Below the pieces are notes generated by a model that had not been told where the DNA came from, searched no databases, and saw only the letters and a list, made by a program, of their open reading frames with translations. A DNA stretch of 64,000 bases from Thermodesulfobacterium sp. TA1 (GTDB lineage: Bacteria > Desulfobacterota > Thermodesulfobacteria > Thermodesulfobacteriales > Thermodesulfobacteriaceae), in NCBI RefSeq assembly GCF_008630935.1, contig NZ_CP043908.1, positions 186,001-250,000 of the forward strand, written 5' to 3'. A program made the translations under genes and the position numbers. Below, one piece after another: positions 1-64,000 of this stretch (the first letter of the stretch is position 1; each line of letters opens with the position of its first letter).

Positions 1-87
1 TTCGTTTTGCAAATTATAGGTATAACCTTGATAGCCGCCTGGATAGTTTCTTTTTTGGTTTATCAGTTTGCAAGATTGATTTTTTAG
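1..87 (+). CDS. C-terminal end of a membrane protein (partial)
   Basis: The frame is open from the first base of the window to a TAG at 85-87 and gives 28 residues. They are almost all hydrophobic, with a Trp and a Tyr and a short basic end (FARLIF), like a final transmembrane helix. The start lies outside the window. The pattern loosely resembles the last helix of a permease such as an ammonium transporter, but the fragment is too short to name a family. Confidence 0.4.
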   Translation, partial: FVLQIIGITLIAAWIVSFLVYQFARLIF

Positions 88-178
88 ATTTTTTCTTTTA
101 TAATTAAAAATGTTATGAGTTTTAAAAAATGATGAGATTTATGTAATTTGTACAAAATTTTAAGACAGGAGGATACTT

Positions 179-1330
179 ATGAAAAAGGGTTACGTAACTG
201 CTTTAGCTTTAGGTTTGGTAGTTTGTGGGTTTTCGGGTAAGGTTAAAGCCTACGAAGTCAACGAAAAACTTTCGATCGAGGCAAACCTAACCGGGGTTTA
301 TCAATGGTTAGACCAAAAAAAGGGAGATTTTAAGAATGAAGAAAAGGGCTCTGCGGTGCTTGATGTAAGGATTACCTTTACACCTACAGAAAAAGACGAA
401 TTCTCTATAAGAGGTAGTTTGGCTAAAGGAAACGGATTGAAAAAAGTAAGCCCTTTTATACTTTCTCCTAATGCTGACGACCTAAGGGATGACCTTCATA
501 ACATCAATAACCGTTCAAGAGATCACCTTCAGGAACTTTGGTATGCAAGGACTTTTGATCTACCAGGCAATTCAACCCTTAAAGCAACCTTAGGAATCAT
601 AGATTCTACCGCTTTTATCGACCAAAACCGGTTTGCTAACGATGAGTTAACCCAGTTTATGAACGAGGCCTTTGTAAACAATCCTTTAGCCAATCTGGTA
701 AGCTATGATTATGGGGTAGCGTTAGAATGGACTAAAGGGCCCTTTTCTATAGGACTGGTCGGTATGCAAAGTAAAACCGAGGAAAGCGATAACCCAACTT
801 TTGATAAAAGGACTTATAACTACTATGCAGCCCAGATAGGTTATAAACTGGAAACCTCTCTTGGGGAGGGGAATTACCGGATTTTTGCCTTTACCACCAA
901 CAAGCGTTTCCCCGATTGGAAAGAAGAGAAGAAAAAGGCATTAAAAGGCTGGGGTATTTCTATAGACCAAGATTTGATAAAAGATAAGCTTGGGGTTTTT
1001 GCAAGGGCGGGTTTCCAAGACGATGATGCCCAAGTAGATTATAAGAGTATGTATTCCTTAGGGTTGGCCTATAAGTTTAATCCTTTTGGTAAAAAAGATT
1101 TTGAATTAGGGATAGGTTATGCCTATCTTAAAGCCCCTTCAAAAAATGAAGAATTAAAACACACTAAAGCTATAGAAGCCTATCTGGCTATTCCTCTTTA
1201 TGAAAAAGAAAAGGTCTTTGCTTCAACCCTTACGTTTGATTGGCAATGGATGCAAGATAAGCTAAAAGACGAAGAAAACCCAGAAAATAAAGGCAATATC
1301 TTTGGTGTACGGTTAAACTTTACTTTTTAA
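179..1330 (+). CDS. Putative outer-membrane porin
   Basis: This 383-residue protein has a Sec signal peptide (MKKGYVTALALGLVVCGFSG, cleavage near VKA-YE). The remainder is made of alternating polar/hydrophobic stretches typical of beta strands. It ends in Phe (GVRLNFTF), the usual C-terminal signature of BAM-inserted outer-membrane barrels. Motifs such as GVALEWTKGPFSIGLVGMQ and the repeated YKL/YKF strands suit a monomeric or trimeric porin that lets small solutes through the outer membrane. The ATG at 179 follows a strong aggagga ribosome site. A hairpin terminator follows, so the gene is probably monocistronic. The substrate cannot be told from sequence. Confidence 0.75.
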   Translation: MKKGYVTALALGLVVCGFSGKVKAYEVNEKLSIEANLTGVYQWLDQKKGDFKNEEKGSAVLDVRITFTPTEKDEFSIRGSLAKGNGLKKVSPFILSPNADDLRDDLHNINNRSRDHLQELWYARTFDLPGNSTLKATLGIIDSTAFIDQNRFANDELTQFMNEAFVNNPLANLVSYDYGVALEWTKGPFSIGLVGMQSKTEESDNPTFDKRTYNYYAAQIGYKLETSLGEGNYRIFAFTTNKRFPDWKEEKKKALKGWGISIDQDLIKDKLGVFARAGFQDDDAQVDYKSMYSLGLAYKFNPFGKKDFELGIGYAYLKAPSKNEELKHTKAIEAYLAIPLYEKEKVFASTLTFDWQWMQDKLKDEENPENKGNIFGVRLNFTF

Positions 1331-1344
1331 AAGATAAAAAAATT

Positions 1345-1378
1345 AGGCGGCCTCTTTCAGTCTAAAGGAGGTCGCCTT
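1345..1378 (+). terminator. Rho-independent terminator after porin gene
   Basis: The arms AGGCGGCCTC and GGAGGTCGCCT form a hairpin of about 10 pairs (one G-T) around a short A/T-rich loop, followed by a T-rich run. It lies 14 nt after the porin stop codon. Confidence 0.75.
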
Positions 1379-1532
1379 TAAATCTTGAGGTTCTTATTTT
1401 TCTGTTCAAATCTTTTCACAGTTATAATTTCCTAAAATCAAACTTTAAATTTTTCTTTTTTAAAATCTTGAAATTTTTTAAAAAAAGTATTAATTAAAAA
1501 GTGTTAAAACTATATCGGAAGGAGGTAATGAG

Positions 1533-1700
1533 ATGGCTGTATGGAAATGTAGTTCCTGTGGGGAGACAAAAGAATCAAGGTGTAAGCCTAAAAAATGCCC
1601 TAAGTGTGGAGAGATGAACACGATGGTAAAACAAGAGACTGAACCCTCTCAAACCTCTTCTTGTGGGTCTAAGAAAAAGGGATGTAAGAAGGTTGGTTAA
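1533..1700 (+). CDS. Small zinc-ribbon protein (55 aa)
   Basis: The ORF gives 55 residues starting MAVWKCSSCGETKESRCKP. Two CxxC knuckles (CSSCG, CPKCG) frame a further Cys, which suits a rubredoxin-like zinc ribbon. The tail is Lys-rich with two more Cys (SSCGSKKKGC). A good ribosome site (ggaggt at 1521-1526) sits 6 nt before the ATG. It ends 10 nt before exonuclease III and is probably co-transcribed with it. A nucleic-acid or redox adaptor role is possible but not shown. Confidence 0.7.
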   Translation: MAVWKCSSCGETKESRCKPKKCPKCGEMNTMVKQETEPSQTSSCGSKKKGCKKVG

Positions 1701-1710
1701 ATCGTTTAAG

Positions 1711-2514
1711 ATGTTGGTGGCTACCTGGAACGTTAATTCCATAAAGACGAGAAAAGACCAGGTTTTTGAATTTTTAAAGGAGGTCTCTCCAGACCTCCTT
1801 GCTTTACAAGAAACCAAGGTAAAAACTGAGGAATTTCCTTATAATCTTTATCAAGAGATAGGGTATTATGTAGTGCATTCTGGAGGGAAGGGTAGAAACG
1901 GGGTGGCTTTACTTACTAAGTTCGTCCCTCAAGAGATTAAACAAGGGTTTGAGGGGATAGAAGGGGCAGAAAGTTTTCCTGATGCCGTAGAAAGGCTTGT
2001 GGGAATAAAGGTTGAGATATCAGGTTTTAGTACTTTATGGGTTTTTTCGGTGTATGTGCCTAATGGAGGCCAACCTGAGTCTGATTATTACTATTATAAA
2101 ATTAGCTTTTTCTGGAGGCTTAAGGAGTTTTTTGAGAAAAATTTTTCTCCTCAAGACCATATTATACTTATGGGAGATTTTAATGTAGCCCCGGAAAACC
2201 AGGATGTTTTTGACCCAGTTTTATTTGAAGGACATATCTGTTTTACCGAAAAGGAGAAAAAAGCCTTTTTTGAACTTCTTTCTTTTGGGTTTTATGACGC
2301 TTTGAGGTTTAAACATCCTGAAGCAAAAAGAGTTTTTACTTGGTGGGATTATCAGTTTGGAGCTTTTAAAAAAGACCAAGGCATGCGTCTTGACCATATT
2401 TTGATAACCCAACCGATTTTAGAGAGGTTAGTCGAGGTTTATGTAGAAAAGAAATATAGAGCTAAGGCTAAGCCTTCAGACCATGCCCCGGTTATTGCTA
2501 AGTTTTTGTTTTAA
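1711..2514 (+). CDS. xth: Exodeoxyribonuclease III
   Basis: This Mg-dependent AP endonuclease / 3'-5' exonuclease acts in base excision repair. Family motifs are in order: MLVATWNVNSIKTR at the N-terminus (metal-binding Asn), LLALQETKV (metal-binding Glu), the YVPNGG block, the GDFNVAP block (catalytic Asp-Asn) and SDHAPV at the end (catalytic Asp-His). The 267 residues are normal for the family. The frame is open further upstream, but the ATG at 1711 begins exactly at the conserved strand, so upstream starts are not used here. The stop overlaps the convergent gene by 4 nt. Confidence 0.95.
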   Translation: MLVATWNVNSIKTRKDQVFEFLKEVSPDLLALQETKVKTEEFPYNLYQEIGYYVVHSGGKGRNGVALLTKFVPQEIKQGFEGIEGAESFPDAVERLVGIKVEISGFSTLWVFSVYVPNGGQPESDYYYYKISFFWRLKEFFEKNFSPQDHIILMGDFNVAPENQDVFDPVLFEGHICFTEKEKKAFFELLSFGFYDALRFKHPEAKRVFTWWDYQFGAFKKDQGMRLDHILITQPILERLVEVYVEKKYRAKAKPSDHAPVIAKFLF

Positions 2515-2744
2515 AGGGTTTCCCAGTTAAGACAAGAAGGACAAACCCAGGTTACCCCGCTTCGAGTAAACATCCTTTGGTTTTCTATAAAACAGGTTTG
2601 GCAAATAGTAAGCCCGCAGTGAGTACAGAAATAACAGAAGGGCTGAGGGGTCCCGCAAAAATCACATACCCCAGCCCCAACCTTTTTCTTTAAGTTTTTT
2701 TCTTTAATCAGCGGGAGATAACACTCCCTTTTTTCATCTTTCAT
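2511..2744 (-). CDS. Cys-rich zinc-finger protein in the nrdD operon (77 aa)
   Basis: Ten Cys in CxxC-like spacing (CDFCG, CYFCTHCG, CQTC, CPSC) point to two interleaved zinc sites of treble-clef or RING-like type. The ATG follows directly after the TAG of the glycyl-radical gene, so translation is probably coupled, and the gene is the third of the nrdD operon. NrdD enzymes usually carry a structural four-Cys zinc site next to the radical loop. It is only inference that this protein stands in for it or helps the activase. The family is not recognised. Confidence 0.65.
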   Translation of the reverse strand: MKDEKRECYLPLIKEKNLKKKVGAGVCDFCGTPQPFCYFCTHCGLTICQTCFIENQRMFTRSGVTWVCPSCLNWETL

Positions 2745-2921
2745 CTAATGCCTTTCGGTATAAGAAGAATTTGGGCTAAAAGAACCATCAAGCCTTGCGG
2801 TTTTTCTTTCGTTAAACTCCTGTTGTTTCCCTTTGTTCCAGTTTTGAACCGGTCTAAAATAACCTACAACCCTGCTGTAAACCTCACAGGAAACTACCTT
2901 AACCTTTTGTTTTTCTTTCAT
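2745..2921 (-). CDS. Detached glycyl-radical domain of anaerobic ribonucleotide reductase
   Basis: These 58 residues carry the block EVYSRVVGYFRPVQNWNKGK, which normally forms the extreme C-terminus of class III NrdD. Gly20 in RVVGYF is the expected radical residue, oxidised by a radical SAM activase. The gene has its own consensus ribosome site (aaggaggtg, 6 nt before the ATG at 2921). It is 37 nt downstream of the nrdD stop and in a different frame, so this is a designed split rather than a single indel. A 16-residue tail (RLDGSFSPNSSYTERH) extends past the usual end. It would have to dock into the NrdD barrel, as YfiD does for pyruvate formate-lyase. Confidence 0.85.
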   Translation of the reverse strand: MKEKQKVKVVSCEVYSRVVGYFRPVQNWNKGKQQEFNERKTARLDGSFSPNSSYTERH

Positions 2922-2958
2922 GCTAAACACCTCCTTTTTTAAGCTCTTTCTTATAACT

Positions 2959-5019
2959 TTAAGCTTGTGCTATACTAAACTTTTGGATTAAATCTACAGG
3001 AAGTTCTATTTCAACCCCAAACTTTTTTAAGTCTTCTTCAGTGTGCGGTAAAGGGCAGAAGTCATGTCTTCCAGGTAGGTATCCATGTACAGGGCATACT
3101 GAAAACGTAGGCGTGATGGAAAAATAAGGTAGCCTGAAGTTTTCTACTATGGTTTTTACTAGTTCTTTTACCACCGAGGTCTCTGTAATCTCCTCACCGA
3201 CAAAAAGATGAACCACCGTTCCTCCGGTAAAAAGCACCTGTAGATCGTCTTGATGGGTAAGTATCTCAAATATATCGTCTGTATAGTTGACCGGAAGGTG
3301 ACAAGAGTTAGTATAGTAAGGAGCATCCTCTGTTCCTGCAGTTTTAATCCTTGGGAATTTTTTCTTGTCAATTTTTGCCAATCTGTAGCTTGTGCCTTCT
3401 GCAGGGGTTGCCTCAAGGTTGTAAAGATTGCCTGTCTCTTCTTGGAAAAGACTTATTTTTTCTCTCATGAATTTTAATACCTTTATCGCAAACTCCTTAG
3501 CCTCTTTATCATAGATAGGTTTTCCTAAAAAGTTTATGCACATTTCGTTTAACCCAACCAGCCCTATGGTAGAGAAGTGATTGGCCCAATAGGCCCCTTT
3601 AGCCTCTTTTACTGAACTTAAATAAACCCTACAATAGGGATAAAGCCCTTTTTCTGTAAAATCTTCTATCACCTTTCTCTTAATCTCTAAGGAAACCTTA
3701 GCAAGTTCCATCAATCTTTCTAACCTTTCAAAAAGGTCCTCCTCACAGGTAGCAAGATACCCAAGTCTTGGCATGTTTATCGTAACCACACCGATGCTTC
3801 CTGTAAGAGGATTAGCCCCAAACAACCCACCTCCTCTCTTTCTCAATTCCCTTTTATCAAGCCTAAGCCTACAACACATAGAAAAGGCATCCTCTGGGTC
3901 CATGTCAGAGTTTACGAAATTGGCAAAATAGGGGATACCATACTTTCTTGTCATCTCCCAAAGAGGTTCATATTCAGGATTTTCCCAATCAAAATCTTTG
4001 GTAATGTTATAGGTAGGAATAGGAAAGGTAAAAATCCTTCCTTTAGCATCACCTGCCATCATCAGCTCACAAAAGGCCCTGTTAATCATAGACATTTCTT
4101 TATGAAACTCCTCATAAACACTTTCTTGCGGCTTGCCCCCTATGATAACCCCCATGTTAGCAAAGGCCTTAGCTGGTTTTAAATCAAAGGTAAGATTAGT
4201 AAAGGGGGTCTGGAAACCTACCCTGGTGGGCACGTTTAAGTTGAACAAAAATTCTTGCATACACTGTTTTACTTCTGGATAGGATAATTTGTCCCATCTT
4301 ACAAAAGGGGCAAGAAGGGTGTCAAAGTTAGAAAAAGCTTGAGCTCCTGCACCCTCTCCTTGAAGGGTATAGAAAAAGTTAACTATCTGACCAAGGGCAG
4401 ACCTAAAGTGTTTAGGCGGGGCGCTTTCAACCTTTCCACTAACCCCTCCAAATCCTCTTAAAAGTAAATCATAAAGGTCCCATCCCATACAATAAGCCGA
4501 CAAACAACCTAAGTCGTGGATATGAAAATCCCCCTCTCTATGGGCTTCTGCTATCTCCTTAGGATAAAGCTTTTCTAACCAATACCGAGCAACGATAGAA
4601 GAACTTACATGAAAGTTTAAACCTTGGAGGCTAAAACTCATGTTAGAATTTTCTTTTACCCTCCAGTCTTCATTGCCTATGTATTCTTCTATTAAATTAA
4701 TACCATCAACCAAAGCCTGCCCTATTTCTCTGGCTTGACGCCGTTTTTCACGATAAAGAATATAAGCCTTGGCTACCTCAGGAAACCCCTTTTCCATTAA
4801 AGTCTTTTCTATGATATCCTGAATGGTCTCTACATGAGGGATATCGCCTTTTTTAAAGTAGTTTCTGTAAAGAAATATAGATACAGCATCGGCTATTTTT
4901 TCAGCATCTGCCTTGGTTCCTATATTAGTAGCCTTCATGGCCTTATAAATGGCGTTGATTATTCTAAAACGCGAAAAAGGTACCACCTTTCCTGTTCTTT
5001 TTCTAACTAACGGTTCCAT
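2959..5019 (-). CDS. nrdD: Anaerobic ribonucleoside-triphosphate reductase, large part (no glycyl-radical loop)
   Basis: The class III enzyme reduces NTPs to dNTPs without oxygen. Residues 1-95 form an ATP-cone (VRKRTGKVVPFS...), the allosteric nucleotide site. The ten-stranded barrel follows, with GDFHIHDLG and YCMGWDL (Cys about 177) and FSMCCRLRLD, the active-site Cys/Met region. The end keeps CPVHGYLPGRHDFCP, half of the usual zinc motif, then stops after a helix (DLIQKFSIAQA) without the RVxGY radical motif; that motif is in the next gene. 686 residues. The ribosome site aggaggagg is strong. No nrdG activase gene lies nearby. Confidence 0.95.
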   Translation of the reverse strand: MEPLVRKRTGKVVPFSRFRIINAIYKAMKATNIGTKADAEKIADAVSIFLYRNYFKKGDIPHVETIQDIIEKTLMEKGFPEVAKAYILYREKRRQAREIGQALVDGINLIEEYIGNEDWRVKENSNMSFSLQGLNFHVSSSIVARYWLEKLYPKEIAEAHREGDFHIHDLGCLSAYCMGWDLYDLLLRGFGGVSGKVESAPPKHFRSALGQIVNFFYTLQGEGAGAQAFSNFDTLLAPFVRWDKLSYPEVKQCMQEFLFNLNVPTRVGFQTPFTNLTFDLKPAKAFANMGVIIGGKPQESVYEEFHKEMSMINRAFCELMMAGDAKGRIFTFPIPTYNITKDFDWENPEYEPLWEMTRKYGIPYFANFVNSDMDPEDAFSMCCRLRLDKRELRKRGGGLFGANPLTGSIGVVTINMPRLGYLATCEEDLFERLERLMELAKVSLEIKRKVIEDFTEKGLYPYCRVYLSSVKEAKGAYWANHFSTIGLVGLNEMCINFLGKPIYDKEAKEFAIKVLKFMREKISLFQEETGNLYNLEATPAEGTSYRLAKIDKKKFPRIKTAGTEDAPYYTNSCHLPVNYTDDIFEILTHQDDLQVLFTGGTVVHLFVGEEITETSVVKELVKTIVENFRLPYFSITPTFSVCPVHGYLPGRHDFCPLPHTEEDLKKFGVEIELPVDLIQKFSIAQA

Positions 5020-5037
5020 TTAACCTCCTCCTATTTT

Positions 5038-5085
5038 CTACAATATATAGTATTTTTTTTAAAAAAACACCACAACATTTAGTTT
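5038..5085 (-). promoter_or_regulatory. Tandem NrdR boxes upstream of nrdD
   Basis: Two 16-bp sites match the NrdR consensus ACACAATATATAGTGT: 5038-5053 at 13 of 16 and 5070-5085 at 12 of 16. Their starts are 32 bp apart, the three-helical-turn spacing typical of NrdR operators. They lie 18-66 bp before the nrdD start. NrdR is the ATP/dATP-sensing repressor of ribonucleotide reductase genes, so the operon is probably repressed when dNTPs are plentiful. The divergent ruvB could also be affected. Confidence 0.7.
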
Positions 5086-5157
5086 GTTTATTTTTTAAAT
5101 TAACTCTCTATAGTTTTTTGTCAAGTGGGATTTGGAGAAGGTTATTTTTTAGTTTTG

Positions 5158-5166
5158 TGCTATAAT
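5158..5166 (+). promoter_or_regulatory. Extended -10 promoter of ruvB
   Basis: TGC-TATAAT is a perfect extended -10 element. The expected transcription start is near 5173, 4-5 nt before the ruvB ATG at 5178. No -35 match and no ribosome site are present, so the mRNA is probably leaderless. Confidence 0.6.
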
Positions 5167-5177
5167 AAAAAACTAAT

Positions 5178-6176
5178 ATGAGTTTATATCGACCGGTAAG
5201 TCTTGATGAGTTTATAGGGCAATCAAGGATAAAGGAAGAACTTAAGGTCTATATTCCTTCTGTAAAAGGTCGACAGGAGGTTTTTCCTCATACTTTTTTT
5301 ATTGGTGCTCCAGGTCTTGGTAAAACCACTTTAGCGAGGATTATAGCCTTTGAACTTAGAAGAGACCTTAAAATAACCTCGGGGCCTGTGCTTGACAAAA
5401 CAGGCACCTTAGCGGCAGTCCTTACCAACCTTAAGGAGGGGGATATTCTTTTTATAGATGAGATTCATCGTATGCCTAAGGTCTGTCAAGAAGTGCTTTA
5501 TGCAGCGATGGAAGATTTTGCTTTAGATATCGTAATCGGCAAAGGTCAGGCAGTTAAGACCATAAGGCTTAGTCTTCCGAGGTTTACCCTTATAGCAGCC
5601 ACCAACAAACCTAATCTTTGTTTAGCTCCTCTAAGAGACAGATTCCAGTTGGTTTTTAAACTTAATTATTATACTGATGAAGAATTAAGGGATATCATTC
5701 TTAAGGTAGGCAAGGCTTGGGGACTTCACATAGAGGAAGAGCCGGCTTTAAGTTTAGCTAAAGCTTCAAAGGGTATCCCTAGGCAGGCGTTAAACTTACT
5801 TAGAAGGTTAAAAGATTTTGCTTGGCTAACCCTTAATCACCCAAAAGAAATCATTAAAGTAGACAAAAAATTAGTAAAGGAGTTTTTAAGTCTTTTAGAC
5901 ATAGATGATTGGGGCCTTACTCCTGAAGATAGAAAATGTCTTCTTACTTTGTATAAAGAGTTTAACGGAGGCCCGGTAGGGTTAAATTCTCTGGCTCTTT
6001 CTTCAGGGATAAGCGTTGAGGAATTGGAAAGTATTTATGAGCCAGCGCTTATTAGGTTAGGGATGGTTGCACGCACAAAAAAAGGAAGGGTTCTTACTCA
6101 AAAAGGCTATCTTTATCTTAAAGAAAGATTTGGTATCAACTGTTGGGAGGAAAATTTATGTCTCTTTTCAAAATAA
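5178..6176 (+). CDS. ruvB: Holliday-junction helicase subunit RuvB
   Basis: AAA+ motor that drives branch migration with RuvA. Visible motifs: YRPVSLDEFIGQ start, Walker A GAPGLGKTT, Walker B FIDEIHR, the AMEDFALDIVIGKG block, APLRDRF with the arginine finger, and the C-terminal winged helix ending RTKKGRVLTQKGY. Length 332. It is somewhat divergent: sensor 1 reads IAATNKP where most RuvB have IGATTRAG. The last 14 residues extend past the usual end and overlap panB. The gene stands apart from ruvC-ruvA (about 20 kb away) and has no ribosome site, consistent with a leaderless transcript. Confidence 0.92.
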   Translation: MSLYRPVSLDEFIGQSRIKEELKVYIPSVKGRQEVFPHTFFIGAPGLGKTTLARIIAFELRRDLKITSGPVLDKTGTLAAVLTNLKEGDILFIDEIHRMPKVCQEVLYAAMEDFALDIVIGKGQAVKTIRLSLPRFTLIAATNKPNLCLAPLRDRFQLVFKLNYYTDEELRDIILKVGKAWGLHIEEEPALSLAKASKGIPRQALNLLRRLKDFAWLTLNHPKEIIKVDKKLVKEFLSLLDIDDWGLTPEDRKCLLTLYKEFNGGPVGLNSLALSSGISVEELESIYEPALIRLGMVARTKKGRVLTQKGYLYLKERFGINCWEENLCLFSK

Positions 6177-6997
6177 GCCCTTATGCGCTAAAAGAAAAGA
6201 AAGGAAAAGAAACTATAGTTGCGGTAACCGCTTATGACTACACCTCAGCTCAGATAGCTGAGGCGGCAGCGGTAGATTTTGTGCTTATAGGTGATTCAGC
6301 CGCGATGGTGATGTTAGGCCATGAAGACACTTTTTCTATAGGAATGGAAGAGATGCTTCTTTTTTGTAAAGCCGTTAGTCGAGGAGCCCCTGATACTTTA
6401 AGAATAGGGGACATGCCTTTTTTGAGCTATCAGGTTTCAAAAGAACAAGCGGTTTATAATGCAGGTTTGATGGTTAAAGAGGGAAGATGTCATGGGGTTA
6501 AGGTAGAAGGTGGGGAGGAGGTAGCTTGTGTGATAGAGGCTATCGTAAAGGCAGGAATCCCTGTGCTTGGCCATATAGGTCTTACTCCGCAAAGGGCGGC
6601 TGAGCTTGGTGGGCTTAAGGTGCAAGGCAAAACCTTAGAAAGCGCAAAAAAATTGATAAAAGACGCTAAGGTTTTAGAAGAAGTAGGGGTTTTTGGGATA
6701 GTAATAGAGTGTGTACCTGCTGAGTTATCTAAGGTAATAACCGAAAAAGTAAGCGTTCCTACGATAGGTATAGGGGCAGGTCCGTTTACCGATGGACAGA
6801 TTTTGGTTTTTCACGATATAATGGGATTGTTAAAAGGGTTTAGACCAAGGTTTGTAAAAAACTATTTTGATGGGTTTAATACCTTTAAGGAGGCTTTAAG
6901 TCAATACGTTAAAGAGAGTAAAGAAAAAATCTTTCCATCTGAAAAAGAAAGTTTTAGCCTTTCTCAAGAAATTTTGCAAGAATTGTTAGTAGATTAA
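6158..6997 (+). CDS. panB: 3-methyl-2-oxobutanoate hydroxymethyltransferase
   Basis: Transfers a hydroxymethyl group from methylene-THF to ketoisovalerate to make ketopantoate, the first committed step to pantothenate and CoA. The family blocks VTAYDYTSAQIAE, VLIGDSAAMV (metal-binding Asp), GGLKVQGKT, VIECVPAELSK and GIGAGPFTDGQILV are all present. The ATG at 6158 follows gggagg by 7 nt and lies inside the end of ruvB (19-nt overlap), so the two are co-transcribed. The upstream in-frame start at 6143 would overlap the ribosome site. 279 residues, normal length. The only panE seen in the window is broken. Confidence 0.95.
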   Translation: MSLFKISPYALKEKKGKETIVAVTAYDYTSAQIAEAAAVDFVLIGDSAAMVMLGHEDTFSIGMEEMLLFCKAVSRGAPDTLRIGDMPFLSYQVSKEQAVYNAGLMVKEGRCHGVKVEGGEEVACVIEAIVKAGIPVLGHIGLTPQRAAELGGLKVQGKTLESAKKLIKDAKVLEEVGVFGIVIECVPAELSKVITEKVSVPTIGIGAGPFTDGQILVFHDIMGLLKGFRPRFVKNYFDGFNTFKEALSQYVKESKEKIFPSEKESFSLSQEILQELLVD

Positions 6998-7067
6998 GGG
7001 TTGTTTTTATAAAAATTTGGTGTAAAGTTTTTAAAATTCTAAAAATAGTAGAGGGGAGTGTTGTGTT

Positions 7068-7274
7068 ATGGCTAAGGTTAAAATGAAGACCAACCGCTCG
7101 GCTGCTAAAAGGTTTAAAGTTACTGCTAATGGTAAAATTATGCATAAAAAGGCTGGAAAAAGCCATCTTCTTAGGAAGAAAAGTAGAAAAACTAAAAGGC
7201 ATCTCAAAGGATACAAAGAAATTTTTGTTGGTTTTTATGACCATATTGCTAAGGCTATCGCCGATAAGTTTTAG
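7068..7274 (+). CDS. rpmI: 50S ribosomal protein L35
   Basis: The 68 residues are strongly basic, with the family signature [19 protein letters not shown] and the [14 protein letters not shown] block. The gene is followed 34 nt later by rplT, the normal pairing. The usual leading infC is absent; panB lies upstream instead. The ribosome site gaggggag is 9 nt before the ATG. Confidence 0.95.
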
Positions 7275-7308
7275 TTTAACTTTTTAATTTTACAGGAGGG
7301 AAAGGTTT

Positions 7309-7665
7309 ATGCCAAGGGCTAAAGGTGGTTTTAAGACCAGAAGAAGGCATAAAAAACTTTTAAAATTGGCTAAAGGTTATTGGGGACAGAGGAAAAACGT
7401 TTACAGAAGGGCCAAAGAGACTGTAGAAAGGGCTTTGGTTTATGCCTATAGAGATAGACGCCAAAAAAAGAGAGACTTTAGAAGGCTTTGGCAGATAAGG
7501 ATTAATGCTGCTGTTAGACCTTATGGTTTGAATTACAGTAAGTTTATGGGAGGTCTTAAAAAAGCAGGGGTAGACCTTAATAGAAAAGTTCTTGCCTATC
7601 TTGCGGTAACCGAGCCTGAAACTTTTGCCAAGTTGGTAGAAGTAGCTAAAGCTCAGTGGCAATGA
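7309..7665 (+). CDS. rplT: 50S ribosomal protein L20
   Basis: 118 residues with the N-terminal basic extension ([16 protein letters not shown]), [17 protein letters not shown] and the globular RIRINAA-like block ([18 protein letters not shown]). L20 binds 23S rRNA early in 50S assembly. In other bacteria it also represses its own operon translation, but no L20-binding leader was identified here. The stop overlaps the pheS start. Confidence 0.96.
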
Positions 7666-8678
7666 TGGTAGAAGAGGAACTCCAACAGCTTAGAGAAGAA
7701 GCCCTAAAAGAGATTGAAAGCCTATCTAATCTTGAAGATCTCAATGTTTTTCGTCTAAAATATTTAGGGAAAAAGGGGGGCCTTACCGGCTATTTAAAAA
7801 AGCTGAAGGACCTTCCTTTAGAAGAAAAAAAACGTATCGGTAGTATTTTAAACGAGTTAAAAGACCAGTTAGAAATTCTTTTAGCAGAAAAAGAGCAGGA
7901 GATTCTTTTTAAACAAGAGGATGTTCTTACAGGTTTAGACCTTTCTCTTCCAGGAAGGAGGCCTTCCTTAGGCGGTCTTCATCCTTTAACCCAGATTATT
8001 CAGGAAATTTGTGAGGTGTTTGGACGTTTAGGTTTTGATGTGGTTCAAGGCCCTGAGGTCGAAACTGAGTATTATAACTTTACTGCTTTAAACATTCCGG
8101 AGTGGCATCCTGCGAGAGACATGCAAGCTACATTTTATCTCAAAAACGGGGCTATACTGAGGACCCACACCTCTCCTATTCAAATAAGGACTATGCTTGA
8201 ACGTAAACCTCCTTTGAGGATCATCGCCCCTGGAAAAGTTTATAGGTGTGATGATGATGTTAGACATTCTCCGATGTTTCATCAAATAGAAGGATTGATG
8301 GTAGACAAAGAGGTCAGTTTTTCTGACCTAAAAGGGGTACTTACCTATTTTGCCAAAGAGGTATTTGGAGAAAGGACTAAAGTTAGGTTTAGACCAAGTT
8401 ATTTTCCTTTTACAGAACCAAGCGTTGAGATGGACATAAGCTGTGTGATTTGTAGCGGAAAAGGTTGTAGGGTATGTAGTGAAACCGGTTGGTTAGAGAT
8501 TTTGGGCGCAGGAATGGTTCATCCCGAAGTGTTTCGGTCGGTAAACTATGATATTTCTTTATGGCAAGGGTTTGCTTTTGGACTTGGTATAGAAAGGATT
8601 GCTATGATAAAGTATGAAATAGATGACATTAGGCTGTTTTTTGACAACCATCTGTATTTTCTTGAGTGTTTTAAATAA
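7662..8678 (+). CDS. pheS: Phenylalanyl-tRNA synthetase alpha subunit
   Basis: Catalytic subunit of the (alpha-beta)2 enzyme. It has an N-terminal coiled-coil arm (residues about 1-90), then class II motifs: motif 2 around [21 protein letters not shown] and motif 3 [14 protein letters not shown]. The insert [12 protein letters not shown] carries a CxxC...CxxC cluster of the kind found in many PheS. The start is taken as the ATG at 7662, whose ATGA overlaps the rplT stop. A GTG at 7656 and an ATG at 7665 are in the same frame. Confidence 0.95.
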
Positions 8679-8718
8679 AAAAATTTTTTAACCTTTAGCC
8701 TGAGACAGGAGAGCCTTT

Positions 8719-11121
8719 ATGAAAGTTCCCGTCAGTTGGCTTTCAGAATTTATTGACCTTCGAAAATCTCCGGAAGAAATCGCCGAAATTTTTACGATGG
8801 GTGGTATTGAAGTAGAGGCAGTAGAAAACCCCTATGAGCGTTTAGGAGAAGTAGTAGCGGTAAAAATTTTAGAGGTTTTAGTGTCAGAAGACCTTAGGGA
8901 AGTAGCCCTTTGTAAAGTTACTGACGGAAAAGAGGTTTTTACGGTTTTTACCACAGCTAAAGATCAAGTTAAGCCAGGACTTGTCATTGCTTTAGCTAAA
9001 CCTGGAAGCATTACCTTTTCAGGAGAAAAGGTAGAGGTAAAAAAGGTAAAAAAATATCAATCAGAGGGGATGTTTCTTTCTCCTTATGAGGCTGGTATAG
9101 GCCCTGAAAAAGACGTTTTATTGATTTTACCAGAGGGTGCTCCGTTAGGAACGTCTGTTTATGAGATTTTAGGTATAAAAGAGGCGGTTTTAGACCTTGC
9201 GGTAACCCCTAACAGGGGAGATGTGCTTTCTGTGCTTGGTGCTGCAAGAGAATTGCATTTGCTTACTTCCTGGGAATTTAAACTTCCTTCTTTTGAAGAC
9301 TACCTTAAAGGAGGGAAATATTTTAAGGGAAAAATAGAGATTTTAGAGCCAGAAGGATGTTTTAGGTACATAGGTAGGACTTTTGAGAACGTAAAAATAG
9401 GTGAAAGTCCTTTTTACATACAAAAAAGGTTGTGGGAATGTGGAATAAGAGCGATAAACAGTGTGGTTGATGTGACCAACTATGTGCTTTTAGAGTTAGG
9501 ACAGCCTTTACATGCTTTTGATTGGGACAAGGTAAATGGGCAAACCATTGTTGTTCGTAGGGCCTATCCTCAGGAAAAACTACTTATGCTTGACGGTATA
9601 GAAAGGGTCCTTACAGAGGAGGATTTGGTTATAGCCGATGCTGAAAAGGCGCTTGTGCTTGCAGGTATTATGGGAGGAGAGGATTCAGGTGTTACAGAGC
9701 AAACAAAGAACCTTTTTTTAGAGGCTGCTTGGTTTAACCCGAAATGGATAAGGATGAGCTCTCAGAGACACAGGGTTTCAACCGATAGTTCTTATCGGTT
9801 TGAAAGAAACATAGACCCTGAAGGATTGCCTTTAGCGGTGTTAAGAGCTACTCAATTAATTTTAGATACTGCAGGGGCTGAACGTTTTTCTGAGATGGTA
9901 GACCTTTATCCTAAACCTTATGTCTATCCACAGATTTTATTATCTCAAAAAAAAGTTGAGAAATACTTAGGCTTTTCTCTTCCTATGGGAGAGGTTAAGG
10001 ATCTTCTTGCCAAGGTAGGCGAGGTAAGGCCAGTAGGAGAAAACTTTGAGGTAAAACCTTATTCTTACAGGCAGGACCTAAAAATACCAGAAGACCTGAT
10101 AGAAGAGATAGCTAGAGTATATGGTTATGAAAAAATACCTACTACCTTTCCTAAGGCAGAGCTTTGGGCTAAAGGTAAAAATCTAACTCTCAAGTTAGAG
10201 GAGAGGATAAAAGAGCTTTTTAGAGCTTTTGGGTTTTTTGAGGTAATTAATTATAGTTTTATAGACCCTAAGGATTTAGAAAGACTTCATCTAAGCCCTG
10301 AAGACCCAAGGTCTAAACCTTTAGAAATAGCTAACCCTCTTGCTTCTAATCAGTCGGTGATGAGGACTACCCTGGTCCCAGGGCTTATCAGGACGGCTTG
10401 TTTTAATTTTTTTAGAGAGGTAAACTCCCTTTCTATTTTTGAGACTGGCAAGGTGTTTTTCCCCACAAAAGATGTCCTTCCTTACGAGCCTTTACATCTT
10501 GGAATTTTATTGATGGGGCAAAAGACCACAGAGGCCTGGTATCAACAACCAGAGAGGTTTGATATCTACGACCTGAAAGGGGTTTTGGAAGAGTTTTTTG
10601 AAACTTTAAACCTTGAAGTGGAGTTTAGATCTTATTCAGAGGAACCTTTCTTGAAACGTGGAGTTTCTTTTGACCTTTATGTTAGAGAAGAAAAAATCGG
10701 TTTTGCAGGAGAGGTAAAACAAACGGTTTTAAAGTCTTTTGACCTAAAAACCAACGTTTTAGTTGGTGAAATAATTTTAGAAAAAGTTTTAAAACATTTT
10801 ACTTCTTTAAGCAACATAAAAAAAGTTAAGAAACCACCTAAGTTTCCTTCTACTACCAGAGATGTAACCTGTGTGCTTGATAGAGAAATTAAGGTAGGAG
10901 ATGTTTTGCATTTTATTCAGACTTTATCTGTACCTTATTTAGAAAAGGTTAGTTGTATTAAAGTTTATGAGGGTCCACCTATTCCAGAAGGCCAGAAAAG
11001 TGTGAGTTTAAGGTTTTGGTATAGGGCTGATGATAGGACTTTAACCGATGAGGAAATCAATCGGATACAAGATGAGGTCGCTCGAAAAATTTTTACTACT
11101 TTTAATGCTAAGCCAAGATGA
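8719..11121 (+). CDS. pheT: Phenylalanyl-tRNA synthetase beta subunit
   Basis: 800 residues, full length. Domain order: the B1 start (MKVPVSWLSEFIDL), a tRNA-binding EMAP-like OB fold (about 40-150), the B3/B4 editing region (VTPNRGDVLSVLGAARE; RAINSVVDVTNYVLLELGQPLHAFD; GIMGGEDSGV), the B5 domain, a degenerate synthetase core, and a C-terminal ferredoxin-like anticodon-binding domain (KFPSTTRDV...SLRFWYRADDRTLTDEE). The subunit edits mischarged Tyr and contacts the anticodon. Its stop overlaps ihfA by ATGA. Confidence 0.95.
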   Translation: MKVPVSWLSEFIDLRKSPEEIAEIFTMGGIEVEAVENPYERLGEVVAVKILEVLVSEDLREVALCKVTDGKEVFTVFTTAKDQVKPGLVIALAKPGSITFSGEKVEVKKVKKYQSEGMFLSPYEAGIGPEKDVLLILPEGAPLGTSVYEILGIKEAVLDLAVTPNRGDVLSVLGAARELHLLTSWEFKLPSFEDYLKGGKYFKGKIEILEPEGCFRYIGRTFENVKIGESPFYIQKRLWECGIRAINSVVDVTNYVLLELGQPLHAFDWDKVNGQTIVVRRAYPQEKLLMLDGIERVLTEEDLVIADAEKALVLAGIMGGEDSGVTEQTKNLFLEAAWFNPKWIRMSSQRHRVSTDSSYRFERNIDPEGLPLAVLRATQLILDTAGAERFSEMVDLYPKPYVYPQILLSQKKVEKYLGFSLPMGEVKDLLAKVGEVRPVGENFEVKPYSYRQDLKIPEDLIEEIARVYGYEKIPTTFPKAELWAKGKNLTLKLEERIKELFRAFGFFEVINYSFIDPKDLERLHLSPEDPRSKPLEIANPLASNQSVMRTTLVPGLIRTACFNFFREVNSLSIFETGKVFFPTKDVLPYEPLHLGILLMGQKTTEAWYQQPERFDIYDLKGVLEEFFETLNLEVEFRSYSEEPFLKRGVSFDLYVREEKIGFAGEVKQTVLKSFDLKTNVLVGEIILEKVLKHFTSLSNIKKVKKPPKFPSTTRDVTCVLDREIKVGDVLHFIQTLSVPYLEKVSCIKVYEGPPIPEGQKSVSLRFWYRADDRTLTDEEINRIQDEVARKIFTTFNAKPR

Positions 11122-11411
11122 AAAAAACCATCACCAAAAAAGAAGTAGTAGAAATTTTGGCCGAAAAAACCGGCCTTTCTAAAAGGACCTTAGGAAAGAT
11201 AGTAGAAGAAATCCTTGAAGAGATAAAGCTCGGATTAGAAAGAGGGGAAGAGGTTCAGATAGTAAGGTTTGGAAGTTTTATTCCTTATAAAACTAAAGAA
11301 AAAATAGGGAGAAACTTAAAAACCGGAGAGGTTATTAAGGTACCTTCTTTTAAAAAAATTAGGTTTAAGATAGCCCCTCAGTTTAAAGCTGAACTCCAAG
11401 ATGAAACCTAA
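11118..11411 (+). CDS. ihfA: Integration host factor / HU-type DNA-bending protein
   Basis: 97 residues of the HU/IHF fold: an N-terminal helical dimer (ITKKEVVEILAEKTGLSKRT), then the beta-arm with VRFGSF and GRNLKTGEVIKVP, the DNA-intercalating arm signature. The place just after pheT matches ihfA of Proteobacteria, hence the symbol. From sequence alone HU versus IHF-alpha is not certain. It overlaps pheT (ATGA) and the next gene by 11 nt, so the three are translated together. Confidence 0.85.
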   Translation: MKKTITKKEVVEILAEKTGLSKRTLGKIVEEILEEIKLGLERGEEVQIVRFGSFIPYKTKEKIGRNLKTGEVIKVPSFKKIRFKIAPQFKAELQDET

Positions 11412-11751
11412 AAAAGAAAGTCTTTATGTTCCTATTTCTGAAGTTGCTCAGCTTTTAAACGTTAAGACTCATGTGCTTTACTACTGGGAAAAAAAAATTC
11501 CTCAACTCAAACCCTATAAGATTTCTAACAGAAAGTTCTATAAAAAAGATCAACTTGAGCTTTTATTTAAGGTTAAAAAATTAGTAGAGGAAGGTTATAC
11601 CTTAGAAGGGGTTAAAAAATCATTAAGTCTTAAAAAATTGGAACAACCAGCCCTTTTTAATCCTAAAGAAATCATTACTCAAGAAAAGGTTTTAAGAAAG
11701 GTTATCAAAGAGGTCTTAAAAGAGCTAAAGGATATCTACAGGTCTCTATAA
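11401..11751 (+). CDS. MerR-family transcriptional regulator
   Basis: 116 residues. An N-terminal winged HTH (YVPISEVAQLLNVKTHVLYYWEKKIPQLKP...NRKFYKKDQLELL) is followed by a short helical dimerisation part (KVKKLVEEGYTLEGVKKSL). There is no C-terminal Cys-rich or drug-binding domain, so the effector is unknown. The arrangement pheT-ihfA-merR is shared with many Proteobacteria. A short hairpin follows. Confidence 0.88.
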   Translation: MKPKKESLYVPISEVAQLLNVKTHVLYYWEKKIPQLKPYKISNRKFYKKDQLELLFKVKKLVEEGYTLEGVKKSLSLKKLEQPALFNPKEIITQEKVLRKVIKEVLKELKDIYRSL

Positions 11752-11756
11752 TTTCT

Positions 11757-11780
11757 AAGAGATTTAGCCATCTCTTTTAA
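11757..11780 (+). terminator. Weak hairpin after merR
   Basis: A 7-bp stem AAGAGAT / ATCTCTT with a 6-nt loop, then TTTAAAAAA. It lies just past the merR stop and is A/T-rich, so it is a weak terminator at best. Confidence 0.45.
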
Positions 11781-11866
11781 AAAATTTAGGTTTGCAGGCA
11801 AAGGCTCGGTAGGATTAAAAATTATTTTTGTATTAGTAGATTTTTAGAAAATTTTTTTAAAATGGA

Positions 11867-11894
11867 TTGACTTTAACTTATGATGAATTATTTT
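11867..11894 (+). promoter_or_regulatory. Putative promoter of the oxygen-defence operon
   Basis: TTGACT (11867-11872), a 16-bp spacer and TATTTT (11889-11894) lie about 30 bp before the desulfoferrodoxin ATG. The ribosome site aaaggagggag follows. No clear PerR or Fur box was recognised. Confidence 0.45.
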
Positions 11895-11925
11895 AATTTA
11901 AAAAAAATTATAAAAGGAGGGAGTT

Positions 11926-12306
11926 ATGGCTGCAAGGTTAGAGCTTTATAAATGTAAGGTATGTGGCAACATAGTGCTGGTGATGCATGGGGGTAAAGGT
12001 CAGTTGGTATGTTGTGGGAAGCCTATGGAGCTGCAAAATCCCAATACAGTAGATGCAGCCCTTGAAAAACATGTTCCGGTGATAGAAAAGGAGGAAGAGG
12101 TCTATAAGGTAAAAGTAGGAAGTGTGCCACATCCTATGACAGAGGAGCATTATATAGAGTGGATTGAGCTTCACACCGATGATGACAGGGTTTACATCAA
12201 GTTTTTAAAACCAGGAGAGGCTCCTGAAGCGGTATTTGAGGTCAAGGCAGGGAAAGTAATCGCTAAGGAGTGGTGCAACCTTCATGGATATTGGCAAAGT
12301 TCTTAA
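11926..12306 (+). CDS. dfx: Desulfoferrodoxin (two-iron superoxide reductase)
   Basis: Reduces superoxide to peroxide without making oxygen, with electrons from rubredoxin. Residues 1-36 are a desulforedoxin-type Fe(Cys)4 domain (C10, C13, C29, C30). The second domain holds the Fe(His)4Cys site: H49 in EKHVP, H69, H75, C117 and H120 in EWCNLHG, and the Glu47-Lys48 pair near the active iron. 126 residues, normal for class I SOR. It heads a cluster of rubredoxins and a flavodiiron protein, its expected electron partners. Confidence 0.96.
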
Positions 12307-12343
12307 TATAACAACCAGGCTATAAAACCAGGAGGTGAGGTCT

Positions 12344-12520
12344 ATGTCTGAAAAACCCAAAAAATATAAATGTAGTAGATGCGGTTATATCTATGACCCA
12401 GAACAAGGAGACCCTAAGGGAAATATTCCTCCAGGAACACCTTTTGAAAAACTTCCAGACAACTGGAAATGCCCAAGATGTGGTGCTCCGAAGAATTTAT
12501 TTTTGCCTTTACCAGATTAA
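12344..12520 (+). CDS. Rubredoxin 1
   Basis: 58 residues with [15 protein letters not shown] and CPRCGAPK, the two CxxCG knuckles of an Fe(Cys)4 rubredoxin, plus the conserved [16 protein letters not shown]. It is more charged at the N-terminus (MSEKPKKYK) and ends LFLPLPD. The ATG at 12344 follows ggaggtg by 6 nt; a GTG nine bases earlier overlaps that site and is not used. It carries one electron to SOR and/or the flavodiiron protein. Confidence 0.95.
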
Positions 12521-12552
12521 CAAGTAGTTAAAAATTTAAAAGAGGTTGCTTT

Positions 12553-12747
12553 ATGGGAAAGGATCCTAAAAAGGATAAAAAATATAGGTGTAAGTGTTGT
12601 GGCTACCTTTATGACCCTAAAAAAGGGGACCCTTCAAGGTTTGTGTCTCCTCCAGGGACATGCTTTGAAGAACTTCCTGAAAGTTGGACTTGCCCTCATT
12701 GCGGGGCAAATAAATCCTCTTTTAAAGAAGAGGAAGGAGGTTTTTAA
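12553..12747 (+). CDS. Rubredoxin 2 (divergent, extra Cys)
   Basis: 64 residues. The first knuckle is [15 protein letters not shown] (an extra Cys inside CxxC) and the second is CPHCGANK. The loop has two inserted residues ([14 protein letters not shown]) with yet another Cys where Thr/Pro-Phe is usual. The tail is acidic (FKEEEGGF). The four iron ligands are in place, so it should still bind iron. The extra cysteines may shift potential or allow disulfide chemistry (inference). Confidence 0.92.
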
Positions 12748-12789
12748 AGTTTTGGATTAATACCAAAAAATCCTATCAGGAGGTGAAAG

Positions 12790-12951
12790 ATGAAGAAGTA
12801 TAAGTGTAGTGTTTGTGGTTATGTGTATGATCCTGCAACCGGAGACCCTGATAACGGTATACCTGCGGGTACTCCATTTGAAAGCCTTCCTGATGACTGG
12901 ACCTGTCCTGTTTGTGGAGCAGCTAAGACTGATTTTGTACCAGAAGATTAA
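12790..12951 (+). CDS. Rubredoxin 3 (canonical)
   Basis: 53 residues, the classic clostridial/Desulfovibrio size: [35 protein letters not shown], then [11 protein letters not shown]. All four Cys and the aromatic core residues are present. The ribosome site caggaggtg precedes the ATG at 12790. It closes the run of three rubredoxins and is followed by a strong terminator, so dfx-rd1-rd2-rd3 looks like one transcript. Confidence 0.95.
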
Positions 12952-12966
12952 ACCTTTTTGGTTTTA

Positions 12967-12998
12967 AAAAGGGAGGTAAAACCTCCCTTTTCGTTTTT
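12967..12998 (+). terminator. Rho-independent terminator after rubredoxin 3
   Basis: AAAAGGGAGGT and ACCTCCCTTTT form an 11-bp stem with an AAA loop, followed by a T run. It separates the dfx-rubredoxin unit from the DsrE-like gene. Confidence 0.9.
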
Positions 12999-13027
12999 TA
13001 AAATAAATCTTTTTAAGAGGTGTTTTT

Positions 13028-13375
13028 ATGTCTAAAATAGCATTTTTTGCTTTTAAAGAAGAACCTATGTGTTTTATTCATGTTTTGTTAAACGCTCTGG
13101 ATTCAGCAGAGAAGGGGTTTGAGGTAAAGGTGGTTTTAGAAGGTGCTTCTACTAAATTAGTGCCTGAACTTTATTCTGAAAAAAGCATGTTGTATAATCT
13201 TTTTCAGAAAGCTTTAGAGAAAGGACTTATAGCAGGTGTTTGTAAAGCTTGTGCTCAAAAAATGGGAACTTTAGAGATAGCTAAAGAAAAGGGGCTTGAG
13301 GTCCTTGAAGACATGTATGGACATGCTGGTATGGCAAACTTTATAAAACAAGGGTATACTATAATTACACTTTAA
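13028..13375 (+). CDS. DsrE/F-like cytoplasmic sulfur-relay protein
   Basis: 115 residues of the DsrE/YchN-like fold: MSKIAFFAFKEEPMCFIHVLLNALD, then VKVVLEGASTKLV and a Cys pair in GVCKACAQKMG, ending in an amphipathic helix and YTIITL. The Cys near residue 74 in CKAC occupies the position of the persulfide-carrying Cys in DsrE-type proteins. It sits between the rubredoxins and the flavodiiron protein, 36 nt before the latter. A link between sulfur and oxygen stress is inferred only from place. Confidence 0.7.
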   Translation: MSKIAFFAFKEEPMCFIHVLLNALDSAEKGFEVKVVLEGASTKLVPELYSEKSMLYNLFQKALEKGLIAGVCKACAQKMGTLEIAKEKGLEVLEDMYGHAGMANFIKQGYTIITL

Positions 13376-13411
13376 TAGAGATTTTTCCTAATTCAAAATA
13401 GGAGGGGAGGT

Positions 13412-14602
13412 ATGGATCCGGTAAAGATTAAAGAGGAAATTTATTGGGTAGGGGGTATAGATTGGCATATAAGAAATTTTCATGGATATACTACGATTAG
13501 AGGTACTACTTATAATGCCTATCTGATAATAGATGAAAAGATAACCCTTTTTGATACGGTAAAACATGGCTTTGAGGAGGAGATGCTTGAGCGTGTTTCC
13601 AAAATAGTTTCTCCTGAAAGGATAGACTATTTAGTGGTAAACCACATAGAGCCTGATCATGCAGGTGGTTTTAGTTATATTGCTCAAAAGATAAAGCCTG
13701 AAAAAATTTTTATTACTAAAAACGGAAAGGCAGGGCTTTCTGCCTATTTACATAACTTAGACTTTCCCTTTGAAGAGGTAAAAACAGGACATGAAGTAAA
13801 GATAGGGAAAAGGACCGTAAAGTTTATAGAAACCCCTATGATCCACTGGCCTGATAGTATGATAAGCTACATACCAGAGGAAAAACTTCTTATTTCTCAA
13901 GATGCCTTTGGTCAGCACTACGCAACCAGTAAAAGGTTTGATGATGAAGTAGACCCTTGTGTCTTGATACAAGAAGCAGCTAAATATTACGCCAACATTG
14001 TTTTACCTTTTTCTCCTCAAGTACAAAAATTACTTAAAACTGTAAAAGACTTAGGGCTTAAAATAGAAACCATTTGTCCTGACCACGGTGTGGTTTGGAG
14101 AAGTAAGGTTAAAGACATTTTAGACCTTTATGAAAAATGGAGTTCTTACCAGGCTGATGAGCGGGTGGTTATAGTTTATGACACTATGTGGAAAAGCACT
14201 GAAAAGATGGCTAATGCCATCGCAGAGGGTGTGTTTAAAGAAGGAGTGGATGCAAGGATGTTTAAACTTTCTACCTCAGACATAACAGACGTTATGACTG
14301 AGGTTATGCTTGCTAAGGGAATAGCCTTAGGAAGTTCAACTCTTAACAACAACCTTCTTCCCACTATGGCCTCTTTTTTAACCTACATGAAAGGGCTCAG
14401 ACCAAGGAAAAAGGTGGGATTAGCCTTTGGTTCCTATGGATGGAGTGGAGAGGCAGTAGGACAGTTAAACGAGTATTTAAAGGAGATCCAGGCTGAGGTT
14501 ATTCATGAGGGTTTAAAGGTTAAGTATGCACCTACTGAAGAGGTGCTCAAGACCTGTGAAGAATTAGGAAGGCTTTTAGCTCAAAAAGTAAAAGAGGGAT
14601 AA
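13412..14602 (+). CDS. Flavodiiron protein (rubredoxin:oxygen oxidoreductase)
   Basis: Reduces O2 to water (or NO to N2O) with electrons from rubredoxin. The N-terminal beta-lactamase-like domain holds the diiron ligands H78, E80, D82, H83 (NHIEPDHAGG), H147 (IHWPDS), D166 (SQDAFGQH) and H225 (CPDHGVVW). A flavodoxin domain (about 250-396) starts VVIVYDTMWKSTEKMA and has the FMN loops SSTLNNN and AFGSYGWSGEA. 396 residues, class A. Three rubredoxins upstream are the expected donors. The ribosome site aggaggggagg is strong. Confidence 0.96.
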   Translation: MDPVKIKEEIYWVGGIDWHIRNFHGYTTIRGTTYNAYLIIDEKITLFDTVKHGFEEEMLERVSKIVSPERIDYLVVNHIEPDHAGGFSYIAQKIKPEKIFITKNGKAGLSAYLHNLDFPFEEVKTGHEVKIGKRTVKFIETPMIHWPDSMISYIPEEKLLISQDAFGQHYATSKRFDDEVDPCVLIQEAAKYYANIVLPFSPQVQKLLKTVKDLGLKIETICPDHGVVWRSKVKDILDLYEKWSSYQADERVVIVYDTMWKSTEKMANAIAEGVFKEGVDARMFKLSTSDITDVMTEVMLAKGIALGSSTLNNNLLPTMASFLTYMKGLRPRKKVGLAFGSYGWSGEAVGQLNEYLKEIQAEVIHEGLKVKYAPTEEVLKTCEELGRLLAQKVKEG

Positions 14603-14615
14603 AAAGAGGTGTATT

Positions 14616-15341
14616 TTGACAGGTTTTTATCAGACTTCGCTTAAAAAGAGGGTCCTTAAAATTTTAGAAGAGGACCCTCTTTTTAAGGCTATAGAAAACA
14701 TAAAAGGTCTTCCTTCTACAAAGGTCGTAAGTGTTCTTATCGGGGCTTTTTTGCATAGAGAAGAGGTGGTAAGATGGAAGGCCATTGCCTGTTTTGGGGT
14801 GATTACTAAAGAAATTGCGGATAAGGATTTAGAAAGGGCAAGGGTGGTAATAAGAAGGCTTATGTGGATGTTAAACGAAGAGTCAGGAAGTATGGCCTGG
14901 GGTGTGCCTGAAGGTTTTGCCGAGGCAATGTTTCACTCAGAGGTTTTAAGAAAAGAATATCTCTCTATTTATGTCTCTTACCTGTGGGACCCTAAGGAGG
15001 AAAGAAAATATAAGGCAGACAATTATTTAGAGTTTCCTCCTGCCCAGAGAGGGGTTGTTTGGGGTATAGGAAGGCTTGCACAGGCTAAAAAAGAAGACCT
15101 TCTGGAAAGAAAGGCACATTTGTATGTATATCAGCATCTTTTTTCGCAAGACAAGGTGGTAAGTTTTTTAAGTCTCTGGTCCTTATCACAGTTCTCTTCT
15201 GATTTGTCTCAAATAAACTTAGATCCAATACCGGTAAAAGAGCGCTTGGAAAGGTTCAGACAGGAAGGTTTTAGAATACTTATGTTTGATGGTCATGACA
15301 TAGGATATAAGACAGCCGAAAGTTTGGTTTTTAGGGTTTAA
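14616..15341 (+). CDS. DVU0298-family HEAT-like protein (first copy)
   Basis: 241 residues, all helical, with repeated helix pairs such as VVSVLIGAFLHREEVVRWKAIACFG and AQRGVVWGIGRLAQ typical of HEAT-like repeats. The family is known mainly from sulfate reducers and its role is unknown. The start is a TTG, 6 nt after agagg and 14 nt after the flavodiiron stop, which suggests one transcript with it. It ends FDGHDIGYKTAESLVFRV. A second, larger relative lies at 45035-46105 with an N-terminal zinc ribbon. Confidence 0.7.
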   Translation: MTGFYQTSLKKRVLKILEEDPLFKAIENIKGLPSTKVVSVLIGAFLHREEVVRWKAIACFGVITKEIADKDLERARVVIRRLMWMLNEESGSMAWGVPEGFAEAMFHSEVLRKEYLSIYVSYLWDPKEERKYKADNYLEFPPAQRGVVWGIGRLAQAKKEDLLERKAHLYVYQHLFSQDKVVSFLSLWSLSQFSSDLSQINLDPIPVKERLERFRQEGFRILMFDGHDIGYKTAESLVFRV

Positions 15342-15373
15342 ATTTTTAAAATTTGTTTTATATTTATGTCGCT

Positions 15374-16517
15374 ATGAAAATGCAGACTCAAGCTTATAAA
15401 AACATAGATTTTGAAAAGGTATTAAACTATTTTTCTGAGCAACTTGAGGATTTAAGGGGGTGTCTTTGACCCTGCTTCTATCAAGAAGCGTCTTTCTCAG
15501 ATAGAAGAAACCTTTCAGAAAAGTGACATCGATTGGGACTCCCCAGCTACTAAAAACCTTCTTAAAGAACGTGCAAGCCTGATAGAAAGGTTGAACCTTT
15601 TTGAAGATTTAGAGAAAGATTTTGCTGGTATTTGCGAGTGGTATGCCCTATATAAAGAGGAGAAAACCCCTGATTTTTTAGAATTTCTTTCAGAAGAAAT
15701 AGAACAATTTGATAAAAAATTAAAAACAGAAGAAAGTAAGCTTCTGCTTTCTGACGAGTATGATTATTCTTCTGCTATTTTAAGTATACATGCAGGCACC
15801 GGAGGCACAGATGCCCAAGATTGGGCCTATATGTTGTTAAAAATGTATGTTAAATGGGCTGAAAAGAAGGGATTTTCGGTAAAGGTAGTAGATAGCCTTC
15901 CTGGAGAAGAGGCAGGTATAAAGAGTGCTGTGGTTTTGGTAGAAGGTCCTTGGGCTTATGGTTATCTTAAAGGAGAAAAAGGTGTACATAGATTGGTTAG
16001 GATTTCTCCGTTTGATGCTAACGCAAGAAGACATACCTCTTTTGCTTCAGTAACGGTTATTCCTGAGATAGAAGAAAACATAGAAATAGAAATAAGGACT
16101 GAAGACCTAAGAATTGAAACCATGAGGGCAGGAGGTCATGGAGGTCAACATGTAAACAAAACAGAGAGTGCAGTAAGGATTACACATATTCCTACAGGTA
16201 TAGTCGTTACCTGTCAAAACGAAAGAAGTCAGCATCTTAACAAGGCTATTGCTTTAAAAATATTAAAATCAAGGCTGTATCAATTAGAAAAACAAAAGCT
16301 TGAACAGAAAAAGGAAAGCCTGATTGGAGAAAAAAAAGAAATAGGTTGGGGGAACCAAATTAGAAGCTATATCCTTCATCCTTACCGGGTGATAAAAGAC
16401 CATCGTACTCAATTAGAGGTTTTTAAAGTAGAAGATGTATTAGACGGGGAGATCGACGATTTTATAAGAGAATATCTTTTATGGGAAGCCAAACAAAAAC
16501 TTAACCATAAAAAATAA
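15374..16517 (+). CDS. prfB: Peptide chain release factor 2 (programmed +1 frameshift)
   Basis: Terminates translation at UGA and UAA. The first 31 codons (MKMQTQAYKNIDFEKVLNYF...LRGCL) end at CTT TGA. Reading then continues in the +1 frame (GAC CCT GCT...), giving DPASIKKRLSQIEE and so on, 380 residues in all. The RF2 tripeptide SPF (VRISPFDANARRHTSF) and the catalytic GGQ (GGHGGQHVNKTESAVR) are intact. The frameshift makes RF2 self-regulating: low RF2 stalls at UGA and favours the shift. Confidence 0.96.
15455..15470 (+). promoter_or_regulatory. RF2 programmed frameshift site
   Basis: The internal ribosome-site-like AGGGGG, a 3-nt spacer TGT, then CTT TGA C match the conserved RF2 recoding signal in spacing and sequence. 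The in-frame stop is TGA at 15467-15469; the +1 frame resumes at GAC 15468. Confidence 0.95.
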
Positions 16518-16527
16518 GGGGTGTTTT

Positions 16528-17661
16528 ATGAAACCATTAAAAGCCTTGGTAATGTTAGAAGACGGGACCTATTTTTGGGGAAGGTCTTTTACGATAACTG
16601 GAGAGACTTTTGGGGAAATAGTTTTTAACACCGGTATGACGGGATATCAAGAAATCCTTACCGATCCATCTTATTATGGACAGATAGTAACGATGACTTA
16701 TCCTCTTATTGGGAATTATGGCATCAACTTTGAGGATATGGAAAGTGATAGAGTTCAAGTAGCAGGATTTATCGTAAGGGAATATCAGCCTTTTTATAGC
16801 AACTGGAGGGCCAAAAAATCCTTAGGTGAGTGGTTGACAGAAAATAAAATTTTAGCGGTAGAAGGTATAGATACCAGGGCTTTAACCAGGCACTTAAGGC
16901 TTTATGGTTCGATGAAAGGAGGAATAACCACAGAGACTTTAGATCCCAAAAAGTTTTTAGAAAAGGTTAAAGAAAGTCCTGATTACGTAGGAAGAGATTT
17001 GGTTCAGTATGTTACCTGTAAAGGACCTTATTACTATGGGAAACAGGGAAAAGAAAGTCTCTCTCATTTTAAAGGAGAGGCTAAGTATAAGATAGCGGTC
17101 TTAGATTGTGGCCTAAAGTTTAATCAGTTAAGACTTTTTGTAGAAAGGGATGCAGAGTGTTTGGTTTTTCCTTGTTATACTTCTGCTGAAGAAATACTTT
17201 CCCATAATCCTGACGGTATTTTCCTTTCTAATGGCCCAGGAGATCCGGCTCCATTAAAACATATCGTCCAAACAGTTAAGCAACTTTTAGGTAAAAAACC
17301 GATTTTTGGTATTTGTTTAGGGCATCAAATTTTAGGACAAGCTTTAGGAGCTACCACATATAAACTAAAGTTTGGACATAGAGGGATAAACCATCCGGTT
17401 TTAAACCTTATCAACAAAAGAGTAGAAATTACCTCTCAAAACCATGGTTTTTGTGTTAAAAAAGAAGAACTTCCTAAGGATACAGTGCTTACCCATGTAA
17501 ACCTAAATGATGAAACCCTTGAAGGTATCTTTGTCCCAGAACTTAGGGCTATGTCTGTGCAATACCATCCTGAAAATGCACCAGGACCGCATGATTCAGT
17601 CTATCTTTTTGACAGCTTTCTAAAACTAGTGGAGGGAAAGATTGAAAATATATACCCCTAA
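16528..17661 (+). CDS. carA: Carbamoyl-phosphate synthase small subunit
   Basis: Glutamine amidotransferase subunit that passes ammonia to CarB for pyrimidine and arginine synthesis. The N-terminal CPSase small-chain domain (LEDGTYFWGRSF, GMTGYQEILTDPSY) is followed by a class I GATase domain with the nucleophile Cys in FGICLGHQILG and the His/Glu of QYHPENAPGPHD. 377 residues, normal. carB is not in the window. It overlaps ribF by 20 nt. Confidence 0.96.
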   Translation: MKPLKALVMLEDGTYFWGRSFTITGETFGEIVFNTGMTGYQEILTDPSYYGQIVTMTYPLIGNYGINFEDMESDRVQVAGFIVREYQPFYSNWRAKKSLGEWLTENKILAVEGIDTRALTRHLRLYGSMKGGITTETLDPKKFLEKVKESPDYVGRDLVQYVTCKGPYYYGKQGKESLSHFKGEAKYKIAVLDCGLKFNQLRLFVERDAECLVFPCYTSAEEILSHNPDGIFLSNGPGDPAPLKHIVQTVKQLLGKKPIFGICLGHQILGQALGATTYKLKFGHRGINHPVLNLINKRVEITSQNHGFCVKKEELPKDTVLTHVNLNDETLEGIFVPELRAMSVQYHPENAPGPHDSVYLFDSFLKLVEGKIENIYP

Positions 17662-18559
17662 GGATTTTCCACTACCTTTTGAAACAGCCATTACCATAGG
17701 AAGCTTTGATGGGATTCACTTGGGACATAAAAACCTGTTTAAAGAAACTGTTGCTCTTAGTGCAGAATTAGGTGTAACCCCTCTATTAGTTTCCTTTGAC
17801 CCTCATCCCAGAACGGTTCTTTTTCCAGAAGCAAACTTTAAACTTTTAACTACTTTTGAGGAAAAATTAAATTTACTTTCTCAGCTAAACATAGAAAACA
17901 TAGCCATTATTCCTTTTTCTGTTAACATTTCCCAGCTTACTCCAGACCTTTTTGTACAAGAATATTTGGTTGACCAGCTTAGGGCTAAAGGGGTAGTTAT
18001 AGGGTTTAATTTTAGGTTTGGAAGAAAAAGAGAAGGGGACCCTGGATTTTTAAAAACCTTGGGAGAAAAATTTGGGTTTGTAGTAAGGATAGTAAATCCG
18101 GTAATGGTAGACCATACCCCGGTTTCCAGCACTTTGATAAGACAAACGATAGAAAAAGGAGATATAGAAAAGGCTAATCGTTTTCTTGGACACTATTATT
18201 TTTTGATAGGTAAAGTAGTAAAAGGACAAGGTATAGGTAAGGGTTTGGGTTTTCCTACAGCTAATATTGAAGTACCTAAAAATAAATTATTGCCTCCTCC
18301 CGGAGTTTATGCAGTCTGGGTTTATTATCAAAATCAAAAGTTTAAAGGAGCGATGAATATAGGCTTTAGACCTACTTTTGACCAAAAACAACTTGCAATT
18401 GAGGTTCACATTTTAGACTTTAATCAAGAATTATATGGCAAACAAATAAAAGTAGAGTTTGTAAAAAGAGTGAGAGCAGAAAAAAAATTCCACTCTGTAG
18501 AAGAGCTTAAAACTCAAATCACCCAAGATTGTCGTTTAATAGAAAAATGTTTAACTTAG
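17642..18559 (+). CDS. ribF: Bifunctional riboflavin kinase / FAD synthetase
   Basis: Makes FMN and then FAD. The N-terminal adenylyltransferase has TIGSFDGIHLGHKNLF and FDPHPRTVLFP. The C-terminal kinase has GKVVKGQGIGKGLGFPTANI, PPPGVYAVWV and AMNIGFRPTF. 305 residues. The start is a TTG at 17642, inside the carA end, backed by ggaggg 5 nt upstream; no ATG lies near. The stop overlaps the convergent HTH gene by 4 nt. Confidence 0.95.
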   Translation: MKIYTPKDFPLPFETAITIGSFDGIHLGHKNLFKETVALSAELGVTPLLVSFDPHPRTVLFPEANFKLLTTFEEKLNLLSQLNIENIAIIPFSVNISQLTPDLFVQEYLVDQLRAKGVVIGFNFRFGRKREGDPGFLKTLGEKFGFVVRIVNPVMVDHTPVSSTLIRQTIEKGDIEKANRFLGHYYFLIGKVVKGQGIGKGLGFPTANIEVPKNKLLPPPGVYAVWVYYQNQKFKGAMNIGFRPTFDQKQLAIEVHILDFNQELYGKQIKVEFVKRVRAEKKFHSVEELKTQITQDCRLIEKCLT

Positions 18560-18789
18560 CTCTTTTTTTCTTTTTTTAACATTTCTATAAATTGGTCGTA
18601 AACATTGACCTTTCTACCTATTTTTTTAGGAACATTAATACCTCTTTTTCTTAATTCGTTTACGATTTTGTTTACTTGAAATTTACTAATACCTAAAACT
18701 TCTGCTATTTCAGAAGCACTCATTTTGGCATAGTTTTCATACACAAATTTTACATCATCTACTGTAATAAATCTACTCCTTTTTCTCAT
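18556..18789 (-). CDS. Small helix-turn-helix DNA-binding protein (77 aa)
   Basis: A basic N-terminus (MRKRSRFIT) precedes a clear HTH (MSASEIAEVLGISKFQVNKIVNELRKRG) and a basic wing or tail (VPKKIGRKVNVYDQF). It is a one-domain regulator; its targets and family are not recognised. A TATAAT box (18813-18818, minus strand) lies about 25 bp upstream, within the A/T palindrome at 18815-18832, so it may repress itself. It borders the gene-poor, IS-scarred stretch, which may mark a recent insertion zone. Confidence 0.65.
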   Translation of the reverse strand: MRKRSRFITVDDVKFVYENYAKMSASEIAEVLGISKFQVNKIVNELRKRGINVPKKIGRKVNVYDQFIEMLKKEKKS

Positions 18790-19022
18790 TTTATCCCCTC
18801 CTATATAAAAGTATTATACATAAATATATAACATAAAATTAAAATTAATCAAGCTCTTAATATAGATGATTTTTAGATTTTTATTTTTAGCTTATCTTTG
18901 GTCTTGAAAAAAGGTTTATATGTAATATTAAAGTTAAGTTTTGTTTTCTTTTAGTATTGTTAAATTGTTTATCGATTTTATGTCTTGTTATAGATAATTT
19001 TTATCTCTTTCTTTTGTTGGTA

Positions 19023-19469
19023 TAGTGTCACTTTTATTAGGTAAAAATTTTTTTGAAAAGTTTATGGTAGTCCCTAATTTAACCTCCATTAAATTCTCTA
19101 ACCTCCCTTAGTCTATCTCTTATCTATTTTTTTTAACATCAAGTATAAGAACCTCTCAGCCGCTTCTTCCTCTAAAAATACCTCTACCACCTTCACCCTC
19201 CTTTTTATCTCTTTTGCTATCTTCTCAAAGCCTGGTTCGTTGCACTAAGCAAAGCTTTTACTTCCTCATCACGCAGCTAAAGTCCCTTTCCTGAGATGAG
19301 GCATCCTTAAGCTTTTTACTTACTTATACTTTTTTCCTTAAACATAAAGTTTTTCAAAAGGTTTTGAAGTAAGCTCGTTGAGCGCTTTATGGGACAAGTT
19401 TAAAATTTTGAGGAACCTACCATGCCCTTTATTATTCTTCAAGGCTTTACACGATTAATTGAAACACTA
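19023..19469 (-). mobile_element. Internally deleted IS256-family element (about 450 bp remnant)
   Basis: The two ends form imperfect inverted repeats of about 25 bp. The left arm starts TAGTGTCACTTTTATTAG at 19023. The right arm, read from 19469 on the minus strand, starts TAGTGTTTCAATTAATCG. About 17 of 25 positions agree with one gap. The inner half (ATTAATCGTGTAAAG) resembles IS256-type ends. Between them lies only the C-terminal piece of a transposase. No target duplication was found, so the element is old or the flanks have decayed. Confidence 0.55.
19113..19244 (-). pseudogene. C-terminal fragment of an IS256-like transposase
   Basis: An in-frame stop at 19245-19247 bounds a 43-residue piece. 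It contains GFEKIAKEIKRRVKVVEVF and EEEAAERFLYLMLKK, the pattern near the end of mutator/IS256 transposases (KEIKRR...V..F...A..LLYL). The DDE catalytic part is missing and no start is available, so it is not functional. Confidence 0.6.
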
Positions 19470-19581
19470 CCGGTGAATGTAGATAATACTTTTAGACCCC
19501 TTGTCCAGGGGTGCATAATATGGTTAAATATTTAAATGAAACATTAGGTAATACAACTTAAAGAGATTATTTAAAGCAAAA

Positions 19582-20628
19582 ATGGTGCAGAAGGTTGCCA
19601 TAATTTTTGATGAAATATTTTTAAAGCATGACCCTGGCAATTTTCATCCTGAAAAACCTGAGAGGCTTAAAATTATTTTAGATAGATTAAAAGATGAAGG
19701 TTTAAAATCAAGGATAGAAATTTTTTCTCCTGAAAGGGCAACAAAGGAAGAAATTCTTTGGAACCATTCTGAAAGTTTGTACCATCTTATAGAAAATACC
19801 AGGGGAAAAGGGTATTTCCAAATAGATGCCGATACAGTAGCTAATGAATATTCGTTTGATGCTGCCTGTTATGCGGTGGGAGCTCAAAAAACCGGATTAA
19901 AGCTTCTGTTTGAAGAAGGTTTTAAGTATGCGTTTACTTTGGTGAGGCCACCAGGGCATCATGCAGAAAAAGATCGTGCTATGGGTTTTTGTCTTTTTAA
20001 CAATATAGCCCTTGCAGCACATTATGCAAAAAATCTCTATGGAATTAAAAGGATTTTAATCATAGATTTTGACCTTCATCATGGAAACGGGACACAAAAA
20101 TCTTTTTATTACACAGATGAAGTATTGTTTTTTTCAACCCACCAATATCCTTATTATCCAGGAACAGGCAATTACAATGAAATAGGAGCTGGTTATGGTA
20201 TAGGATATACTATAAATGTACCTTTAAAGGCTGGTTGCGGAAATGATGATTTTATCTTTTTTTACCAAAGTCTTCTTAAACCTATAGCTTTTCAGTATAA
20301 ACCCCAACTTGTGCTTATTTCTGCAGGGTTTGATTGTATGATAAACGATCCTTTAGGAGATTTTGAGGTTACCCTTGAAGGGATTGCAAGGATTACCGAG
20401 TTATTTAAGGAAATAGCTTATAATTTTGCAAACGGGAAGATTTTATTTACTTTAGAAGGGGGTTATAACCTTAAAAATCTTTCAGAAGGTATCTTCACGA
20501 TAGTTCAAAAGTTGGTAGAAGAAGAGGTAGTTTATCCTTTTTCTGAGGTTTCTCCTACTTCTTATGCCTTGGACCTTTTTAGAAAAATAAAAGATATGCT
20601 TACTTTTAAAGGAATTTGGGATGTCTAA
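19582..20628 (+). CDS. Histone-deacetylase-superfamily amidohydrolase
   Basis: Zn-dependent deacetylase of the HDAC/AcuC/acetylpolyamine type. All catalytic elements are present: RPPGHHAEKD (H126, H127), DFDLHHGNGT (zinc ligands D164 and H166), SAGFD (zinc ligand D251) and LEGGYN near the end (Tyr). 348 residues. Bacterial members deacetylate acetyl-lysine proteins, polyamines or small acetylated metabolites. The substrate here is unknown. It is followed 10 nt later by rluD. Confidence 0.9.
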   Translation: MVQKVAIIFDEIFLKHDPGNFHPEKPERLKIILDRLKDEGLKSRIEIFSPERATKEEILWNHSESLYHLIENTRGKGYFQIDADTVANEYSFDAACYAVGAQKTGLKLLFEEGFKYAFTLVRPPGHHAEKDRAMGFCLFNNIALAAHYAKNLYGIKRILIIDFDLHHGNGTQKSFYYTDEVLFFSTHQYPYYPGTGNYNEIGAGYGIGYTINVPLKAGCGNDDFIFFYQSLLKPIAFQYKPQLVLISAGFDCMINDPLGDFEVTLEGIARITELFKEIAYNFANGKILFTLEGGYNLKNLSEGIFTIVQKLVEEEVVYPFSEVSPTSYALDLFRKIKDMLTFKGIWDV

Positions 20629-20638
20629 ATAAACCATC

Positions 20639-21556
20639 ATGGAAGAAAGGATTTTTGAGTTTAAGGTAGAAGAATTAGAAGTTGGTAAAAGGTTAGACCT
20701 TTTTTTGAAAGAAAAGCTCCCAGATTTAAGTAGAAGCAGGTTGCAAGAATTGATCGAGGCCTCTTTAGTTCAGGTAAATGAAAGAGTAGTAAAACCAAGT
20801 TATAAAATAAAACTTCAGGATTTAATCAGGATTAAGGTCCCTACCCCCCAACCTTTAGAACTTAAACCTAAGGATGTGCCTTTTGACATCATCTATGAAG
20901 ATGAACATATAGCGGTTATTAATAAACCTTCTGGGGTGGTCGTTCATCCAGCCCCAGGACATCAAGACGATACCTTGGTTCATGGTTTGTTAAAAAAGCT
21001 TCAAAACCTCTCAGAAATAGGAGGAAAAATCCGTCCTGGGATAGTCCATCGTTTAGATAAAGATACTTCAGGAATTATGTTGATAGCTAAAAATAATCAT
21101 TCCCATAGAGAATTGGTAGAGGCATTTAAACAAAAACAGATAGAAAAAACTTATATTGCTATCGTGTATAAACATCTCAAACCTAAACAAGGAAGGATAG
21201 AAACCTTTATAGGTAGACATCCGGTACACCGGAAAAAGATGGCTGTTTTAAAAGAAGGCAAATTGGCTATTACTCTTTACGAAGTTAAAGAGTATCTTTA
21301 TAAAGCCTCTTTGGTATTGGCTAAACCGATTACAGGAAGAACCCATCAACTAAGGGTTCATTTTTCTCACTTAGGTCATCCTATCTTAGGAGATCCTGTT
21401 TATGGTGGTTTAAAAACTGATGTACCTAAACCTCAAAGGTTGATGCTTCACGCCCTTCGTATAAAATTTTTACACCCCAAGACCAATCTGGAAATGGAGT
21501 TTGAGACCCCTATTCCAGAGGATTTCAAAAACTATCTCACCTTGCTTAAAAAATGA
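20639..21556 (+). CDS. rluD: RluD-family 23S rRNA pseudouridine synthase
   Basis: 305 residues. An N-terminal S4 RNA-binding domain (GKRLDLFLKEKLPDLSRSRLQELIE) is followed by the RluA-type catalytic domain with the Asp-containing motif HRLDKDTSGIMLIAK, NKPSGVVVHPAPGH and the GRTHQLRVHFSHLGHPILGD block. It would make pseudouridines in helix 69; specificity among RluA/C/D is inferred from length and S4 presence. It overlaps coaE by ATGA. Confidence 0.9.
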   Translation: MEERIFEFKVEELEVGKRLDLFLKEKLPDLSRSRLQELIEASLVQVNERVVKPSYKIKLQDLIRIKVPTPQPLELKPKDVPFDIIYEDEHIAVINKPSGVVVHPAPGHQDDTLVHGLLKKLQNLSEIGGKIRPGIVHRLDKDTSGIMLIAKNNHSHRELVEAFKQKQIEKTYIAIVYKHLKPKQGRIETFIGRHPVHRKKMAVLKEGKLAITLYEVKEYLYKASLVLAKPITGRTHQLRVHFSHLGHPILGDPVYGGLKTDVPKPQRLMLHALRIKFLHPKTNLEMEFETPIPEDFKNYLTLLKK

Positions 21557-22113
21557 AAAAAATAGCCATTACCGGTGGGGTTGCTACAGGGAAGACTACG
21601 TTGCTTCATCTTATAAAAGAGTTGGGGTTTCCTATTTTTTCTTGTGATGAAGTCGTTAAAAGTCTTTATTTACAACCTGAAATAACTCGAAAGATTTTCG
21701 GTTTGTTTAAAACCTTAGATAAAAAGGAAATTCTTAAAAAAATTTTAGAAAATGAAAAAACCAGGAAGGCTTTAGAAGAGATTTTACATCCATTAGTAAA
21801 GGAGGAACTCGTAAAGTTTTCAAAGACCTGTGAGCAAAAAGGAGAAAAAGCTGTTTTTGTAGAGGTTCCTCTTTTGTTTGAATGTGGTTGGGAAGATATG
21901 TTTGACGAGGTTTGGGTGGTTTTTTGTTCAAAAAAGACCCAGGAAGATAGGATAAGGACGAAGTCTTCCTACCCAGACTTGATGTTGAAGCTGGCAAACC
22001 TGCAACTTCCTTTGGAAGAAAAGGCCAAAAAGGCTAACAGGGTTTTTTCCTCAGAAAAGCCTATAGAGGTGCTTAGAGAAGAGATAAAAGCTATCTTAAA
22101 GGAGTTTCAATAA
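21553..22113 (+). CDS. coaE: Dephospho-CoA kinase
   Basis: Last step of CoA synthesis. It has the P-loop ITGGVATGKTT, SCDEVVKSLY, the ILHPLVKEEL block, and FVEVPLLFECGWEDMFDEVWVVF. 186 residues, slightly short of the usual 195-205. The end overlaps the convergent ribD by 23 nt, and the start overlaps rluD. Confidence 0.93.
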   Translation: MKKIAITGGVATGKTTLLHLIKELGFPIFSCDEVVKSLYLQPEITRKIFGLFKTLDKKEILKKILENEKTRKALEEILHPLVKEELVKFSKTCEQKGEKAVFVEVPLLFECGWEDMFDEVWVVFCSKKTQEDRIRTKSSYPDLMLKLANLQLPLEEKAKKANRVFSSEKPIEVLREEIKAILKEFQ

Positions 22114-23224
22114 GTCGCAAACCCTCTTCTGTATATCCATGAAACATATATGAGTCTCCTAATCTTTTTACCTTAACCTCATGAAGTCTTATAGCCTCTT
22201 TTAGACATTTTAAAGGTTTACCTTCTACGGCAGGAATACCTTCTTTATCTCCTATAATAAGGGGGCCTATCATATAACAGACCTCATCAACCAACCGCTC
22301 TTTTAAAAAACTCCCATGGACCTTGGCTCCACCTTCTACCATCAAAGAATTTATACCAAATTCTAAGCATTTCTCCATAAGAGCCTTTAGGTCTATCTGC
22401 CCCTCCTTTAGCGGAAGCTTCCAAAGGATAACCCCTGCTTTTTCAAAGATAGCTACCTTTTCTGAAGGAACTTTTTCTTGGCAAGCTACGATAGTCTGAG
22501 CCTCGTTCAAAGTTTTGAAAACTTTATAATCTAAGTTTAAGCTAAGATGAGTATCGAGAATTATCCTTATGGGGTTTTTGCCTTTATTTAACCTGCAGGT
22601 AAGGAGTGGGTCATCTTTTAAAACCGTATTTTTCCCTACAAGGATAGCATCAAACATACCCCTTAGTTTATGGGTATATTTTCTTGCCTCTTCTCCTGTA
22701 ATCCATTTAGAATCTCCGGTAGAAATAGCGATTTTTCCGTCTAAGCTTGCGGCTACTTTCATCAAAACCCAAGGTCTTTTCCTTAAAACCCTGCTAAGGA
22801 AAAACCGAGTCAGTATTTTTACTTCTTTTTCTAAAACACCGGTTTTTACCTCAATTCCTTTAGAAGAAAGAAATTCAAGCCCACCTTTAGCGATAGGGTT
22901 TGGGTCTCTTATTCCACAGACCACCTTTTTAATACCACTTGATAAGATTTTTTGGGTGCAAGGAGGGGTTTTGCCGTAGTGATTGCAAGGTTCTAAAGTA
23001 ACATAAAGTATTGCCCCTTGGGTTTGACCTTTAGCCTTTTCTATGGCTACTACCTCAGCATGAGGACCTCCATAGCGTTGATGATAACCTCTGGCTATTA
23101 CTTCCTGGGTAATAGGGTCTACCAAAACCGCTCCTACTACTGGATTAGGGGAGGTATAACCCAGCCCTTTTTTGGCTTCTTTGATAGCGAGTTTCATGAG
23201 AAATTCGTCAGAAAGCCTCTTCAT
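22091..23224 (-). CDS. ribD: Bifunctional riboflavin deaminase / reductase
   Basis: The N-terminal pyrimidine deaminase has the zinc motif HAEVVAIEKA and PCNHYGKTPPCTQ. The C-terminal 5-amino-6-ribosylamino uracil reductase has ASLDGKIAISTGDSKWI, GKNTVLKDDPLLTCR and VEGGAKVHGSFL. 377 residues, normal. It carries out the second and third steps of riboflavin synthesis, linking to ribF at 17.6 kb. The DUF1992 gene ends only 2 nt before this start, so the two form an operon. Confidence 0.95.
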   Translation of the reverse strand: MKRLSDEFLMKLAIKEAKKGLGYTSPNPVVGAVLVDPITQEVIARGYHQRYGGPHAEVVAIEKAKGQTQGAILYVTLEPCNHYGKTPPCTQKILSSGIKKVVCGIRDPNPIAKGGLEFLSSKGIEVKTGVLEKEVKILTRFFLSRVLRKRPWVLMKVAASLDGKIAISTGDSKWITGEEARKYTHKLRGMFDAILVGKNTVLKDDPLLTCRLNKGKNPIRIILDTHLSLNLDYKVFKTLNEAQTIVACQEKVPSEKVAIFEKAGVILWKLPLKEGQIDLKALMEKCLEFGINSLMVEGGAKVHGSFLKERLVDEVCYMIGPLIIGDKEGIPAVEGKPLKCLKEAIRLHEVKVKRLGDSYMFHGYTEEGLRLIETPLR

Positions 23225-23226
23225 TT

Positions 23227-23688
23227 TTACTTTCTTCTAGGTTTTAAAGAGGAGATGTAAAGAAAGGTTTGTAATTTCATCCAATTTATTTCTTTTTTTT
23301 CGGTAGGTTCTTTAGCTTTTTCCTTTGCAAGTTTAATTTTTTCAGCTACTTTATTAAAGTATTCGTCAGGGATGTTGATAGGCCCTTTTTTTATTTGGTT
23401 TAGATGGAAAAGAAGGGTAGAAAGTTTTTTGATTTTTGAGTAAGCATCTTGAAGGTCTTCTTCTAAGAGTTCTTCCAATTTAGAAATCTCCTTTCTAAGC
23501 TCTACTTCTTTAGGCAAAAAGCCTGCGTTTTGTAGTATTTTATAGACCACTCTTAAGTCTTCAGGAATAAAGGGATTTTCTTCAAGTTTCAGAGGTTTGC
23601 CTTTAAGTTCGAGGTTGTCAAACTCTCCGTTTTCCATAGCTTCTCTTATTCTTTCTTCGGCAAGCCTTTTAAAAATAAGAAGGCTCAT
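23227..23688 (-). CDS. DUF1992 (DnaJ-homologue C28-like) protein
   Basis: 153 residues. The conserved start (RLAEERIREAMENGEFDNLELKGKPL, NPFIPEDLRVVYKILQNAGFLPKEVELRKEI) is the DUF1992 signature, followed by charged helices that look like coiled coil. It lacks a J domain. The role is unknown. It sits 2 nt before ribD and 25 nt after the TPR membrane protein on the same strand. Confidence 0.85.
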   Translation of the reverse strand: MSLLIFKRLAEERIREAMENGEFDNLELKGKPLKLEENPFIPEDLRVVYKILQNAGFLPKEVELRKEISKLEELLEEDLQDAYSKIKKLSTLLFHLNQIKKGPINIPDEYFNKVAEKIKLAKEKAKEPTEKKEINWMKLQTFLYISSLKPRRK

Positions 23689-23713
23689 GGTTTTATTTAA
23701 GCTATTTTTTGTT

Positions 23714-24319
23714 TTAAAGCTGGTTTAGTTTTGTCTCTGCTATTCCTTTTAACACCTCATCTTTTACTTGATTAAGGGCTTTTTGATAGTAATCCTTAGC
23801 TATTTGGGTTTTTCCCAATTTTTCTGCAGCCCTCCCTAAGTCTAATAGAATAAGATCCTGAAGTTCAGGATATTTTTGGTCTATTTTTTGGTATAATCCA
23901 AAGGCTTTTTCCCAACTACCTTGGGATTCTGCTATTTTAGCCTCATAATACCAGACAAGGCCTTTTACTTTTTCTGGATAGGTTTTTTTTAATAAGTGAA
24001 GGATTTCTTGGGTTTTATTAAAATTTTTTTGTTGATAGTAATAATCTGAAAGAATTAAACCAGAGACTACACCTGCAGGGGTGTTGGGATATTTTTGTTT
24101 TATTTGCTCTAAAGAGGCTATTAAATTTGGGCTTTGCACAGCCTTGATAAGCTCAAAGGCAGCCTCCTTTTCTTTTTTGGCTAAGTAATACCTAATTCCA
24201 CCCCATAAACCCCCTAAGGCTACAAAGATGACGATCCCAACTAAAATGAGTCTTAAATAACGGTCAAAAAAGTGTTGTAGTTTCTCAGAATAATATAAAA
24301 GTTTGTCCCCTAAGTTCAT
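23714..24319 (-). CDS. Membrane-anchored TPR protein
   Basis: 201 residues with one transmembrane helix at about 23-45 (RLILVGIVIFVALGGLWGG), preceded by a cytoplasmic helix. A periplasmic TPR-like helical domain follows (LILSDYYYQQKNFNKTQEIL, YYEAKIAESQGSWEKAFGLYQK, LDLGRAAEKLGKTQIAKDYY). The layout is that of YfgM/TPR_21 proteins, which assist periplasmic chaperones near SecYEG. That role is inferred. Confidence 0.75.
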   Translation of the reverse strand: MNLGDKLLYYSEKLQHFFDRYLRLILVGIVIFVALGGLWGGIRYYLAKKEKEAAFELIKAVQSPNLIASLEQIKQKYPNTPAGVVSGLILSDYYYQQKNFNKTQEILHLLKKTYPEKVKGLVWYYEAKIAESQGSWEKAFGLYQKIDQKYPELQDLILLDLGRAAEKLGKTQIAKDYYQKALNQVKDEVLKGIAETKLNQL

Positions 24320-24322
24320 AGC

Positions 24323-24802
24323 TTATCCCTCAAGCCCTCCAAAATAGTCGTCCCAGTTAAAAATAAGTGGTTCCTCTCCTTCTTTAAGGATTTGAAAATC
24401 TTCTACCTCACCGATTACTATTATATGATCTCCTGCCTTACATTCTCCATAAACCTCACATTCAAAATAGGCTATGGCTTCTTTTAATACAGGCATTCCG
24501 TTTAACGAAAAAGTATAGGGGATGTTTTCAAACTTGTTAACATTTTTTCCGCTCTTAAACCCAAAGTGTTTGGCAAGGTCTTGTTGGCTTTTCCCTAAAA
24601 CATTAATACAAAAAAGCCCTGATTGTTTGATAAGCTCATAGGTATATCTTAGGGGAGCTATAGACACAGCTAATAAACGAGGTCTAAAAGAAACTTGAGA
24701 AACCCATGCAGCTGTCATTCCGTTTATTTTATCGTTAGCTTTAGAGGTAATAATAAATACACCTTGAGGTATATATTGAGATAAAATTTTTTGGACTCCC
24801 AT
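24323..24802 (-). CDS. Flavin reductase-like FMN-binding protein
   Basis: 159 residues of the flavin reductase-like split barrel: GVFIITSKANDKINGMTAAWVSQVSF, RPRLLAVSIAP, the FCINVLGKSQQDLAKHFG block, and GDHIIVIGEV. Such proteins reduce FMN with NAD(P)H or, in anaerobes, bind FMN as flavoredoxin-type electron carriers. In sulfate reducers a flavoredoxin role is plausible. It ends 3 nt before the TPR gene. Confidence 0.8.
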   Translation of the reverse strand: MGVQKILSQYIPQGVFIITSKANDKINGMTAAWVSQVSFRPRLLAVSIAPLRYTYELIKQSGLFCINVLGKSQQDLAKHFGFKSGKNVNKFENIPYTFSLNGMPVLKEAIAYFECEVYGECKAGDHIIVIGEVEDFQILKEGEEPLIFNWDDYFGGLEG

Positions 24803-24944
24803 TAGTTGTCCTCCGATTTGATTTTTTAAGTCTTATTATTCAATTTTACTATAAAATTTAGAAAAGAAAAATCAAATTTAAGAAGAAGTTTTATTAAAGG
24901 ATTGGTGAAGGGAATTAAAGTAAAAACAGATCAAAAGTTAGAAA

Positions 24945-25029
24945 TGCCGGGGGCGGGAGTCGAACCCGCACGGGGGTGAACCCCAGTGGATTTTGAGTCC
25001 ACCGCGTCTGCCAATTCCGCCACCCCGGC
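24945..25029 (-). tRNA. tRNA-Leu(CAA)
   Basis: The reverse strand folds as a class II tRNA. The acceptor GCCGGGG pairs with CCCCGGC, and the discriminator is A. The D arm is GGCGGAATTGGCAGACGC. The anticodon stem GTGGA/TCCAC holds the loop CTCAAAA, anticodon CAA. A long variable arm (TGGGGTTCACCCCCGT) and the TGCGGGTTCGACTCCCGC T arm follow. CCA is not encoded. It reads UUG codons. Confidence 0.95.
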
Positions 25030-25126
25030 GGAAAAATTCTCAAAACCTATTTTAATAGAGTTTGAATTTTTGGCAAGACCTATTATACTTATTGAAAAAA
25101 ATCTTTTTAAAAGAAGGGGTGATATT

Positions 25127-25876
25127 ATGGCTGGACATTCCCATTGGGCTCAGATAAAAAGAAAAAAGGCTGTACAAGACGCTAAAAGAGGTCAGATGTT
25201 TACAAAGTTAATTAGAGAAATCATCATTGCGGTAAGAACCGGAGGAAGTGGAGACCCAGAACTTAATCCAAGGTTAAGGACAGCCATCCAAGCAGCAAGA
25301 GCAGCTAATATGCCTAAGGAAAACATAGAAAGAGCCATCAAAAAGGCTTTAGGACAAGAAGAAGGAACCAATTATGAAGAAGCGATTTTAGAGGGTTATG
25401 GACCAGGAGGAGTGGCTATTTTAGTGCATGCTATTACTGATAATAGAAGAAGAACGGTCTCTGAGGTAAGACATATCTTTAGTAAAAATGGTGGTAACCT
25501 TGCAGAGCCAGGAGCGGTTTCTTGGATTTTTGAGCATAAAGGATTGATAGTAGTTCCCAAAAAAGACGAAGAAAAGGTCCTGGAAATAGCCATAGAAAAA
25601 GGGGCTGAAGATACCAAAGAATACGAAAGCGAAATAGAAATCATTACTGAGCCCTCTCAATTTGAAGAAGTGAAAAAAGCCTTAGAAGAAGCCAGTATAG
25701 AAATCCTTTCTGCTAAACTTACCTTGGTTCCAAAAACTCTTGTGCCTATCTCTGACGAACAAACCGCCAGCACTCTTTTAAAACTGATAGAGGCCCTTGA
25801 TGATAATGATGACGTCCAGCAAGTTTATGCTAACTTTGATATCCCAGAAAATATCATGGAAAAATTGAATAGATGA
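25127..25876 (+). CDS. YebC/TACO1-family translational regulator
   Basis: 249 residues beginning MAGHSHWAQIKRKKAVQDAKRG, the invariant family start, and containing PKENIERAIKKALGQEEG and the EGYGPGGVAILV block. YebC proteins act on ribosomes stalled at proline stretches, or as regulators of ruv genes in some bacteria. The frame extends upstream through the tRNA, but the ATG at 25127 is clearly right, with gaaggggtg 5 nt before. It heads yebC-ruvC-ruvA, a common order. Confidence 0.95.
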   Translation: MAGHSHWAQIKRKKAVQDAKRGQMFTKLIREIIIAVRTGGSGDPELNPRLRTAIQAARAANMPKENIERAIKKALGQEEGTNYEEAILEGYGPGGVAILVHAITDNRRRTVSEVRHIFSKNGGNLAEPGAVSWIFEHKGLIVVPKKDEEKVLEIAIEKGAEDTKEYESEIEIITEPSQFEEVKKALEEASIEILSAKLTLVPKTLVPISDEQTASTLLKLIEALDDNDDVQQVYANFDIPENIMEKLNR

Positions 25877-26391
25877 AAATTTTGGGGATAGACCCAGGTA
25901 TAAACCATTTAGGTTATGCTTGCTTAGAAAAAGTTTTGCAAGGATTTCAGGTCAAGGCTTGGGGGACAATTAGTCCCCCTGAAGATTTTAGTCTTCCCCA
26001 AAAACTGGCTTTTATTTTTGAGGAGCTTAAACAAATTATTATTACTTTTAATCCTGATTTTTTAGCGGTAGAGGAGGTGTTTACCCGCGGTTCCGGAAGT
26101 TCTACCTTAAAGCTTTCTCAGGCCCAAGCGATAATCTTACTTCTTTCTGGGCTATACAATCTAAGAGTAAAAACTTTTAATCCTAAGGAGATAAAAAGTT
26201 TTTTAACCCAAAACGGGAATGCCAAAAAAAAAGATATGATGAACCGAATTAACTTGTTAATCCAACAAGGATTTCTTTCTTTTGCAGAGAAAAGTGAAGG
26301 GATTAAGTTAGACTCACATAGGGTAGACGCTTTATCCGTTGCGCTTTTCCTGTCTTTTGAAGTCGGGGGTAAAGGTTGTTTTTCTGTATAA
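25873..26391 (+). CDS. ruvC: Holliday-junction resolvase RuvC
   Basis: Cuts four-way junctions after RuvAB migration. The catalytic acids are D7 (GIDPGINHLGYA), E67 or E68 (LAVEEVF) and D147/D152 in LDSHRVDALSVAL. The basic loop is NGNAKKKDMM. 172 residues. It overlaps yebC by ATGA and ruvA by 16 nt, so the three are coupled. Confidence 0.95.
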   Translation: MKILGIDPGINHLGYACLEKVLQGFQVKAWGTISPPEDFSLPQKLAFIFEELKQIIITFNPDFLAVEEVFTRGSGSSTLKLSQAQAIILLLSGLYNLRVKTFNPKEIKSFLTQNGNAKKKDMMNRINLLIQQGFLSFAEKSEGIKLDSHRVDALSVALFLSFEVGGKGCFSV

Positions 26392-26999
26392 ACGGGGTTT
26401 TAAGAAGTGTTTTTCCTCCTAACAAAGTGATCCTTGAGCCTTTACCTTTTTTTAGTGTTGAAGTTTTTGTTCCTTTAAACTTAGTAGAAGTGCTTAGAGC
26501 CAACTTTATTAACCAAACCGTAAACCTTTATGTGGTTAGTTTTATCAGAAAAAACGAATTTTTAGAGCTTTACGGATTTTTAGATAAGGAGACCCGAGAC
26601 CTTTTTATAAAACTTAATACCCTTTCTAAAATTGGGCCTAAGCTTGCGTTAAACTTACTTTCTGTTTTTTCTCCCGAAAGGTTAAGACAGGTAGTTCTCG
26701 AAAAACAGTGGAAAGAACTGGCTAAGGTACCTGGTATAGGACCTAAAAGGGCAGAAAAACTTTTTTTAGACCTGAAAAACCTTTTTTTAAAACCAACCTT
26801 TAAAGGAATGACCTTGCCTCCTGAAAAAGAAATGGTCCTTGAAGAGGCTAAAGCTTGCCTTTTATCTTTAGGTTTTGGTTCTAAAGAGGTAGAACCGATT
26901 CTGTATAAGGTTTTTGAAGAAGGAGATACCTTAGACGAGTTGGTTAAAAAAGCTTTAAAAGAATTAGCCCCAAGTCTTAAAGAAGAAAGTTTTGAATAA
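26376..26999 (+). CDS. ruvA: Holliday-junction DNA helicase subunit RuvA
   Basis: 207 residues. OB fold first (INGVLRSVFPPNKVILEP, EVFVPLNL), then tandem helix-hairpin-helix motifs (LSKIGPKLALNLL and VPGIGPKRAEKLFLDLK), then the C-terminal RuvB-binding three-helix domain (EEAKACLLSLGF). The start is taken as the TTG at 26376, 6 nt after cgggggt. No ATG gives the full OB fold. Confidence 0.92.
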   Translation: MFFCINGVLRSVFPPNKVILEPLPFFSVEVFVPLNLVEVLRANFINQTVNLYVVSFIRKNEFLELYGFLDKETRDLFIKLNTLSKIGPKLALNLLSVFSPERLRQVVLEKQWKELAKVPGIGPKRAEKLFLDLKNLFLKPTFKGMTLPPEKEMVLEEAKACLLSLGFGSKEVEPILYKVFEEGDTLDELVKKALKELAPSLKEESFE

Positions 27000-27029
27000 G
27001 AACGTCGGAAAATATTTCGGAGGTTTAAA

Positions 27030-27593
27030 ATGGATTGGGAAAAATATTTTATTAGACCTGAAGAGGCGGTTTTAGTTATAGTAGACGTACAAGAAAAATT
27101 GGTTAAGGCTATGGAAGAAAAGGTAGTTTCAAAAGTAATAAAAAACATTTCTATCCTTATAGAAGTTGCTAAGGGTTTGGGTATTCCTATAATGATTACT
27201 GAACAATATCCTAAAGGGCTTGGTCCAACCATAGAAGAGATAAAAACGGTTCTTCCAGAATATACTTCTATAGAAAAAATAACCTTTGATTGTTGTGGAG
27301 AACAAAGGTTTTTAGAAAGTTTAGAGGCTTTTGGACGCCGTAAGGTAATCCTTACAGGGATGGAAACCCATATTTGTGTTTATCAAACCGCTTTAAGCCT
27401 TCTTAATAAAGGATATTGTGTGTTTTTACCTAAGGATGCGGTATGTAGCCGAAGGGAGGAAAACTGGAAAACAGGCCTTCAACTTAGCATCCTTGCAGGG
27501 GCTCTGCCTGTTGATACCGAAACCATTACTTTTCAACTTTTACAAAGAGCAGGAACCGAGGAGTTTAAAAAGCTATCTGTTTATTTTAAATAG
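27030..27593 (+). CDS. Isochorismatase-like cysteine hydrolase
   Basis: 187 residues of the isochorismatase/nicotinamidase fold with the triad D19 (VIVDVQEK), K83 (IEKITFD) and C116 (GMETHICVYQTA), and the cis-peptide region before it. It resembles the YcaC-type hydrolases of unknown substrate more than pyrazinamidase. Nicotinamidase metal ligands were not seen. A strong ribosome site (tcggaggt) precedes it, and the Rieske gene follows after 48 nt. Confidence 0.85.
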   Translation: MDWEKYFIRPEEAVLVIVDVQEKLVKAMEEKVVSKVIKNISILIEVAKGLGIPIMITEQYPKGLGPTIEEIKTVLPEYTSIEKITFDCCGEQRFLESLEAFGRRKVILTGMETHICVYQTALSLLNKGYCVFLPKDAVCSRREENWKTGLQLSILAGALPVDTETITFQLLQRAGTEEFKKLSVYFK

Positions 27594-27641
27594 GTTTTTG
27601 TCTATTAAAAAAGAGAAAGGAAAAAGTTATTGGAACTATAG

Positions 27642-28037
27642 ATGAAGACGAATAGAAGAAGTGTTTTAAGACTTTTTTCTTTAGGGGTTTTAGGGTTTTT
27701 GACCTATGGGGTTTTTAAAAACCTTACCACTTTATCCTCTCCCCCTCCTAAGAAGGTTTGGATTTCCTTTGAAGAGATCGAAAAGGCTAAAGGGATCCTT
27801 TTTAAGGATAGTTTTATTATTTTAAAAACCGAGGGAGAGGTTCGGGTTTTTTCTAGAAGATGTCCACATTTAGGCTGTTTGCTTAACTATTCTTCTGAAG
27901 AAAGCTTGATTGTTTGTCCGTGTCATCAGAGCAAGTTTAACCTAAAAGGAAAATTTCTTTCAGGTCCTGCTAAAAAAGATCTTCAAACCTATAATTTTAG
28001 GCTTAACTCTAAGGGTTTAGAGGTTGAGGTTATTTAA
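27642..28037 (+). CDS. Rieske [2Fe-2S] protein with twin-arginine signal
   Basis: 131 residues. A twin-arginine-like signal anchor (NRRSVLRLFSLGVLGFLTYG) precedes a Rieske domain with C74-P-H76-L-G-C79 and C92-P-C94-H95-QSKF, the two Cys/two His cluster ligands. It takes electrons from quinol in bc-type complexes and would lie on the periplasmic face. The gene overlaps the cytochrome b gene by 14 nt. Tat genes lie at 53-54 kb. Confidence 0.93.
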   Translation: MKTNRRSVLRLFSLGVLGFLTYGVFKNLTTLSSPPPKKVWISFEEIEKAKGILFKDSFIILKTEGEVRVFSRRCPHLGCLLNYSSEESLIVCPCHQSKFNLKGKFLSGPAKKDLQTYNFRLNSKGLEVEVI

Positions 28038-28884
28038 CCAGGATCGTTGTTCTAAAATAAATCTTTTTATAGCTAACCTTTCTTTGATAAGCCTTTTAAT
28101 CTCGATTTTATCAGGTATAGTAGTAAGCTACCATTATTTTTACACCGACCCACTCTATAGTGTAATCAGGTTAGAAGCTACAGTCCCTTTTGGCAGATTT
28201 TTTAGAAATCTTCATTATTTTTCTTCTCAGATAGCTTTGGTATCCACCTTCTTTCATATGATAGACAGCCTTTTAAAGGGATGGCATCATAGAAAAAATT
28301 TTATCTCTTGGTTTTTTTTGGTTATAAGCTTTGTGGTCCTTCTTTTTTTAGTTTTTACCGGATATGTCATCAGGTTTGATGAAGTAGGAAAACTTGCAGG
28401 CAATATAGCAGAAAATCTTTGCTTAAGTATACCTTGGATAGGTAGTTTCCTAAGAGACCTAATTTTTCCTATCTCTAAAGGAGGTCTTTATAGAGTTTAT
28501 TTAGCACATATCTATGGTTCTTTTCTCTTGGCTATCGGACTTTTTGTCTGGCATACCTCTCTAAAAAGGATTTTTAGTTTAGCTTATGTGCCTTATCTTT
28601 ATTTAAACCTTATTTTATCTTTATTTTTATATATGCCTCTTGAAACCGAGAAAGGAAAGTTCTTGGTTACTGGACCTTGGTTTTTCTTAGGAGCTCAAGG
28701 CCTTTTAAAATTCTTCCCTCCTTTATCGGTCCTTGGTTTCCTTTTTTTGGCGTTGATTTTAGTTATTTTTTTAGGATTTAAACCTTTAAGAAGGTTTAAT
28801 CCCTGGATGATGATTATCTTGATTTTATGGAGTATGGTTTACCTTATCTTTAGCCTTCTCATCTACAGAGATGCCAATTTTTAA
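28024..28884 (+). CDS. Cytochrome b of a Rieske/cytochrome b complex
   Basis: 286 residues with about seven to eight membrane helices. The haem ligand pairs are H64/H78 (14 apart) and H162/H177 (15 apart), the second spacing being cytochrome b6-like. The C-terminal part resembles subunit IV, but the quinol-site PEWY is replaced by GPWF (LVTGPWFFLGAQGLLKFFPP). The start is a TTG overlapping the Rieske end. It would oxidise menaquinol and pass electrons to the Rieske centre and two b haems. Confidence 0.88.
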   Translation: MRLFNQDRCSKINLFIANLSLISLLISILSGIVVSYHYFYTDPLYSVIRLEATVPFGRFFRNLHYFSSQIALVSTFFHMIDSLLKGWHHRKNFISWFFLVISFVVLLFLVFTGYVIRFDEVGKLAGNIAENLCLSIPWIGSFLRDLIFPISKGGLYRVYLAHIYGSFLLAIGLFVWHTSLKRIFSLAYVPYLYLNLILSLFLYMPLETEKGKFLVTGPWFFLGAQGLLKFFPPLSVLGFLFLALILVIFLGFKPLRRFNPWMMIILILWSMVYLIFSLLIYRDANF

Positions 28885-30571
28885 AAAATTTTTAAAAACG
28901 AAAACCTTTTGGTTTTTAGCCGGTTTAATCTTTTTGATGGTTTTATATTATAAGGAAACCCATAGAGAAAAAAAAGAACCTTTTAGGTTAACCTCAGGGG
29001 AAGTAGAGTTATGTGTAGCCTGTCATCAAGAGGTGGTCCCAGAAAAGGTTCACGAGAAAAAAATTCTCGGCTGCGCTTATTGTCATTTAGGAAATCCTTA
29101 TACCTTAGATTTTAAAGAAGCCCATAAAAGACTAATAAAAAATCCAGGAGACTTAAGGTATGCCCACCTCACTTGCGGTCAACCAGGCTGCCATCCTACA
29201 GAGATAAATCAAGTTAAAAACTCACTTATGGCTACCAACCACGGGATGATAAGACGGTTGCTTGAGGTTTTTGAAGAAAAAGAGATTTTATCTCTGTATC
29301 CTAACCTAACCGTAGAAAAACTTTACCAAAAAGAGGTTTATTATAAGACCCGAAATAGTTTAGGATTAGACTATTATAAAAAGCTTTGTGGTAGCTGCCA
29401 TCTTTGGTTAGAAAAAGGAAAACTTCCTTATTTTTTAAAGGAAAAAGGAGGCGGTTGCACTGCTTGTCATTTAGTAAAACCTGAGAAGGAAAATAATTCG
29501 CAAAAACTACATCCTAAGCTTGTAAAGTATCCTCCTATGGAAAACTGCGTGCGGTGCCATAACCGTAGTGGAAGGATAGGGTTTACTTATCAGGGACTTT
29601 ATGAAAACGAACAAGGAGGTATTGGGGACACGGTTTGGATTGATGGAAGGTTGTTAACCCGGGTTTCTCCTGATGTGCATTTTGAAAAAGGCTTAGCTTG
29701 TATAGACTGCCATACCAAAGAAGAAGTTATGGGAGATGGAAATTTTTATGAAAACCTACACCAAGCCTTAGAGGTAACTTGTGAAACCTGTCATGATGGA
29801 ACCGGGATTACCAAAAAAGGAAGGAGGCTTAAAAATTTTAAGAAAAAGGGCTCCCAAGTGTTTTTAGAAACCAAAGAAAAAAGTTCGTTGCTTTTAATAA
29901 AAAAGCCGGTTAAACCTTGTAGAATTTATTATCATAGGCGTTTAACCTGTGTTAGTTGTCATGCTAAGCATATTCCAGATTGCTATGGTTGCCATATAAA
30001 GTATGACCCAAGGGATACTCATTTAGATAAAGTTTTGGCTAAAGAAACCAAAGGACTTTGGATTGAGCATGAGTCTTATCGAAGGCTTACTTCTCCTACT
30101 TTAGCTGTAGAGGGCAATCAAACCATAGTTACCGTTACCCCTGGTTGACAAGACTTTATTACCATCCTCTCAGAAAAAGGAGAGGTAAAAAAAGAGATTA
30201 AAAGCCTTTCTTTTGCTAAACTTAACCCTCACAGCACCGATAAAAAAGGGCGTTCTTGTAGAAGTTGTCATCAAGACCCCAAGACCTTAGGTTTAGGATA
30301 CGGGAAGGTGGTTAAGGGAAAAAACGGATTAGAGGTGATCAACTTAGAACAACCTTTTGTTAAGTCTCCTAAGGTTTGTCTTTCTCAAATGGTTAATTTA
30401 AACGGAACCACTTTGGTAAAGTTTTCTCGGTCTGGGTTGCGCCCGTTTAACCAAGAAGAACTTAAGAGGATCTTAAGAGTGGGTTTTTGCTTGAAATGCC
30501 ATCAAGAAAATGACGTCATATTTAAAAACTGGCCTCCTAAGAAAACCTGCCCTTATGGAAGCAATTTCTAA
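28871..30571 (+). CDS. Multihaem cytochrome c (12 haem motifs) with an in-frame TGA
   Basis: An N-terminal membrane anchor (KTFWFLAGLIFLMVLYY) is followed by haem motifs CVACH, CAYCH, CGQPGCH (CX4CH), CGSCH, CTACH, CVRCH, CIDCH, CETCH, CVSCH and CYGCH. Then a TGA at 30146-30148 stops the frame after 425 residues. Without changing frame it continues for 140 codons with CRSCH and CLKCH and ends at 30571. The TGA may be a nonsense mutation (TGG to TGA), selenocysteine or a sequencing error. It overlaps cytochrome b by 14 nt and would be the periplasmic electron acceptor of the Rieske/b complex. Confidence 0.8.
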
Positions 30572-31770
30572 AAAGGTTTAGAGTTTAGGTCTTTGGTTAT
30601 TTTAGGTATCAAAAGAAAGGCAGGTAAAGAAATCAAGAAGGTTAGTCCAAAAAAGAAGGTGTACCCCAAATAAGTGGTTAAAAAACCTGATAGACTTCTT
30701 GAAAAGGTTAAAGAAAGGCTAAAGAGGGTAGAAAACACTGCATACTGAGTTGCAGAAAATTCTTTTTGGCAAAGTTTGGTAAGAAAGGTGAGAAAGGCTG
30801 CCGTCCCAAGTCCTCCGGTAAAACTTTCTATGATGGAAGCCAAATAAACAGTTTGCTTAGGTAAGGTAGGGATAGAGGCTAAGGTGTAGCCTAAGTTAGA
30901 AAAGGCCTGAAAAAAACCTAATATCAGCAAAGATTTTTTAACCGTCCATTGGCTTGAGAGATAACCCCCTAAAAGAGAACCAAGAATGGTAAGAAGACTC
31001 CCAATCGTTCCTGCTATCATCCCTATTTCTAAACGGGAAAAGCCTCGGTCTACCCAAAAGGGATAGACCATAGCCCCAAGAAGGGAGTCCCCAATCTTAT
31101 AGCTAAATACAAACAAAAAAAGATAAAATGCCCCTTTTCTTTTTAGGATTTCCTTAACAGGCAAGATAAATTGCTCTTTTAAAGAGTGAGGCTTTTGTGA
31201 TATTTTGTGTTTGAGAAAAGGATTTAAGGATAGAAAACTCCCTACTGATAAACCTATCATAAAGATGAGATAAAAAATGGGTTTAAAACCTAAGTAATGA
31301 CTTATCGCTACCAACCCACCTCCAAAAACGATTAAGGATACCCGGTAGGCTGCAATCCTTAATCCATTAGCCTTTCCTAAGGCTTCTTGGGCTATCCATT
31401 CCACCACAAACCCGTCGGCTGCAGTATCAAAAACCGAAGAGAAGAAACAGAGTAGAAAAAGACAAGAAAAAAATAGTTCATCTTGAGGAGAAACAAGGCT
31501 TAAAAACAAGACACTTACTCCTATACCTACTAAAGAAAATCCCATCCAAAGGCTTTTATGAAGATACCGGTCTATAAAAGGAGCCCAAACAAGCCTTAAA
31601 CTCCAGGGAAGGCTGGCTAAAGAAAAAAGGCCGATGTTTACTAAACTAACCCCTTCGGTTCTTAAAAATACAGGGATAAAAGTATAGAAAAAACCAAAAG
31701 GAAGCCCTGAAAAAAAGTAGATAAAACCTAAATAAAAAAGTTTTTTGGCTTCTGTAGATGTTTTTTTCAT
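30568..31770 (-). CDS. AmpG-like major facilitator transporter
   Basis: About 400 residues and 12 membrane helices. The start LFYLGFIYFFSGLPFGFFYTFIPVFLR and the cytoplasmic motif WAPFIDRY fit the AmpG/PAT family (muropeptide permease, acetyl-CoA transporter-like). The conserved DTAADGFVVEWI block follows. The ATG at 31770 has a fair ribosome site (aggtg); the open frame runs 21 codons further up but without family similarity. Likely cargo is anhydromuropeptides from wall recycling (inference). Convergent 4-nt overlap with the cytochrome. Confidence 0.8.
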   Translation of the reverse strand: MKKTSTEAKKLFYLGFIYFFSGLPFGFFYTFIPVFLRTEGVSLVNIGLFSLASLPWSLRLVWAPFIDRYLHKSLWMGFSLVGIGVSVLFLSLVSPQDELFFSCLFLLCFFSSVFDTAADGFVVEWIAQEALGKANGLRIAAYRVSLIVFGGGLVAISHYLGFKPIFYLIFMIGLSVGSFLSLNPFLKHKISQKPHSLKEQFILPVKEILKRKGAFYLFLFVFSYKIGDSLLGAMVYPFWVDRGFSRLEIGMIAGTIGSLLTILGSLLGGYLSSQWTVKKSLLILGFFQAFSNLGYTLASIPTLPKQTVYLASIIESFTGGLGTAAFLTFLTKLCQKEFSATQYAVFSTLFSLSLTFSRSLSGFLTTYLGYTFFFGLTFLISLPAFLLIPKITKDLNSKPF

Positions 31771-31830
31771 ATAGGCACCTATTTTACAACCAATTTTTAG
31801 ATTATCACAGATTAAACTATCGTATCTAAC

Positions 31831-31879
31831 CACAAAAACAAGCTTATTGCGAGTTGGCTAAATTTTTCTGGTTTTTGTG
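31831..31879. repeat. Inverted repeat between divergent genes
   Basis: CACAAAAAC (31831-31839) and GTTTTTGTG (31871-31879) are perfect 9-bp inverted copies separated by 31 bp, between the AmpG-like gene and prmA. It may be an operator or a leader hairpin. No function is established. Confidence 0.35.
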
Positions 31880-31994
31880 TAAGAAAGGGCATAGTAGCTA
31901 AGGAGTTAAACCAAATTTTTTAAAGCTTTTGGGCTTTTGATCTGGGTAAAACAGAAAGATGGATTAAAATAATGTTTAAAGGGTGGAGGATTGG

Positions 31995-32834
31995 ATGATT
32001 TATGAAATAGCGGTTAAAGCCCCTAAGGATAAAGAAGAAGAGATAGAAGAGTTTTTTTATCAAAGGTTATCTCAAGGTTGGGAAACCTCTTATCAAGAGG
32101 ATGAAGTAGTTTTTAAGTTTTATTTTAAAGAAGATAGCCCAGAGTTAGAGGAAATAGAAAAAGCACTGGCTAAGTATCCTTTTGTGGAAATAGAATATAG
32201 GCTGCTTGAAGAAAAAAACTGGGCAGAAATTTGGAAGGCAAACTTTAAACCTTTAAAAGTAGGAAGGCATCTTTGGGTGGTTCCCCCTTGGGAAAAAGGT
32301 TTTAGCAGCCAAGGTGAGGTGATTATTTGGATAGAACCTGGACAAGCCTTTGGCACCGGCCATCACCCCACCACCCAGATGATGCTTGAACATATAGAGC
32401 TATTTTCTTTAACCAAAGAAAAAGAATATCCGTATAAGGTGCTTGACCTTGGTTGTGGCACAGGTATTTTAGCCATAACTTGTGCTAAGCTTTTACCTAA
32501 GGCTCAAGTCTGGGCAGTAGACATAGACGAAGAGGCTATTAAGGCATGTTTAGACAACCTTAAGTTAAACCAAGTAGAAGGAAGGGTGTTAGTAGGAACT
32601 AAGGTGCCGGTTGAAAAGTTTGATTTAATAATAGCTAACATAGGTTATAGAGAACTTAAAAACCTTGCCCCTAAAGTGGTTGAACTTTCCGAAAAAGATA
32701 AAACCAACCTTTTTTTGACGGGTATATTAAACGAAGACTCTGAAGAGATTGTCAAGCTTTATGAAAGTCTTGGTTATAGGTTGTTTAGTCAGAAAAGTTT
32801 AAAAGAATGGTCTTTTTTATGGATGATATTTTAA
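31995..32834 (+). CDS. prmA: Ribosomal protein L11 methyltransferase
   Basis: 279 residues. An N-terminal L11-recognition domain is followed by the SAM-binding domain with DLGCGTGILAI and the PrmA hallmark GQAFGTGHHPTTQMML, then LIIANIGYREL in place of the usual NIL. It trimethylates L11. The ATG at 31995 is about 6 nt after ggtggagg; the upstream GTG at 31983 overlaps that site. The stop shares 4 nt with the convergent radical SAM gene. Confidence 0.92.
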   Translation: MIYEIAVKAPKDKEEEIEEFFYQRLSQGWETSYQEDEVVFKFYFKEDSPELEEIEKALAKYPFVEIEYRLLEEKNWAEIWKANFKPLKVGRHLWVVPPWEKGFSSQGEVIIWIEPGQAFGTGHHPTTQMMLEHIELFSLTKEKEYPYKVLDLGCGTGILAITCAKLLPKAQVWAVDIDEEAIKACLDNLKLNQVEGRVLVGTKVPVEKFDLIIANIGYRELKNLAPKVVELSEKDKTNLFLTGILNEDSEEIVKLYESLGYRLFSQKSLKEWSFLWMIF

Positions 32835-34159
32835 AGGCTTGTTAGCCTTTGTCTTACAGCCTTAGCTAAGCCTTTTATCCTTTCTATTTCTTCCCAATTA
32901 GGATTTTTTAAAACAGGAAAGATAGAATTATTATGAAAAATCGGGTCTTCCTCTATTTTATACCGAGAAACAGCCTTAGCCATTTCAAAAAAAGGAGTTC
33001 CTGGGATAGGAGAAAACTCTGCTAAATAAGGAGAGATTTCTACTTTTTCAAGAAAATAGATAGCCTTCTCAACCTCTTTAAAATTTTCTTCAGGAATACC
33101 ATAAAGAAGATAAGCCCCTAATTCTTTGGGGCTAAACCCTGCTTTTTTTAGATAAGAGACAGCTTCTAAGAATTCATCTAAATTAACCTTTTGGTCAAAG
33201 CGGTTTTCCACCCTTTCAAGCCCAAGCCTTATGGTTGTAAACCCTGCTTGTTTTAAAAGCAAGGCTACCTCCTGGTTGATAAACCTTGCATGGACTGCAT
33301 TAGGGGTATGAAACCTTAAGTGTAACCCAGAACTTATAACCTTTTCTAAAAAAGGTTTTAGCCTTTTTTCAAAGTTAAAAAGTAAAGCATCATCATAAAA
33401 AGCAAAATCTTTTACTCCATAATTTTGGTGCCAAAATAGAACCTCCTCCCATACCTCTTCAGGGGATTTTTCTTGATATGAAGGATAAATCCTTTTTGAG
33501 GCACAATAAGGGCAGTTAAAGGGACAACCCAGACTGGTCATAAGAACTACATAGGGAATCTGGGTTTGCAGGTCAAAAATTGGATATTCATTAGGAAAGG
33601 TTTCACCAGAAGGTAGAAATCTACTTTTAATATGGGTTAAAAACTCTGTGTCGTTTTGGGTTACTACATAAACCTCAAGGTCTTTATACTGAGATAAAAA
33701 CTCAGCAAGGTGCTCTTTACAGAGTTTGGGGTAGATACCTCCTATGTAAATCGGTATTTTAGAATAGTTTTTAGCTAAAAAGTTTAACACAGAAAAAAGA
33801 CCGGGATACCAATAAGTTAAGGTGCAGGTAAGAAGGACTGCTTTAAACTTAAGGCCAGATATTTTATGCTTAAACACCTTAAAAGGAAGTCCATATCGGT
33901 AAAACCTTCTTGGTACGTCTTGAAAAAAATAGGGTTTAGGCACAGGTTCTTTATAAAAATGCCCTGTGCCAAATTCTCGCCTTTTGGGAGCTTTAGGGAG
34001 GTCTTTATTAAAAGGGTCAAGTAGGTCTAAATAATAGAGTTTATATCCTAATTTTCTTAGCTTTCCTCCTATATAAAGAAGTCCATAGGGTTTTAGCCAA
34101 AAATCATAGGCAGAAAAATCATAGATCCAGGGGTTGATAAGTAAAAAATCTACTTCCAA
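32831..34159 (-). CDS. B12-binding-like radical SAM protein
   Basis: 442 residues. The N-terminal part (LLINPWIYDF, PYGLLYIGGKLRKLGYKLYYLDLLDP) resembles a cobalamin-binding Rossmann domain. The radical SAM core has C212-C216-C219 (SLGCPFNCPYCASKRI) and SPEEVWEEVLFWHQNYGVKDFAFYDD. A short C-terminal region follows. The B12-binding DxHxxG motif is not evident, so cobalamin use is uncertain. Substrate unknown. It starts 3 nt after the rhodanese stop, so the two are one operon. Confidence 0.8.
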   Translation of the reverse strand: MEVDFLLINPWIYDFSAYDFWLKPYGLLYIGGKLRKLGYKLYYLDLLDPFNKDLPKAPKRREFGTGHFYKEPVPKPYFFQDVPRRFYRYGLPFKVFKHKISGLKFKAVLLTCTLTYWYPGLFSVLNFLAKNYSKIPIYIGGIYPKLCKEHLAEFLSQYKDLEVYVVTQNDTEFLTHIKSRFLPSGETFPNEYPIFDLQTQIPYVVLMTSLGCPFNCPYCASKRIYPSYQEKSPEEVWEEVLFWHQNYGVKDFAFYDDALLFNFEKRLKPFLEKVISSGLHLRFHTPNAVHARFINQEVALLLKQAGFTTIRLGLERVENRFDQKVNLDEFLEAVSYLKKAGFSPKELGAYLLYGIPEENFKEVEKAIYFLEKVEISPYLAEFSPIPGTPFFEMAKAVSRYKIEEDPIFHNNSIFPVLKNPNWEEIERIKGLAKAVRQRLTSL

Positions 34160-34162
34160 CCT

Positions 34163-34639
34163 TTACCAACTAAGCCCCACTACGCTTCTTCCGGCTGCTT
34201 TAGCAAGTTCAGAAATTCCACCGTCAAGAACCAAAGTTTTATATCCTAAAATGTTTAAAGGCAGGCTTGCAGCTACAGCCCTTGTTCCGGTATGACAAAT
34301 TACCACTATTATCCGATCCTTAGGAAGTTTTTTTAGGTTTTCTTCTTTAAAAAGTTCGTGCATAGGGATTTCTATAGTATTAGGAAGAGAAACCTTGATG
34401 ATTTGCTTTTCTTGAGGGGTTCTTATGTCTAAGACTACAAAGGGCTCTTTTTTCTCAAGCATTATAAAAAGGTCTTTTACGCTTATCATACAAGGTTTTT
34501 TAGCTATTACCTCTGGGGTAAGGTTAGAAAAAAAGGCATCAAATTTTTTAGCAAGGTCTACATCATAAGCCAACCCCTGCCCTAACCATATAAAAGATAC
34601 CAATAAACCTAAAACTAATTTTTGAAAAATTCTTTTCAT
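34163..34639 (-). CDS. Exported single-domain rhodanese
   Basis: 158 residues with a signal peptide (MKRIFQKLVLGLLVSFIWLG, cleavage after QGLA). One rhodanese domain follows, with FVVLDIRTPQEKQIIKVSLPNTIEIPM and the active-site loop ICHTGTRA (Cys nucleophile). It is expected in the periplasm, where it may carry persulfide sulfur or serve redox quality control. Its place before a radical SAM gene does not fix the role. Confidence 0.85.
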   Translation of the reverse strand: MKRIFQKLVLGLLVSFIWLGQGLAYDVDLAKKFDAFFSNLTPEVIAKKPCMISVKDLFIMLEKKEPFVVLDIRTPQEKQIIKVSLPNTIEIPMHELFKEENLKKLPKDRIIVVICHTGTRAVAASLPLNILGYKTLVLDGGISELAKAAGRSVVGLSW

Positions 34640-34692
34640 TTTTACACCCCCTCTTTCTGTGGTTTATTATTAGAATAAATTTAAAACACAAA

Positions 34693-35634
34693 CTATTCAA
34701 GGTCAAGGGGATAGGGATTTAAAAAGGCTTGGTTGATAAGGTAAAGGTCTTCAAACCTAAAAGCCCAATTTCTAAGGATTTCAATCAAGGTAGTCTTAGG
34801 TATTTTGTTTTTTCTATAACGTTCTAACAACCATAGGAAATGATTTTTTTCTTTAGGTTTTAGTTTAGAGGAAAAATGTCCAAACACATGAAGAAGGGTA
34901 TTTGTTTCTTTTCCTTTAGAAGGAGGTTGAGATAAGGCTTTTATAAAAAGGGTTTGGTAGTTTTGCAATACTTGCTTAAAAGATAAATCTTTAGCAGAAG
35001 CTACCAACTGTCCTAATCTTTTAAGCCCTTCTGGAGAACAACTCATAAGAAGGTACTTATACCTTTGATGAAATCCGATAAGGTCTTTTATAGATAATGC
35101 TTTAGTTAAAAATTCTCTTAGGTCTGCTAAAGCAAAAATTTTAGTAAGAAAATTTCCCCTAATAAAAGCGTCATGGAGCTTACCTTCATCTTCTATCGGA
35201 AGGTCTGGGTAGAGTTTTTCTGCTTCTATAGCAAAAAGGCCTTTTCCTCTTCCTATAGGCAAGGTTCCTTCTTTGTCTTTATACCAGCGGGTTCCTGAGA
35301 CTCCACAGGAAGGAGAACGACTTTTTAATAAAAAACCATCTATATGTTTGAGCCCTTCAAGAAATTCCCGGGAAAAATTTAGCATTTCTTGAGTAAGGTC
35401 CTTTTTTTGGGCTGGTTGAAAAACACCAAGCTTACCTCTTTCTTGGTATACGATAATCCTATCCCTTGGTACAGGAAGCCCTATGGCTACTTCTGGACAG
35501 ACCTTGATAACCTCACAGAATTTAGAAAGGTTTTTAGCCAGAGGAGATACGATAGGATTACCATCGTATCTTGTATTTTCTCCAAGAAGGCAGGCACTTA
35601 CTACTAATTTAGGTTTAGGATAGTTGCTTGACAT
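34693..35634 (-). CDS. DUF523-DUF1722 fusion (TudS-like desulfidase candidate)
   Basis: 313 residues. Residues 1-160 are DUF523 with Cys15 (SACLLGENTRYDG), Cys46 (KVCPEVAIGLPVPRD) and Cys110 (SRSPSCGVSG), a likely three-Cys [4Fe-4S] site like that of the thiouracil desulfidase TudS. Residues about 185-305 are DUF1722 (FHQRYKYLLMSCSPEGLKRLG). The fusion is widespread and thought to act on thiolated pyrimidines or tRNA (family knowledge, not shown here). It is divergent, with 29 bp between starts, from a DNA-repair-type radical SAM gene. It lacks a ribosome site. Confidence 0.8.
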   Translation of the reverse strand: MSSNYPKPKLVVSACLLGENTRYDGNPIVSPLAKNLSKFCEVIKVCPEVAIGLPVPRDRIIVYQERGKLGVFQPAQKKDLTQEMLNFSREFLEGLKHIDGFLLKSRSPSCGVSGTRWYKDKEGTLPIGRGKGLFAIEAEKLYPDLPIEDEGKLHDAFIRGNFLTKIFALADLREFLTKALSIKDLIGFHQRYKYLLMSCSPEGLKRLGQLVASAKDLSFKQVLQNYQTLFIKALSQPPSKGKETNTLLHVFGHFSSKLKPKEKNHFLWLLERYRKNKIPKTTLIEILRNWAFRFEDLYLINQAFLNPYPLDLE

Positions 35635-35656
35635 TTTTAAACCATAATTTTAAATT
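35628..35656 (+). promoter_or_regulatory. Consensus promoter of the radical SAM gene at 35664
   Basis: TTGACA (35628-35633), a 17-bp spacer and TAAATT (35651-35656). The predicted transcription start falls at 35663-35664, the ATG itself, so the mRNA is probably leaderless. The -35 box overlaps the start codon of the divergent DUF523 gene. Confidence 0.65.
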
Positions 35657-35663
35657 TTTTCTT

Positions 35664-36881
35664 ATGCGAGACATTATAAAACAGTTTCAACCAAAAGAGA
35701 AGAGTTTCCAATTTTTCTTTCGGAAAAAAGACCTTTTACACAAACTTTCTATTTTGTCTCAAGCCGCAAGATATGACAACACTTGTAGTGGTTCAGGTAG
35801 AACAAGGGAAACCTATACTCAGGGATTAGAAGGGATTTGTTATGTATGGTCAGGAAACGGAAGATGTATGCCTCTCCTTAAAATCCTTATGACCAACATT
35901 TGTGTAAACGACTGCAAGTACTGTATAAATCGGATAAAAAACGACATTCCGAGAGCTATTTTTAGCCCCGAAGAGGTCGCCTTTCTTACCATGGAGTTTT
36001 ATCAGAAAAATTATATAAAGGGGTTATTTTTAAGCTCAGGCATCTATCGAGACCCAGATTATACAATGGAGTTGATGTTGAGAGCAGTTAAAATTTTAAG
36101 GTTGAAATACCGGTTTAATGGTTATATTCATCTTAAACTTATACCTGGGTCTTCTTCAAAACTTATAAAAGAGGCCTTTTTTTTGGCAGATAGAGTAAGC
36201 TCAAACTTAGAGCTTCCTACCGAAAAAAGTTTAAAAAAAGTTGCCCCTCAAAAGAGTTTTGAGTTAGTTTACCCTCCTTTAAAAGTTATAAAAGAGGTAT
36301 ATCAAGAAAAAGAATTTAAAGCCTCTGTCTCTACTCAGCTTATCGTTGGAGCAACCTCTGACCCTGATAAAAACTTCCTAAAAATAGCTGAAACCCTTTA
36401 TCAAAAAGGGATGGTAAAAAGAGTTTATTATTCTGCTTATGTGTCTGTTAATCATGATCCAGCCCTTCCTTTGTTAAAAGAACCTCCTTTCTTGAGAGAA
36501 CATAGACTTTATCAAGCAGACTGGCTTTTGAGGTTTTATGGTTTTAATTTGGAAGAACTTTTTGAAGAAGAGGAAAACTTGCCACTTCACATAGATCCTA
36601 AATTAGCCTGGGCTTTAAGACATCGTGATTTCTTTCCTGTAGAAATTACCAAGGCAGACTATTGGGAACTTTTAAGGGTTCCTGGGATAGGCCCTGTCTC
36701 AGCTAAAAAGCTTATTCAAGCAAGAAAAGAAGGAATAATAACCGAAGATACACTAAAAAATATAGGTATTTCTTTAAAAAGAGCTAAAAACTTTATCGTT
36801 CTTAGAGGTAAGACTTTGACCAAATTCTCAAAAAATTTGGAAAAACTTCCTTTTAAGTTGGAGCAGCTCAGCCTGTTTTAA
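35664..36881 (+). CDS. Putative DNA modification/repair radical SAM protein
   Basis: 405 residues. Typical family start SILSQAARYDNTCSGSGRTR, then GICYVWSGNGRCMPLLKILMTNICVNDCKYC with the CX3CX2C cluster C80, C84, C87, SSGI and HLKLIPGSS. A C-terminal helix-hairpin-helix (LLRVPGIGPVSAKKLIQAR) suggests DNA binding. In other bacteria it often pairs with a uracil-DNA-glycosylase-like protein, which is not seen here. The ATG at 35664 lacks a ribosome site but matches the promoter. Confidence 0.87.
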   Translation: MRDIIKQFQPKEKSFQFFFRKKDLLHKLSILSQAARYDNTCSGSGRTRETYTQGLEGICYVWSGNGRCMPLLKILMTNICVNDCKYCINRIKNDIPRAIFSPEEVAFLTMEFYQKNYIKGLFLSSGIYRDPDYTMELMLRAVKILRLKYRFNGYIHLKLIPGSSSKLIKEAFFLADRVSSNLELPTEKSLKKVAPQKSFELVYPPLKVIKEVYQEKEFKASVSTQLIVGATSDPDKNFLKIAETLYQKGMVKRVYYSAYVSVNHDPALPLLKEPPFLREHRLYQADWLLRFYGFNLEELFEEEENLPLHIDPKLAWALRHRDFFPVEITKADYWELLRVPGIGPVSAKKLIQARKEGIITEDTLKNIGISLKRAKNFIVLRGKTLTKFSKNLEKLPFKLEQLSLF

Positions 36882-36951
36882 AAGGTAAACGTTGGCAAAA
36901 TTTAAAAAAGGTATAAAATTTTAATTTAAAATTCTATCAAGGAGGGATACC

Positions 36952-38592
36952 TTGAACCCTAAAATAGTGTTTTTTGATACTACTCTTAGGGATGGAGAAC
37001 AGTCCCCTGGGGTTTCTCTTGATTTAAAACAAAAAATAGAAATAGCTAAAGCCTTAGAGGAATTAGGTATAGATGTTATAGAGGCTGGATTTCCTATAAC
37101 CTCTCCTGGGGATTTTGAGGCTGTAAAAACCGTAGCCAAGGAAATAAAAAAGTGTACTGTAGCTGCCTTAGCCAGGGCTAACCAAAAAGACATAGAGGTT
37201 GCTTGGGAGGCGATTAAACATGCAGTTTCTCCTCGTATTCATACTTTTATAGCCACTTCTGACATCCATCTTAAATACAAGCTAAAAAAGGATAGGGCTC
37301 AGGTGTTAGAGATTGCCCGAGAAGCGGTAAAGTATGCCTGTTCTTTATGTCCTAATGTAGAGTTTTCTGCTGAAGATGCTACCAGAAGTGATTGGAATTA
37401 CTTGGCTGACGTGGTGATAGAGGTAGTAAAGGCTGGAGCTACCACTATAAACATCCCTGATACCGTAGGTTATACCGTTCCGCAAGAATATTATAATCTT
37501 TTTAAGTTTTTGGTAGAAAGGTTGATAGCCGCTGGATATGAGGAAGACCTTAGGACCGGGAGTTTAAGACTTTCGGTTCATTGTCATAATGACCTCGGCC
37601 TTGCGGTTTCTAATTCACTTTCTGCAATTTTAGCCGGAGCCACTCAGATAGAAGGTACGATAAACGGTATAGGCGAAAGAGCAGGAAATGCTGCCTTGGA
37701 AGAAGTGATTATGGCACTTAAGATTAGAAGGGACTTCTTTGAAAAATCGTTAGGTTATCCTTTAGAGGTAAACATAGCTACCGAAAAAATCGTCCCTACC
37801 AGTCAGCTTATTTCTAAATACACCGGGATGATGGTTCAACCTAACAAAGCTATCGTTGGGGCTAATGCTTTTGCTCATGAATCTGGTATCCATCAACATG
37901 GGGTAATATGTGAAAGAACCACTTACGAAATCATTAGACCAGAAGAGGTAGGTTGGACCGGTTCTGCCATCGTTCTTGGGAAACACTCAGGGAGACACGC
38001 TTTATCTTTTAAACTGAAAAGCAGAGGATGGGAATTTGACGATACGGTAATTACTAAAGTTTTTGAGAAATTTAGGGCAGAACTAAAAGACGTTCTAAGA
38101 AAGATAGATGAAGAATATATAGAAGGGATCCTGCTTGATTTGTTCTGTGAAAAAGAGTACCGGTATTCCTTGGTTTCTTCTCAGGTGATAAGTGTTTTTA
38201 GTGGATCGTTGAAACCGTTAGCTCAGTTAGAGATAGAAGACAGACTTTTAGGTAATAAGGTAGCGGTAGGTTTAGGAATAGGACCTATTGATGCAGCCTA
38301 TAAAGCAGTGGCCCAGGCTTTAGGTTATAGTTTTAACGGAGAAGAACAGGGTAAAAAACATCTAAAACTTATAGACTTTAGCATTAGCGCCCTTACCGGT
38401 GGGACGTCTTCAGAAGGTGTATGTGGGGTTATTATAGAAGACGAGACAGGTATAAGAACCGCAGGACTTGGCAAAGACGGAGACATTGTAATAGCTAGTA
38501 TAAAAGCCTTTTTAAAGGCCTTAAATCGTTTGGAAATTTTAAAAGAAAAAGGAGAAGAACTTAAGAAACAAGCATTAACTTTAGCTAATTAA
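36952..38592 (+). CDS. leuA: 2-isopropylmalate synthase
   Basis: First step of leucine synthesis: acetyl-CoA plus ketoisovalerate. TIM-barrel motifs FFDTTLRDGEQSPGVSL, SAEDATRSDWNYL, SVHCHNDLGLAVSNS and GIGERAGNAALEEV, with HESGIHQHGV and GKHSGRHAL. The C-terminal leucine-binding regulatory domain is present (about 390-520). 546 residues, somewhat longer than usual because of its Lys-rich tail. The start is a TTG with ggaggga 5 nt upstream. A strong terminator follows. Confidence 0.95.
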   Translation: MNPKIVFFDTTLRDGEQSPGVSLDLKQKIEIAKALEELGIDVIEAGFPITSPGDFEAVKTVAKEIKKCTVAALARANQKDIEVAWEAIKHAVSPRIHTFIATSDIHLKYKLKKDRAQVLEIAREAVKYACSLCPNVEFSAEDATRSDWNYLADVVIEVVKAGATTINIPDTVGYTVPQEYYNLFKFLVERLIAAGYEEDLRTGSLRLSVHCHNDLGLAVSNSLSAILAGATQIEGTINGIGERAGNAALEEVIMALKIRRDFFEKSLGYPLEVNIATEKIVPTSQLISKYTGMMVQPNKAIVGANAFAHESGIHQHGVICERTTYEIIRPEEVGWTGSAIVLGKHSGRHALSFKLKSRGWEFDDTVITKVFEKFRAELKDVLRKIDEEYIEGILLDLFCEKEYRYSLVSSQVISVFSGSLKPLAQLEIEDRLLGNKVAVGLGIGPIDAAYKAVAQALGYSFNGEEQGKKHLKLIDFSISALTGGTSSEGVCGVIIEDETGIRTAGLGKDGDIVIASIKAFLKALNRLEILKEKGEELKKQALTLAN

Positions 38593-38600
38593 TAATTTTA

Positions 38601-38648
38601 TTAGGCCTTAAGCTAAAGATTAGGCCTTTAGCTTAAGGTCTAATCTTT
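38601..38648 (+). terminator. Bidirectional terminator after leuA
   Basis: The arms TTAGGCCTTAAGCTAAA and TTTAGCTTAAGGTCTAA form a 17-bp stem with one G-T pair and an 8-nt loop, then TCTTTATTT. It lies between convergent leuA and the TPR lipoprotein and could serve both. Confidence 0.85.
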
Positions 38649-38654
38649 ATTTGT

Positions 38655-39527
38655 TTATTGTCTATTATAAGCACGTTCTAAAAAGTATAATCTTTCTGCA
38701 GCTTTGTTTGCCCAAGGAGAATCAGGGTCAAGCCAAATGATAGATTGCCATAATTCTTTAGCCAGTTTTAAATTACCTTCTCTAAAGTTTATTTCCCCTA
38801 AGTAAAACCTTGCCTCACTGGAGTATTTATCTACGTCTAAGGCTTTTTTATAGTAAAATTTAGCAGCAGAAAGGTCGTTTTCATTAAGGTATACATAACC
38901 TAAATAGACTAAGGATTTAGGATATCGAGGATTTTCTCTAAAGGCTTCAAGTAAGGTATTTATTCCTTTTTCTTTTTGTCCTGCAAGATAGTAAGCCCAG
39001 CCCAAGTTAGTTTTAGCCATGTATGCATTTACATAATAAGGATTTTGGATAGCTATCTCTAAGTATTCTATGGCTTTTGTGTAGTTTTGTTGAAGGATCA
39101 TTAAAGAACCAAGGTTGTTATAGGCTTCTGCATAGTCAGGTTTAATAGCAATAGCGTCTTTAAACGCTTGTTTAGCCTTTTCGTAGTCATTTTTTCCCAT
39201 ATAGGCCAAACCAAGAAGATTATAAACCTCTGGGTCGCATTTTTTTCTTTCATTTTGTAAAGCCTTTTTAAGCTCCTCTATCGTGCCTTGAGTGGTTGCG
39301 TTTTCTAAAAGCTGTAGATTTCTTCTTATACTACAGATGTCGCACTGGCTTGATTTTTCTGCTAATTCAAGTTCCTTTAAAGCCTCAGTATAACGTCGCT
39401 CTTGGATAAAGGTTTGGGCTATCTCTTTATGAGAGGAAATTTTTTGTTCAAAATACTGAGGACTAGCCCTACATCCTCCTAAAACTAAACCAACCCCTAT
39501 CCCTAATAAAATCAATTGTTTTTTCAT
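38655..39527 (-). CDS. TPR lipoprotein
   Basis: 290 residues. A lipoprotein signal (MKKQLILLGIGVGLVLGGC, lipobox LGGC) precedes about six TPR units, for example YNLLGLAYMGKNDYEKAKQAF and AYNNLGSLMILQQNYTKAIEYL. It is shaped like PilF/NlpI outer-membrane lipoproteins that help pilus secretin or wall hydrolase assembly; which one is unknown. A CDIC pair near residue 60 is unusual and may form a disulfide. It follows yjbQ by 4 nt. Confidence 0.85.
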   Translation of the reverse strand: MKKQLILLGIGVGLVLGGCRASPQYFEQKISSHKEIAQTFIQERRYTEALKELELAEKSSQCDICSIRRNLQLLENATTQGTIEELKKALQNERKKCDPEVYNLLGLAYMGKNDYEKAKQAFKDAIAIKPDYAEAYNNLGSLMILQQNYTKAIEYLEIAIQNPYYVNAYMAKTNLGWAYYLAGQKEKGINTLLEAFRENPRYPKSLVYLGYVYLNENDLSAAKFYYKKALDVDKYSSEARFYLGEINFREGNLKLAKELWQSIIWLDPDSPWANKAAERLYFLERAYNRQ

Positions 39528-39531
39528 AGCC

Positions 39532-39918
39532 CTAACCCTCTAAAAATTTTAGAAAGACTTTTCTTGTCCTTGGTCCGTCATATTCTGCGAAAAAAATTCT
39601 TTGCCAAGTTCCTAAAACAGGTTTGCCCTTTTCCACAATAAAGGTTAGAGAAGGACCGGTAAGAGAAGATTTTACATGTCCTGGAGAGTTTCCTTCTAAA
39701 TGTTTATATGGAAGATTTTCTGGGGCTATCCTTTCAAAAGCCATAATTAGGTCTTCTTTTACCGACGGGTCTGCCCCTTCGTTAATGATAATCCCTGCTG
39801 TGGTGTGAGGAACATAGAGCACACAAATCCCATCCTTAGGAGGAAGTCTTTTTACTACTTCTTCAGTAATGTCGATCAATTCAACTTTTTTATGGGTTTT
39901 AACAGTGATTACTTCCAT
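39532..39918 (-). CDS. yjbQ: YjbQ (UPF0047) family protein
   Basis: 128 residues from the ATG at 39918. Conserved blocks: GICVLYVPHTTAGIIINEGADPSV, the LEGNSPGHVKSSL block (His), and GTWQRIFFAEYDGPR. The fold binds metal through His residues. The E. coli relative has thiamin phosphate synthase activity in vitro, but the cell role is unsettled. The ATG at 39918 is where family similarity starts; upstream residues lack it. No ribosome site, with a promoter just before, suggests a leaderless transcript. Confidence 0.88.
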   Translation of the reverse strand: MEVITVKTHKKVELIDITEEVVKRLPPKDGICVLYVPHTTAGIIINEGADPSVKEDLIMAFERIAPENLPYKHLEGNSPGHVKSSLTGPSLTFIVEKGKPVLGTWQRIFFAEYDGPRTRKVFLKFLEG

Positions 39919-39927
39919 ATGTTTTTT

Positions 39928-39956
39928 GATATATACCAAAAATTTATAAAAGTCAA
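39928..39956 (-). promoter_or_regulatory. Promoter of yjbQ
   Basis: On the minus strand TTGACT (39956-39951), a 17-bp spacer and TATATC (39933-39928). The predicted start is near 39921, about 3 nt before the ATG at 39918. Confidence 0.55.
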
Positions 39957-39969
39957 TACACAAAAAAAT

Positions 39970-40716
39970 TTAAATTCTTAACAAACCACCGTTAACATGA
40001 AAAACACAACCGGTGATGTAGCTTGCCTTTTCACTTGCTAAGAAACATACAAGATAAGCTACTTCTTCTGGTGTTCCAGGTCTTTTTAGAGGAATTTCTT
40101 GCAAAAAGGCCTCTTTAACTTTTTCGGGAAGTTTACTTGTCATATCGGTTTCTATATAACCTGGGGCGACTGCGTTAACGGTTATGTTGCGGGAGGCTAC
40201 TTCTAAAGCCAAAGATTTAGTCAATCCTATGATCCCTGCTTTGGCTGCTGCATAGTTGGTTTGACCTGGGTTTCCGCTAAAAGCTACTACCGAAGAGATG
40301 TTGATAATCCTTCCCCACTTAGTTTTAGTCATCATCGGAAGAACCGCTTGAGTAACATAAAAGACTGAGTAAAGGTTGGTTTTGATGACTAAATCCCAGT
40401 CTTCTTCCTTCATCCTTAAAAACAAGGCATCTCTGGTGATGCCTGCATTGTTTACTAAAATCTCTATAGGACCTATAGATTCTTCTATTTCTTTTATTGC
40501 TTTTTTAACCTCTTCAGGGTTGGCTACGTCAAACTTAGAAAGATGGGCTTTTCTCCCTAGACTTTCTATTTCAGAAGCCAGTTCTTTAGCTTTGTCTTCA
40601 GACCCTTTGTAGTTAATGATTACCTCAGCCCCTTCTTTAGCCAGTTGATAGGCTATAGCCCTACCTATACCTCTTGAGGCTCCAGTTACTAAAGCCACCT
40701 TTCCTTCAAGTTCCAT
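39970..40716 (-). CDS. fabG: 3-oxoacyl-ACP reductase
   Basis: NADPH-dependent short-chain reductase of fatty acid elongation. TGASRGIGRAIA (cofactor loop), VNNAGITRDALFLRM (typical FabG wording), catalytic Ser-Tyr-Lys in ISSVVAFSGNPGQTNYAAAKAG, and the C-terminal CVFHVNGGL. 248 residues. The ribosome site aaggagggg is strong. No other fab genes are adjacent; it lies 2 nt after the Cys-rich gene in one operon. Confidence 0.94.
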   Translation of the reverse strand: MELEGKVALVTGASRGIGRAIAYQLAKEGAEVIINYKGSEDKAKELASEIESLGRKAHLSKFDVANPEEVKKAIKEIEESIGPIEILVNNAGITRDALFLRMKEEDWDLVIKTNLYSVFYVTQAVLPMMTKTKWGRIINISSVVAFSGNPGQTNYAAAKAGIIGLTKSLALEVASRNITVNAVAPGYIETDMTSKLPEKVKEAFLQEIPLKRPGTPEEVAYLVCFLASEKASYITGCVFHVNGGLLRI

Positions 40717-40718
40717 TT

Positions 40719-41222
40719 TTATCCCCTCCTTTGTAAGGTTTTGGTGTTTATATAATCAGCCAAAATAAAACCTATGGTGGCTTCTTCTTCCATTGTTTGC
40801 TGAATATAGGTTAGGTCTTGATGCCCTAAATGTTTAGCCAATTTATCGCAAAAAAAGTTTCTGCAAAAAATAGGGGTAAGGATAAGAACGCAACCTTGCT
40901 CTCCTAAAAAAAGGCAGTCTTCTTCTCGGTTAGTGTTGAAATCAAAAGGAAGATTATAGATTTCGGAGAGAAGAAGGTTCAAAAAAAACTCAGCAGGGCT
41001 TAGCTTCCACTCTAATCCAGCCTTACAGCATTTCTCTCCGGAGAGCGCACAAGCCTTACAAAAAGCAAAAGACCCTTTTTCAACAAAAGCCTTTCTGGTT
41101 TTATCTATAGCTTCTTTTAATAAAGGAATTTTTCGTTGGATAAAAGGGTCTTTCTTTAGTAAATCTTTATTTTCATTATAATAATAAATTAAACGGGTAA
41201 AATAGGCTAAACTTTCTCTCAT
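40719..41222 (-). CDS. YkgJ-like Cys-cluster protein
   Basis: 167 residues. A Cys cluster CKACALSGEKCCKAG followed by CLFLGEQGCVLILTPIFCRNFFC looks like the zinc/iron-chelating YkgJ (UPF0153) pattern, with eight or nine Cys. N- and C-terminal helices are unremarkable. It overlaps the DUF1015 gene by ATGA and ends 2 nt before fabG. The role is unknown; a metal-binding or Fe-S protein is likely. Confidence 0.65.
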   Translation of the reverse strand: MRESLAYFTRLIYYYNENKDLLKKDPFIQRKIPLLKEAIDKTRKAFVEKGSFAFCKACALSGEKCCKAGLEWKLSPAEFFLNLLLSEIYNLPFDFNTNREEDCLFLGEQGCVLILTPIFCRNFFCDKLAKHLGHQDLTYIQQTMEEEATIGFILADYINTKTLQRRG

Positions 41223-42460
41223 AAATTAAAATCCAAGTTTTTTCCGCTTACCTCATTTAAGACCAAACCTGTAAGCACTTTAGGATAAAAAAAGGTGCTT
41301 TTGTGAGGCATCCTTTTTCCCTGCAAAGCCACTTCTTTTAAGATTAAAGGAGAAAGCTCAGGAAAAATCACTCCGATATCCCCAGGCTTTAAGTTTTTTA
41401 AAACCTCTTCTACCTTAGATAAAAACCTAACCTGTTTTTTTTCTTTTAGAATTTCTTCGTCCATTTGAAAAGCCTCTTCCATTAGGCTTAAAAAATTGTA
41501 AAGGGTTAGGTTAGCCAGTACCGGGTCTTTCTGTTTGAAACGTTCATAGACTTCATCTTTTATTCTAAAAACCATGATCTTATCCTTTAAACACAGCCCA
41601 AATTCTCTTTCTTTTAGTTTAAAGAGGTTTTCCGAAAAGTTAATAGGTTCTACGCTCATTATTTTTTCTGTAAAATTTTCTAAGGACTTGAGAAACCCCT
41701 CTATATCGTCTAATCGATAAACCCTGTGGGTAGGAAGCATAAGTAGGTTAGGTTCTTCTATAGGGCAAACATACATGGCTATGTAGTTGTAGTCCTTTTG
41801 GTTGTTTTTTCTTAAAAGGTTTTCCATATATTCCTTATACCTAAGGGCGGTGGTGTATCGATGGTGTCCATCAGCTATGTATATTTTTTGGTCTTTAAGA
41901 TAAGCAACCACTTCTTGAATAACTTCTAAATCAGAAACCTTATATAACCGATGGGTTTGTTCTTGATAAGAAACCTCATAAAGAAGGTCTGTTGGGTTAT
42001 AAGACAAGGTTTTAAGGGTTGGGTCTTCATATAATCCGAAAACCTGACTAAACTGAAAACCTGTAGCTTTAAGTAGTTCAAACCGGTCTTCGGTAACCTT
42101 AGGGAAAACTTTTTCATGAGGTAAAACCACTCCTTCTTCAAAAGGATGTAGTTTAACCAACAAAATCCATCCCTTTCGCGAAAACATCATTTCTTTTTTG
42201 GGAAAAGAAAGTTCGTAAAAATACAGACAAGGTTGAGGTTCCTTTAAAAGGATTTGGGAGTTAATCCAGTTCTCTAAAAGGAGTTTAGCTTTTTGATAAC
42301 TCTCAGGAAGCTCAAGATGAAAGATGTTGTAAGGACTTTTTTTCCAGTATAAAACCTTTTCTTCTTCGGTAACTACATCATAAGGCGGGGCAACTACCGC
42401 TTCTATGTTTACTTTTTGTGAGTTATACCTCCAGCCAAGAAAGGGAAGACATTCAGGCAT
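41219..42460 (-). CDS. DUF1015 family protein
   Basis: About 413 residues. Conserved blocks LGWRYNSQKV...VVAPPYDVVTEEE near the start, the IYIADGHHRYTTALRYKEY motif in the middle and MPHKSTFFYPKVLTGLVLN at the end define DUF1015, found in many anaerobes. The ADGHHR motif recalls SerK-like ADP-dependent kinases; activity here is unknown. The ATG at 42460 is better spaced from the aggag site than the ATG at 42466. Confidence 0.85.
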   Translation of the reverse strand: MPECLPFLGWRYNSQKVNIEAVVAPPYDVVTEEEKVLYWKKSPYNIFHLELPESYQKAKLLLENWINSQILLKEPQPCLYFYELSFPKKEMMFSRKGWILLVKLHPFEEGVVLPHEKVFPKVTEDRFELLKATGFQFSQVFGLYEDPTLKTLSYNPTDLLYEVSYQEQTHRLYKVSDLEVIQEVVAYLKDQKIYIADGHHRYTTALRYKEYMENLLRKNNQKDYNYIAMYVCPIEEPNLLMLPTHRVYRLDDIEGFLKSLENFTEKIMSVEPINFSENLFKLKEREFGLCLKDKIMVFRIKDEVYERFKQKDPVLANLTLYNFLSLMEEAFQMDEEILKEKKQVRFLSKVEEVLKNLKPGDIGVIFPELSPLILKEVALQGKRMPHKSTFFYPKVLTGLVLNEVSGKNLDFNL

Positions 42461-42585
42461 GACCATAAACTCCTATAAAAATAGATTTCAAAAAGTTTCC
42501 TTAAATCTACCAAAAAAATCGGGTTTAGCAACAAGTTTAAGCAGTTTCCTCTGGGAAAAAAACAGAAAGGAATTAAATTTTAATC

Positions 42586-43317
42586 ATGCTCAAAAAAAAA
42601 TGGGGACAACATCTTTTGGTTTCTTCAGGGGTTTTAGAGCGTTTGGTTGAGCTTGCCGAAATAAAAGAAGAGGAAACAGTGGTAGAAATAGGACCAGGTA
42701 CAGGAAACCTTACTAAAAAACTTCTTTCCACCTCTTTAAAGCGTCTTTATCTTATAGAGATAGACTCAGACATGATAACAAGGCTTAAGAATAACATAAA
42801 TGACCCTCGGGTGGTTATTTTTAATGCAGATGCAACACGGTTTGATTTTGATACATTGGGAGAAAAAGAGCTTAAACTTATAGGAAACCTACCATATAAC
42901 GTTGCCAGCCTTATCATAGAAAACACGGTTTATCATAAACATCTGGTTTATCAAGCTTTTTATATGGTACAAAAAGAGGTAGCCGAAAGGCTTATCTACC
43001 TTAAGTCTTGGCTTTCTATTTTTGTTAACACTTTTTATCAGGTGGAATACCTTATGAGTATCCCCCCAAAGTTTTTTATTCCTCCTCCTAAGGTAAACTC
43101 AGCCTATCTTCGTTTTATTCGCAAAGATTTTGAAGAGATAAAAGACCTAAAATATTATAAAAATTTTTTGGTAAAACTGTTTAGCCAAAAAAGAAAAATG
43201 TTAAAACATAAGATAGCTCCTGAATTTTTAGAAAGAGCCTCTATTTCTCCAGAAAAAAGGGTAGAGCAACTTAGCCTTTCAGACTTTATAGCTTTGTATC
43301 GAAGTTTTTCTCAGTAG
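42586..43317 (+). CDS. rsmA: 16S rRNA dimethyladenosine transferase
   Basis: Methylates A1518/A1519 of 16S rRNA. MLKKKWGQHLLVSSGVLERLV start (family: KK.GQ.FL), SAM motif EIGPGTGNLTKKL, catalytic NLPYNVAS, and PPPKVNSAYLRF. 243 residues, about 25 shorter than usual because the C-terminal helical part is trimmed. No clear ribosome site. The end overlaps convergent mltG by 32 nt. Confidence 0.92.
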   Translation: MLKKKWGQHLLVSSGVLERLVELAEIKEEETVVEIGPGTGNLTKKLLSTSLKRLYLIEIDSDMITRLKNNINDPRVVIFNADATRFDFDTLGEKELKLIGNLPYNVASLIIENTVYHKHLVYQAFYMVQKEVAERLIYLKSWLSIFVNTFYQVEYLMSIPPKFFIPPPKVNSAYLRFIRKDFEEIKDLKYYKNFLVKLFSQKRKMLKHKIAPEFLERASISPEKRVEQLSLSDFIALYRSFSQ

Positions 43318-44398
43318 ACAATTTTTCTTCAGAGGTTTGATAAACCAGATTTTCTGAGGTTTGATTAGAAGGTGAAGATTTAGGGGTTGATCTTATTTTG
43401 TTGATAGCTTCTAAGTGGTCTTTATAAGTTACAGAAAAAATGTGGCTTCCGTTTCCTGAGGCTACAAAATAAAGATAGGGAACTTTAGCCGGGAAAATCA
43501 CCGCCTTTATACTTTCTTCTCCTGGGTTGCCTATAGGGGTTGGGGGAAGGCCTGGATTCAAATAAGTATTATAAGGACTTTTTACAGTATAGTAGTCTTT
43601 ATAGGTTAAACGTCTAAAAGATTTAAGAGCATAATTGATGGTAGGATCCGCTTGAAGGGGCATTTTCTTTTTTATTCTGTTAAGATACACGGCGGCGATT
43701 ATCGGTTTTTCTGAGTTTAGATAGGCCTCTTTTTCCACGATAGAAGCTAAAATTATAACTTCCTTTAAGGATTTTTTTTGTTTGTTAGCGATTTCTTCAT
43801 ATTTTCTCCAATTTTTCCAAAAGTTCTCTACCATGGTTTTTATTACTTGACCTGGATGAGAGTTGCGATAAAAATAATAGGTATCAGGGAAAAGGTAACC
43901 TTCCAAAGTAGGGCCAGGTAAACCATATTGCTTAGCTGTCTGAGGATTTTCAGCCAATTTTAAAAATTCTTCTTTACTACAAATTTCGTTTTTTTCGAGT
44001 AGGTCTGCGATTTGCCAAAGGGTATAGCCTTCTGGTATGGTAACCTTTTTAGCTAAAACTTTTCCTTCTACTAACATCTCAAGGATTTCAGAAAGAGGCT
44101 GATTGAGATAAAAACCATATTCTCCAGGTTTAATTTTGTGATAATATCCTTTTCTAAAAGCTTCAAAACAAAACACTAAAGAACTTTTTATGACACCTTG
44201 TTTTTTAAGCTTTTGGGCTATAGTCCAAACCCCTTCTCCCTTTTTGATTTCTACTACTTTAAACTCTTTGGTAGGACCTTTTATTATCGGTTCTAAGCCT
44301 TCAAAATAATAACCTAAAAACCATACAAACAAAACGAGAAGAACTATTAATCCAGAAATTAACACCCATTTCTTTTTTTTATGTCTTGAGAACTTCAT
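43286..44398 (-). CDS. mltG: Endolytic murein transglycosylase
   Basis: 370 residues. One membrane helix (KKKWVLISGLIVLLVLFVWFLGYYF), a LysM-like region, then the YceG domain with PEGYTLWQIADLL, EGYLFPDTYYF, the catalytic Glu in ILASIVEKEAY, and LPPTPIGNPGEESI. It cuts nascent glycan strands and helps end chain growth. It has a Ser/Thr/Glu-rich tail of about 35 residues. Divergent from the TPR gene at 44440. Confidence 0.94.
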   Translation of the reverse strand: MKFSRHKKKKWVLISGLIVLLVLFVWFLGYYFEGLEPIIKGPTKEFKVVEIKKGEGVWTIAQKLKKQGVIKSSLVFCFEAFRKGYYHKIKPGEYGFYLNQPLSEILEMLVEGKVLAKKVTIPEGYTLWQIADLLEKNEICSKEEFLKLAENPQTAKQYGLPGPTLEGYLFPDTYYFYRNSHPGQVIKTMVENFWKNWRKYEEIANKQKKSLKEVIILASIVEKEAYLNSEKPIIAAVYLNRIKKKMPLQADPTINYALKSFRRLTYKDYYTVKSPYNTYLNPGLPPTPIGNPGEESIKAVIFPAKVPYLYFVASGNGSHIFSVTYKDHLEAINKIRSTPKSSPSNQTSENLVYQTSEEKLSTEKNFDTKL

Positions 44399-44439
44399 AA
44401 TTAATGTTATCCTTTAAAGAGTTTCAGAAGGAGGAAAAG

Positions 44440-45054
44440 ATGATAGACGAAAAAGCTTTAAAAATTTTAGAAAAAGAAGCCATGGAAAACCCTCATTCAC
44501 CTTTTGCACAACATAAGTTAGCTATAGCTTACTTTAATTTGGGAAAATTACAAGAGGCTAAAGAGGCTTTTAAGCGGGTTTTAAAGCTTGACCCTTACCA
44601 TTTTGAGGCTATGGTAAACCTTGGCATCATCCTCGCTCAAGAAGGGGAATTAGAAGAAGCTAAAAAGGCCTTTAGCTTTACCCTTAATTTTTATCCCAAA
44701 TCTGTAGAAGCTTGGGTAAATTTAGGTCTGATAGAATTTCAATTGGGTAACCTGACAGAGGCAGAAAACTGTTATAGAAAGGCCTTGGAAATCAACCCAG
44801 AGTTTGTACCTGCTATGATAAATCTTTCTACCATTTTAATAGAAAAAGAACTTTTTGCTGAAGCTGTAGAGGTGTTAGAAAAAGGAAAAACCTTTGCTCC
44901 TCAAATGGCTACCCTTTATAACAACTTAGCAGTAGCGTATTATTATTTAGGAGATTTAAAAAAAGCTAAAGAAAATTTATTTGAGGCTAAAAAATTAGGT
45001 TATCCGGTAAGTCCAGAGTTTGAGGAGCTTTTATATGAAAAAGCCCGTTCCTAA
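44440..45054 (+). CDS. TPR repeat protein (cytoplasmic)
   Basis: 204 residues with about five TPR units (AIAYFNLGKLQEAKEAFKRVL, MVNLGIILAQEGELEEAKKAF, WVNLGLIEFQLGNLTEAENCYRKAL and so on). No signal peptide. The ATG at 44440 is 5 nt after aaggagg; the upstream in-frame start lacks a site. The end overlaps the DVU0298-family gene by 20 nt. It is probably a scaffold; its partner may be its neighbour. Confidence 0.82.
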   Translation: MIDEKALKILEKEAMENPHSPFAQHKLAIAYFNLGKLQEAKEAFKRVLKLDPYHFEAMVNLGIILAQEGELEEAKKAFSFTLNFYPKSVEAWVNLGLIEFQLGNLTEAENCYRKALEINPEFVPAMINLSTILIEKELFAEAVEVLEKGKTFAPQMATLYNNLAVAYYYLGDLKKAKENLFEAKKLGYPVSPEFEELLYEKARS

Positions 45055-46105
45055 GCCTCCTACTTGTCCTTTTTGTGGAAGGTTTATCAAAAAACCCGAA
45101 TTTTTACCTATAGGACTTTCTGACTTAGAGGCAGGTGTTTGTGAATGTGGCAGTGTATATGTATGTGATGTAACCGGGCACAACAGAGGTAATGCCTTTA
45201 TTGAGGCCCTTTTTCTTGCCACTGCAGGTGATTGGGACTTGATGTGGGAATTAACCTCTGAAGAAGATTATCAGGAGGTCTGGATAGAGGATTATGATTT
45301 AAAAACCCATACCATTCTTCCTATGCCAGTGAATCCAAGGGTGGTTTCTAAAGGAGCCCTTTGTTTTATAAAATTAGCAGAGGATATCAGAGAATTGAAA
45401 CGACAAAAGTTAAAAGAAGTACTACAAAAAGAAAATGTTTTGAAAAAGGTTTCTCCTAAATTTCAAAAGAAACTTTCTAAACAGGAAGTAGAAACTTTAT
45501 TGCAGAAGGAAGATTTTAACACCCTTGCCTCTTACATAATTTCTGAACCTTTAAACCTTAACATACTGCAAAAGTTTTTTTATCATCCAGACATAGTCTT
45601 TCGTAGAAAAGCAGTGGTTGCTTTGGGTAAGGCAGCTTCTCCTTTAGCCAAGGTTCGTCCAGAAAAACTTTTAGATTTTATCAAAAAACTTCTTTATGCT
45701 GCCGCAGACTCTGCAGCTTCTGCCTGGGGCGCTCTTGAAGCCGTAGGTGAAGTCATTAGAGAAACAGGAGATAGATATGCGATCTTTATAAAAAATTTGT
45801 TTGCTTTCCTAAAGTTTCCAGAATACCATCCTTACGTAATTTATGCCCTATATCGTATTTCAGAGAAAAATCCAGAGGTTTTAAAAAAACATAGCTATTT
45901 TTTGCTTTTAGACTTGATAGAAGGTTCTACTTCTGAAATTAAGGCTGTGATTTTAAAAATTTTTGCTAATCTAAAAGCTAAAGAAATTTCTCCTTATTTA
46001 AACCGAATAAATCCTGACGAGGAAGCAGAGATTTTTGACCATACAAAATTTGTTTATCAAAGAATAAAACTAAAGGAAATCATAGAACAGATAGAAAGGG
46101 GTTAA
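45035..46105 (+). CDS. DVU0298-family protein with zinc ribbon and HEAT-like repeats (second copy)
   Basis: 356 residues. The N-terminus has two CxxC/CxC knuckles (PTCPFCGRFI...GVCECGSVYVCDVTGHN) and the block DWDLMWELTSEEDY. Helical pairs with HEAT-like wording follow (HPDIVFRRKAVVALGKAAS, SAASAWGALEAVGEVIRE). The family is typical of sulfate reducers and of unknown role. It is wedged between two TPR genes with overlap on one side and a 1-nt gap on the other, so a common complex is likely. Confidence 0.75.
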   Translation: MKKPVPKPPTCPFCGRFIKKPEFLPIGLSDLEAGVCECGSVYVCDVTGHNRGNAFIEALFLATAGDWDLMWELTSEEDYQEVWIEDYDLKTHTILPMPVNPRVVSKGALCFIKLAEDIRELKRQKLKEVLQKENVLKKVSPKFQKKLSKQEVETLLQKEDFNTLASYIISEPLNLNILQKFFYHPDIVFRRKAVVALGKAASPLAKVRPEKLLDFIKKLLYAAADSAASAWGALEAVGEVIRETGDRYAIFIKNLFAFLKFPEYHPYVIYALYRISEKNPEVLKKHSYFLLLDLIEGSTSEIKAVILKIFANLKAKEISPYLNRINPDEEAEIFDHTKFVYQRIKLKEIIEQIERG

Positions 46106-46106
46106 C

Positions 46107-46736
46107 ATGGAAAACAAAGAATTGCTTGAGAAAAGAAAAGAACTTTATTTTCAACAAATGGGGGTTTCAGAAAAGTTAAAACCTGGTTACGAGCTTTGTA
46201 TAGAAGCTCATAAATGCTGGACAGAGGGTAGGGTTCTTGATACCATAGAACTTATGGAAAGAGCTTTAGAGTTTTTCCAAAAGCATGAGGCCTATAAAGA
46301 AATGGCTAATATATTAGACTTTTTAGGAGATGTTTATTATATGAGAGGAAACATAGAAAAAGCCCTCAGGTGTTATAAAGCTTGTTTAGATGTTTGTGAA
46401 ACCGTAGAGGACGAGTTTAGCGTAGCAGTTATGGTAGAGAAAATTATACATGTCTATCGTACCAAAAACGAATATGATAAAATGTTGCCTTACCTTTATA
46501 GAAACTTAGAAATAGGAGAAAAATACAGGGACGCTCATAGGGCAGCCCGTGCTTTAGTAGGAATAGGGGATGCTTATCGATTTCAGAAAAATTTTGAGGC
46601 AGCTAAAGATGCATATTCTTTAGCTTATAAAATCTATAAAGGAATGGGGGCAAGAGAATTAGCAGAGAAGGTAAGAGAAGGCTTAGACCTTTTAGAAAAA
46701 GAAAAAAACAACCTTAAAAGGGATAACGAAGACTAA
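46107..46736 (+). CDS. TPR-like helical protein
   Basis: 209 residues in TPR-type helix pairs: IEAHKCWTEGRVLDTIELMERAL, ILDFLGDVYYMRGNIEKALRCY, LVGIGDAYRFQKNFEAAKDAY. No signal or membrane helix. It forms the third gene of the TPR/DVU0298/TPR run, starting 1 nt after the previous stop. The stop shares 4 nt with convergent fmdB. Function unknown. Confidence 0.75.
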   Translation: MENKELLEKRKELYFQQMGVSEKLKPGYELCIEAHKCWTEGRVLDTIELMERALEFFQKHEAYKEMANILDFLGDVYYMRGNIEKALRCYKACLDVCETVEDEFSVAVMVEKIIHVYRTKNEYDKMLPYLYRNLEIGEKYRDAHRAARALVGIGDAYRFQKNFEAAKDAYSLAYKIYKGMGARELAEKVREGLDLLEKEKNNLKRDNED

Positions 46737-46981
46737 TCTCCATAGCCAGGCAATTCTATATGGGTACAACTACCTGTAGCACAAGAATGAGATTCTGTAA
46801 TCCTTGGTTTATCTGAAGAACTTCCTGAATCACTGATTATAGAATTGACCACACTTATCAACCTTTTTACCCTTTTACTTTTACATTTTTTACATTCAAC
46901 CGAACTAAGCTCCTCTTTGTTTTTTAAAAATACCTCAAACTCCTCTTTACAGTCCTCACACCTAAACTCATATATTGGCAT
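46733..46981 (-). CDS. FmdB-family zinc-ribbon protein
   Basis: 82 residues. MPIYEFRCEDCKEEFEVFL and CKKCKSKRVKRLIS are the FmdB/CxxC-CxxC regulatory-protein signature. A Ser-rich tail with extra Cys/His (ESHSCATGSCTHIELPGYGD) may bind another metal. The role of the family is unsettled; it was first linked to formamidase/amidase gene regulation. Confidence 0.88.
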   Translation of the reverse strand: MPIYEFRCEDCKEEFEVFLKNKEELSSVECKKCKSKRVKRLISVVNSIISDSGSSSDKPRITESHSCATGSCTHIELPGYGD

Positions 46982-47051
46982 TTGAGATAACCTCCTATAT
47001 TTTCGAATTTTTTTCTTTTTATTATAACAAAGATTTTAAGAAAGCCAAAAC

Positions 47052-47684
47052 TTATTTAACACTACAGTATATTTTAACCCTAAGATAACTATGATCTTTA
47101 ACCTCTCCAAGGATTTCTTTTATTACCACCTTTTGTCCCAAGTCTAACCTTAAAGAACTTAAAGGGAATAAAACAGCACTACATCTTTCATTTTCAATCT
47201 TAACCATGATCCCTTCAGGTGAATATTTTAAGTTGGTTATGGTGCCACCAATAGGGGCTTTTATAATACAAGGAGGAGTTAGGCTTAAGGTATGTTCTCC
47301 TAAGTTTAGAGGTTTTTCAGAAATAGGGTTTATAGCTTGAGAATAAGTTTGGTTAGAAAGTAAAGAAATCCTTAAAAATTCGTTTTTTTTGGCGATTAAG
47401 GCTTGTTTTTCTTGATCTAATTTGATAATTTTTTTAATTAAGACCTTCTCTAAAAATCGATTTAAAGGGTAGTCTTTTTCAGAATGAGCAACCTTAGGAT
47501 GATGGTTTTTGATAAAGAGGTTTAAGTAAGCCCTTAATATTTCTTTTTTAGCGTTTTCTATGTTCGTAAGGTTTTTATCTATTTCTTTTATATCATGTAA
47601 AGAGGCTAATAAACGATTAGTTTGTAAAGCCATAAAAATAAAAAAAAGAAAGCTTAAAAAGGTAAAAAAACTTTTATATTTCAT
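47052..47684 (-). CDS. EnvC-like protein with degenerate LytM-like domain
   Basis: 210 residues. A signal anchor (MKYKSFFTFLSFLFFIFMALQ) is followed by a helical coiled-coil stretch (about 30-110). A small beta domain (residues 140-210) of LytM style follows: APIGGTITNL, VKIENERCSAVLFPLSSLRLDLGQKV, ending HSYLRVKIY. The LytM zinc ligands (HxxxD, HxH) are absent. It directly follows ftsX (11-nt overlap), where EnvC/RipC-type partners often lie. It probably links FtsEX to a wall hydrolase as a non-enzymatic activator (inference). Confidence 0.6.
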   Translation of the reverse strand: MKYKSFFTFLSFLFFIFMALQTNRLLASLHDIKEIDKNLTNIENAKKEILRAYLNLFIKNHHPKVAHSEKDYPLNRFLEKVLIKKIIKLDQEKQALIAKKNEFLRISLLSNQTYSQAINPISEKPLNLGEHTLSLTPPCIIKAPIGGTITNLKYSPEGIMVKIENERCSAVLFPLSSLRLDLGQKVVIKEILGEVKDHSYLRVKIYCSVK

Positions 47685-48534
47685 AACTCCAATAGCTTAT
47701 CCAAACACTTATAAGAGGGATTAAAAACACTAAGAAAATAAAATAGAGACACCAATATAGAGAATAATCAAAGAAATTTGTTAAAAGAGGAAGTCCTATA
47801 ATATTACTTAAAGTAGTAATTGCTAAATAAAAAAGCACAGAAGACCCAAAAAAGCCTAAGATTAAAAGTAGAAACAAAAGGCCAAACCGTATAGCTTTCA
47901 AAGAAAAAGCCTTACCTCCTAAAAGAAGGATGACTTTATACTGTTGATAAAGCAGGTTGTTTAAAAAAGTATTTAAAAAGAAGATAAAACCTAAATAAAC
48001 CATAATCCAGCTAATCCAAAGCCCCAATATCCCTGTTTTAAGGAAGAGGCTTAGTTTTAAAAAGTTAAGGTACTTAGGATTATAGATTTCTAAATTATGG
48101 TTTATTTGGGCTATTGGTTTTAGTCGGTTTGCAAGTTCTACATAGTTTGGCAAAGAGTTGGGGTAAAGTTTTATCAGAAAAGGTAGATTTTCCTTAAGCT
48201 CTTCTTCGGTAAAAAGGGTGGTTATTTCCTCAGGAAGAAACTTCTGAGAAGTTTTTAAAAATTTTTCTGGATCGATTATTTCAATTTTTCCTATCAGAGA
48301 AAAAAAATTGTTTTGCAATTCCTTAACAAAAATTTCTAACTGGTGTGGATCTTTGGAATAAAAAAAAACATCTAAACTTATCTTGTTTTTCCAAGAGTTT
48401 TCTAATAAAAATAGCCCAAAATACAAATGGATAAGGATTAAAGAAAAAAGATTCCAAAAAAAGAAAAATAAGGTAACAAAAATGTAGTAAAACAACCCTT
48501 TCTTAAATTCTAATTTGGTTAAAAGTTTATACAT
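47674..48534 (-). CDS. ftsX: Cell-division protein FtsX
   Basis: 286 residues and four membrane helices: one N-terminal (FYYIFVTLFFFFWNLFSLILIH), a periplasmic loop of about 125 residues, then three C-terminal helices. The order is that of FtsX permeases. With FtsE it drives hydrolase activation at the septum. It starts 8 nt inside ftsE. The sequence is divergent, and the assignment rests on topology and context. Confidence 0.85.
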   Translation of the reverse strand: MYKLLTKLEFKKGLFYYIFVTLFFFFWNLFSLILIHLYFGLFLLENSWKNKISLDVFFYSKDPHQLEIFVKELQNNFFSLIGKIEIIDPEKFLKTSQKFLPEEITTLFTEEELKENLPFLIKLYPNSLPNYVELANRLKPIAQINHNLEIYNPKYLNFLKLSLFLKTGILGLWISWIMVYLGFIFFLNTFLNNLLYQQYKVILLLGGKAFSLKAIRFGLLFLLLILGFFGSSVLFYLAITTLSNIIGLPLLTNFFDYSLYWCLYFIFLVFLIPLISVWISYWSYEI

Positions 48535-49192
48535 TTTCTACCAGCCTTCCCATTTCTAATCTGATGGTCCTGCCAGGGTTAAGTTGTAAAATAAGAGGGT
48601 CGTGGGTAGCAAGGATGATAGTTTTTCCTGCCTGTTGGTATTCTTTAAAGAGTTTTATAGTCTCTTTTACACTTTCAGGGTCAAGATTACCTGTAGGTTC
48701 ATCGGCTATAAGCAGTTCTGGATCTCTAATTATAGCCCTTATTATACCTACTTTTTGCTGCTCCCCTCCAGAAAGTTCTTTAACCTTTTTAAAGGCTTTA
48801 GGGGCAAGGTTAAACCTTTCAAGATAGTTTAAGATATAAAGCTTAGGTTTAGGCACTTTTTTGGAACTTAGATATAATGAGATTTGTATGTTTTCAAAAA
48901 CAGTAAGGTCTAGTATCAGCTTATAATCTTGGAAGATGATCCCCCAGTTACGTCTAAATTCAGAAAACTTTGAGCGATTAAGTTTAGAATAGGGTAAATT
49001 TTTATAAAAGATTTCGCCTTCAGTGGGTTTTTCTTCTCTATAAAGAAGTTTTAAAAGGGTGGTTTTGCCTGCGCCTGTTGGTCCGGTTAACAATAAAAAT
49101 TCGCCTTCTTTGATGTTAAAGGTTGTTATATCTAAAGCTTTAAAATAAGGATTATAAATTTTGGTTATTCTTTCTAACCGAAAAAGATCCAT
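48527..49192 (-). CDS. ftsE: Cell-division ATP-binding protein FtsE
   Basis: 221 residues of ABC ATPase: Walker A GPTGAGKTTLLKLLY, Q-loop FQDYKLILDLTVFEN (FtsE-like), signature LSGGEQQKVGIIRAI, Walker B LLIADEPTGNLDP, switch His in LATHDP. It powers FtsX. It heads ftsE-ftsX-envC-like, all overlapping. No ribosome site of note. Confidence 0.92.
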   Translation of the reverse strand: MDLFRLERITKIYNPYFKALDITTFNIKEGEFLLLTGPTGAGKTTLLKLLYREEKPTEGEIFYKNLPYSKLNRSKFSEFRRNWGIIFQDYKLILDLTVFENIQISLYLSSKKVPKPKLYILNYLERFNLAPKAFKKVKELSGGEQQKVGIIRAIIRDPELLIADEPTGNLDPESVKETIKLFKEYQQAGKTIILATHDPLILQLNPGRTIRLEMGRLVENV

Positions 49193-49278
49193 AATTTTTG
49201 AGTATACCTAAAATTTTTTCTAAGGCAACAATAAAACCATCGTCTAATCATTATGATTTAACCGAATAAATTTTAATT

Positions 49279-50087
49279 TTAAAATGAAGATACCACATAA
49301 TAATCTGTGTTTGGATTTTTGTTTTCTTTAAGAAGCATAGAGTTATAGTTTTCTCTCGTCCTCTTAAGGGTTTCAAGGAGAAGATCTATAGGGTGTACTT
49401 CAAACTCGATACCTTTTTGAGCCGCAACCTGGCAGCCTTCCTTTACGACTTCTGTAGCCAGAGTAAAAAGATGCTCGTTTTCCAGTATGTACCCGTTTTT
49501 AACATCTATGATAGCACCAATTGGATTTATCGCTGAGTTAACTATAGCTTTCTTCCACTTCCATCCAACTATGTTCTCGCTGATCTCTACCTCTAATCCG
49601 ACTTTCATAAATAGGGAAGCGACTCTTTCGGCGAATTGCCTTTTCCCAGCAGATAGTTTCCGATTATCGTTATCCCCTTTCCAGCCCATCTAACAACTCC
49701 CCAACTTTCAAGGGCAGCTCCATTGGTAGTTATCCCACCAAGGATGTTTTTGGTGTATTTTAATGCCTCGTCCTTGGTTTCAAGCCCGTTTTGAATGCTT
49801 AATATCCAAGAGTTTTCGCCTATGCTTTCCTTTGCACACTCCAATGCGTGGGCTGTGGAATAGGACTTTGTTGCTAAAATTATCAAGTCTGGTGATTTGG
49901 GAGGAACTTCAGTAACAGCTTTGGGGTAAACTGTGAACTCTTCAACGCCAACAACTCTAAGGCCGTTGTTATTTATTGCTTTTATATGCTCTTCACGACC
50001 TATTAGCGTCACATCTTTACCTATTTTAGACAAAAGCGCTCCAAAAAGGGAACCTATAGAACCAGCACCAAGAATATAAATTTTCAT
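49279..50087 (-). pseudogene. panE: Broken 2-dehydropantoate 2-reductase
   Basis: The first part (from 50087) has the NADP motif MKIYILGAGSIGSLFGALLS, the LATKSYST block and SIQNGLETKDEAL, then loses frame after GITIIGNYLLGKG. The next frame resumes with QFAERVASLFMKVGLEVE and VGWKWKKAIVNSAINPIGAI (catalytic Lys, Asn). An indel lies between about 49630 and 49660, near a gggaaaa run. The end after RENYNSML lacks the final 50-60 residues of the family. The wording recalls archaeal (Thermococcales-type) PanE, from memory. Not likely to be active. Confidence 0.8.
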
Positions 50088-50308
50088 CTTTGCTCACCTT
50101 CCGACAAACACCGTAACCATTTTAACACAACTTCCTTAAATATCTTGCAGTCATGGGGCTTGCGGTAATTAAACTGGATAAGGATGGAAATAATATTTTC
50201 GCTTAAGCGATACTTTCATAAAAAGTTTAAAAAACTAAAAAACCAAAGAAAAAAAGCAAAATTTAAAGTATTAATCGAAAATTTAGCGATAATTCAAATT
50301 TTTTATTC

Positions 50309-50336
50309 TTGACATAAAATTAAAGATAAATAAAAT
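50309..50336 (+). promoter_or_regulatory. Promoter of the dsr operon
   Basis: TTGACA (50309-50314), a 16-bp spacer and TAAAAT (50331-50336), with a predicted leader of about 26 nt and the ribosome site gggagggt. It is a strong, consensus-like promoter, as expected for an abundant respiratory enzyme. The stretch 50088-50300 upstream holds only a 17-codon fragment and no clear gene. Confidence 0.65.
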
Positions 50337-50368
50337 GTATTCTATACAAAAACTGTAGGGAGGGTACA

Positions 50369-51667
50369 ATGGGCGAGGTAAAAAAGCATGATACACCAAA
50401 AGTAGACCAGCTTAAAACTGGTCCTTGGCCAAGTTTTGTGGATGACATTTATTCTTATGCAGAGAAGCACAAGAAACAAGCATGTTATGACATAATGGGT
50501 CAGATGGAGCTTTCTTACACCAACAGGGAGACCCATTGGAAACATGGTGGTATTGTGGGTGTGTTTGGTTATGGTGGTGGTGTTATTGGACGTTATTCTG
50601 ACCAGCAGGAAAAATTTCCTGCAATTTGGGCATTTCATACCATCCGTGTTCATCATACTGCAGGAAAGTGGTATCATGTTTCAGCTTTAAGAAAGCTTTG
50701 TGATCTGTGGGATCATCGTGGAAGTGGTATTGTAAATTTTCATGGATCCACAGGAGATATTATTCTTTTAGGTACGGTTACTGACCAGCTTGAACCTATT
50801 TTCTTTGATTTGACCCATCAGCTTAATTGGGACCTTGGTGGTTCTGGTTCTAATTTGAGAAGTCCTGCTTGCTGTGTAGGTAAGTCTCGTTGTGAGTGGG
50901 CTTTGGTAGATGTTCAAGAATTAGATTATGAATTAACCATGGCTTTTCAGGATGAGTTGCATCGTCCTGCATTTCCATACAAGTTCAAGTTTAAATTTTC
51001 AGGTTGTCCTTTAGACTGTGTGGCTTCTGTGGCAAGAGCTGATATGTCTTTTATTGGTACATGGAGAGATGATATTAAAATAGACCAAGAAGCTGTAAGG
51101 GCTTATGTAAGGGGCGAGCTTAAGCCTAATGCTGGAGCCTTTTCTGATAGAGATTGGGGTCCTTTTGACATCAAGAAAGAGGTGATAGACCTTTGTCCAA
51201 CTAAATGTATGTATTGGGATGAAAATGAGCAGAAGCTTTACATCAACAACAGTGAATGTAATAGATGTATGCATTGTATAGCCGTTATGCCAGAGGCTTT
51301 AAGGCCAGGAGATGATACTGGTATAGCTATATTGATTGGAGCTAAAGCTCCGATCTTAGAAGGAGCTCAGCTTTCTACCCTTATAGTTCCTTTTATGAAG
51401 GTTGAACCACCTTATGATGAGCTTAAAGATTTTATTTATAAGGCATGGGACTACTGGATGGAAAACGGAAAGAACCGTGAACGTATTGGTGAGCTTATTC
51501 AAAGGATAGGGTTGAATAAGTTTATTACCGATGTTCTTGGTCTTACTCCTATTCCGCAGCATGTAAGAGTACCTCGTGACAACCCATATATCTTCTGGAA
51601 AGAAGAAGAGGTTGAAGGTGGTTGGACTAGAGATGTGGCTGAGTTTAGAAAACGTCACCCCGCTTAA
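50369..51667 (+). CDS. dsrA: Dissimilatory sulfite reductase alpha subunit
   Basis: 432 residues. It reduces sulfite in the last step of sulfate respiration, in the cytoplasm. Landmarks: YGGGVIGRY, the sirohaem-[4Fe-4S] Cys pairs in SPACCVGKSRCEWA and FKFSGCPLDCVASVARADM, and an inserted ferredoxin domain with CPTKCMYW and NSECNRCMHCIAVMP. The C-terminal part binds DsrB. Ribosome site gggagggt. The reading direction and the dsrA-dsrB-dsrD order are standard. Confidence 0.98.
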   Translation: MGEVKKHDTPKVDQLKTGPWPSFVDDIYSYAEKHKKQACYDIMGQMELSYTNRETHWKHGGIVGVFGYGGGVIGRYSDQQEKFPAIWAFHTIRVHHTAGKWYHVSALRKLCDLWDHRGSGIVNFHGSTGDIILLGTVTDQLEPIFFDLTHQLNWDLGGSGSNLRSPACCVGKSRCEWALVDVQELDYELTMAFQDELHRPAFPYKFKFKFSGCPLDCVASVARADMSFIGTWRDDIKIDQEAVRAYVRGELKPNAGAFSDRDWGPFDIKKEVIDLCPTKCMYWDENEQKLYINNSECNRCMHCIAVMPEALRPGDDTGIAILIGAKAPILEGAQLSTLIVPFMKVEPPYDELKDFIYKAWDYWMENGKNRERIGELIQRIGLNKFITDVLGLTPIPQHVRVPRDNPYIFWKEEEVEGGWTRDVAEFRKRHPA

Positions 51668-51723
51668 TAATAGTTTGTAAAATGAAGGAAGACCAAAATA
51701 TTTAAAAATAAAAGGAGGGTAAG

Positions 51724-52980
51724 ATGGGAATTGAAAAATTTAAAGAGTTAGACCCAATTTATACAAAACCTTATGACCCAACATTGGCAGAAAAGTTATA
51801 TAATCCTGAAAAACCTATGGAAAACAGAATTACTGATATAGGTCCTCCTTACTTCTGGCAGTTTATGCCTCCTGTTATTAAGAAAAATTTCGGCAAATGG
51901 GTTTCTCACGAAATCATTCAACCAGGTGTTTTAAAGTATAAATCTGAAACAGGGGATGTGGTTTATGTTGTTAGGTGTGGAACTCCTCGTTTAGAAACTA
52001 CAGATTATATCAGAGAAATCTGTGAGATTGCTGAAAAATATTGTGATGGTTATGTCCGTTGGACTACTCGTAATAACGTAGAATTCCATGTAACAGATGA
52101 AGAAACTTTAAAGGCACTTATCGAGGATTTAAAAAACAGAAAACATCCTAATGGTTCTTATAAGTTCCCTATTGGTGGAACTGGAGCTGGTATTAGCAAC
52201 ATCGTTCATACTCAAGGTTGGATCCACTGCCATACTCCAGCCATAGATGCTTCTGGTGTAGTTAAGGCAATCATGGATGAACTTTTTGAATACTTTGGAT
52301 CTCATAAGCTTCCTGCTAAGACCAAATTAGCTCTTGCTTGTTGTCTTAACATGTGTGGTGCTGTACACTGTTCTGACCTTGCTTTAGTTGGTATTCATAG
52401 AAAACCACCTTTGGTGGAAGATGAAAGGTTAGAGCACGTTTGTGAAATTCCTTTGGTTATCGCTTCTTGTCCTTTAGGTGCTATAAAACCTGCTACTGCT
52501 GAAGTTGACGGAAAGAAGAAGAAGACCGTAAGAATAAACGTGGATCGTTGTATGTTCTGTGGTAACTGCTATACGATGTGCCCAGCTTTACCTATTGCTG
52601 ACGGCGAAGGAGACGGTATTACCATAGTGGTTGGTGGAAAGGTTTCTAACAGAATTTCTCCGCCTGAATTTTCTAGGGTAGTAATTCCTTATATACCTAA
52701 TGAACCTCCTCGTTGGCCAACTACTGTTAAATGGCTTAAAAAGATTATTGAGGTTTATTCTCAGCATGCTAATAAGTATGAAAGGATTGGTAATTGGATT
52801 AATAGAATTGGTTGGGAAAGGTTCTTTGAATTAACTGGCATTCCATTTACTGAAAAATGTATTGACGATTATAGGCTTGCTTACAACACTTACAGAACAT
52901 CTATGCACTTTAAGTTTACTAAACACGTAGATGAGGTGTTTAATGCTCCAGAAAACTATAAAGTAGAACTTTTTAAGTAA
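51724..52980 (+). CDS. dsrB: Dissimilatory sulfite reductase beta subunit
   Basis: 418 residues; carries the catalytic sirohaem. Landmarks: [31 protein letters not shown], the cluster Cys in [14 protein letters not shown], the ferredoxin domain [16 protein letters not shown], and [12 protein letters not shown]. It is longer than the Desulfovibrio protein (about 380): about 25 extra residues precede [16 protein letters not shown], and about 18 follow MHFKF (ending YKVELFK). Ribosome site aggagggt. Confidence 0.98.
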
Positions 52981-53004
52981 AAAATTCTTTAAAAGGGGTG
53001 TGTT

Positions 53005-53262
53005 ATGGATAAAGAAGAATTGAAACAAAAAATAGTTCAGATAATGGAAGAAAAAGTAAAAAAAGGTGGAAAGACTAAAATCTATCTTAAAGATCTACAA
53101 AGAGAAATACCTGATGCCAACCCTCGTGAAATTAAAAACGCTGCTAATGAGTTGGTAAGAGAAGGAAAATTAGAGTACTTCTCTACCGGTAGTACGGTTA
53201 TGTTTGGATTACCAGGAGTAGGAATGGGGTTGGAAGCAGGGGTAGAAAAGCCTGAAGAATAA
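53005..53262 (+). CDS. dsrD: DsrD, allosteric activator of DsrAB
   Basis: 85 residues with a winged-helix fold: MDKEELKQKIVQIMEEKVKK, then TKIYLKDLQREIPDANPREIKNAANELVREGKLEYFSTGSTVMF. The family is a hallmark of sulfate reducers with reductive-type DsrAB; Archaeoglobus DsrD has been shown to activate DsrAB. Placement 24 nt after dsrB is standard. The acidic tail (GLEAGVEKPEE) is usual. Confidence 0.96.
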   Translation: MDKEELKQKIVQIMEEKVKKGGKTKIYLKDLQREIPDANPREIKNAANELVREGKLEYFSTGSTVMFGLPGVGMGLEAGVEKPEE

Positions 53263-53284
53263 GAAAATTGAAATCCCTTAGATA

Positions 53285-53316
53285 AAAAAGGGGGCTTTTA
53301 AAAGCCCCCTTTTTTA
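53285..53316 (+). terminator. Terminator of the dsr operon
   Basis: AAAAAAGGGGGCTTTT and AAAAGCCCCCTTTTTT form a perfect stem with a U-tract on both sides. It can end transcription from both dsrD and the convergent tatA. Confidence 0.93.
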
Positions 53317-53374
53317 TTTTTTTAATTTAGAAAATACTTTAGAAAAGATAAAAATTAATTTATAGAGCTTAATT

Positions 53375-53596
53375 TTAAGCTTTAGCAGAAGGTTCTTGGT
53401 CTTTAGCTTTTTCTTCCTTTTTAGTTTCTAATTTTTCTAAGTCTTCTTTGACGTCTGCAGACTTAAGGGCTTCTTTAAAAGACCTTATCCCTTTACCTAA
53501 TCCTGCTCCAACTTCAGGTAATCGTTTGGCTCCGAACAAAATTAAAGCTAAAAAAAGAATTATGAAAAGCTCTTGACCCCCTAAACTTGGCAACAT
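53375..53596 (-). CDS. tatA: Twin-arginine translocase subunit TatA/TatE
   Basis: 73 residues. MLPSLGGQELFIILFLALILFGAKRLPEVGAGLGKGIRSFKEAL: a short membrane helix, FGAKRLPE and an amphipathic helix, then a charged tail (KEEKAKDQEPSAKA). TatA forms the translocation pore. The ATG at 53596 has aggaggt 8 nt upstream; a TTG one codon earlier is less likely. 17 nt after tatC. Confidence 0.94.
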   Translation of the reverse strand: MLPSLGGQELFIILFLALILFGAKRLPEVGAGLGKGIRSFKEALKSADVKEDLEKLETKKEEKAKDQEPSAKA

Positions 53597-53613
53597 CAAA
53601 AAACCTCCTTTGT

Positions 53614-54357
53614 TTATCTAAGTGGTTTAAACATCCTAACTAAAATTATACCTATTTCATACAGCAGTGTCAAGGGTAGGGCTAAGATAATTTGATTAAA
53701 AGGGTCTCCTCCTCCGGTTAAAATGGCGCTTAAGAAAAAAGCAATGAGGATGGCATAGGGTCTAAATCTTTTAAATCCTTTATAATCTACTATTCCTAAA
53801 CGGCTAAGAAGAACCATAAAAGAAGGTATTTGAAAGACCGCTCCTATTATTAAAAAAAAACGCAAACAAAAGTTGATATAATCTTTAAGAAAAGGTTTAA
53901 AGACTAAAAATTTTTCTCCAAAAGAATATAAAAATTTGAGGATAAACGGCAAGAAAAGAAAATAGGCTAAAAGGTCTCCCAAAATAAAGGCAAAAGAGGT
54001 TAAAAAAACCGCGGTTTTTACCCATTTTTGTTCATGAGGATAAAGCCCAGGTGCAATAAAGGACCAGATTTGATAAAAGATGTAAGGACTGCCTAAGATA
54101 AACCCAAAGATCATAGAAAGTTTTAGGTATGAAGTAAAGACCTCAGGAAAGGTACGAAAAAACACAGAAGTTTGTTGAGGGATAGCCTTCAACAAAGGAC
54201 TTAACAGAAAATTTATGATGTAATCTGCTAAGAGGTAAGCAATCACAGAGGCTATAGCCCAACCAATAAAAGCCTTGATTATACATGACCTAAGCTCTAA
54301 AAGATGTTCGATTAATCCTAATTTTTTTTCTTCAGTCTCTTTAAGTTGATATTCCAT
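53614..54357 (-). CDS. tatC: Twin-arginine translocase subunit TatC
   Basis: 247 residues, six membrane helices. N-terminal IEHLLELRSCIIKAFIGW and the first loop FRTFPEVFTSYLKLSMIFG are the signal-binding regions; FVSFAxF-type and YPLTLLYE-like C-terminal wording (LPLTLLYEIGIILVRMF) is present. It recognises twin-arginine signals of folded exports such as the Rieske protein. The start overlaps the transketolase stop by 1 nt. Confidence 0.94.
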   Translation of the reverse strand: MEYQLKETEEKKLGLIEHLLELRSCIIKAFIGWAIASVIAYLLADYIINFLLSPLLKAIPQQTSVFFRTFPEVFTSYLKLSMIFGFILGSPYIFYQIWSFIAPGLYPHEQKWVKTAVFLTSFAFILGDLLAYFLFLPFILKFLYSFGEKFLVFKPFLKDYINFCLRFFLIIGAVFQIPSFMVLLSRLGIVDYKGFKRFRPYAILIAFFLSAILTGGGDPFNQIILALPLTLLYEIGIILVRMFKPLR

Positions 54358-56300
54358 TATTTTATTAAGTTTTTCATCGCTTGGGCGATGCTTTCAGGGT
54401 CTAAACCTGCATGTTTAAAAAGTTCTGCTGGTTTGCCTGAAGAACATATGGTTTTATGACCTAAAAGGATAAGATTTGCTTGTATTTTATTAATGCTCAA
54501 AAAGCTAGCTATTTTTGCTCCAAGCCCTGTTTCTACTAAATGATCCTCTACTACTAAAAGATTCTTAAGTTTGGAAGCTTCCCAAAGGTCTTGTTCTGGT
54601 AAGGGTCTTATAGAGGCTATGTTTAAAAGACTAACCTCAATGCTTTCAGAATGTAAAATTTCCCAGGCTTTTACTGCATAAGGAACCATCGTTCCGTAAG
54701 TGATGATAACCCCTTTGTCTCCACGCCTTATCCAGTCGCCTTTACCAGGAATAAAGGTATATTTTTCATCAAAATAAGGGGTTCCATCTTCTTTGGTAAT
54801 TATAGGGAGTTTAGAACGTCCCATACCTACAAAGACATTATAAGGTTTATCTGCTATATACCTTATGATATGGTCTGTTTGATTAGGATCGGCAGGAAGA
54901 TAGATTTCGAAATCATAAAGGTTTAACAATAGCCCTATATAATCTATACATTGATGGGTTGGTCCGTCTTCACCTACATCAGCTCCAAGATGGGTGGAAA
55001 CTACTTTAAGAGCTGTACGGTTGATGCTATTTATTCTAAGTTGATTATAAACCTCATCTACAGCAAAAACACCAAAAGTAGAAAAAAATACCGAAAAACC
55101 TTCTTTAGAAAGAGCACCAGCTACAGAGGCGGTGTGGTGTTCTTGTACTCCTGATTCAAAAAAGGCCTGAGGAGACCATTTCTTAAAATCTGTCATCTTA
55201 ACCGATCCTTCTAAGTCGCAGGTTAAACCTAAAATTTTAGGAATTCCTGTTTGAGGATTGTTTTCTTTAGCTAAGTTTAATAAAGCTTTACCATAAGCAC
55301 TTCTACAGTCTGTTTTAACCTCCGGGGGATAAACCGTAGGTCCTGGGATTTTTAAGTCTATCGGTAAAGGTTCATGAGGTTGATGCTTAAAACTAACTTT
55401 CCAAGTTTTTCTTTTTTCTTTTAAGAAGTCAAGTTCTTCTGGGTCAAAACCTAATTCTTCTAAAGCCTTTTTGGCTAAATCGTCTGGTAGAGCCATTCCA
55501 TGCCATTTAGGGTCGTTTTCCATAAAGGAAATACCTTTACCCATTACTGTATGAGCTATGATAGCGGTAGGATGTTCAGGATAGGGGACTTTTCTCTCGA
55601 TAGCAGTTTTAAGTGCTTTAAAGATTTCTTTAAAGTTATGTCCGTCTATCTCTAAAACGTTCCATTTAGTGGCTTCTATTTCGGCTTTTAGATCTTGAGG
55701 CATTACATCAAAAATATTTCCTCCTATTTGTAGTTTATTGTAATCTATTAACGTGATAAGATTATCTAATTTAAATTTGACCGCCCATCTTCTAGCTTCT
55801 ATTACTTGTCCTTTTTGTTGTTCTCCATCTCCCATAAAACAAAATACGCGATTAGATAATTCTTTGAGTTTCAAAGCTTTAGCCATCCCGCAGGCAGCTG
55901 AAAGTCCTTGTCCAAGGTTTCCTGTGTTCCATTCTACCCCTGGAACAGCCTGCTCTACATGTCCTGCAAAAGCAGACCCAGCTCGTCTAAATTCCATCAA
56001 AAATGGATCTTCAGGAAAAAATTGATACTCACAGAGGACACTGTAAACTCCAGGACTTATATGCCCATGACTTACTACTATCCTATCTCTATCAAGAGAT
56101 CTTGGCTCTTGAGGGTTTACTTTAGCTATAGAGTAAACTACTAAAAGTAAGCTTAAAGAAGAAAGAGAACCTCCTGGATGTCCACATCCTGCAAGCGTAG
56201 TAGAAAGAATGATCCTTCTTGCACATCTTTTAAAAGCTTGTTCAAACCAATTTATTTGTTCTTCGGTAAGATTTTCTTGCTTTAAGTCAATTTTAAGCAT
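54357..56300 (-). CDS. tkt: Transketolase
   Basis: 647 residues. Thiamin diphosphate enzyme of the pentose phosphate pathway. N-terminal STTLAGCGHPGGSLSSL, HGHISPGVYSVL and the cofactor motif GDGEQQKGQVIEARRWA; a pyrimidine-binding part with GVQEHHTASVAGAL and FAVDEVYNQLR; and a C-terminal domain (GMVPYAVKAWEIL-like). The ATG at 56300 follows ttaggggtg; the longer frame (56333) lacks a site. It lies between ilvN and tatC. Confidence 0.9.
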   Translation of the reverse strand: MLKIDLKQENLTEEQINWFEQAFKRCARRIILSTTLAGCGHPGGSLSSLSLLLVVYSIAKVNPQEPRSLDRDRIVVSHGHISPGVYSVLCEYQFFPEDPFLMEFRRAGSAFAGHVEQAVPGVEWNTGNLGQGLSAACGMAKALKLKELSNRVFCFMGDGEQQKGQVIEARRWAVKFKLDNLITLIDYNKLQIGGNIFDVMPQDLKAEIEATKWNVLEIDGHNFKEIFKALKTAIERKVPYPEHPTAIIAHTVMGKGISFMENDPKWHGMALPDDLAKKALEELGFDPEELDFLKEKRKTWKVSFKHQPHEPLPIDLKIPGPTVYPPEVKTDCRSAYGKALLNLAKENNPQTGIPKILGLTCDLEGSVKMTDFKKWSPQAFFESGVQEHHTASVAGALSKEGFSVFFSTFGVFAVDEVYNQLRINSINRTALKVVSTHLGADVGEDGPTHQCIDYIGLLLNLYDFEIYLPADPNQTDHIIRYIADKPYNVFVGMGRSKLPIITKEDGTPYFDEKYTFIPGKGDWIRRGDKGVIITYGTMVPYAVKAWEILHSESIEVSLLNIASIRPLPEQDLWEASKLKNLLVVEDHLVETGLGAKIASFLSINKIQANLILLGHKTICSSGKPAELFKHAGLDPESIAQAMKNLIK

Positions 56301-56378
56301 TTTGACACCCCTAACGTAAAATTGATTTAACATTTATAACTTGAGAAAAAGAAAAATCAAGAGGAAAAAAACTAATTT

Positions 56379-56876
56379 TTAAACAGATTTTTTTTCTCGT
56401 CTGATAGCAATAACTCCAGTTCTTACTATTTCTTTAATTCCCATAGGTTTAAGTAATTCTATAACCGCTTCTAATTTATCTCTATCTCCTGTTACCTCTA
56501 ATACATAAGTTTTAGGGCTTACATCTACTATTTTACAACGAAAGATTTCACATATCCTAAAGATTTCATCTCGGTTTTCTTTTTCAGCTTTTACTTTAAT
56601 AAGAGCCATCTCCCTTTCTACATGATCTCCTTCTTCGGTTACATTAACTACCTTATAAACGTCTATAAGTCTGCGTAATTGTTTTATGATTTGTTCTAAT
56701 ATTTGGTCGTCTCCATGAGTTACTAAAGTGAGATGAGAAAGGGTAGGGTCTAAAGTTTCAGCTACGCAAAGACTATCTATGTTAAATCCTCTCCCGCTAA
56801 AAAGTCCTGCTATTCTGGCTAAAGCTCCGGGCGTGTTTTCTACTAAGACTGAAAGGGTATATCTTTTTTCTTGCAT
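56379..56876 (-). CDS. ilvN: Acetolactate synthase small (regulatory) subunit
   Basis: 165 residues with two ACT-like domains: YTLSVLVENTPGALARIAGLFSGRGFNIDSL at the N-terminus (valine-binding site), and a second about 80-155. It gives feedback inhibition to IlvB. The ribosome site aaggggga is 6 nt before the ATG. It follows ilvB by 21 nt. Confidence 0.95.
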   Translation of the reverse strand: MQEKRYTLSVLVENTPGALARIAGLFSGRGFNIDSLCVAETLDPTLSHLTLVTHGDDQILEQIIKQLRRLIDVYKVVNVTEEGDHVEREMALIKVKAEKENRDEIFRICEIFRCKIVDVSPKTYVLEVTGDRDKLEAVIELLKPMGIKEIVRTGVIAIRREKKSV

Positions 56877-56897
56877 AAAAATCCCCCTTAATCGATG

Positions 56898-58601
56898 TTA
56901 TAGTAGTATCATTTCTGTGGTAGCTTTTCCTGCAGGTACCATCGGGAAGACGCCTTCTTCTGGAGCTATATGTACATCAAGAATTACTAACGAGTTGGTT
57001 TGGAGGACCTTTTTTAAGGCTGGTTCTACTTCCTCAGGTCTGGTTATGCGCATACCTACTGCTCCATAAGCTTCTGCCAATTTAACAAAATCAGGAATAA
57101 CCCCAAATTTAACCGAAGAATATCTTTTTCCATAAAAAAGTTCTTGCCATTGACGAACCATCCCCAAAAATCCATTGTTGAGAATGATGATCTTAATAGG
57201 AAGCTTCTGTTCTACAGCTGTTGCCAGTTCTTGAATGTTCATCTGGATGGAACCGTCTCCAGCTATATCTACTACTAATTTACCAGGATTACCCATTTGG
57301 GCTCCAATAGCTGCAGGAAACCCAAAACCCATGGTACCCAATCCACCAGAGGTTATCAGCGATCTAGGATGTTTAAATTTGTAAAAAAGGGCAGTCCACA
57401 TTTGGTTTTGTCCTACTTCAGTAGCTACTATAGCCTCTCCTTTGGTGAGTTCATAAAGCTTTTCTATAACAAACTGAGGCTTTATGTAATCTCCTTCTTG
57501 TCGGTAGGTTAAAGGATATCTCCTTCTCCAAATATTTATCTGTTCCCACCAATCATTGAATCTTTCTCTCCAGTATTTATTTTCTTTTCCACCAAGTTTA
57601 ATAAATTCTAATAAGCGTTTCAAAGCTTTTTTACAGTCAGCTACTATAGGAACATCAACTTTGACGTTTTTTTGTATAGAGCTTGGGTCTATGTCTATAT
57701 GAATAATTTTTGCACTTGGAGCAAAGGAATCTACTTTGCCGGTTACACGGTCGTCAAACCTTACCCCAACGGCTAAAAGCACATCGCAGTTAGCTACCGC
57801 CATGTTAGCATAATAAGTACCATGCATTCCTAACATTCCTAAACTTTGCTCATGGTCTCCAGGGAAGGCACTTAATCCCATAAGGGTCATAACAACAGGT
57901 AAGTTCAACTTTTCTGCTAATTTTACAGCTTCTTCGTGAGCGTTGGCTGAAATTACGCCTCCTCCTAACATCAAAACCGGTCTTTCAGCCTTTTCTAAAA
58001 GTTGATAAGCTTTTTCTATTTGCTTAACATGAGGTTCATAGACAGGATTGTAGCTTCTTAATTTTATTTCTTCAGGATAATTAAATTCACCTTTTGTCTG
58101 CTGTATATCCTTTGGTATATCTACTAAAACGGGTCCAGGCCTGCCTGTTTTGGCTATGTAAAAGGCAGCTTTTATAGTATTAGGGAGATCTTCTATGCGT
58201 TTTACTAAAAAATTGTGTTTAGTTATAGGCCTGGTTATCCCGGTAATATCTACCTCTTGAAAGGCATCGTTCCCGATTAATCTCGTTGGAACCTGTCCGG
58301 TTAAAACAACTATCGGAATAGAATCCATGTAAGCAGTAGCAATCCCTGTAACTGTGTTGGTAGCACCAGGACCTGAGGTAACCAATACGACCCCTACTTT
58401 TCCTGTTGATCTAGCGTAACCATCGGCAGCATGAGTAGCTCCTTGTTCATGTCTTACTAACACATGTTTTATCTCTGGTGCCTTGTAAAGTTCGTCATAT
58501 ATGTCTAATATAGCCCCACCAGGATAACCAAAAAGAACCTCCACCCCTTCTCGTTTTAAGGCTTCTATCACCATTTTTGCACCAGTCATAACTTCACCCA
58601 A
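56898..58601 (-). CDS. ilvB: Acetolactate synthase large (catalytic) subunit
   Basis: 567 residues, thiamin diphosphate/FAD enzyme starting valine, leucine and isoleucine synthesis. [29 protein letters not shown] (catalytic Glu), [38 protein letters not shown] and [15 protein letters not shown] with [12 protein letters not shown]. The start is read as the TTG at 58601, which has agggggt 5 nt upstream; an ATG four codons later (58589) is the alternative. It supplies ketoisovalerate for panB and leuA. Confidence 0.95.
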
Positions 58602-58671
58602 AGCAAACCCCCTTCTTCCATTTTTAGACTTTCAAAAAGTTTTTTATTATTAATTAAAAAGACAAAAATTT

Positions 58672-58896
58672 TTAGTCTATCTCTATCCCTTCATTAGTTT
58701 TTATAATTTTGTATATTTTTTCTTTAATATAAAGTTTTTCTCTTTTAAGTTCTTTTAACTTAATCTCTTCTTCGGGAGTAAGATAAGCTTTTTGAGAAAG
58801 TTCATCTACCTTATTTTCTAACTTCTGATGTTTCTCAAAAAGGTCGTTAATTTCTGGATACTTCTCAGCAAACCGTTTAACCAAATCCTTATTCAT
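58672..58896 (-). CDS. YdcH-like (DUF465) small helical protein
   Basis: 74 residues: MNKDLVKRFAEKYPEINDLFEKHQKLENKVDEL, then LTPEEEIKLKELKREKLYIKEKIYKII. It is a helical hairpin with the DUF465 wording (F..L...H..L...I..L). The ATG at 58896 follows aaggaggagg; the frame reaches further up without similarity. Function unknown. Confidence 0.8.
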   Translation of the reverse strand: MNKDLVKRFAEKYPEINDLFEKHQKLENKVDELSQKAYLTPEEEIKLKELKREKLYIKEKIYKIIKTNEGIEID

Positions 58897-58996
58897 ACTT
58901 CCTCCTCCTTTTTTAAAAAATAATATAAACATTTAATAAAAAACATGTTTTGTGAAAAATTTATCAAGTCTGATTTTTACATACTTTACTTTCTTG

Positions 58997-59743
58997 TTAT
59001 TTTGGGTTGTTAGTCAAAGCCTTTAAAAGTTCAATAGGTAAAGGAAAGAGGATTGTGGAATTTTTTTCACTTGCAATCTCTGTAAGAGTTTGTAGGTATC
59101 TTAGCTGAAGGGTAATAGGGTTTTGTGCCATAATTTGGGCAGCCTCAAGTAAAGTTTTAGAAGCTTGATATTCACCGTCAGCACTGATTACTTTAGCCCT
59201 TCTTTCTCTCTCTGCCTCAGCTTGTTTAGCCATAGCCCTTTTCATTTCTTCTGGTAGGTCTATTTCTTTGATTTCTACTTTAGAAACTTTGACCCCCCAA
59301 GGTTCTGTGTCTGCATCAAGAATTTCTTGGATTTTAAGATTAAGTTTTTCCCTTTCTGCCAACACTTCGTCAAGTTCTGCCTGACCACAGATACTTCTTA
59401 AAGTAGTTTGGGCTAATTGACTGGTGGCATAATGGTAATCTTCTACCTGAAGAAAAGATTTTTCCGGGTCTAAGACCCTGTAATAGACTACTGCGCTTAC
59501 TCTGATAGAAACGTTATCCTTAGTGATGACCTCTTGAGGTGGAACATCTAAAGTTACCGTTCTTAAATCTATTTTAACCATACGATCTATTACCGGAAGA
59601 AGGATGATTAATCCAGGGCCTTTGACTGCTAAAAATTTACCTAACCGAAGTACTACCGCTCGTTCATACTCATTAATTACCTTTACTGAGGCTTGCAGAA
59701 ACAACAAAACTAAAATTACGATAAAAATTAGCGTAAAACTCAT
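58997..59743 (-). CDS. SPFH/Band 7 slipin
   Basis: 248 residues. An N-terminal hydrophobic anchor ([18 protein letters not shown]) is followed by the Band 7 domain: [60 protein letters not shown] and a helical heptad part ([23 protein letters not shown]). It forms membrane-bound oligomers. The usual NfeD protease/OB partner is not adjacent. Confidence 0.93.
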
Positions 59744-60054
59744 AATAAACCTCCTTATTTTGGATATAGAATTTTAAATAAAAAGTTAATTCTTGATAAG
59801 GTGAAGAAAAGTTTAGAAGACCACTTAAACAATTTGGGTTAACAAAACAAAAAGACACAAGGTAAAAATTTTTATTCATATTATATTTTCAAATTATTAA
59901 CTAAAACCTTAAAAAGGTCAAGGGTAAAAGTTAATTCAGAAATCAGTTTAAATTTTAAGCTTAAACTGGATTTTATTTTGCTTGACAAAATAAAATTTTG
60001 GCATAAAGTTATAAAACTACATTTTTTAATTTTTAAAGGCAGGAGGCGGGAAAT
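59744..60054. other. 311-bp intergenic region with rplM promoter
   Basis: Divergent region between slipin and rplM. It is A/T-rich and without a gene. TTGACA (59982-59987), a 16-bp spacer and TAAAGT (60004-60009) is the likely ribosomal-protein promoter, with the ribosome site aggaggcggg just before 60055. Nothing else is clear. Confidence 0.5.
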
Positions 60055-60501
60055 ATGTCCTCAGTTTTAACCCCTCAGACTCCTTGGGTAAAAAAGGAAG
60101 AAGTAAAAAGAGATTGGTATTTGGTAGATGCCAAAGATAAGGTGCTTGGAAGGCTTGCAAGTAAAATAGCTATTCTTTTGCAGGGTAAAAACCGTCCTGA
60201 TTATTCTCCCCATGTAGACCAGGCTGATTTTATAGTAATAATAAATGCCGCTCAGGTTAGGCTTACTGGAAAAAAGCTTGACCAAAAGGTTTATTGGCGT
60301 CATACAGGTTATATGGGTGGTTTAAAGTTAGAGACAGCCAGACAAGTTTTAGCTAAAGACCCTGCAAAACTTATTTTTCTTGCAGTTAAAAGAATGCTTC
60401 CTCGTAACAGGATGAGAAATAAGCTGCTTAAAAAACTTAAAATATATTCAGGGCCTAACCATCCTCATATATCACAAAACCCTAAACCGTTGGATTTTTA
60501 A
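60055..60501 (+). CDS. rplM: 50S ribosomal protein L13
   Basis: 148 residues: [57 protein letters not shown] and [22 protein letters not shown]. It has an N-terminal extension of about 15 residues ([15 protein letters not shown]), also seen in some other bacteria. The order rplM-rpsI is standard; rpsI starts 14 nt later. Confidence 0.97.
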
Positions 60502-60515
60502 GGAGGTATTAAAAC

Positions 60516-60905
60516 ATGGAAAGAATTTATGCTACAGGAAAAAGAAAAACCTCTATAGCTAGGGTTTGGATTTATCCAGGTACGGGTCAGATTGTTGTAA
60601 ATGACAAACCTTATAATGAATATTTTTATGACCATATAGTAGCGGAAGATGTTTTGTTCGCTCCGTTTAAAATTACCAACCTTTTAGGCAAGTTTGACGT
60701 AAAGTGTACGGTAGAAGGTGGAGGTAAGTCTGCTCAGGCTGAGGCTATAAGACATGGGATAGCCCGTGCTTTGGTCCTTTATTCTGCTGACTTGAAACCT
60801 ATATTGAAAAAGGCTGGTTTTATCACCCGCGATCCACGTGAGAAAGAAAGAAAGAAGTACGGATTAAGAGGAGCCAGAAGGGGTCAACAGTACTCCAAAC
60901 GTTAA
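60516..60905 (+). CDS. rpsI: 30S ribosomal protein S9
   Basis: 129 residues: YATGKRKTSIARVWIYPGTGQIVVN, KCTVEGGGKSAQAEAIRHGIARAL, and the conserved GFITRDPREKERKKYGLRGARRGQQYSKR tail that reaches the P-site tRNA. The ribosome site aaggaggt is strong. A terminator follows. Confidence 0.97.
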   Translation: MERIYATGKRKTSIARVWIYPGTGQIVVNDKPYNEYFYDHIVAEDVLFAPFKITNLLGKFDVKCTVEGGGKSAQAEAIRHGIARALVLYSADLKPILKKAGFITRDPREKERKKYGLRGARRGQQYSKR

Positions 60906-60915
60906 GGTTATTTTT

Positions 60916-60945
60916 GGGGGCTATCTTCTGTTAGCCCCCTTTAAA
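60916..60945 (+). terminator. Terminator after rplM-rpsI
   Basis: GGGGGCTA and TAGCCCCC make an 8-bp G/C-rich stem with an 8-nt loop (TCTTCTGT), then TTT AAA TTTT. It starts 11 nt past the rpsI stop. Confidence 0.88.
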
Positions 60946-60970
60946 TTTTATATTATCCTAAAAATCATCT

Positions 60971-62005
60971 ATGATAAAAGCTGCAATAATAGGAGCCACT
61001 GGTTATACAGGTCTCGAACTTTTAAGGTTAGCAGAAAATCATCCTGAGTTAAAAATCGAGGTTATTACCTCTCGAGAAAAGCAAGGTAAGTCTTTAGCAG
61101 AAGTTTATCATTGGAAAGGTAAATATAAAGACCTTATCTTTGAAGAGCCTGTAGTGGATAAAATAGCTCCTAAGGTAGAGGTAGCTTTTTTGTGTGTGCC
61201 TGCAGGTAAGGCTCAAGAATTAGCCTATCAGTTTCTAAAGTATAAAGTAAAGGTTATAGATTTTTCAGCTGACTTTAGGTTTAAGTCTATTTCTCTCTTT
61301 GAAGACACCTATAAGCTTACCTATCTTTATCCAGAGCTTAACGAAAAAGCTGTTTATGGGCTTTGTGAAATTTTTACTGAAGACATCAAAAAAGCTGATT
61401 TGATAGCTAATCCAGGATGTTATCCTACTTCTATCCTTTTGCCTTTGATACCTTTGGTTAAAGAAAGACTTATAGATATAGATTTTATCATTGCAGATTC
61501 AAAAAGTGGGGTTTCAGGAGCAGGGAGAAAGGCAGATCTTTATTACAGTTTTTGTGAAGTAAACGACGATTTTAAGGCCTATAAAATCGCTTCTCACAGA
61601 CATAATCCTGAGATAGAAGAAAAGCTTTCTCTATTTGCAGAGAAGGAGATAAAGGTCGTTTTTACTCCACATCTTTTACCGATAAACCGTGGAATTTTTT
61701 CTACCATTTATTTAAGGTCTAAACATCCTCTTAAGGTTTTGCGCGATTGTTTGGAGAATTTTTATCAAAAAAGGCCTTTTGTATCCATATGTGCTGAGGG
61801 GATAATTCCTACGATCAAAGAGGTTAGAGGAACCAACCTTTGCAAAATAGGGCTTTTTGAAGATAAAAAAAGAGGTTTCGTAGTAATAGTTTCAGTGATA
61901 GATAATTTAATTAAAGGGGCAAGTGGTCAGGCTTTACAAAATTTTAATCTTATGTTTGGTCTTCCCGAAGAGATGGGATTATCTTTTTCTCCTTTTTTTG
62001 TTTAA
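60971..62005 (+). CDS. argC: N-acetyl-gamma-glutamyl-phosphate reductase
   Basis: 344 residues. NADP motif IIGATGYTGLELLRL, catalytic Cys in ANPGCYPTSILL, SGVSGAGRKADLYYSF, and HRHNPEIEE. Third step of arginine/ornithine synthesis. No other arg genes are adjacent. It lies 5 nt before truA. Confidence 0.95.
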   Translation: MIKAAIIGATGYTGLELLRLAENHPELKIEVITSREKQGKSLAEVYHWKGKYKDLIFEEPVVDKIAPKVEVAFLCVPAGKAQELAYQFLKYKVKVIDFSADFRFKSISLFEDTYKLTYLYPELNEKAVYGLCEIFTEDIKKADLIANPGCYPTSILLPLIPLVKERLIDIDFIIADSKSGVSGAGRKADLYYSFCEVNDDFKAYKIASHRHNPEIEEKLSLFAEKEIKVVFTPHLLPINRGIFSTIYLRSKHPLKVLRDCLENFYQKRPFVSICAEGIIPTIKEVRGTNLCKIGLFEDKKRGFVVIVSVIDNLIKGASGQALQNFNLMFGLPEEMGLSFSPFFV

Positions 62006-62010
62006 AAAAG

Positions 62011-62817
62011 ATGTCTGAGATCAATATAAGAAACATTCGGTTATTTATAGCTTATGATGGGACAAATTATTTAGGATGGCAGATTCAACCTAAAGGACCT
62101 ACGGTCCAAGGAGTTATTCAAGAAATTTTATCTAAAATTCTTGGTCATAAGGTAACCTTAAAGGCTTCTGGTAGAACTGATGCTGGGGTACATGCTCTTT
62201 GTCAGGTTGCTCATTTTTTAACTACTTCAAATAGACCTTTAGAGGTGATTTTCAGGGCTTTAAATAGTCTTTTACCTCAAGACATTTCGGTATGGAAAAT
62301 AGAGGAGGTGGATTTTAAGTTTCATGCCCAAAAACATGCCCGGAAAAAAACCTATGTTTATCAGATATATAATTATCCTGTAAGAAATCCTCTTTTAAGG
62401 CTTTATTCTTGGTGGGTGCCAGAGCCTTTAAATTTAGAAGATATGAAAGCCTGCTTGCCTTTTATCATCGGAGAAAAAGATTTTGCCAGCTTTAGAAAGG
62501 CTGGGACAGACATTAAGACCACGGTAAGGACTATATATCAAGCTACTTTAGAAAGAGATTCTCAAAATCCTAATTTGATCCTTTTTACGATAGAAGGTCG
62601 AGGGTTTATGCGGTATATGGTGAGGAACATCGTTGGAGCCTTGGTTGAAGTAGGAAAAGGGAGGCTTACGGTAGAGGATTTTGAAAACATCCTTAAGGCC
62701 AGAGATCGAAAGATAGCCCCTCCTCCAGCACCTCCACAAGGTTTGTTTTTAAAAAAGGTTGAATATCTTGACATTCAAGTTTTAGAGAGTTATCCTCCTT
62801 TTGAGGTGAAAATTTAA
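62011..62817 (+). CDS. truA: tRNA pseudouridine(38-40) synthase
   Basis: 268 residues. IAYDGTNYLGWQIQPKGPTVQG, the catalytic Asp in ASGRTDAGVHALCQVAHF, and FMRYMVRNIVGALVEVG. It modifies the anticodon stem. Starts 5 nt after argC and ends 19 nt before hisB. Confidence 0.95.
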   Translation: MSEINIRNIRLFIAYDGTNYLGWQIQPKGPTVQGVIQEILSKILGHKVTLKASGRTDAGVHALCQVAHFLTTSNRPLEVIFRALNSLLPQDISVWKIEEVDFKFHAQKHARKKTYVYQIYNYPVRNPLLRLYSWWVPEPLNLEDMKACLPFIIGEKDFASFRKAGTDIKTTVRTIYQATLERDSQNPNLILFTIEGRGFMRYMVRNIVGALVEVGKGRLTVEDFENILKARDRKIAPPPAPPQGLFLKKVEYLDIQVLESYPPFEVKI

Positions 62818-62836
62818 ACAGTTTAAGGGGTTAATC

Positions 62837-63421
62837 ATGAAAGCGGTCGAGAAAAGACGTTATACTTTAGAAACTGAAGTAGAAATAAAGTTAGATTTAA
62901 ATGGAGAGTGGTTAGAGGAAAACATTATTAACACTGGGATAGGGTTTTTAGACCATATGCTTGAGCTTTTTGCCTATCATTCAGGTATTAAGCTCCAGAT
63001 AGAAGCAAGAGGAGACCTTGAGGTAGATTATCATCATACGGTAGAAGATATAGGTATTACCTTAGGTGAGGCTTTAGAAGAGGCTTTAGAAGATAGGAGA
63101 GGTATGGCGCGTTATGGAGAAGCTACCATTCCTATGGAAGAGGCTTTAACCCAAGTAGTGATAGACCTTGCTAAAAGACCTTGTTTTATTTTTTTGGTCT
63201 CTTTTCCCACTGAAAAAATCGGAGGTTTTGATACAGAACTTATCGAGGAGTTTTTAAGGGCTTTAGCGATGAACGGAAAGTTTACCCTTCATGTAAGAAA
63301 TTTTTATGGTAAAAACTCTCATCATATTGCCGAAAGTATATTTAAAGCTTTAGCCCACGCTTTTAAGAAGGCTTTAAGTCCTGTTTCTCAAGAAGTATTT
63401 TCCACTAAGGGTATCCTCTAA
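62837..63421 (+). CDS. hisB: Imidazoleglycerol-phosphate dehydratase
   Basis: 194 residues, monofunctional type (no phosphatase domain). Metal-binding His motifs GIGFLDHMLELFAYHSGI, DYHHTVEDIGITLGEAL and KNSHHIAESIFKALAHAFKKAL. Sixth step of histidine synthesis. The stop shares 4 nt with convergent cvpA. Confidence 0.96.
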   Translation: MKAVEKRRYTLETEVEIKLDLNGEWLEENIINTGIGFLDHMLELFAYHSGIKLQIEARGDLEVDYHHTVEDIGITLGEALEEALEDRRGMARYGEATIPMEEALTQVVIDLAKRPCFIFLVSFPTEKIGGFDTELIEEFLRALAMNGKFTLHVRNFYGKNSHHIAESIFKALAHAFKKALSPVSQEVFSTKGIL

Positions 63422-63924
63422 GTTAGAAGACCTCGTTCTTTAAGAAAGCTTTTCCAGCTTTTAGGAATTAAGGGAGAAGAAATATTTATAGTCTTTTCTA
63501 CGATAGGATAGGTTAGGGCAGTTCTTAAGGTATTTTTAGAGGCTGGATAGGGTATTATCAAAACAAGATAAAAGAAGGTTATAAAAAGAGAGGCCTTAAC
63601 AAGGCCTAACAAACCTCCTAAAATCCTGTCTGCTAATGTAAGATGCATTTTTCCCAAAAGAGTTACTAAAAGGAAGCCACCTAAAACAAAGCTAAAATAG
63701 ATCATAGCGAAGGCAAGGATAAAACTTAAGACAGGAAGGACCTTAGGGTTAGTAGTGGTTAGGCTGCCAACAAAAGGTGCAATCTTTATAGAAAACCATC
63801 CTGAGTAAAGAAAGGCAACCACCATACCTAAAAGGGAAGCTATGGTTCTTACAAATCCAGATAAAAAACCTCTTATCGTAAAATAACTTAAAATAGCTAA
63901 GGCAAAATAGTCAAACCATATCAT
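63418..63924 (-). CDS. CvpA-family membrane protein
   Basis: 168 residues, four to five membrane helices: FDYFALAILSYFTIRGFLSGFVRTIASLLGMVVAFLYSG (the CvpA start), then LADRILGGLLGLVKASLFITFFYLVLI. CvpA is tied to colicin V export and envelope stress in enterobacteria; its biochemical role is not fixed. It begins 1 nt after the gene upstream. Confidence 0.88.
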   Translation of the reverse strand: MIWFDYFALAILSYFTIRGFLSGFVRTIASLLGMVVAFLYSGWFSIKIAPFVGSLTTTNPKVLPVLSFILAFAMIYFSFVLGGFLLVTLLGKMHLTLADRILGGLLGLVKASLFITFFYLVLIIPYPASKNTLRTALTYPIVEKTINISSPLIPKSWKSFLKERGLLT

Positions 63925-63925
63925 T

Positions 63926-64000
63926 TTATTCTAACCACCAAAAGGTTTCAGTTTTAGTATCCTTTAGAAGGATACCTTTTTCTTGTAATTCTGTTCTTAT
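63926..64000 (-). CDS. C-terminal end of a probable cysteinyl-tRNA synthetase (partial)
   Basis: The last 24 codons, IRTELQEKGILLKDTKTETFWWLE then TAA. The wording IR.EL...GI.L.DT...T.W matches the extreme C-terminus of CysS. The rest of the gene lies beyond the window. The stop is 1 nt before the CvpA start, so the two are one transcript. Confidence 0.6.
   Translation of the reverse strand: MRTELQEKGILLKDTKTETFWWLE

Follow-up and report, generated by a model that had tools for sequence, protein, structure and literature searches.

Does the TGA that stands inside a multihaem cytochrome gene of Thermodesulfobacterium sp. TA1 end the protein, or is it read as an amino acid? The gene lies in a stretch of 64,000 nucleotides (contig NZ_CP043908.1, positions 186,001 to 250,000; hereafter the window, to which positions refer unless another locus is named), and a preliminary description of it had left four explanations side by side: a recent nonsense mutation, a read error, read-through and selenocysteine. 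Our comparison indicates that the UGA is almost certainly decoded as selenocysteine (Sec426), a reading based on the conserved UGA, the exchange between Sec and Cys among relatives, a hairpin behind the codon, the decoding machinery and selection before as well as after the UGA.

28871-30571, + strand: 12-haem c-type cytochrome with one predicted selenocysteine, 566 aa (translation, haem motifs, AlphaFold2 model, 36 aligned relatives)
30146-30148, + strand: UGA codon, predicted selenocysteine 426 in the motif T-P-G-U-Q-D-F (same codon TGA in 28/28 Sec-type loci, Cys in 11 others)
30149-30568, + strand: coding sequence 3' of the UGA, containing haem motifs 11 and 12 (30257-30271, 30488-30502), under constraint equal to that of the part before the UGA

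Results

Conservation of the TGA codon

Translation bore out the earlier account of the gene. The TGA at 30146-30148 is the sole interruption of the frame 28871-30571, 140 codons remain open downstream of it, and reading through it gives a product of 566 residues with 12 haem motifs, ten upstream of the TGA and two downstream, of which 11 are CxxCH and one is Cx4CH (CGQPGCH, 29174-29194). An open stretch of at least 140 codons behind a long open reading frame is not rare by itself (6/59 in the window), but at least two CxxCH motifs within a stretch of 140 codons are rare (15 of 3636 stretches). The N-terminal membrane helix at about residues 11-30 would anchor the cytochrome in the membrane, and the AlphaFold2 model has a mean pLDDT of 78.6. 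An ordinary cytochrome gene could have come to look like this through a recent nonsense mutation or a sequencing error, being then a pseudogene or carrying a wrong base, since TGC, TGT or TGG turns into TGA by one base and a lone genome cannot tell such cases apart.

The phylum-wide comparison supplied what a lone genome could not. TGA occupied the identical codon in 28 distinct loci including that of the window; each of the 27 other Sec-type relatives, which are 41-77% identical to the window protein, had one TGA only, placed at precisely this codon, and the conservation spans several genera, families and orders. Within the genus, all six loci with a full gene, the window's included, had one in-frame stop, and it was TGA (6/6). 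The contig scan yielded a sole locus, the orthologue of Thermodesulfobacterium thermophilum DSM 1276 at 76% identity, which has the UGA as well (L071). That relatives share the codon is decisive against a chance origin of the read-open frame, and the same change cannot recur by chance in 27 other loci. Because the TGA is kept across genera, families and orders, we reject the nonsense mutation, the read error and plain read-through that the preliminary description had considered.

In the remaining 11 close relatives the aligned residue was Cys, and in none was it Trp or any other residue. This alignment had been proposed beforehand as a test, with Cys favoring selenocysteine and Trp a mutation, and its outcome lies on the side of Cys. 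In the surrounding motif (P-G, then Sec or Cys, then Q-D), P424, G425, Q427 and D428 were invariant in 37/37 aligned orthologues, and so was H454. Paralogues at a much greater distance, a true ExtM among them (1069 bits, cut-off 800), likewise had Cys at the aligned site. When a maximum-likelihood tree was built with the Sec/Cys site masked, the Sec carriers formed one supported clade with one Cys carrier nested in it, for which the simplest reading is that Sec arose once and was later replaced by Cys, also once. The Cys orthologue inside the Sec clade (L090:1261-3099) has a weak hairpin and is likely a Sec-to-Cys reversion. The gene is patchily distributed within the genus: eight of the 14 same-genus genomes, some of them incomplete, gave short matches only, without a cytochrome orthologue (G002, G003, G005, G006, G007, G009, G011 and G012), and selA was present in all six tested of these eight.

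Selection on either side of the codon was compared with the nearest orthologue, at locus L011; NG86 dS is saturated past the nearest relatives. The part before the TGA showed an amino acid identity of 0.81, with dN 0.12 and dS 2.56, and the part after it an identity of 0.79, with dN 0.14 and dS 1.47. By these rates, the downstream part is under purifying selection as protein. Such normal constraint on either side of the TGA, together with the recurrence of the codon in 27 other loci, makes a damaged gene or a wrong base extremely improbable, and the cytochrome gene, judged from the alignments, is intact.

A hairpin behind the codon

The hairpin CCTCTC-8-GAGAGG that had been noticed 17 nt after the TGA was recovered at the same place.

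30166-30185, + strand: putative bacterial SECIS hairpin, 6-bp stem CCTCTC/GAGAGG, 8-nt loop AGAAAAAG (-8.2 kcal/mol, p = 0.007, fits the bSECIS constraints)

The published bSECIS model (PMC13188914) describes a loop of 3-9 nt with G in the first two loop positions, a stem of 4-16 bp, a distance from UGA to loop of 16-37 nt and a minimum free energy of at most -7.5 kcal/mol. The window hairpin agrees with it in each respect, having a loop of 8 nt with G at position 2, a stem of 6 bp, a loop that begins 23 nt past the UGA and an energy of -8.2 kcal/mol. It had been doubted earlier because its loop is devoid of the usual GGU-type apex. GGU is indeed absent, and so is GG/GU, the most frequent loop pattern, but the objection does not hold, as the loop A-G-AAAAAG has the required G (bSECIS, PMC13188914 Fig. 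2A). An Rfam scan of the region gave no match to a SECIS family, only sub-threshold chance matches.

We then asked how the hairpins compare with 1000 synonymous versions of the peptide's coding sequence, drawn with the gene's own codon usage. Against this null, the window hairpin had p = 0.007, the Sec genes had a mean z of -2.3, with 16 of the 28 at p<0.05 and the hairpins of the other 12 individually above it, and the Cys genes a mean z of +0.2, with 0/11 at p<0.05; the two groups differed with a Mann-Whitney p of 5e-5, with the caveat that the sequences are related by descent. In eight relatives that align in one register, compensatory changes on both sides of the stem were seen at three of the six pairs, and sliding the partner strand made the pairing collapse.

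Selenocysteine machinery

The complete 1.83-Mb genome encodes selA (612 bits), selB (399 bits), tRNA-Sec (80 bits) and selD (343 bits), and selD carries an in-frame TGA of its own; behind it stands a hairpin with a GTT loop that begins 20 nt downstream. The search for sel genes suggested earlier thus found selA, selB, selC (tRNA-Sec) and selD as well, and with the Cys counterparts these genes strongly support selenocysteine. Decoding of the UGA would be directed by the hairpin at 30166-30185 together with the genome's own SelA, SelB, tRNA-Sec and SelD. We detected selA in 49/49 genomes tested, in Sec and Cys carriers alike; the gene is necessary, yet its co-occurrence has no discriminating power here. 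In the window, a tRNA-like match at 24946-25029 (- strand), between a flavin reductase and a YebC gene, scored 43.5 bits with the tRNA-Sec model, which is below the cut-off, and is probably a tRNA for Ser or Leu with a long arm.

Of the three stop codons, UGA is the leakiest in bacteria. The TGA could on this ground be a stop that is read through or misread at a low level, for example by tRNA-Trp, to give a short form with 10 haems and a long form with 12, and it fits this idea that motifs 1-10 precede the UGA and that Sec decoding generally competes with termination. However, the residue exchanged for the UGA is always Cys and not Trp, selA is present in every genome tested, and SECIS-type hairpins stand behind the codon in the TGA genes only, so that we regard a leaky stop as very improbable. 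Even under selenocysteine decoding a short form may exist beside the Sec form, because decoding competes with termination and ten motifs are already made before the UGA.

Gene neighborhood

The cytochrome is the last gene of a three-gene operon, behind a Rieske gene and a cytochrome b gene.

27642-28037, + strand: Rieske [2Fe-2S] protein gene, 131 aa, first of the operon (PF00355 50.3 bits, cut-off 20.3)
28024-28884, + strand: cytochrome b gene, 286 aa, overlapping both neighbors (PF00033 46.5 bits, cut-off 27.2)

The best NCBIfam match of the cytochrome b is ExtP (NF040969) at 78.8 bits, under the cut-off of 290. The same arrangement, with Rieske first, cytochrome b second and cytochrome c third, was found in all five same-genus relatives that have an orthologue, as well as in several further genera of the taxonomic order and at one more distant Sec locus (L088). 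Judging from this conserved gene order, the three proteins likely form a bc-type quinol-oxidizing complex whose outlet has 12 haems, an architecture proposed earlier for the Geobacter cluster that contains GSU2935 (PMC2825233). Electrons of such a complex would leave through the membrane-anchored, periplasmic 12-haem cytochrome, which is probably its outlet.

In several relatives the Rieske and cytochrome b genes are absent beside the cytochrome. Among the more distant relatives the neighbors vary, and no common partner was found in them beyond Rieske/cytochrome b, which part of them have; the cytochrome may therefore also work with other partners. In a sister genus, the open reading frame after the Sec cytochrome gene (L092:5905-9044, G111) has an N-terminus that looks CydA-like (cytochrome bd oxidase) by eye, which suggests that the cytochrome has another electron partner there.

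Discussion

The proposed selenocysteine places selenium where electrons appear to leave a Rieske/cytochrome b complex, and the interest centers on what it does there beside twelve haems. Only six invariant His residues lie outside the haem motifs for 12 haems, which means that some haems are bound by other residues or by less conserved ones, or else have a site left open. Sec426 is a candidate haem ligand or catalytic residue. It would be a reactive residue next to one haem, acting in redox chemistry or substrate binding, at which the cytochrome would reduce or oxidize a partner; a compound of sulfur or selenium is one possibility. In TsdA, the Cys that ligates the haem of the active site also reacts with the sulfur substrate (PMC5146829). 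Sec-ligated haem is reported from engineered P450s only, according to one review (PMC11273360). That Sec426 is a sixth, reversible axial ligand, so that a terminal reductase connected to the bc-type complex would have in its active site a natural haem c with selenolate ligation, is a speculative proposal that we consider unlikely.

The cytochrome might be a reductase of selenite/tellurite or of sulfur oxyanions fed by Rieske/cytochrome b, instead of a pure conduit, which we hold to be a tentative and somewhat unlikely function. Its best NCBIfam relative is ExtM, of a Geobacter selenite/tellurite operon, and the behavior of the Cys in TsdA offers an analogy; however, our literature search found no activity for ExtM itself, the phenotype in PMC5877670 being that of the porin ExtI, and genes for a porin, a rhodanese and ExtKL were not found among the upstream neighbors scanned. 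As to structure, Foldseek returned no match at E <= 0.001 for the full model and no significant match for the Sec-bearing domain. A second look gave as its sole match the Shewanella octahaem cytochrome 1sp3, which would suit an oxyanion reductase, but its Z of 7.8 (rmsd 4.4 over 256 residues) is within the range of chance arrangements.

The cytochrome appears to represent a new selenoprotein family, new in the sense that it was not found in the literature searched, in the 2026 catalogue (PMC13188914) or in NCBIfam release 20. The catalogue holds ExtKL and the octahaem TIGR04315 as its only cytochromes, and our literature search, with subscription papers and supplementary tables outside its scope, found no paper that describes this family. 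Because the family appears to be absent from both the catalogue and NCBIfam release 20, the cytochrome is probably annotated as truncated or split in many genomes of Thermodesulfobacteriota. Plasmid and phage collections gave no match.

Among the known systems, ExtM (GSU2935) is the nearest. It too has 12 haems, is homologous over most of its length and shares its gene cluster with Rieske and cytochrome b; it has Cys at the aligned site (T-P-G-C-Q in L077-L079) where the window protein would have Sec, and its operon differs from that of the window, which lacks ExtKL, ExtN and porin genes and runs Rieske - cytochrome b - cytochrome c. With 310.7 bits against the curated ExtM cut-off of 800 (NF040943), the cytochrome is, by this score, related to Geobacter ExtM at a distance, below the family threshold, and not a member. 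The Cys at the same site in ExtM points to Cys/Sec as the functional residue of the ExtM group, which has a presumed role in the respiration of metals and of selenite/tellurite. A 10-haem ExtN-type cytochrome at L078:3612-4856 (G164) scored 639 bits with NF040968, named for the ExtO iron-sulfur subunit, and 632 with the ExtN model, so that NF040968 was apparently derived from ExtN proteins.

ExtKL (GSU2937-2936) is a known predicted Sec cytochrome of the same phylum, multihaem, c-type and with one UGA-encoded Sec, and one could ask whether the window cytochrome simply belongs to it, the more so as ext clusters also hold Rieske and cytochrome b genes (PMC5877670, PMC2825233) and both are Sec multihaem cytochromes of Thermodesulfobacteriota. 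The chance of this is practically negligible: the ExtKL model NF040886 (cut-off 250 bits) matched neither the protein at E up to 1 nor anything in the genome, ExtKL has five haems with its Sec in A-G-H-x-I-P-D-G-U-P-T-P rather than in P-G-U-Q-D, and in sister genomes it is a separate gene beside the Sec cytochrome gene. The Sec octahaem tetrathionate reductase family TIGR04315, listed from GenBank annotation (PMC13188914), is likewise a multihaem cytochrome with Sec, and our model may weakly resemble the octahaem 1sp3, at the chance-range Z given above; it has eight haems, unlike the 12 here, and its profile did not match the protein. As in the cytochrome bc and b6f complexes, Rieske and cytochrome b genes adjoin a c-type cytochrome gene in one operon, but the cytochrome b is short (286 aa, the cytochrome b6-like region) and the c subunit would be a 12-haem selenoprotein.
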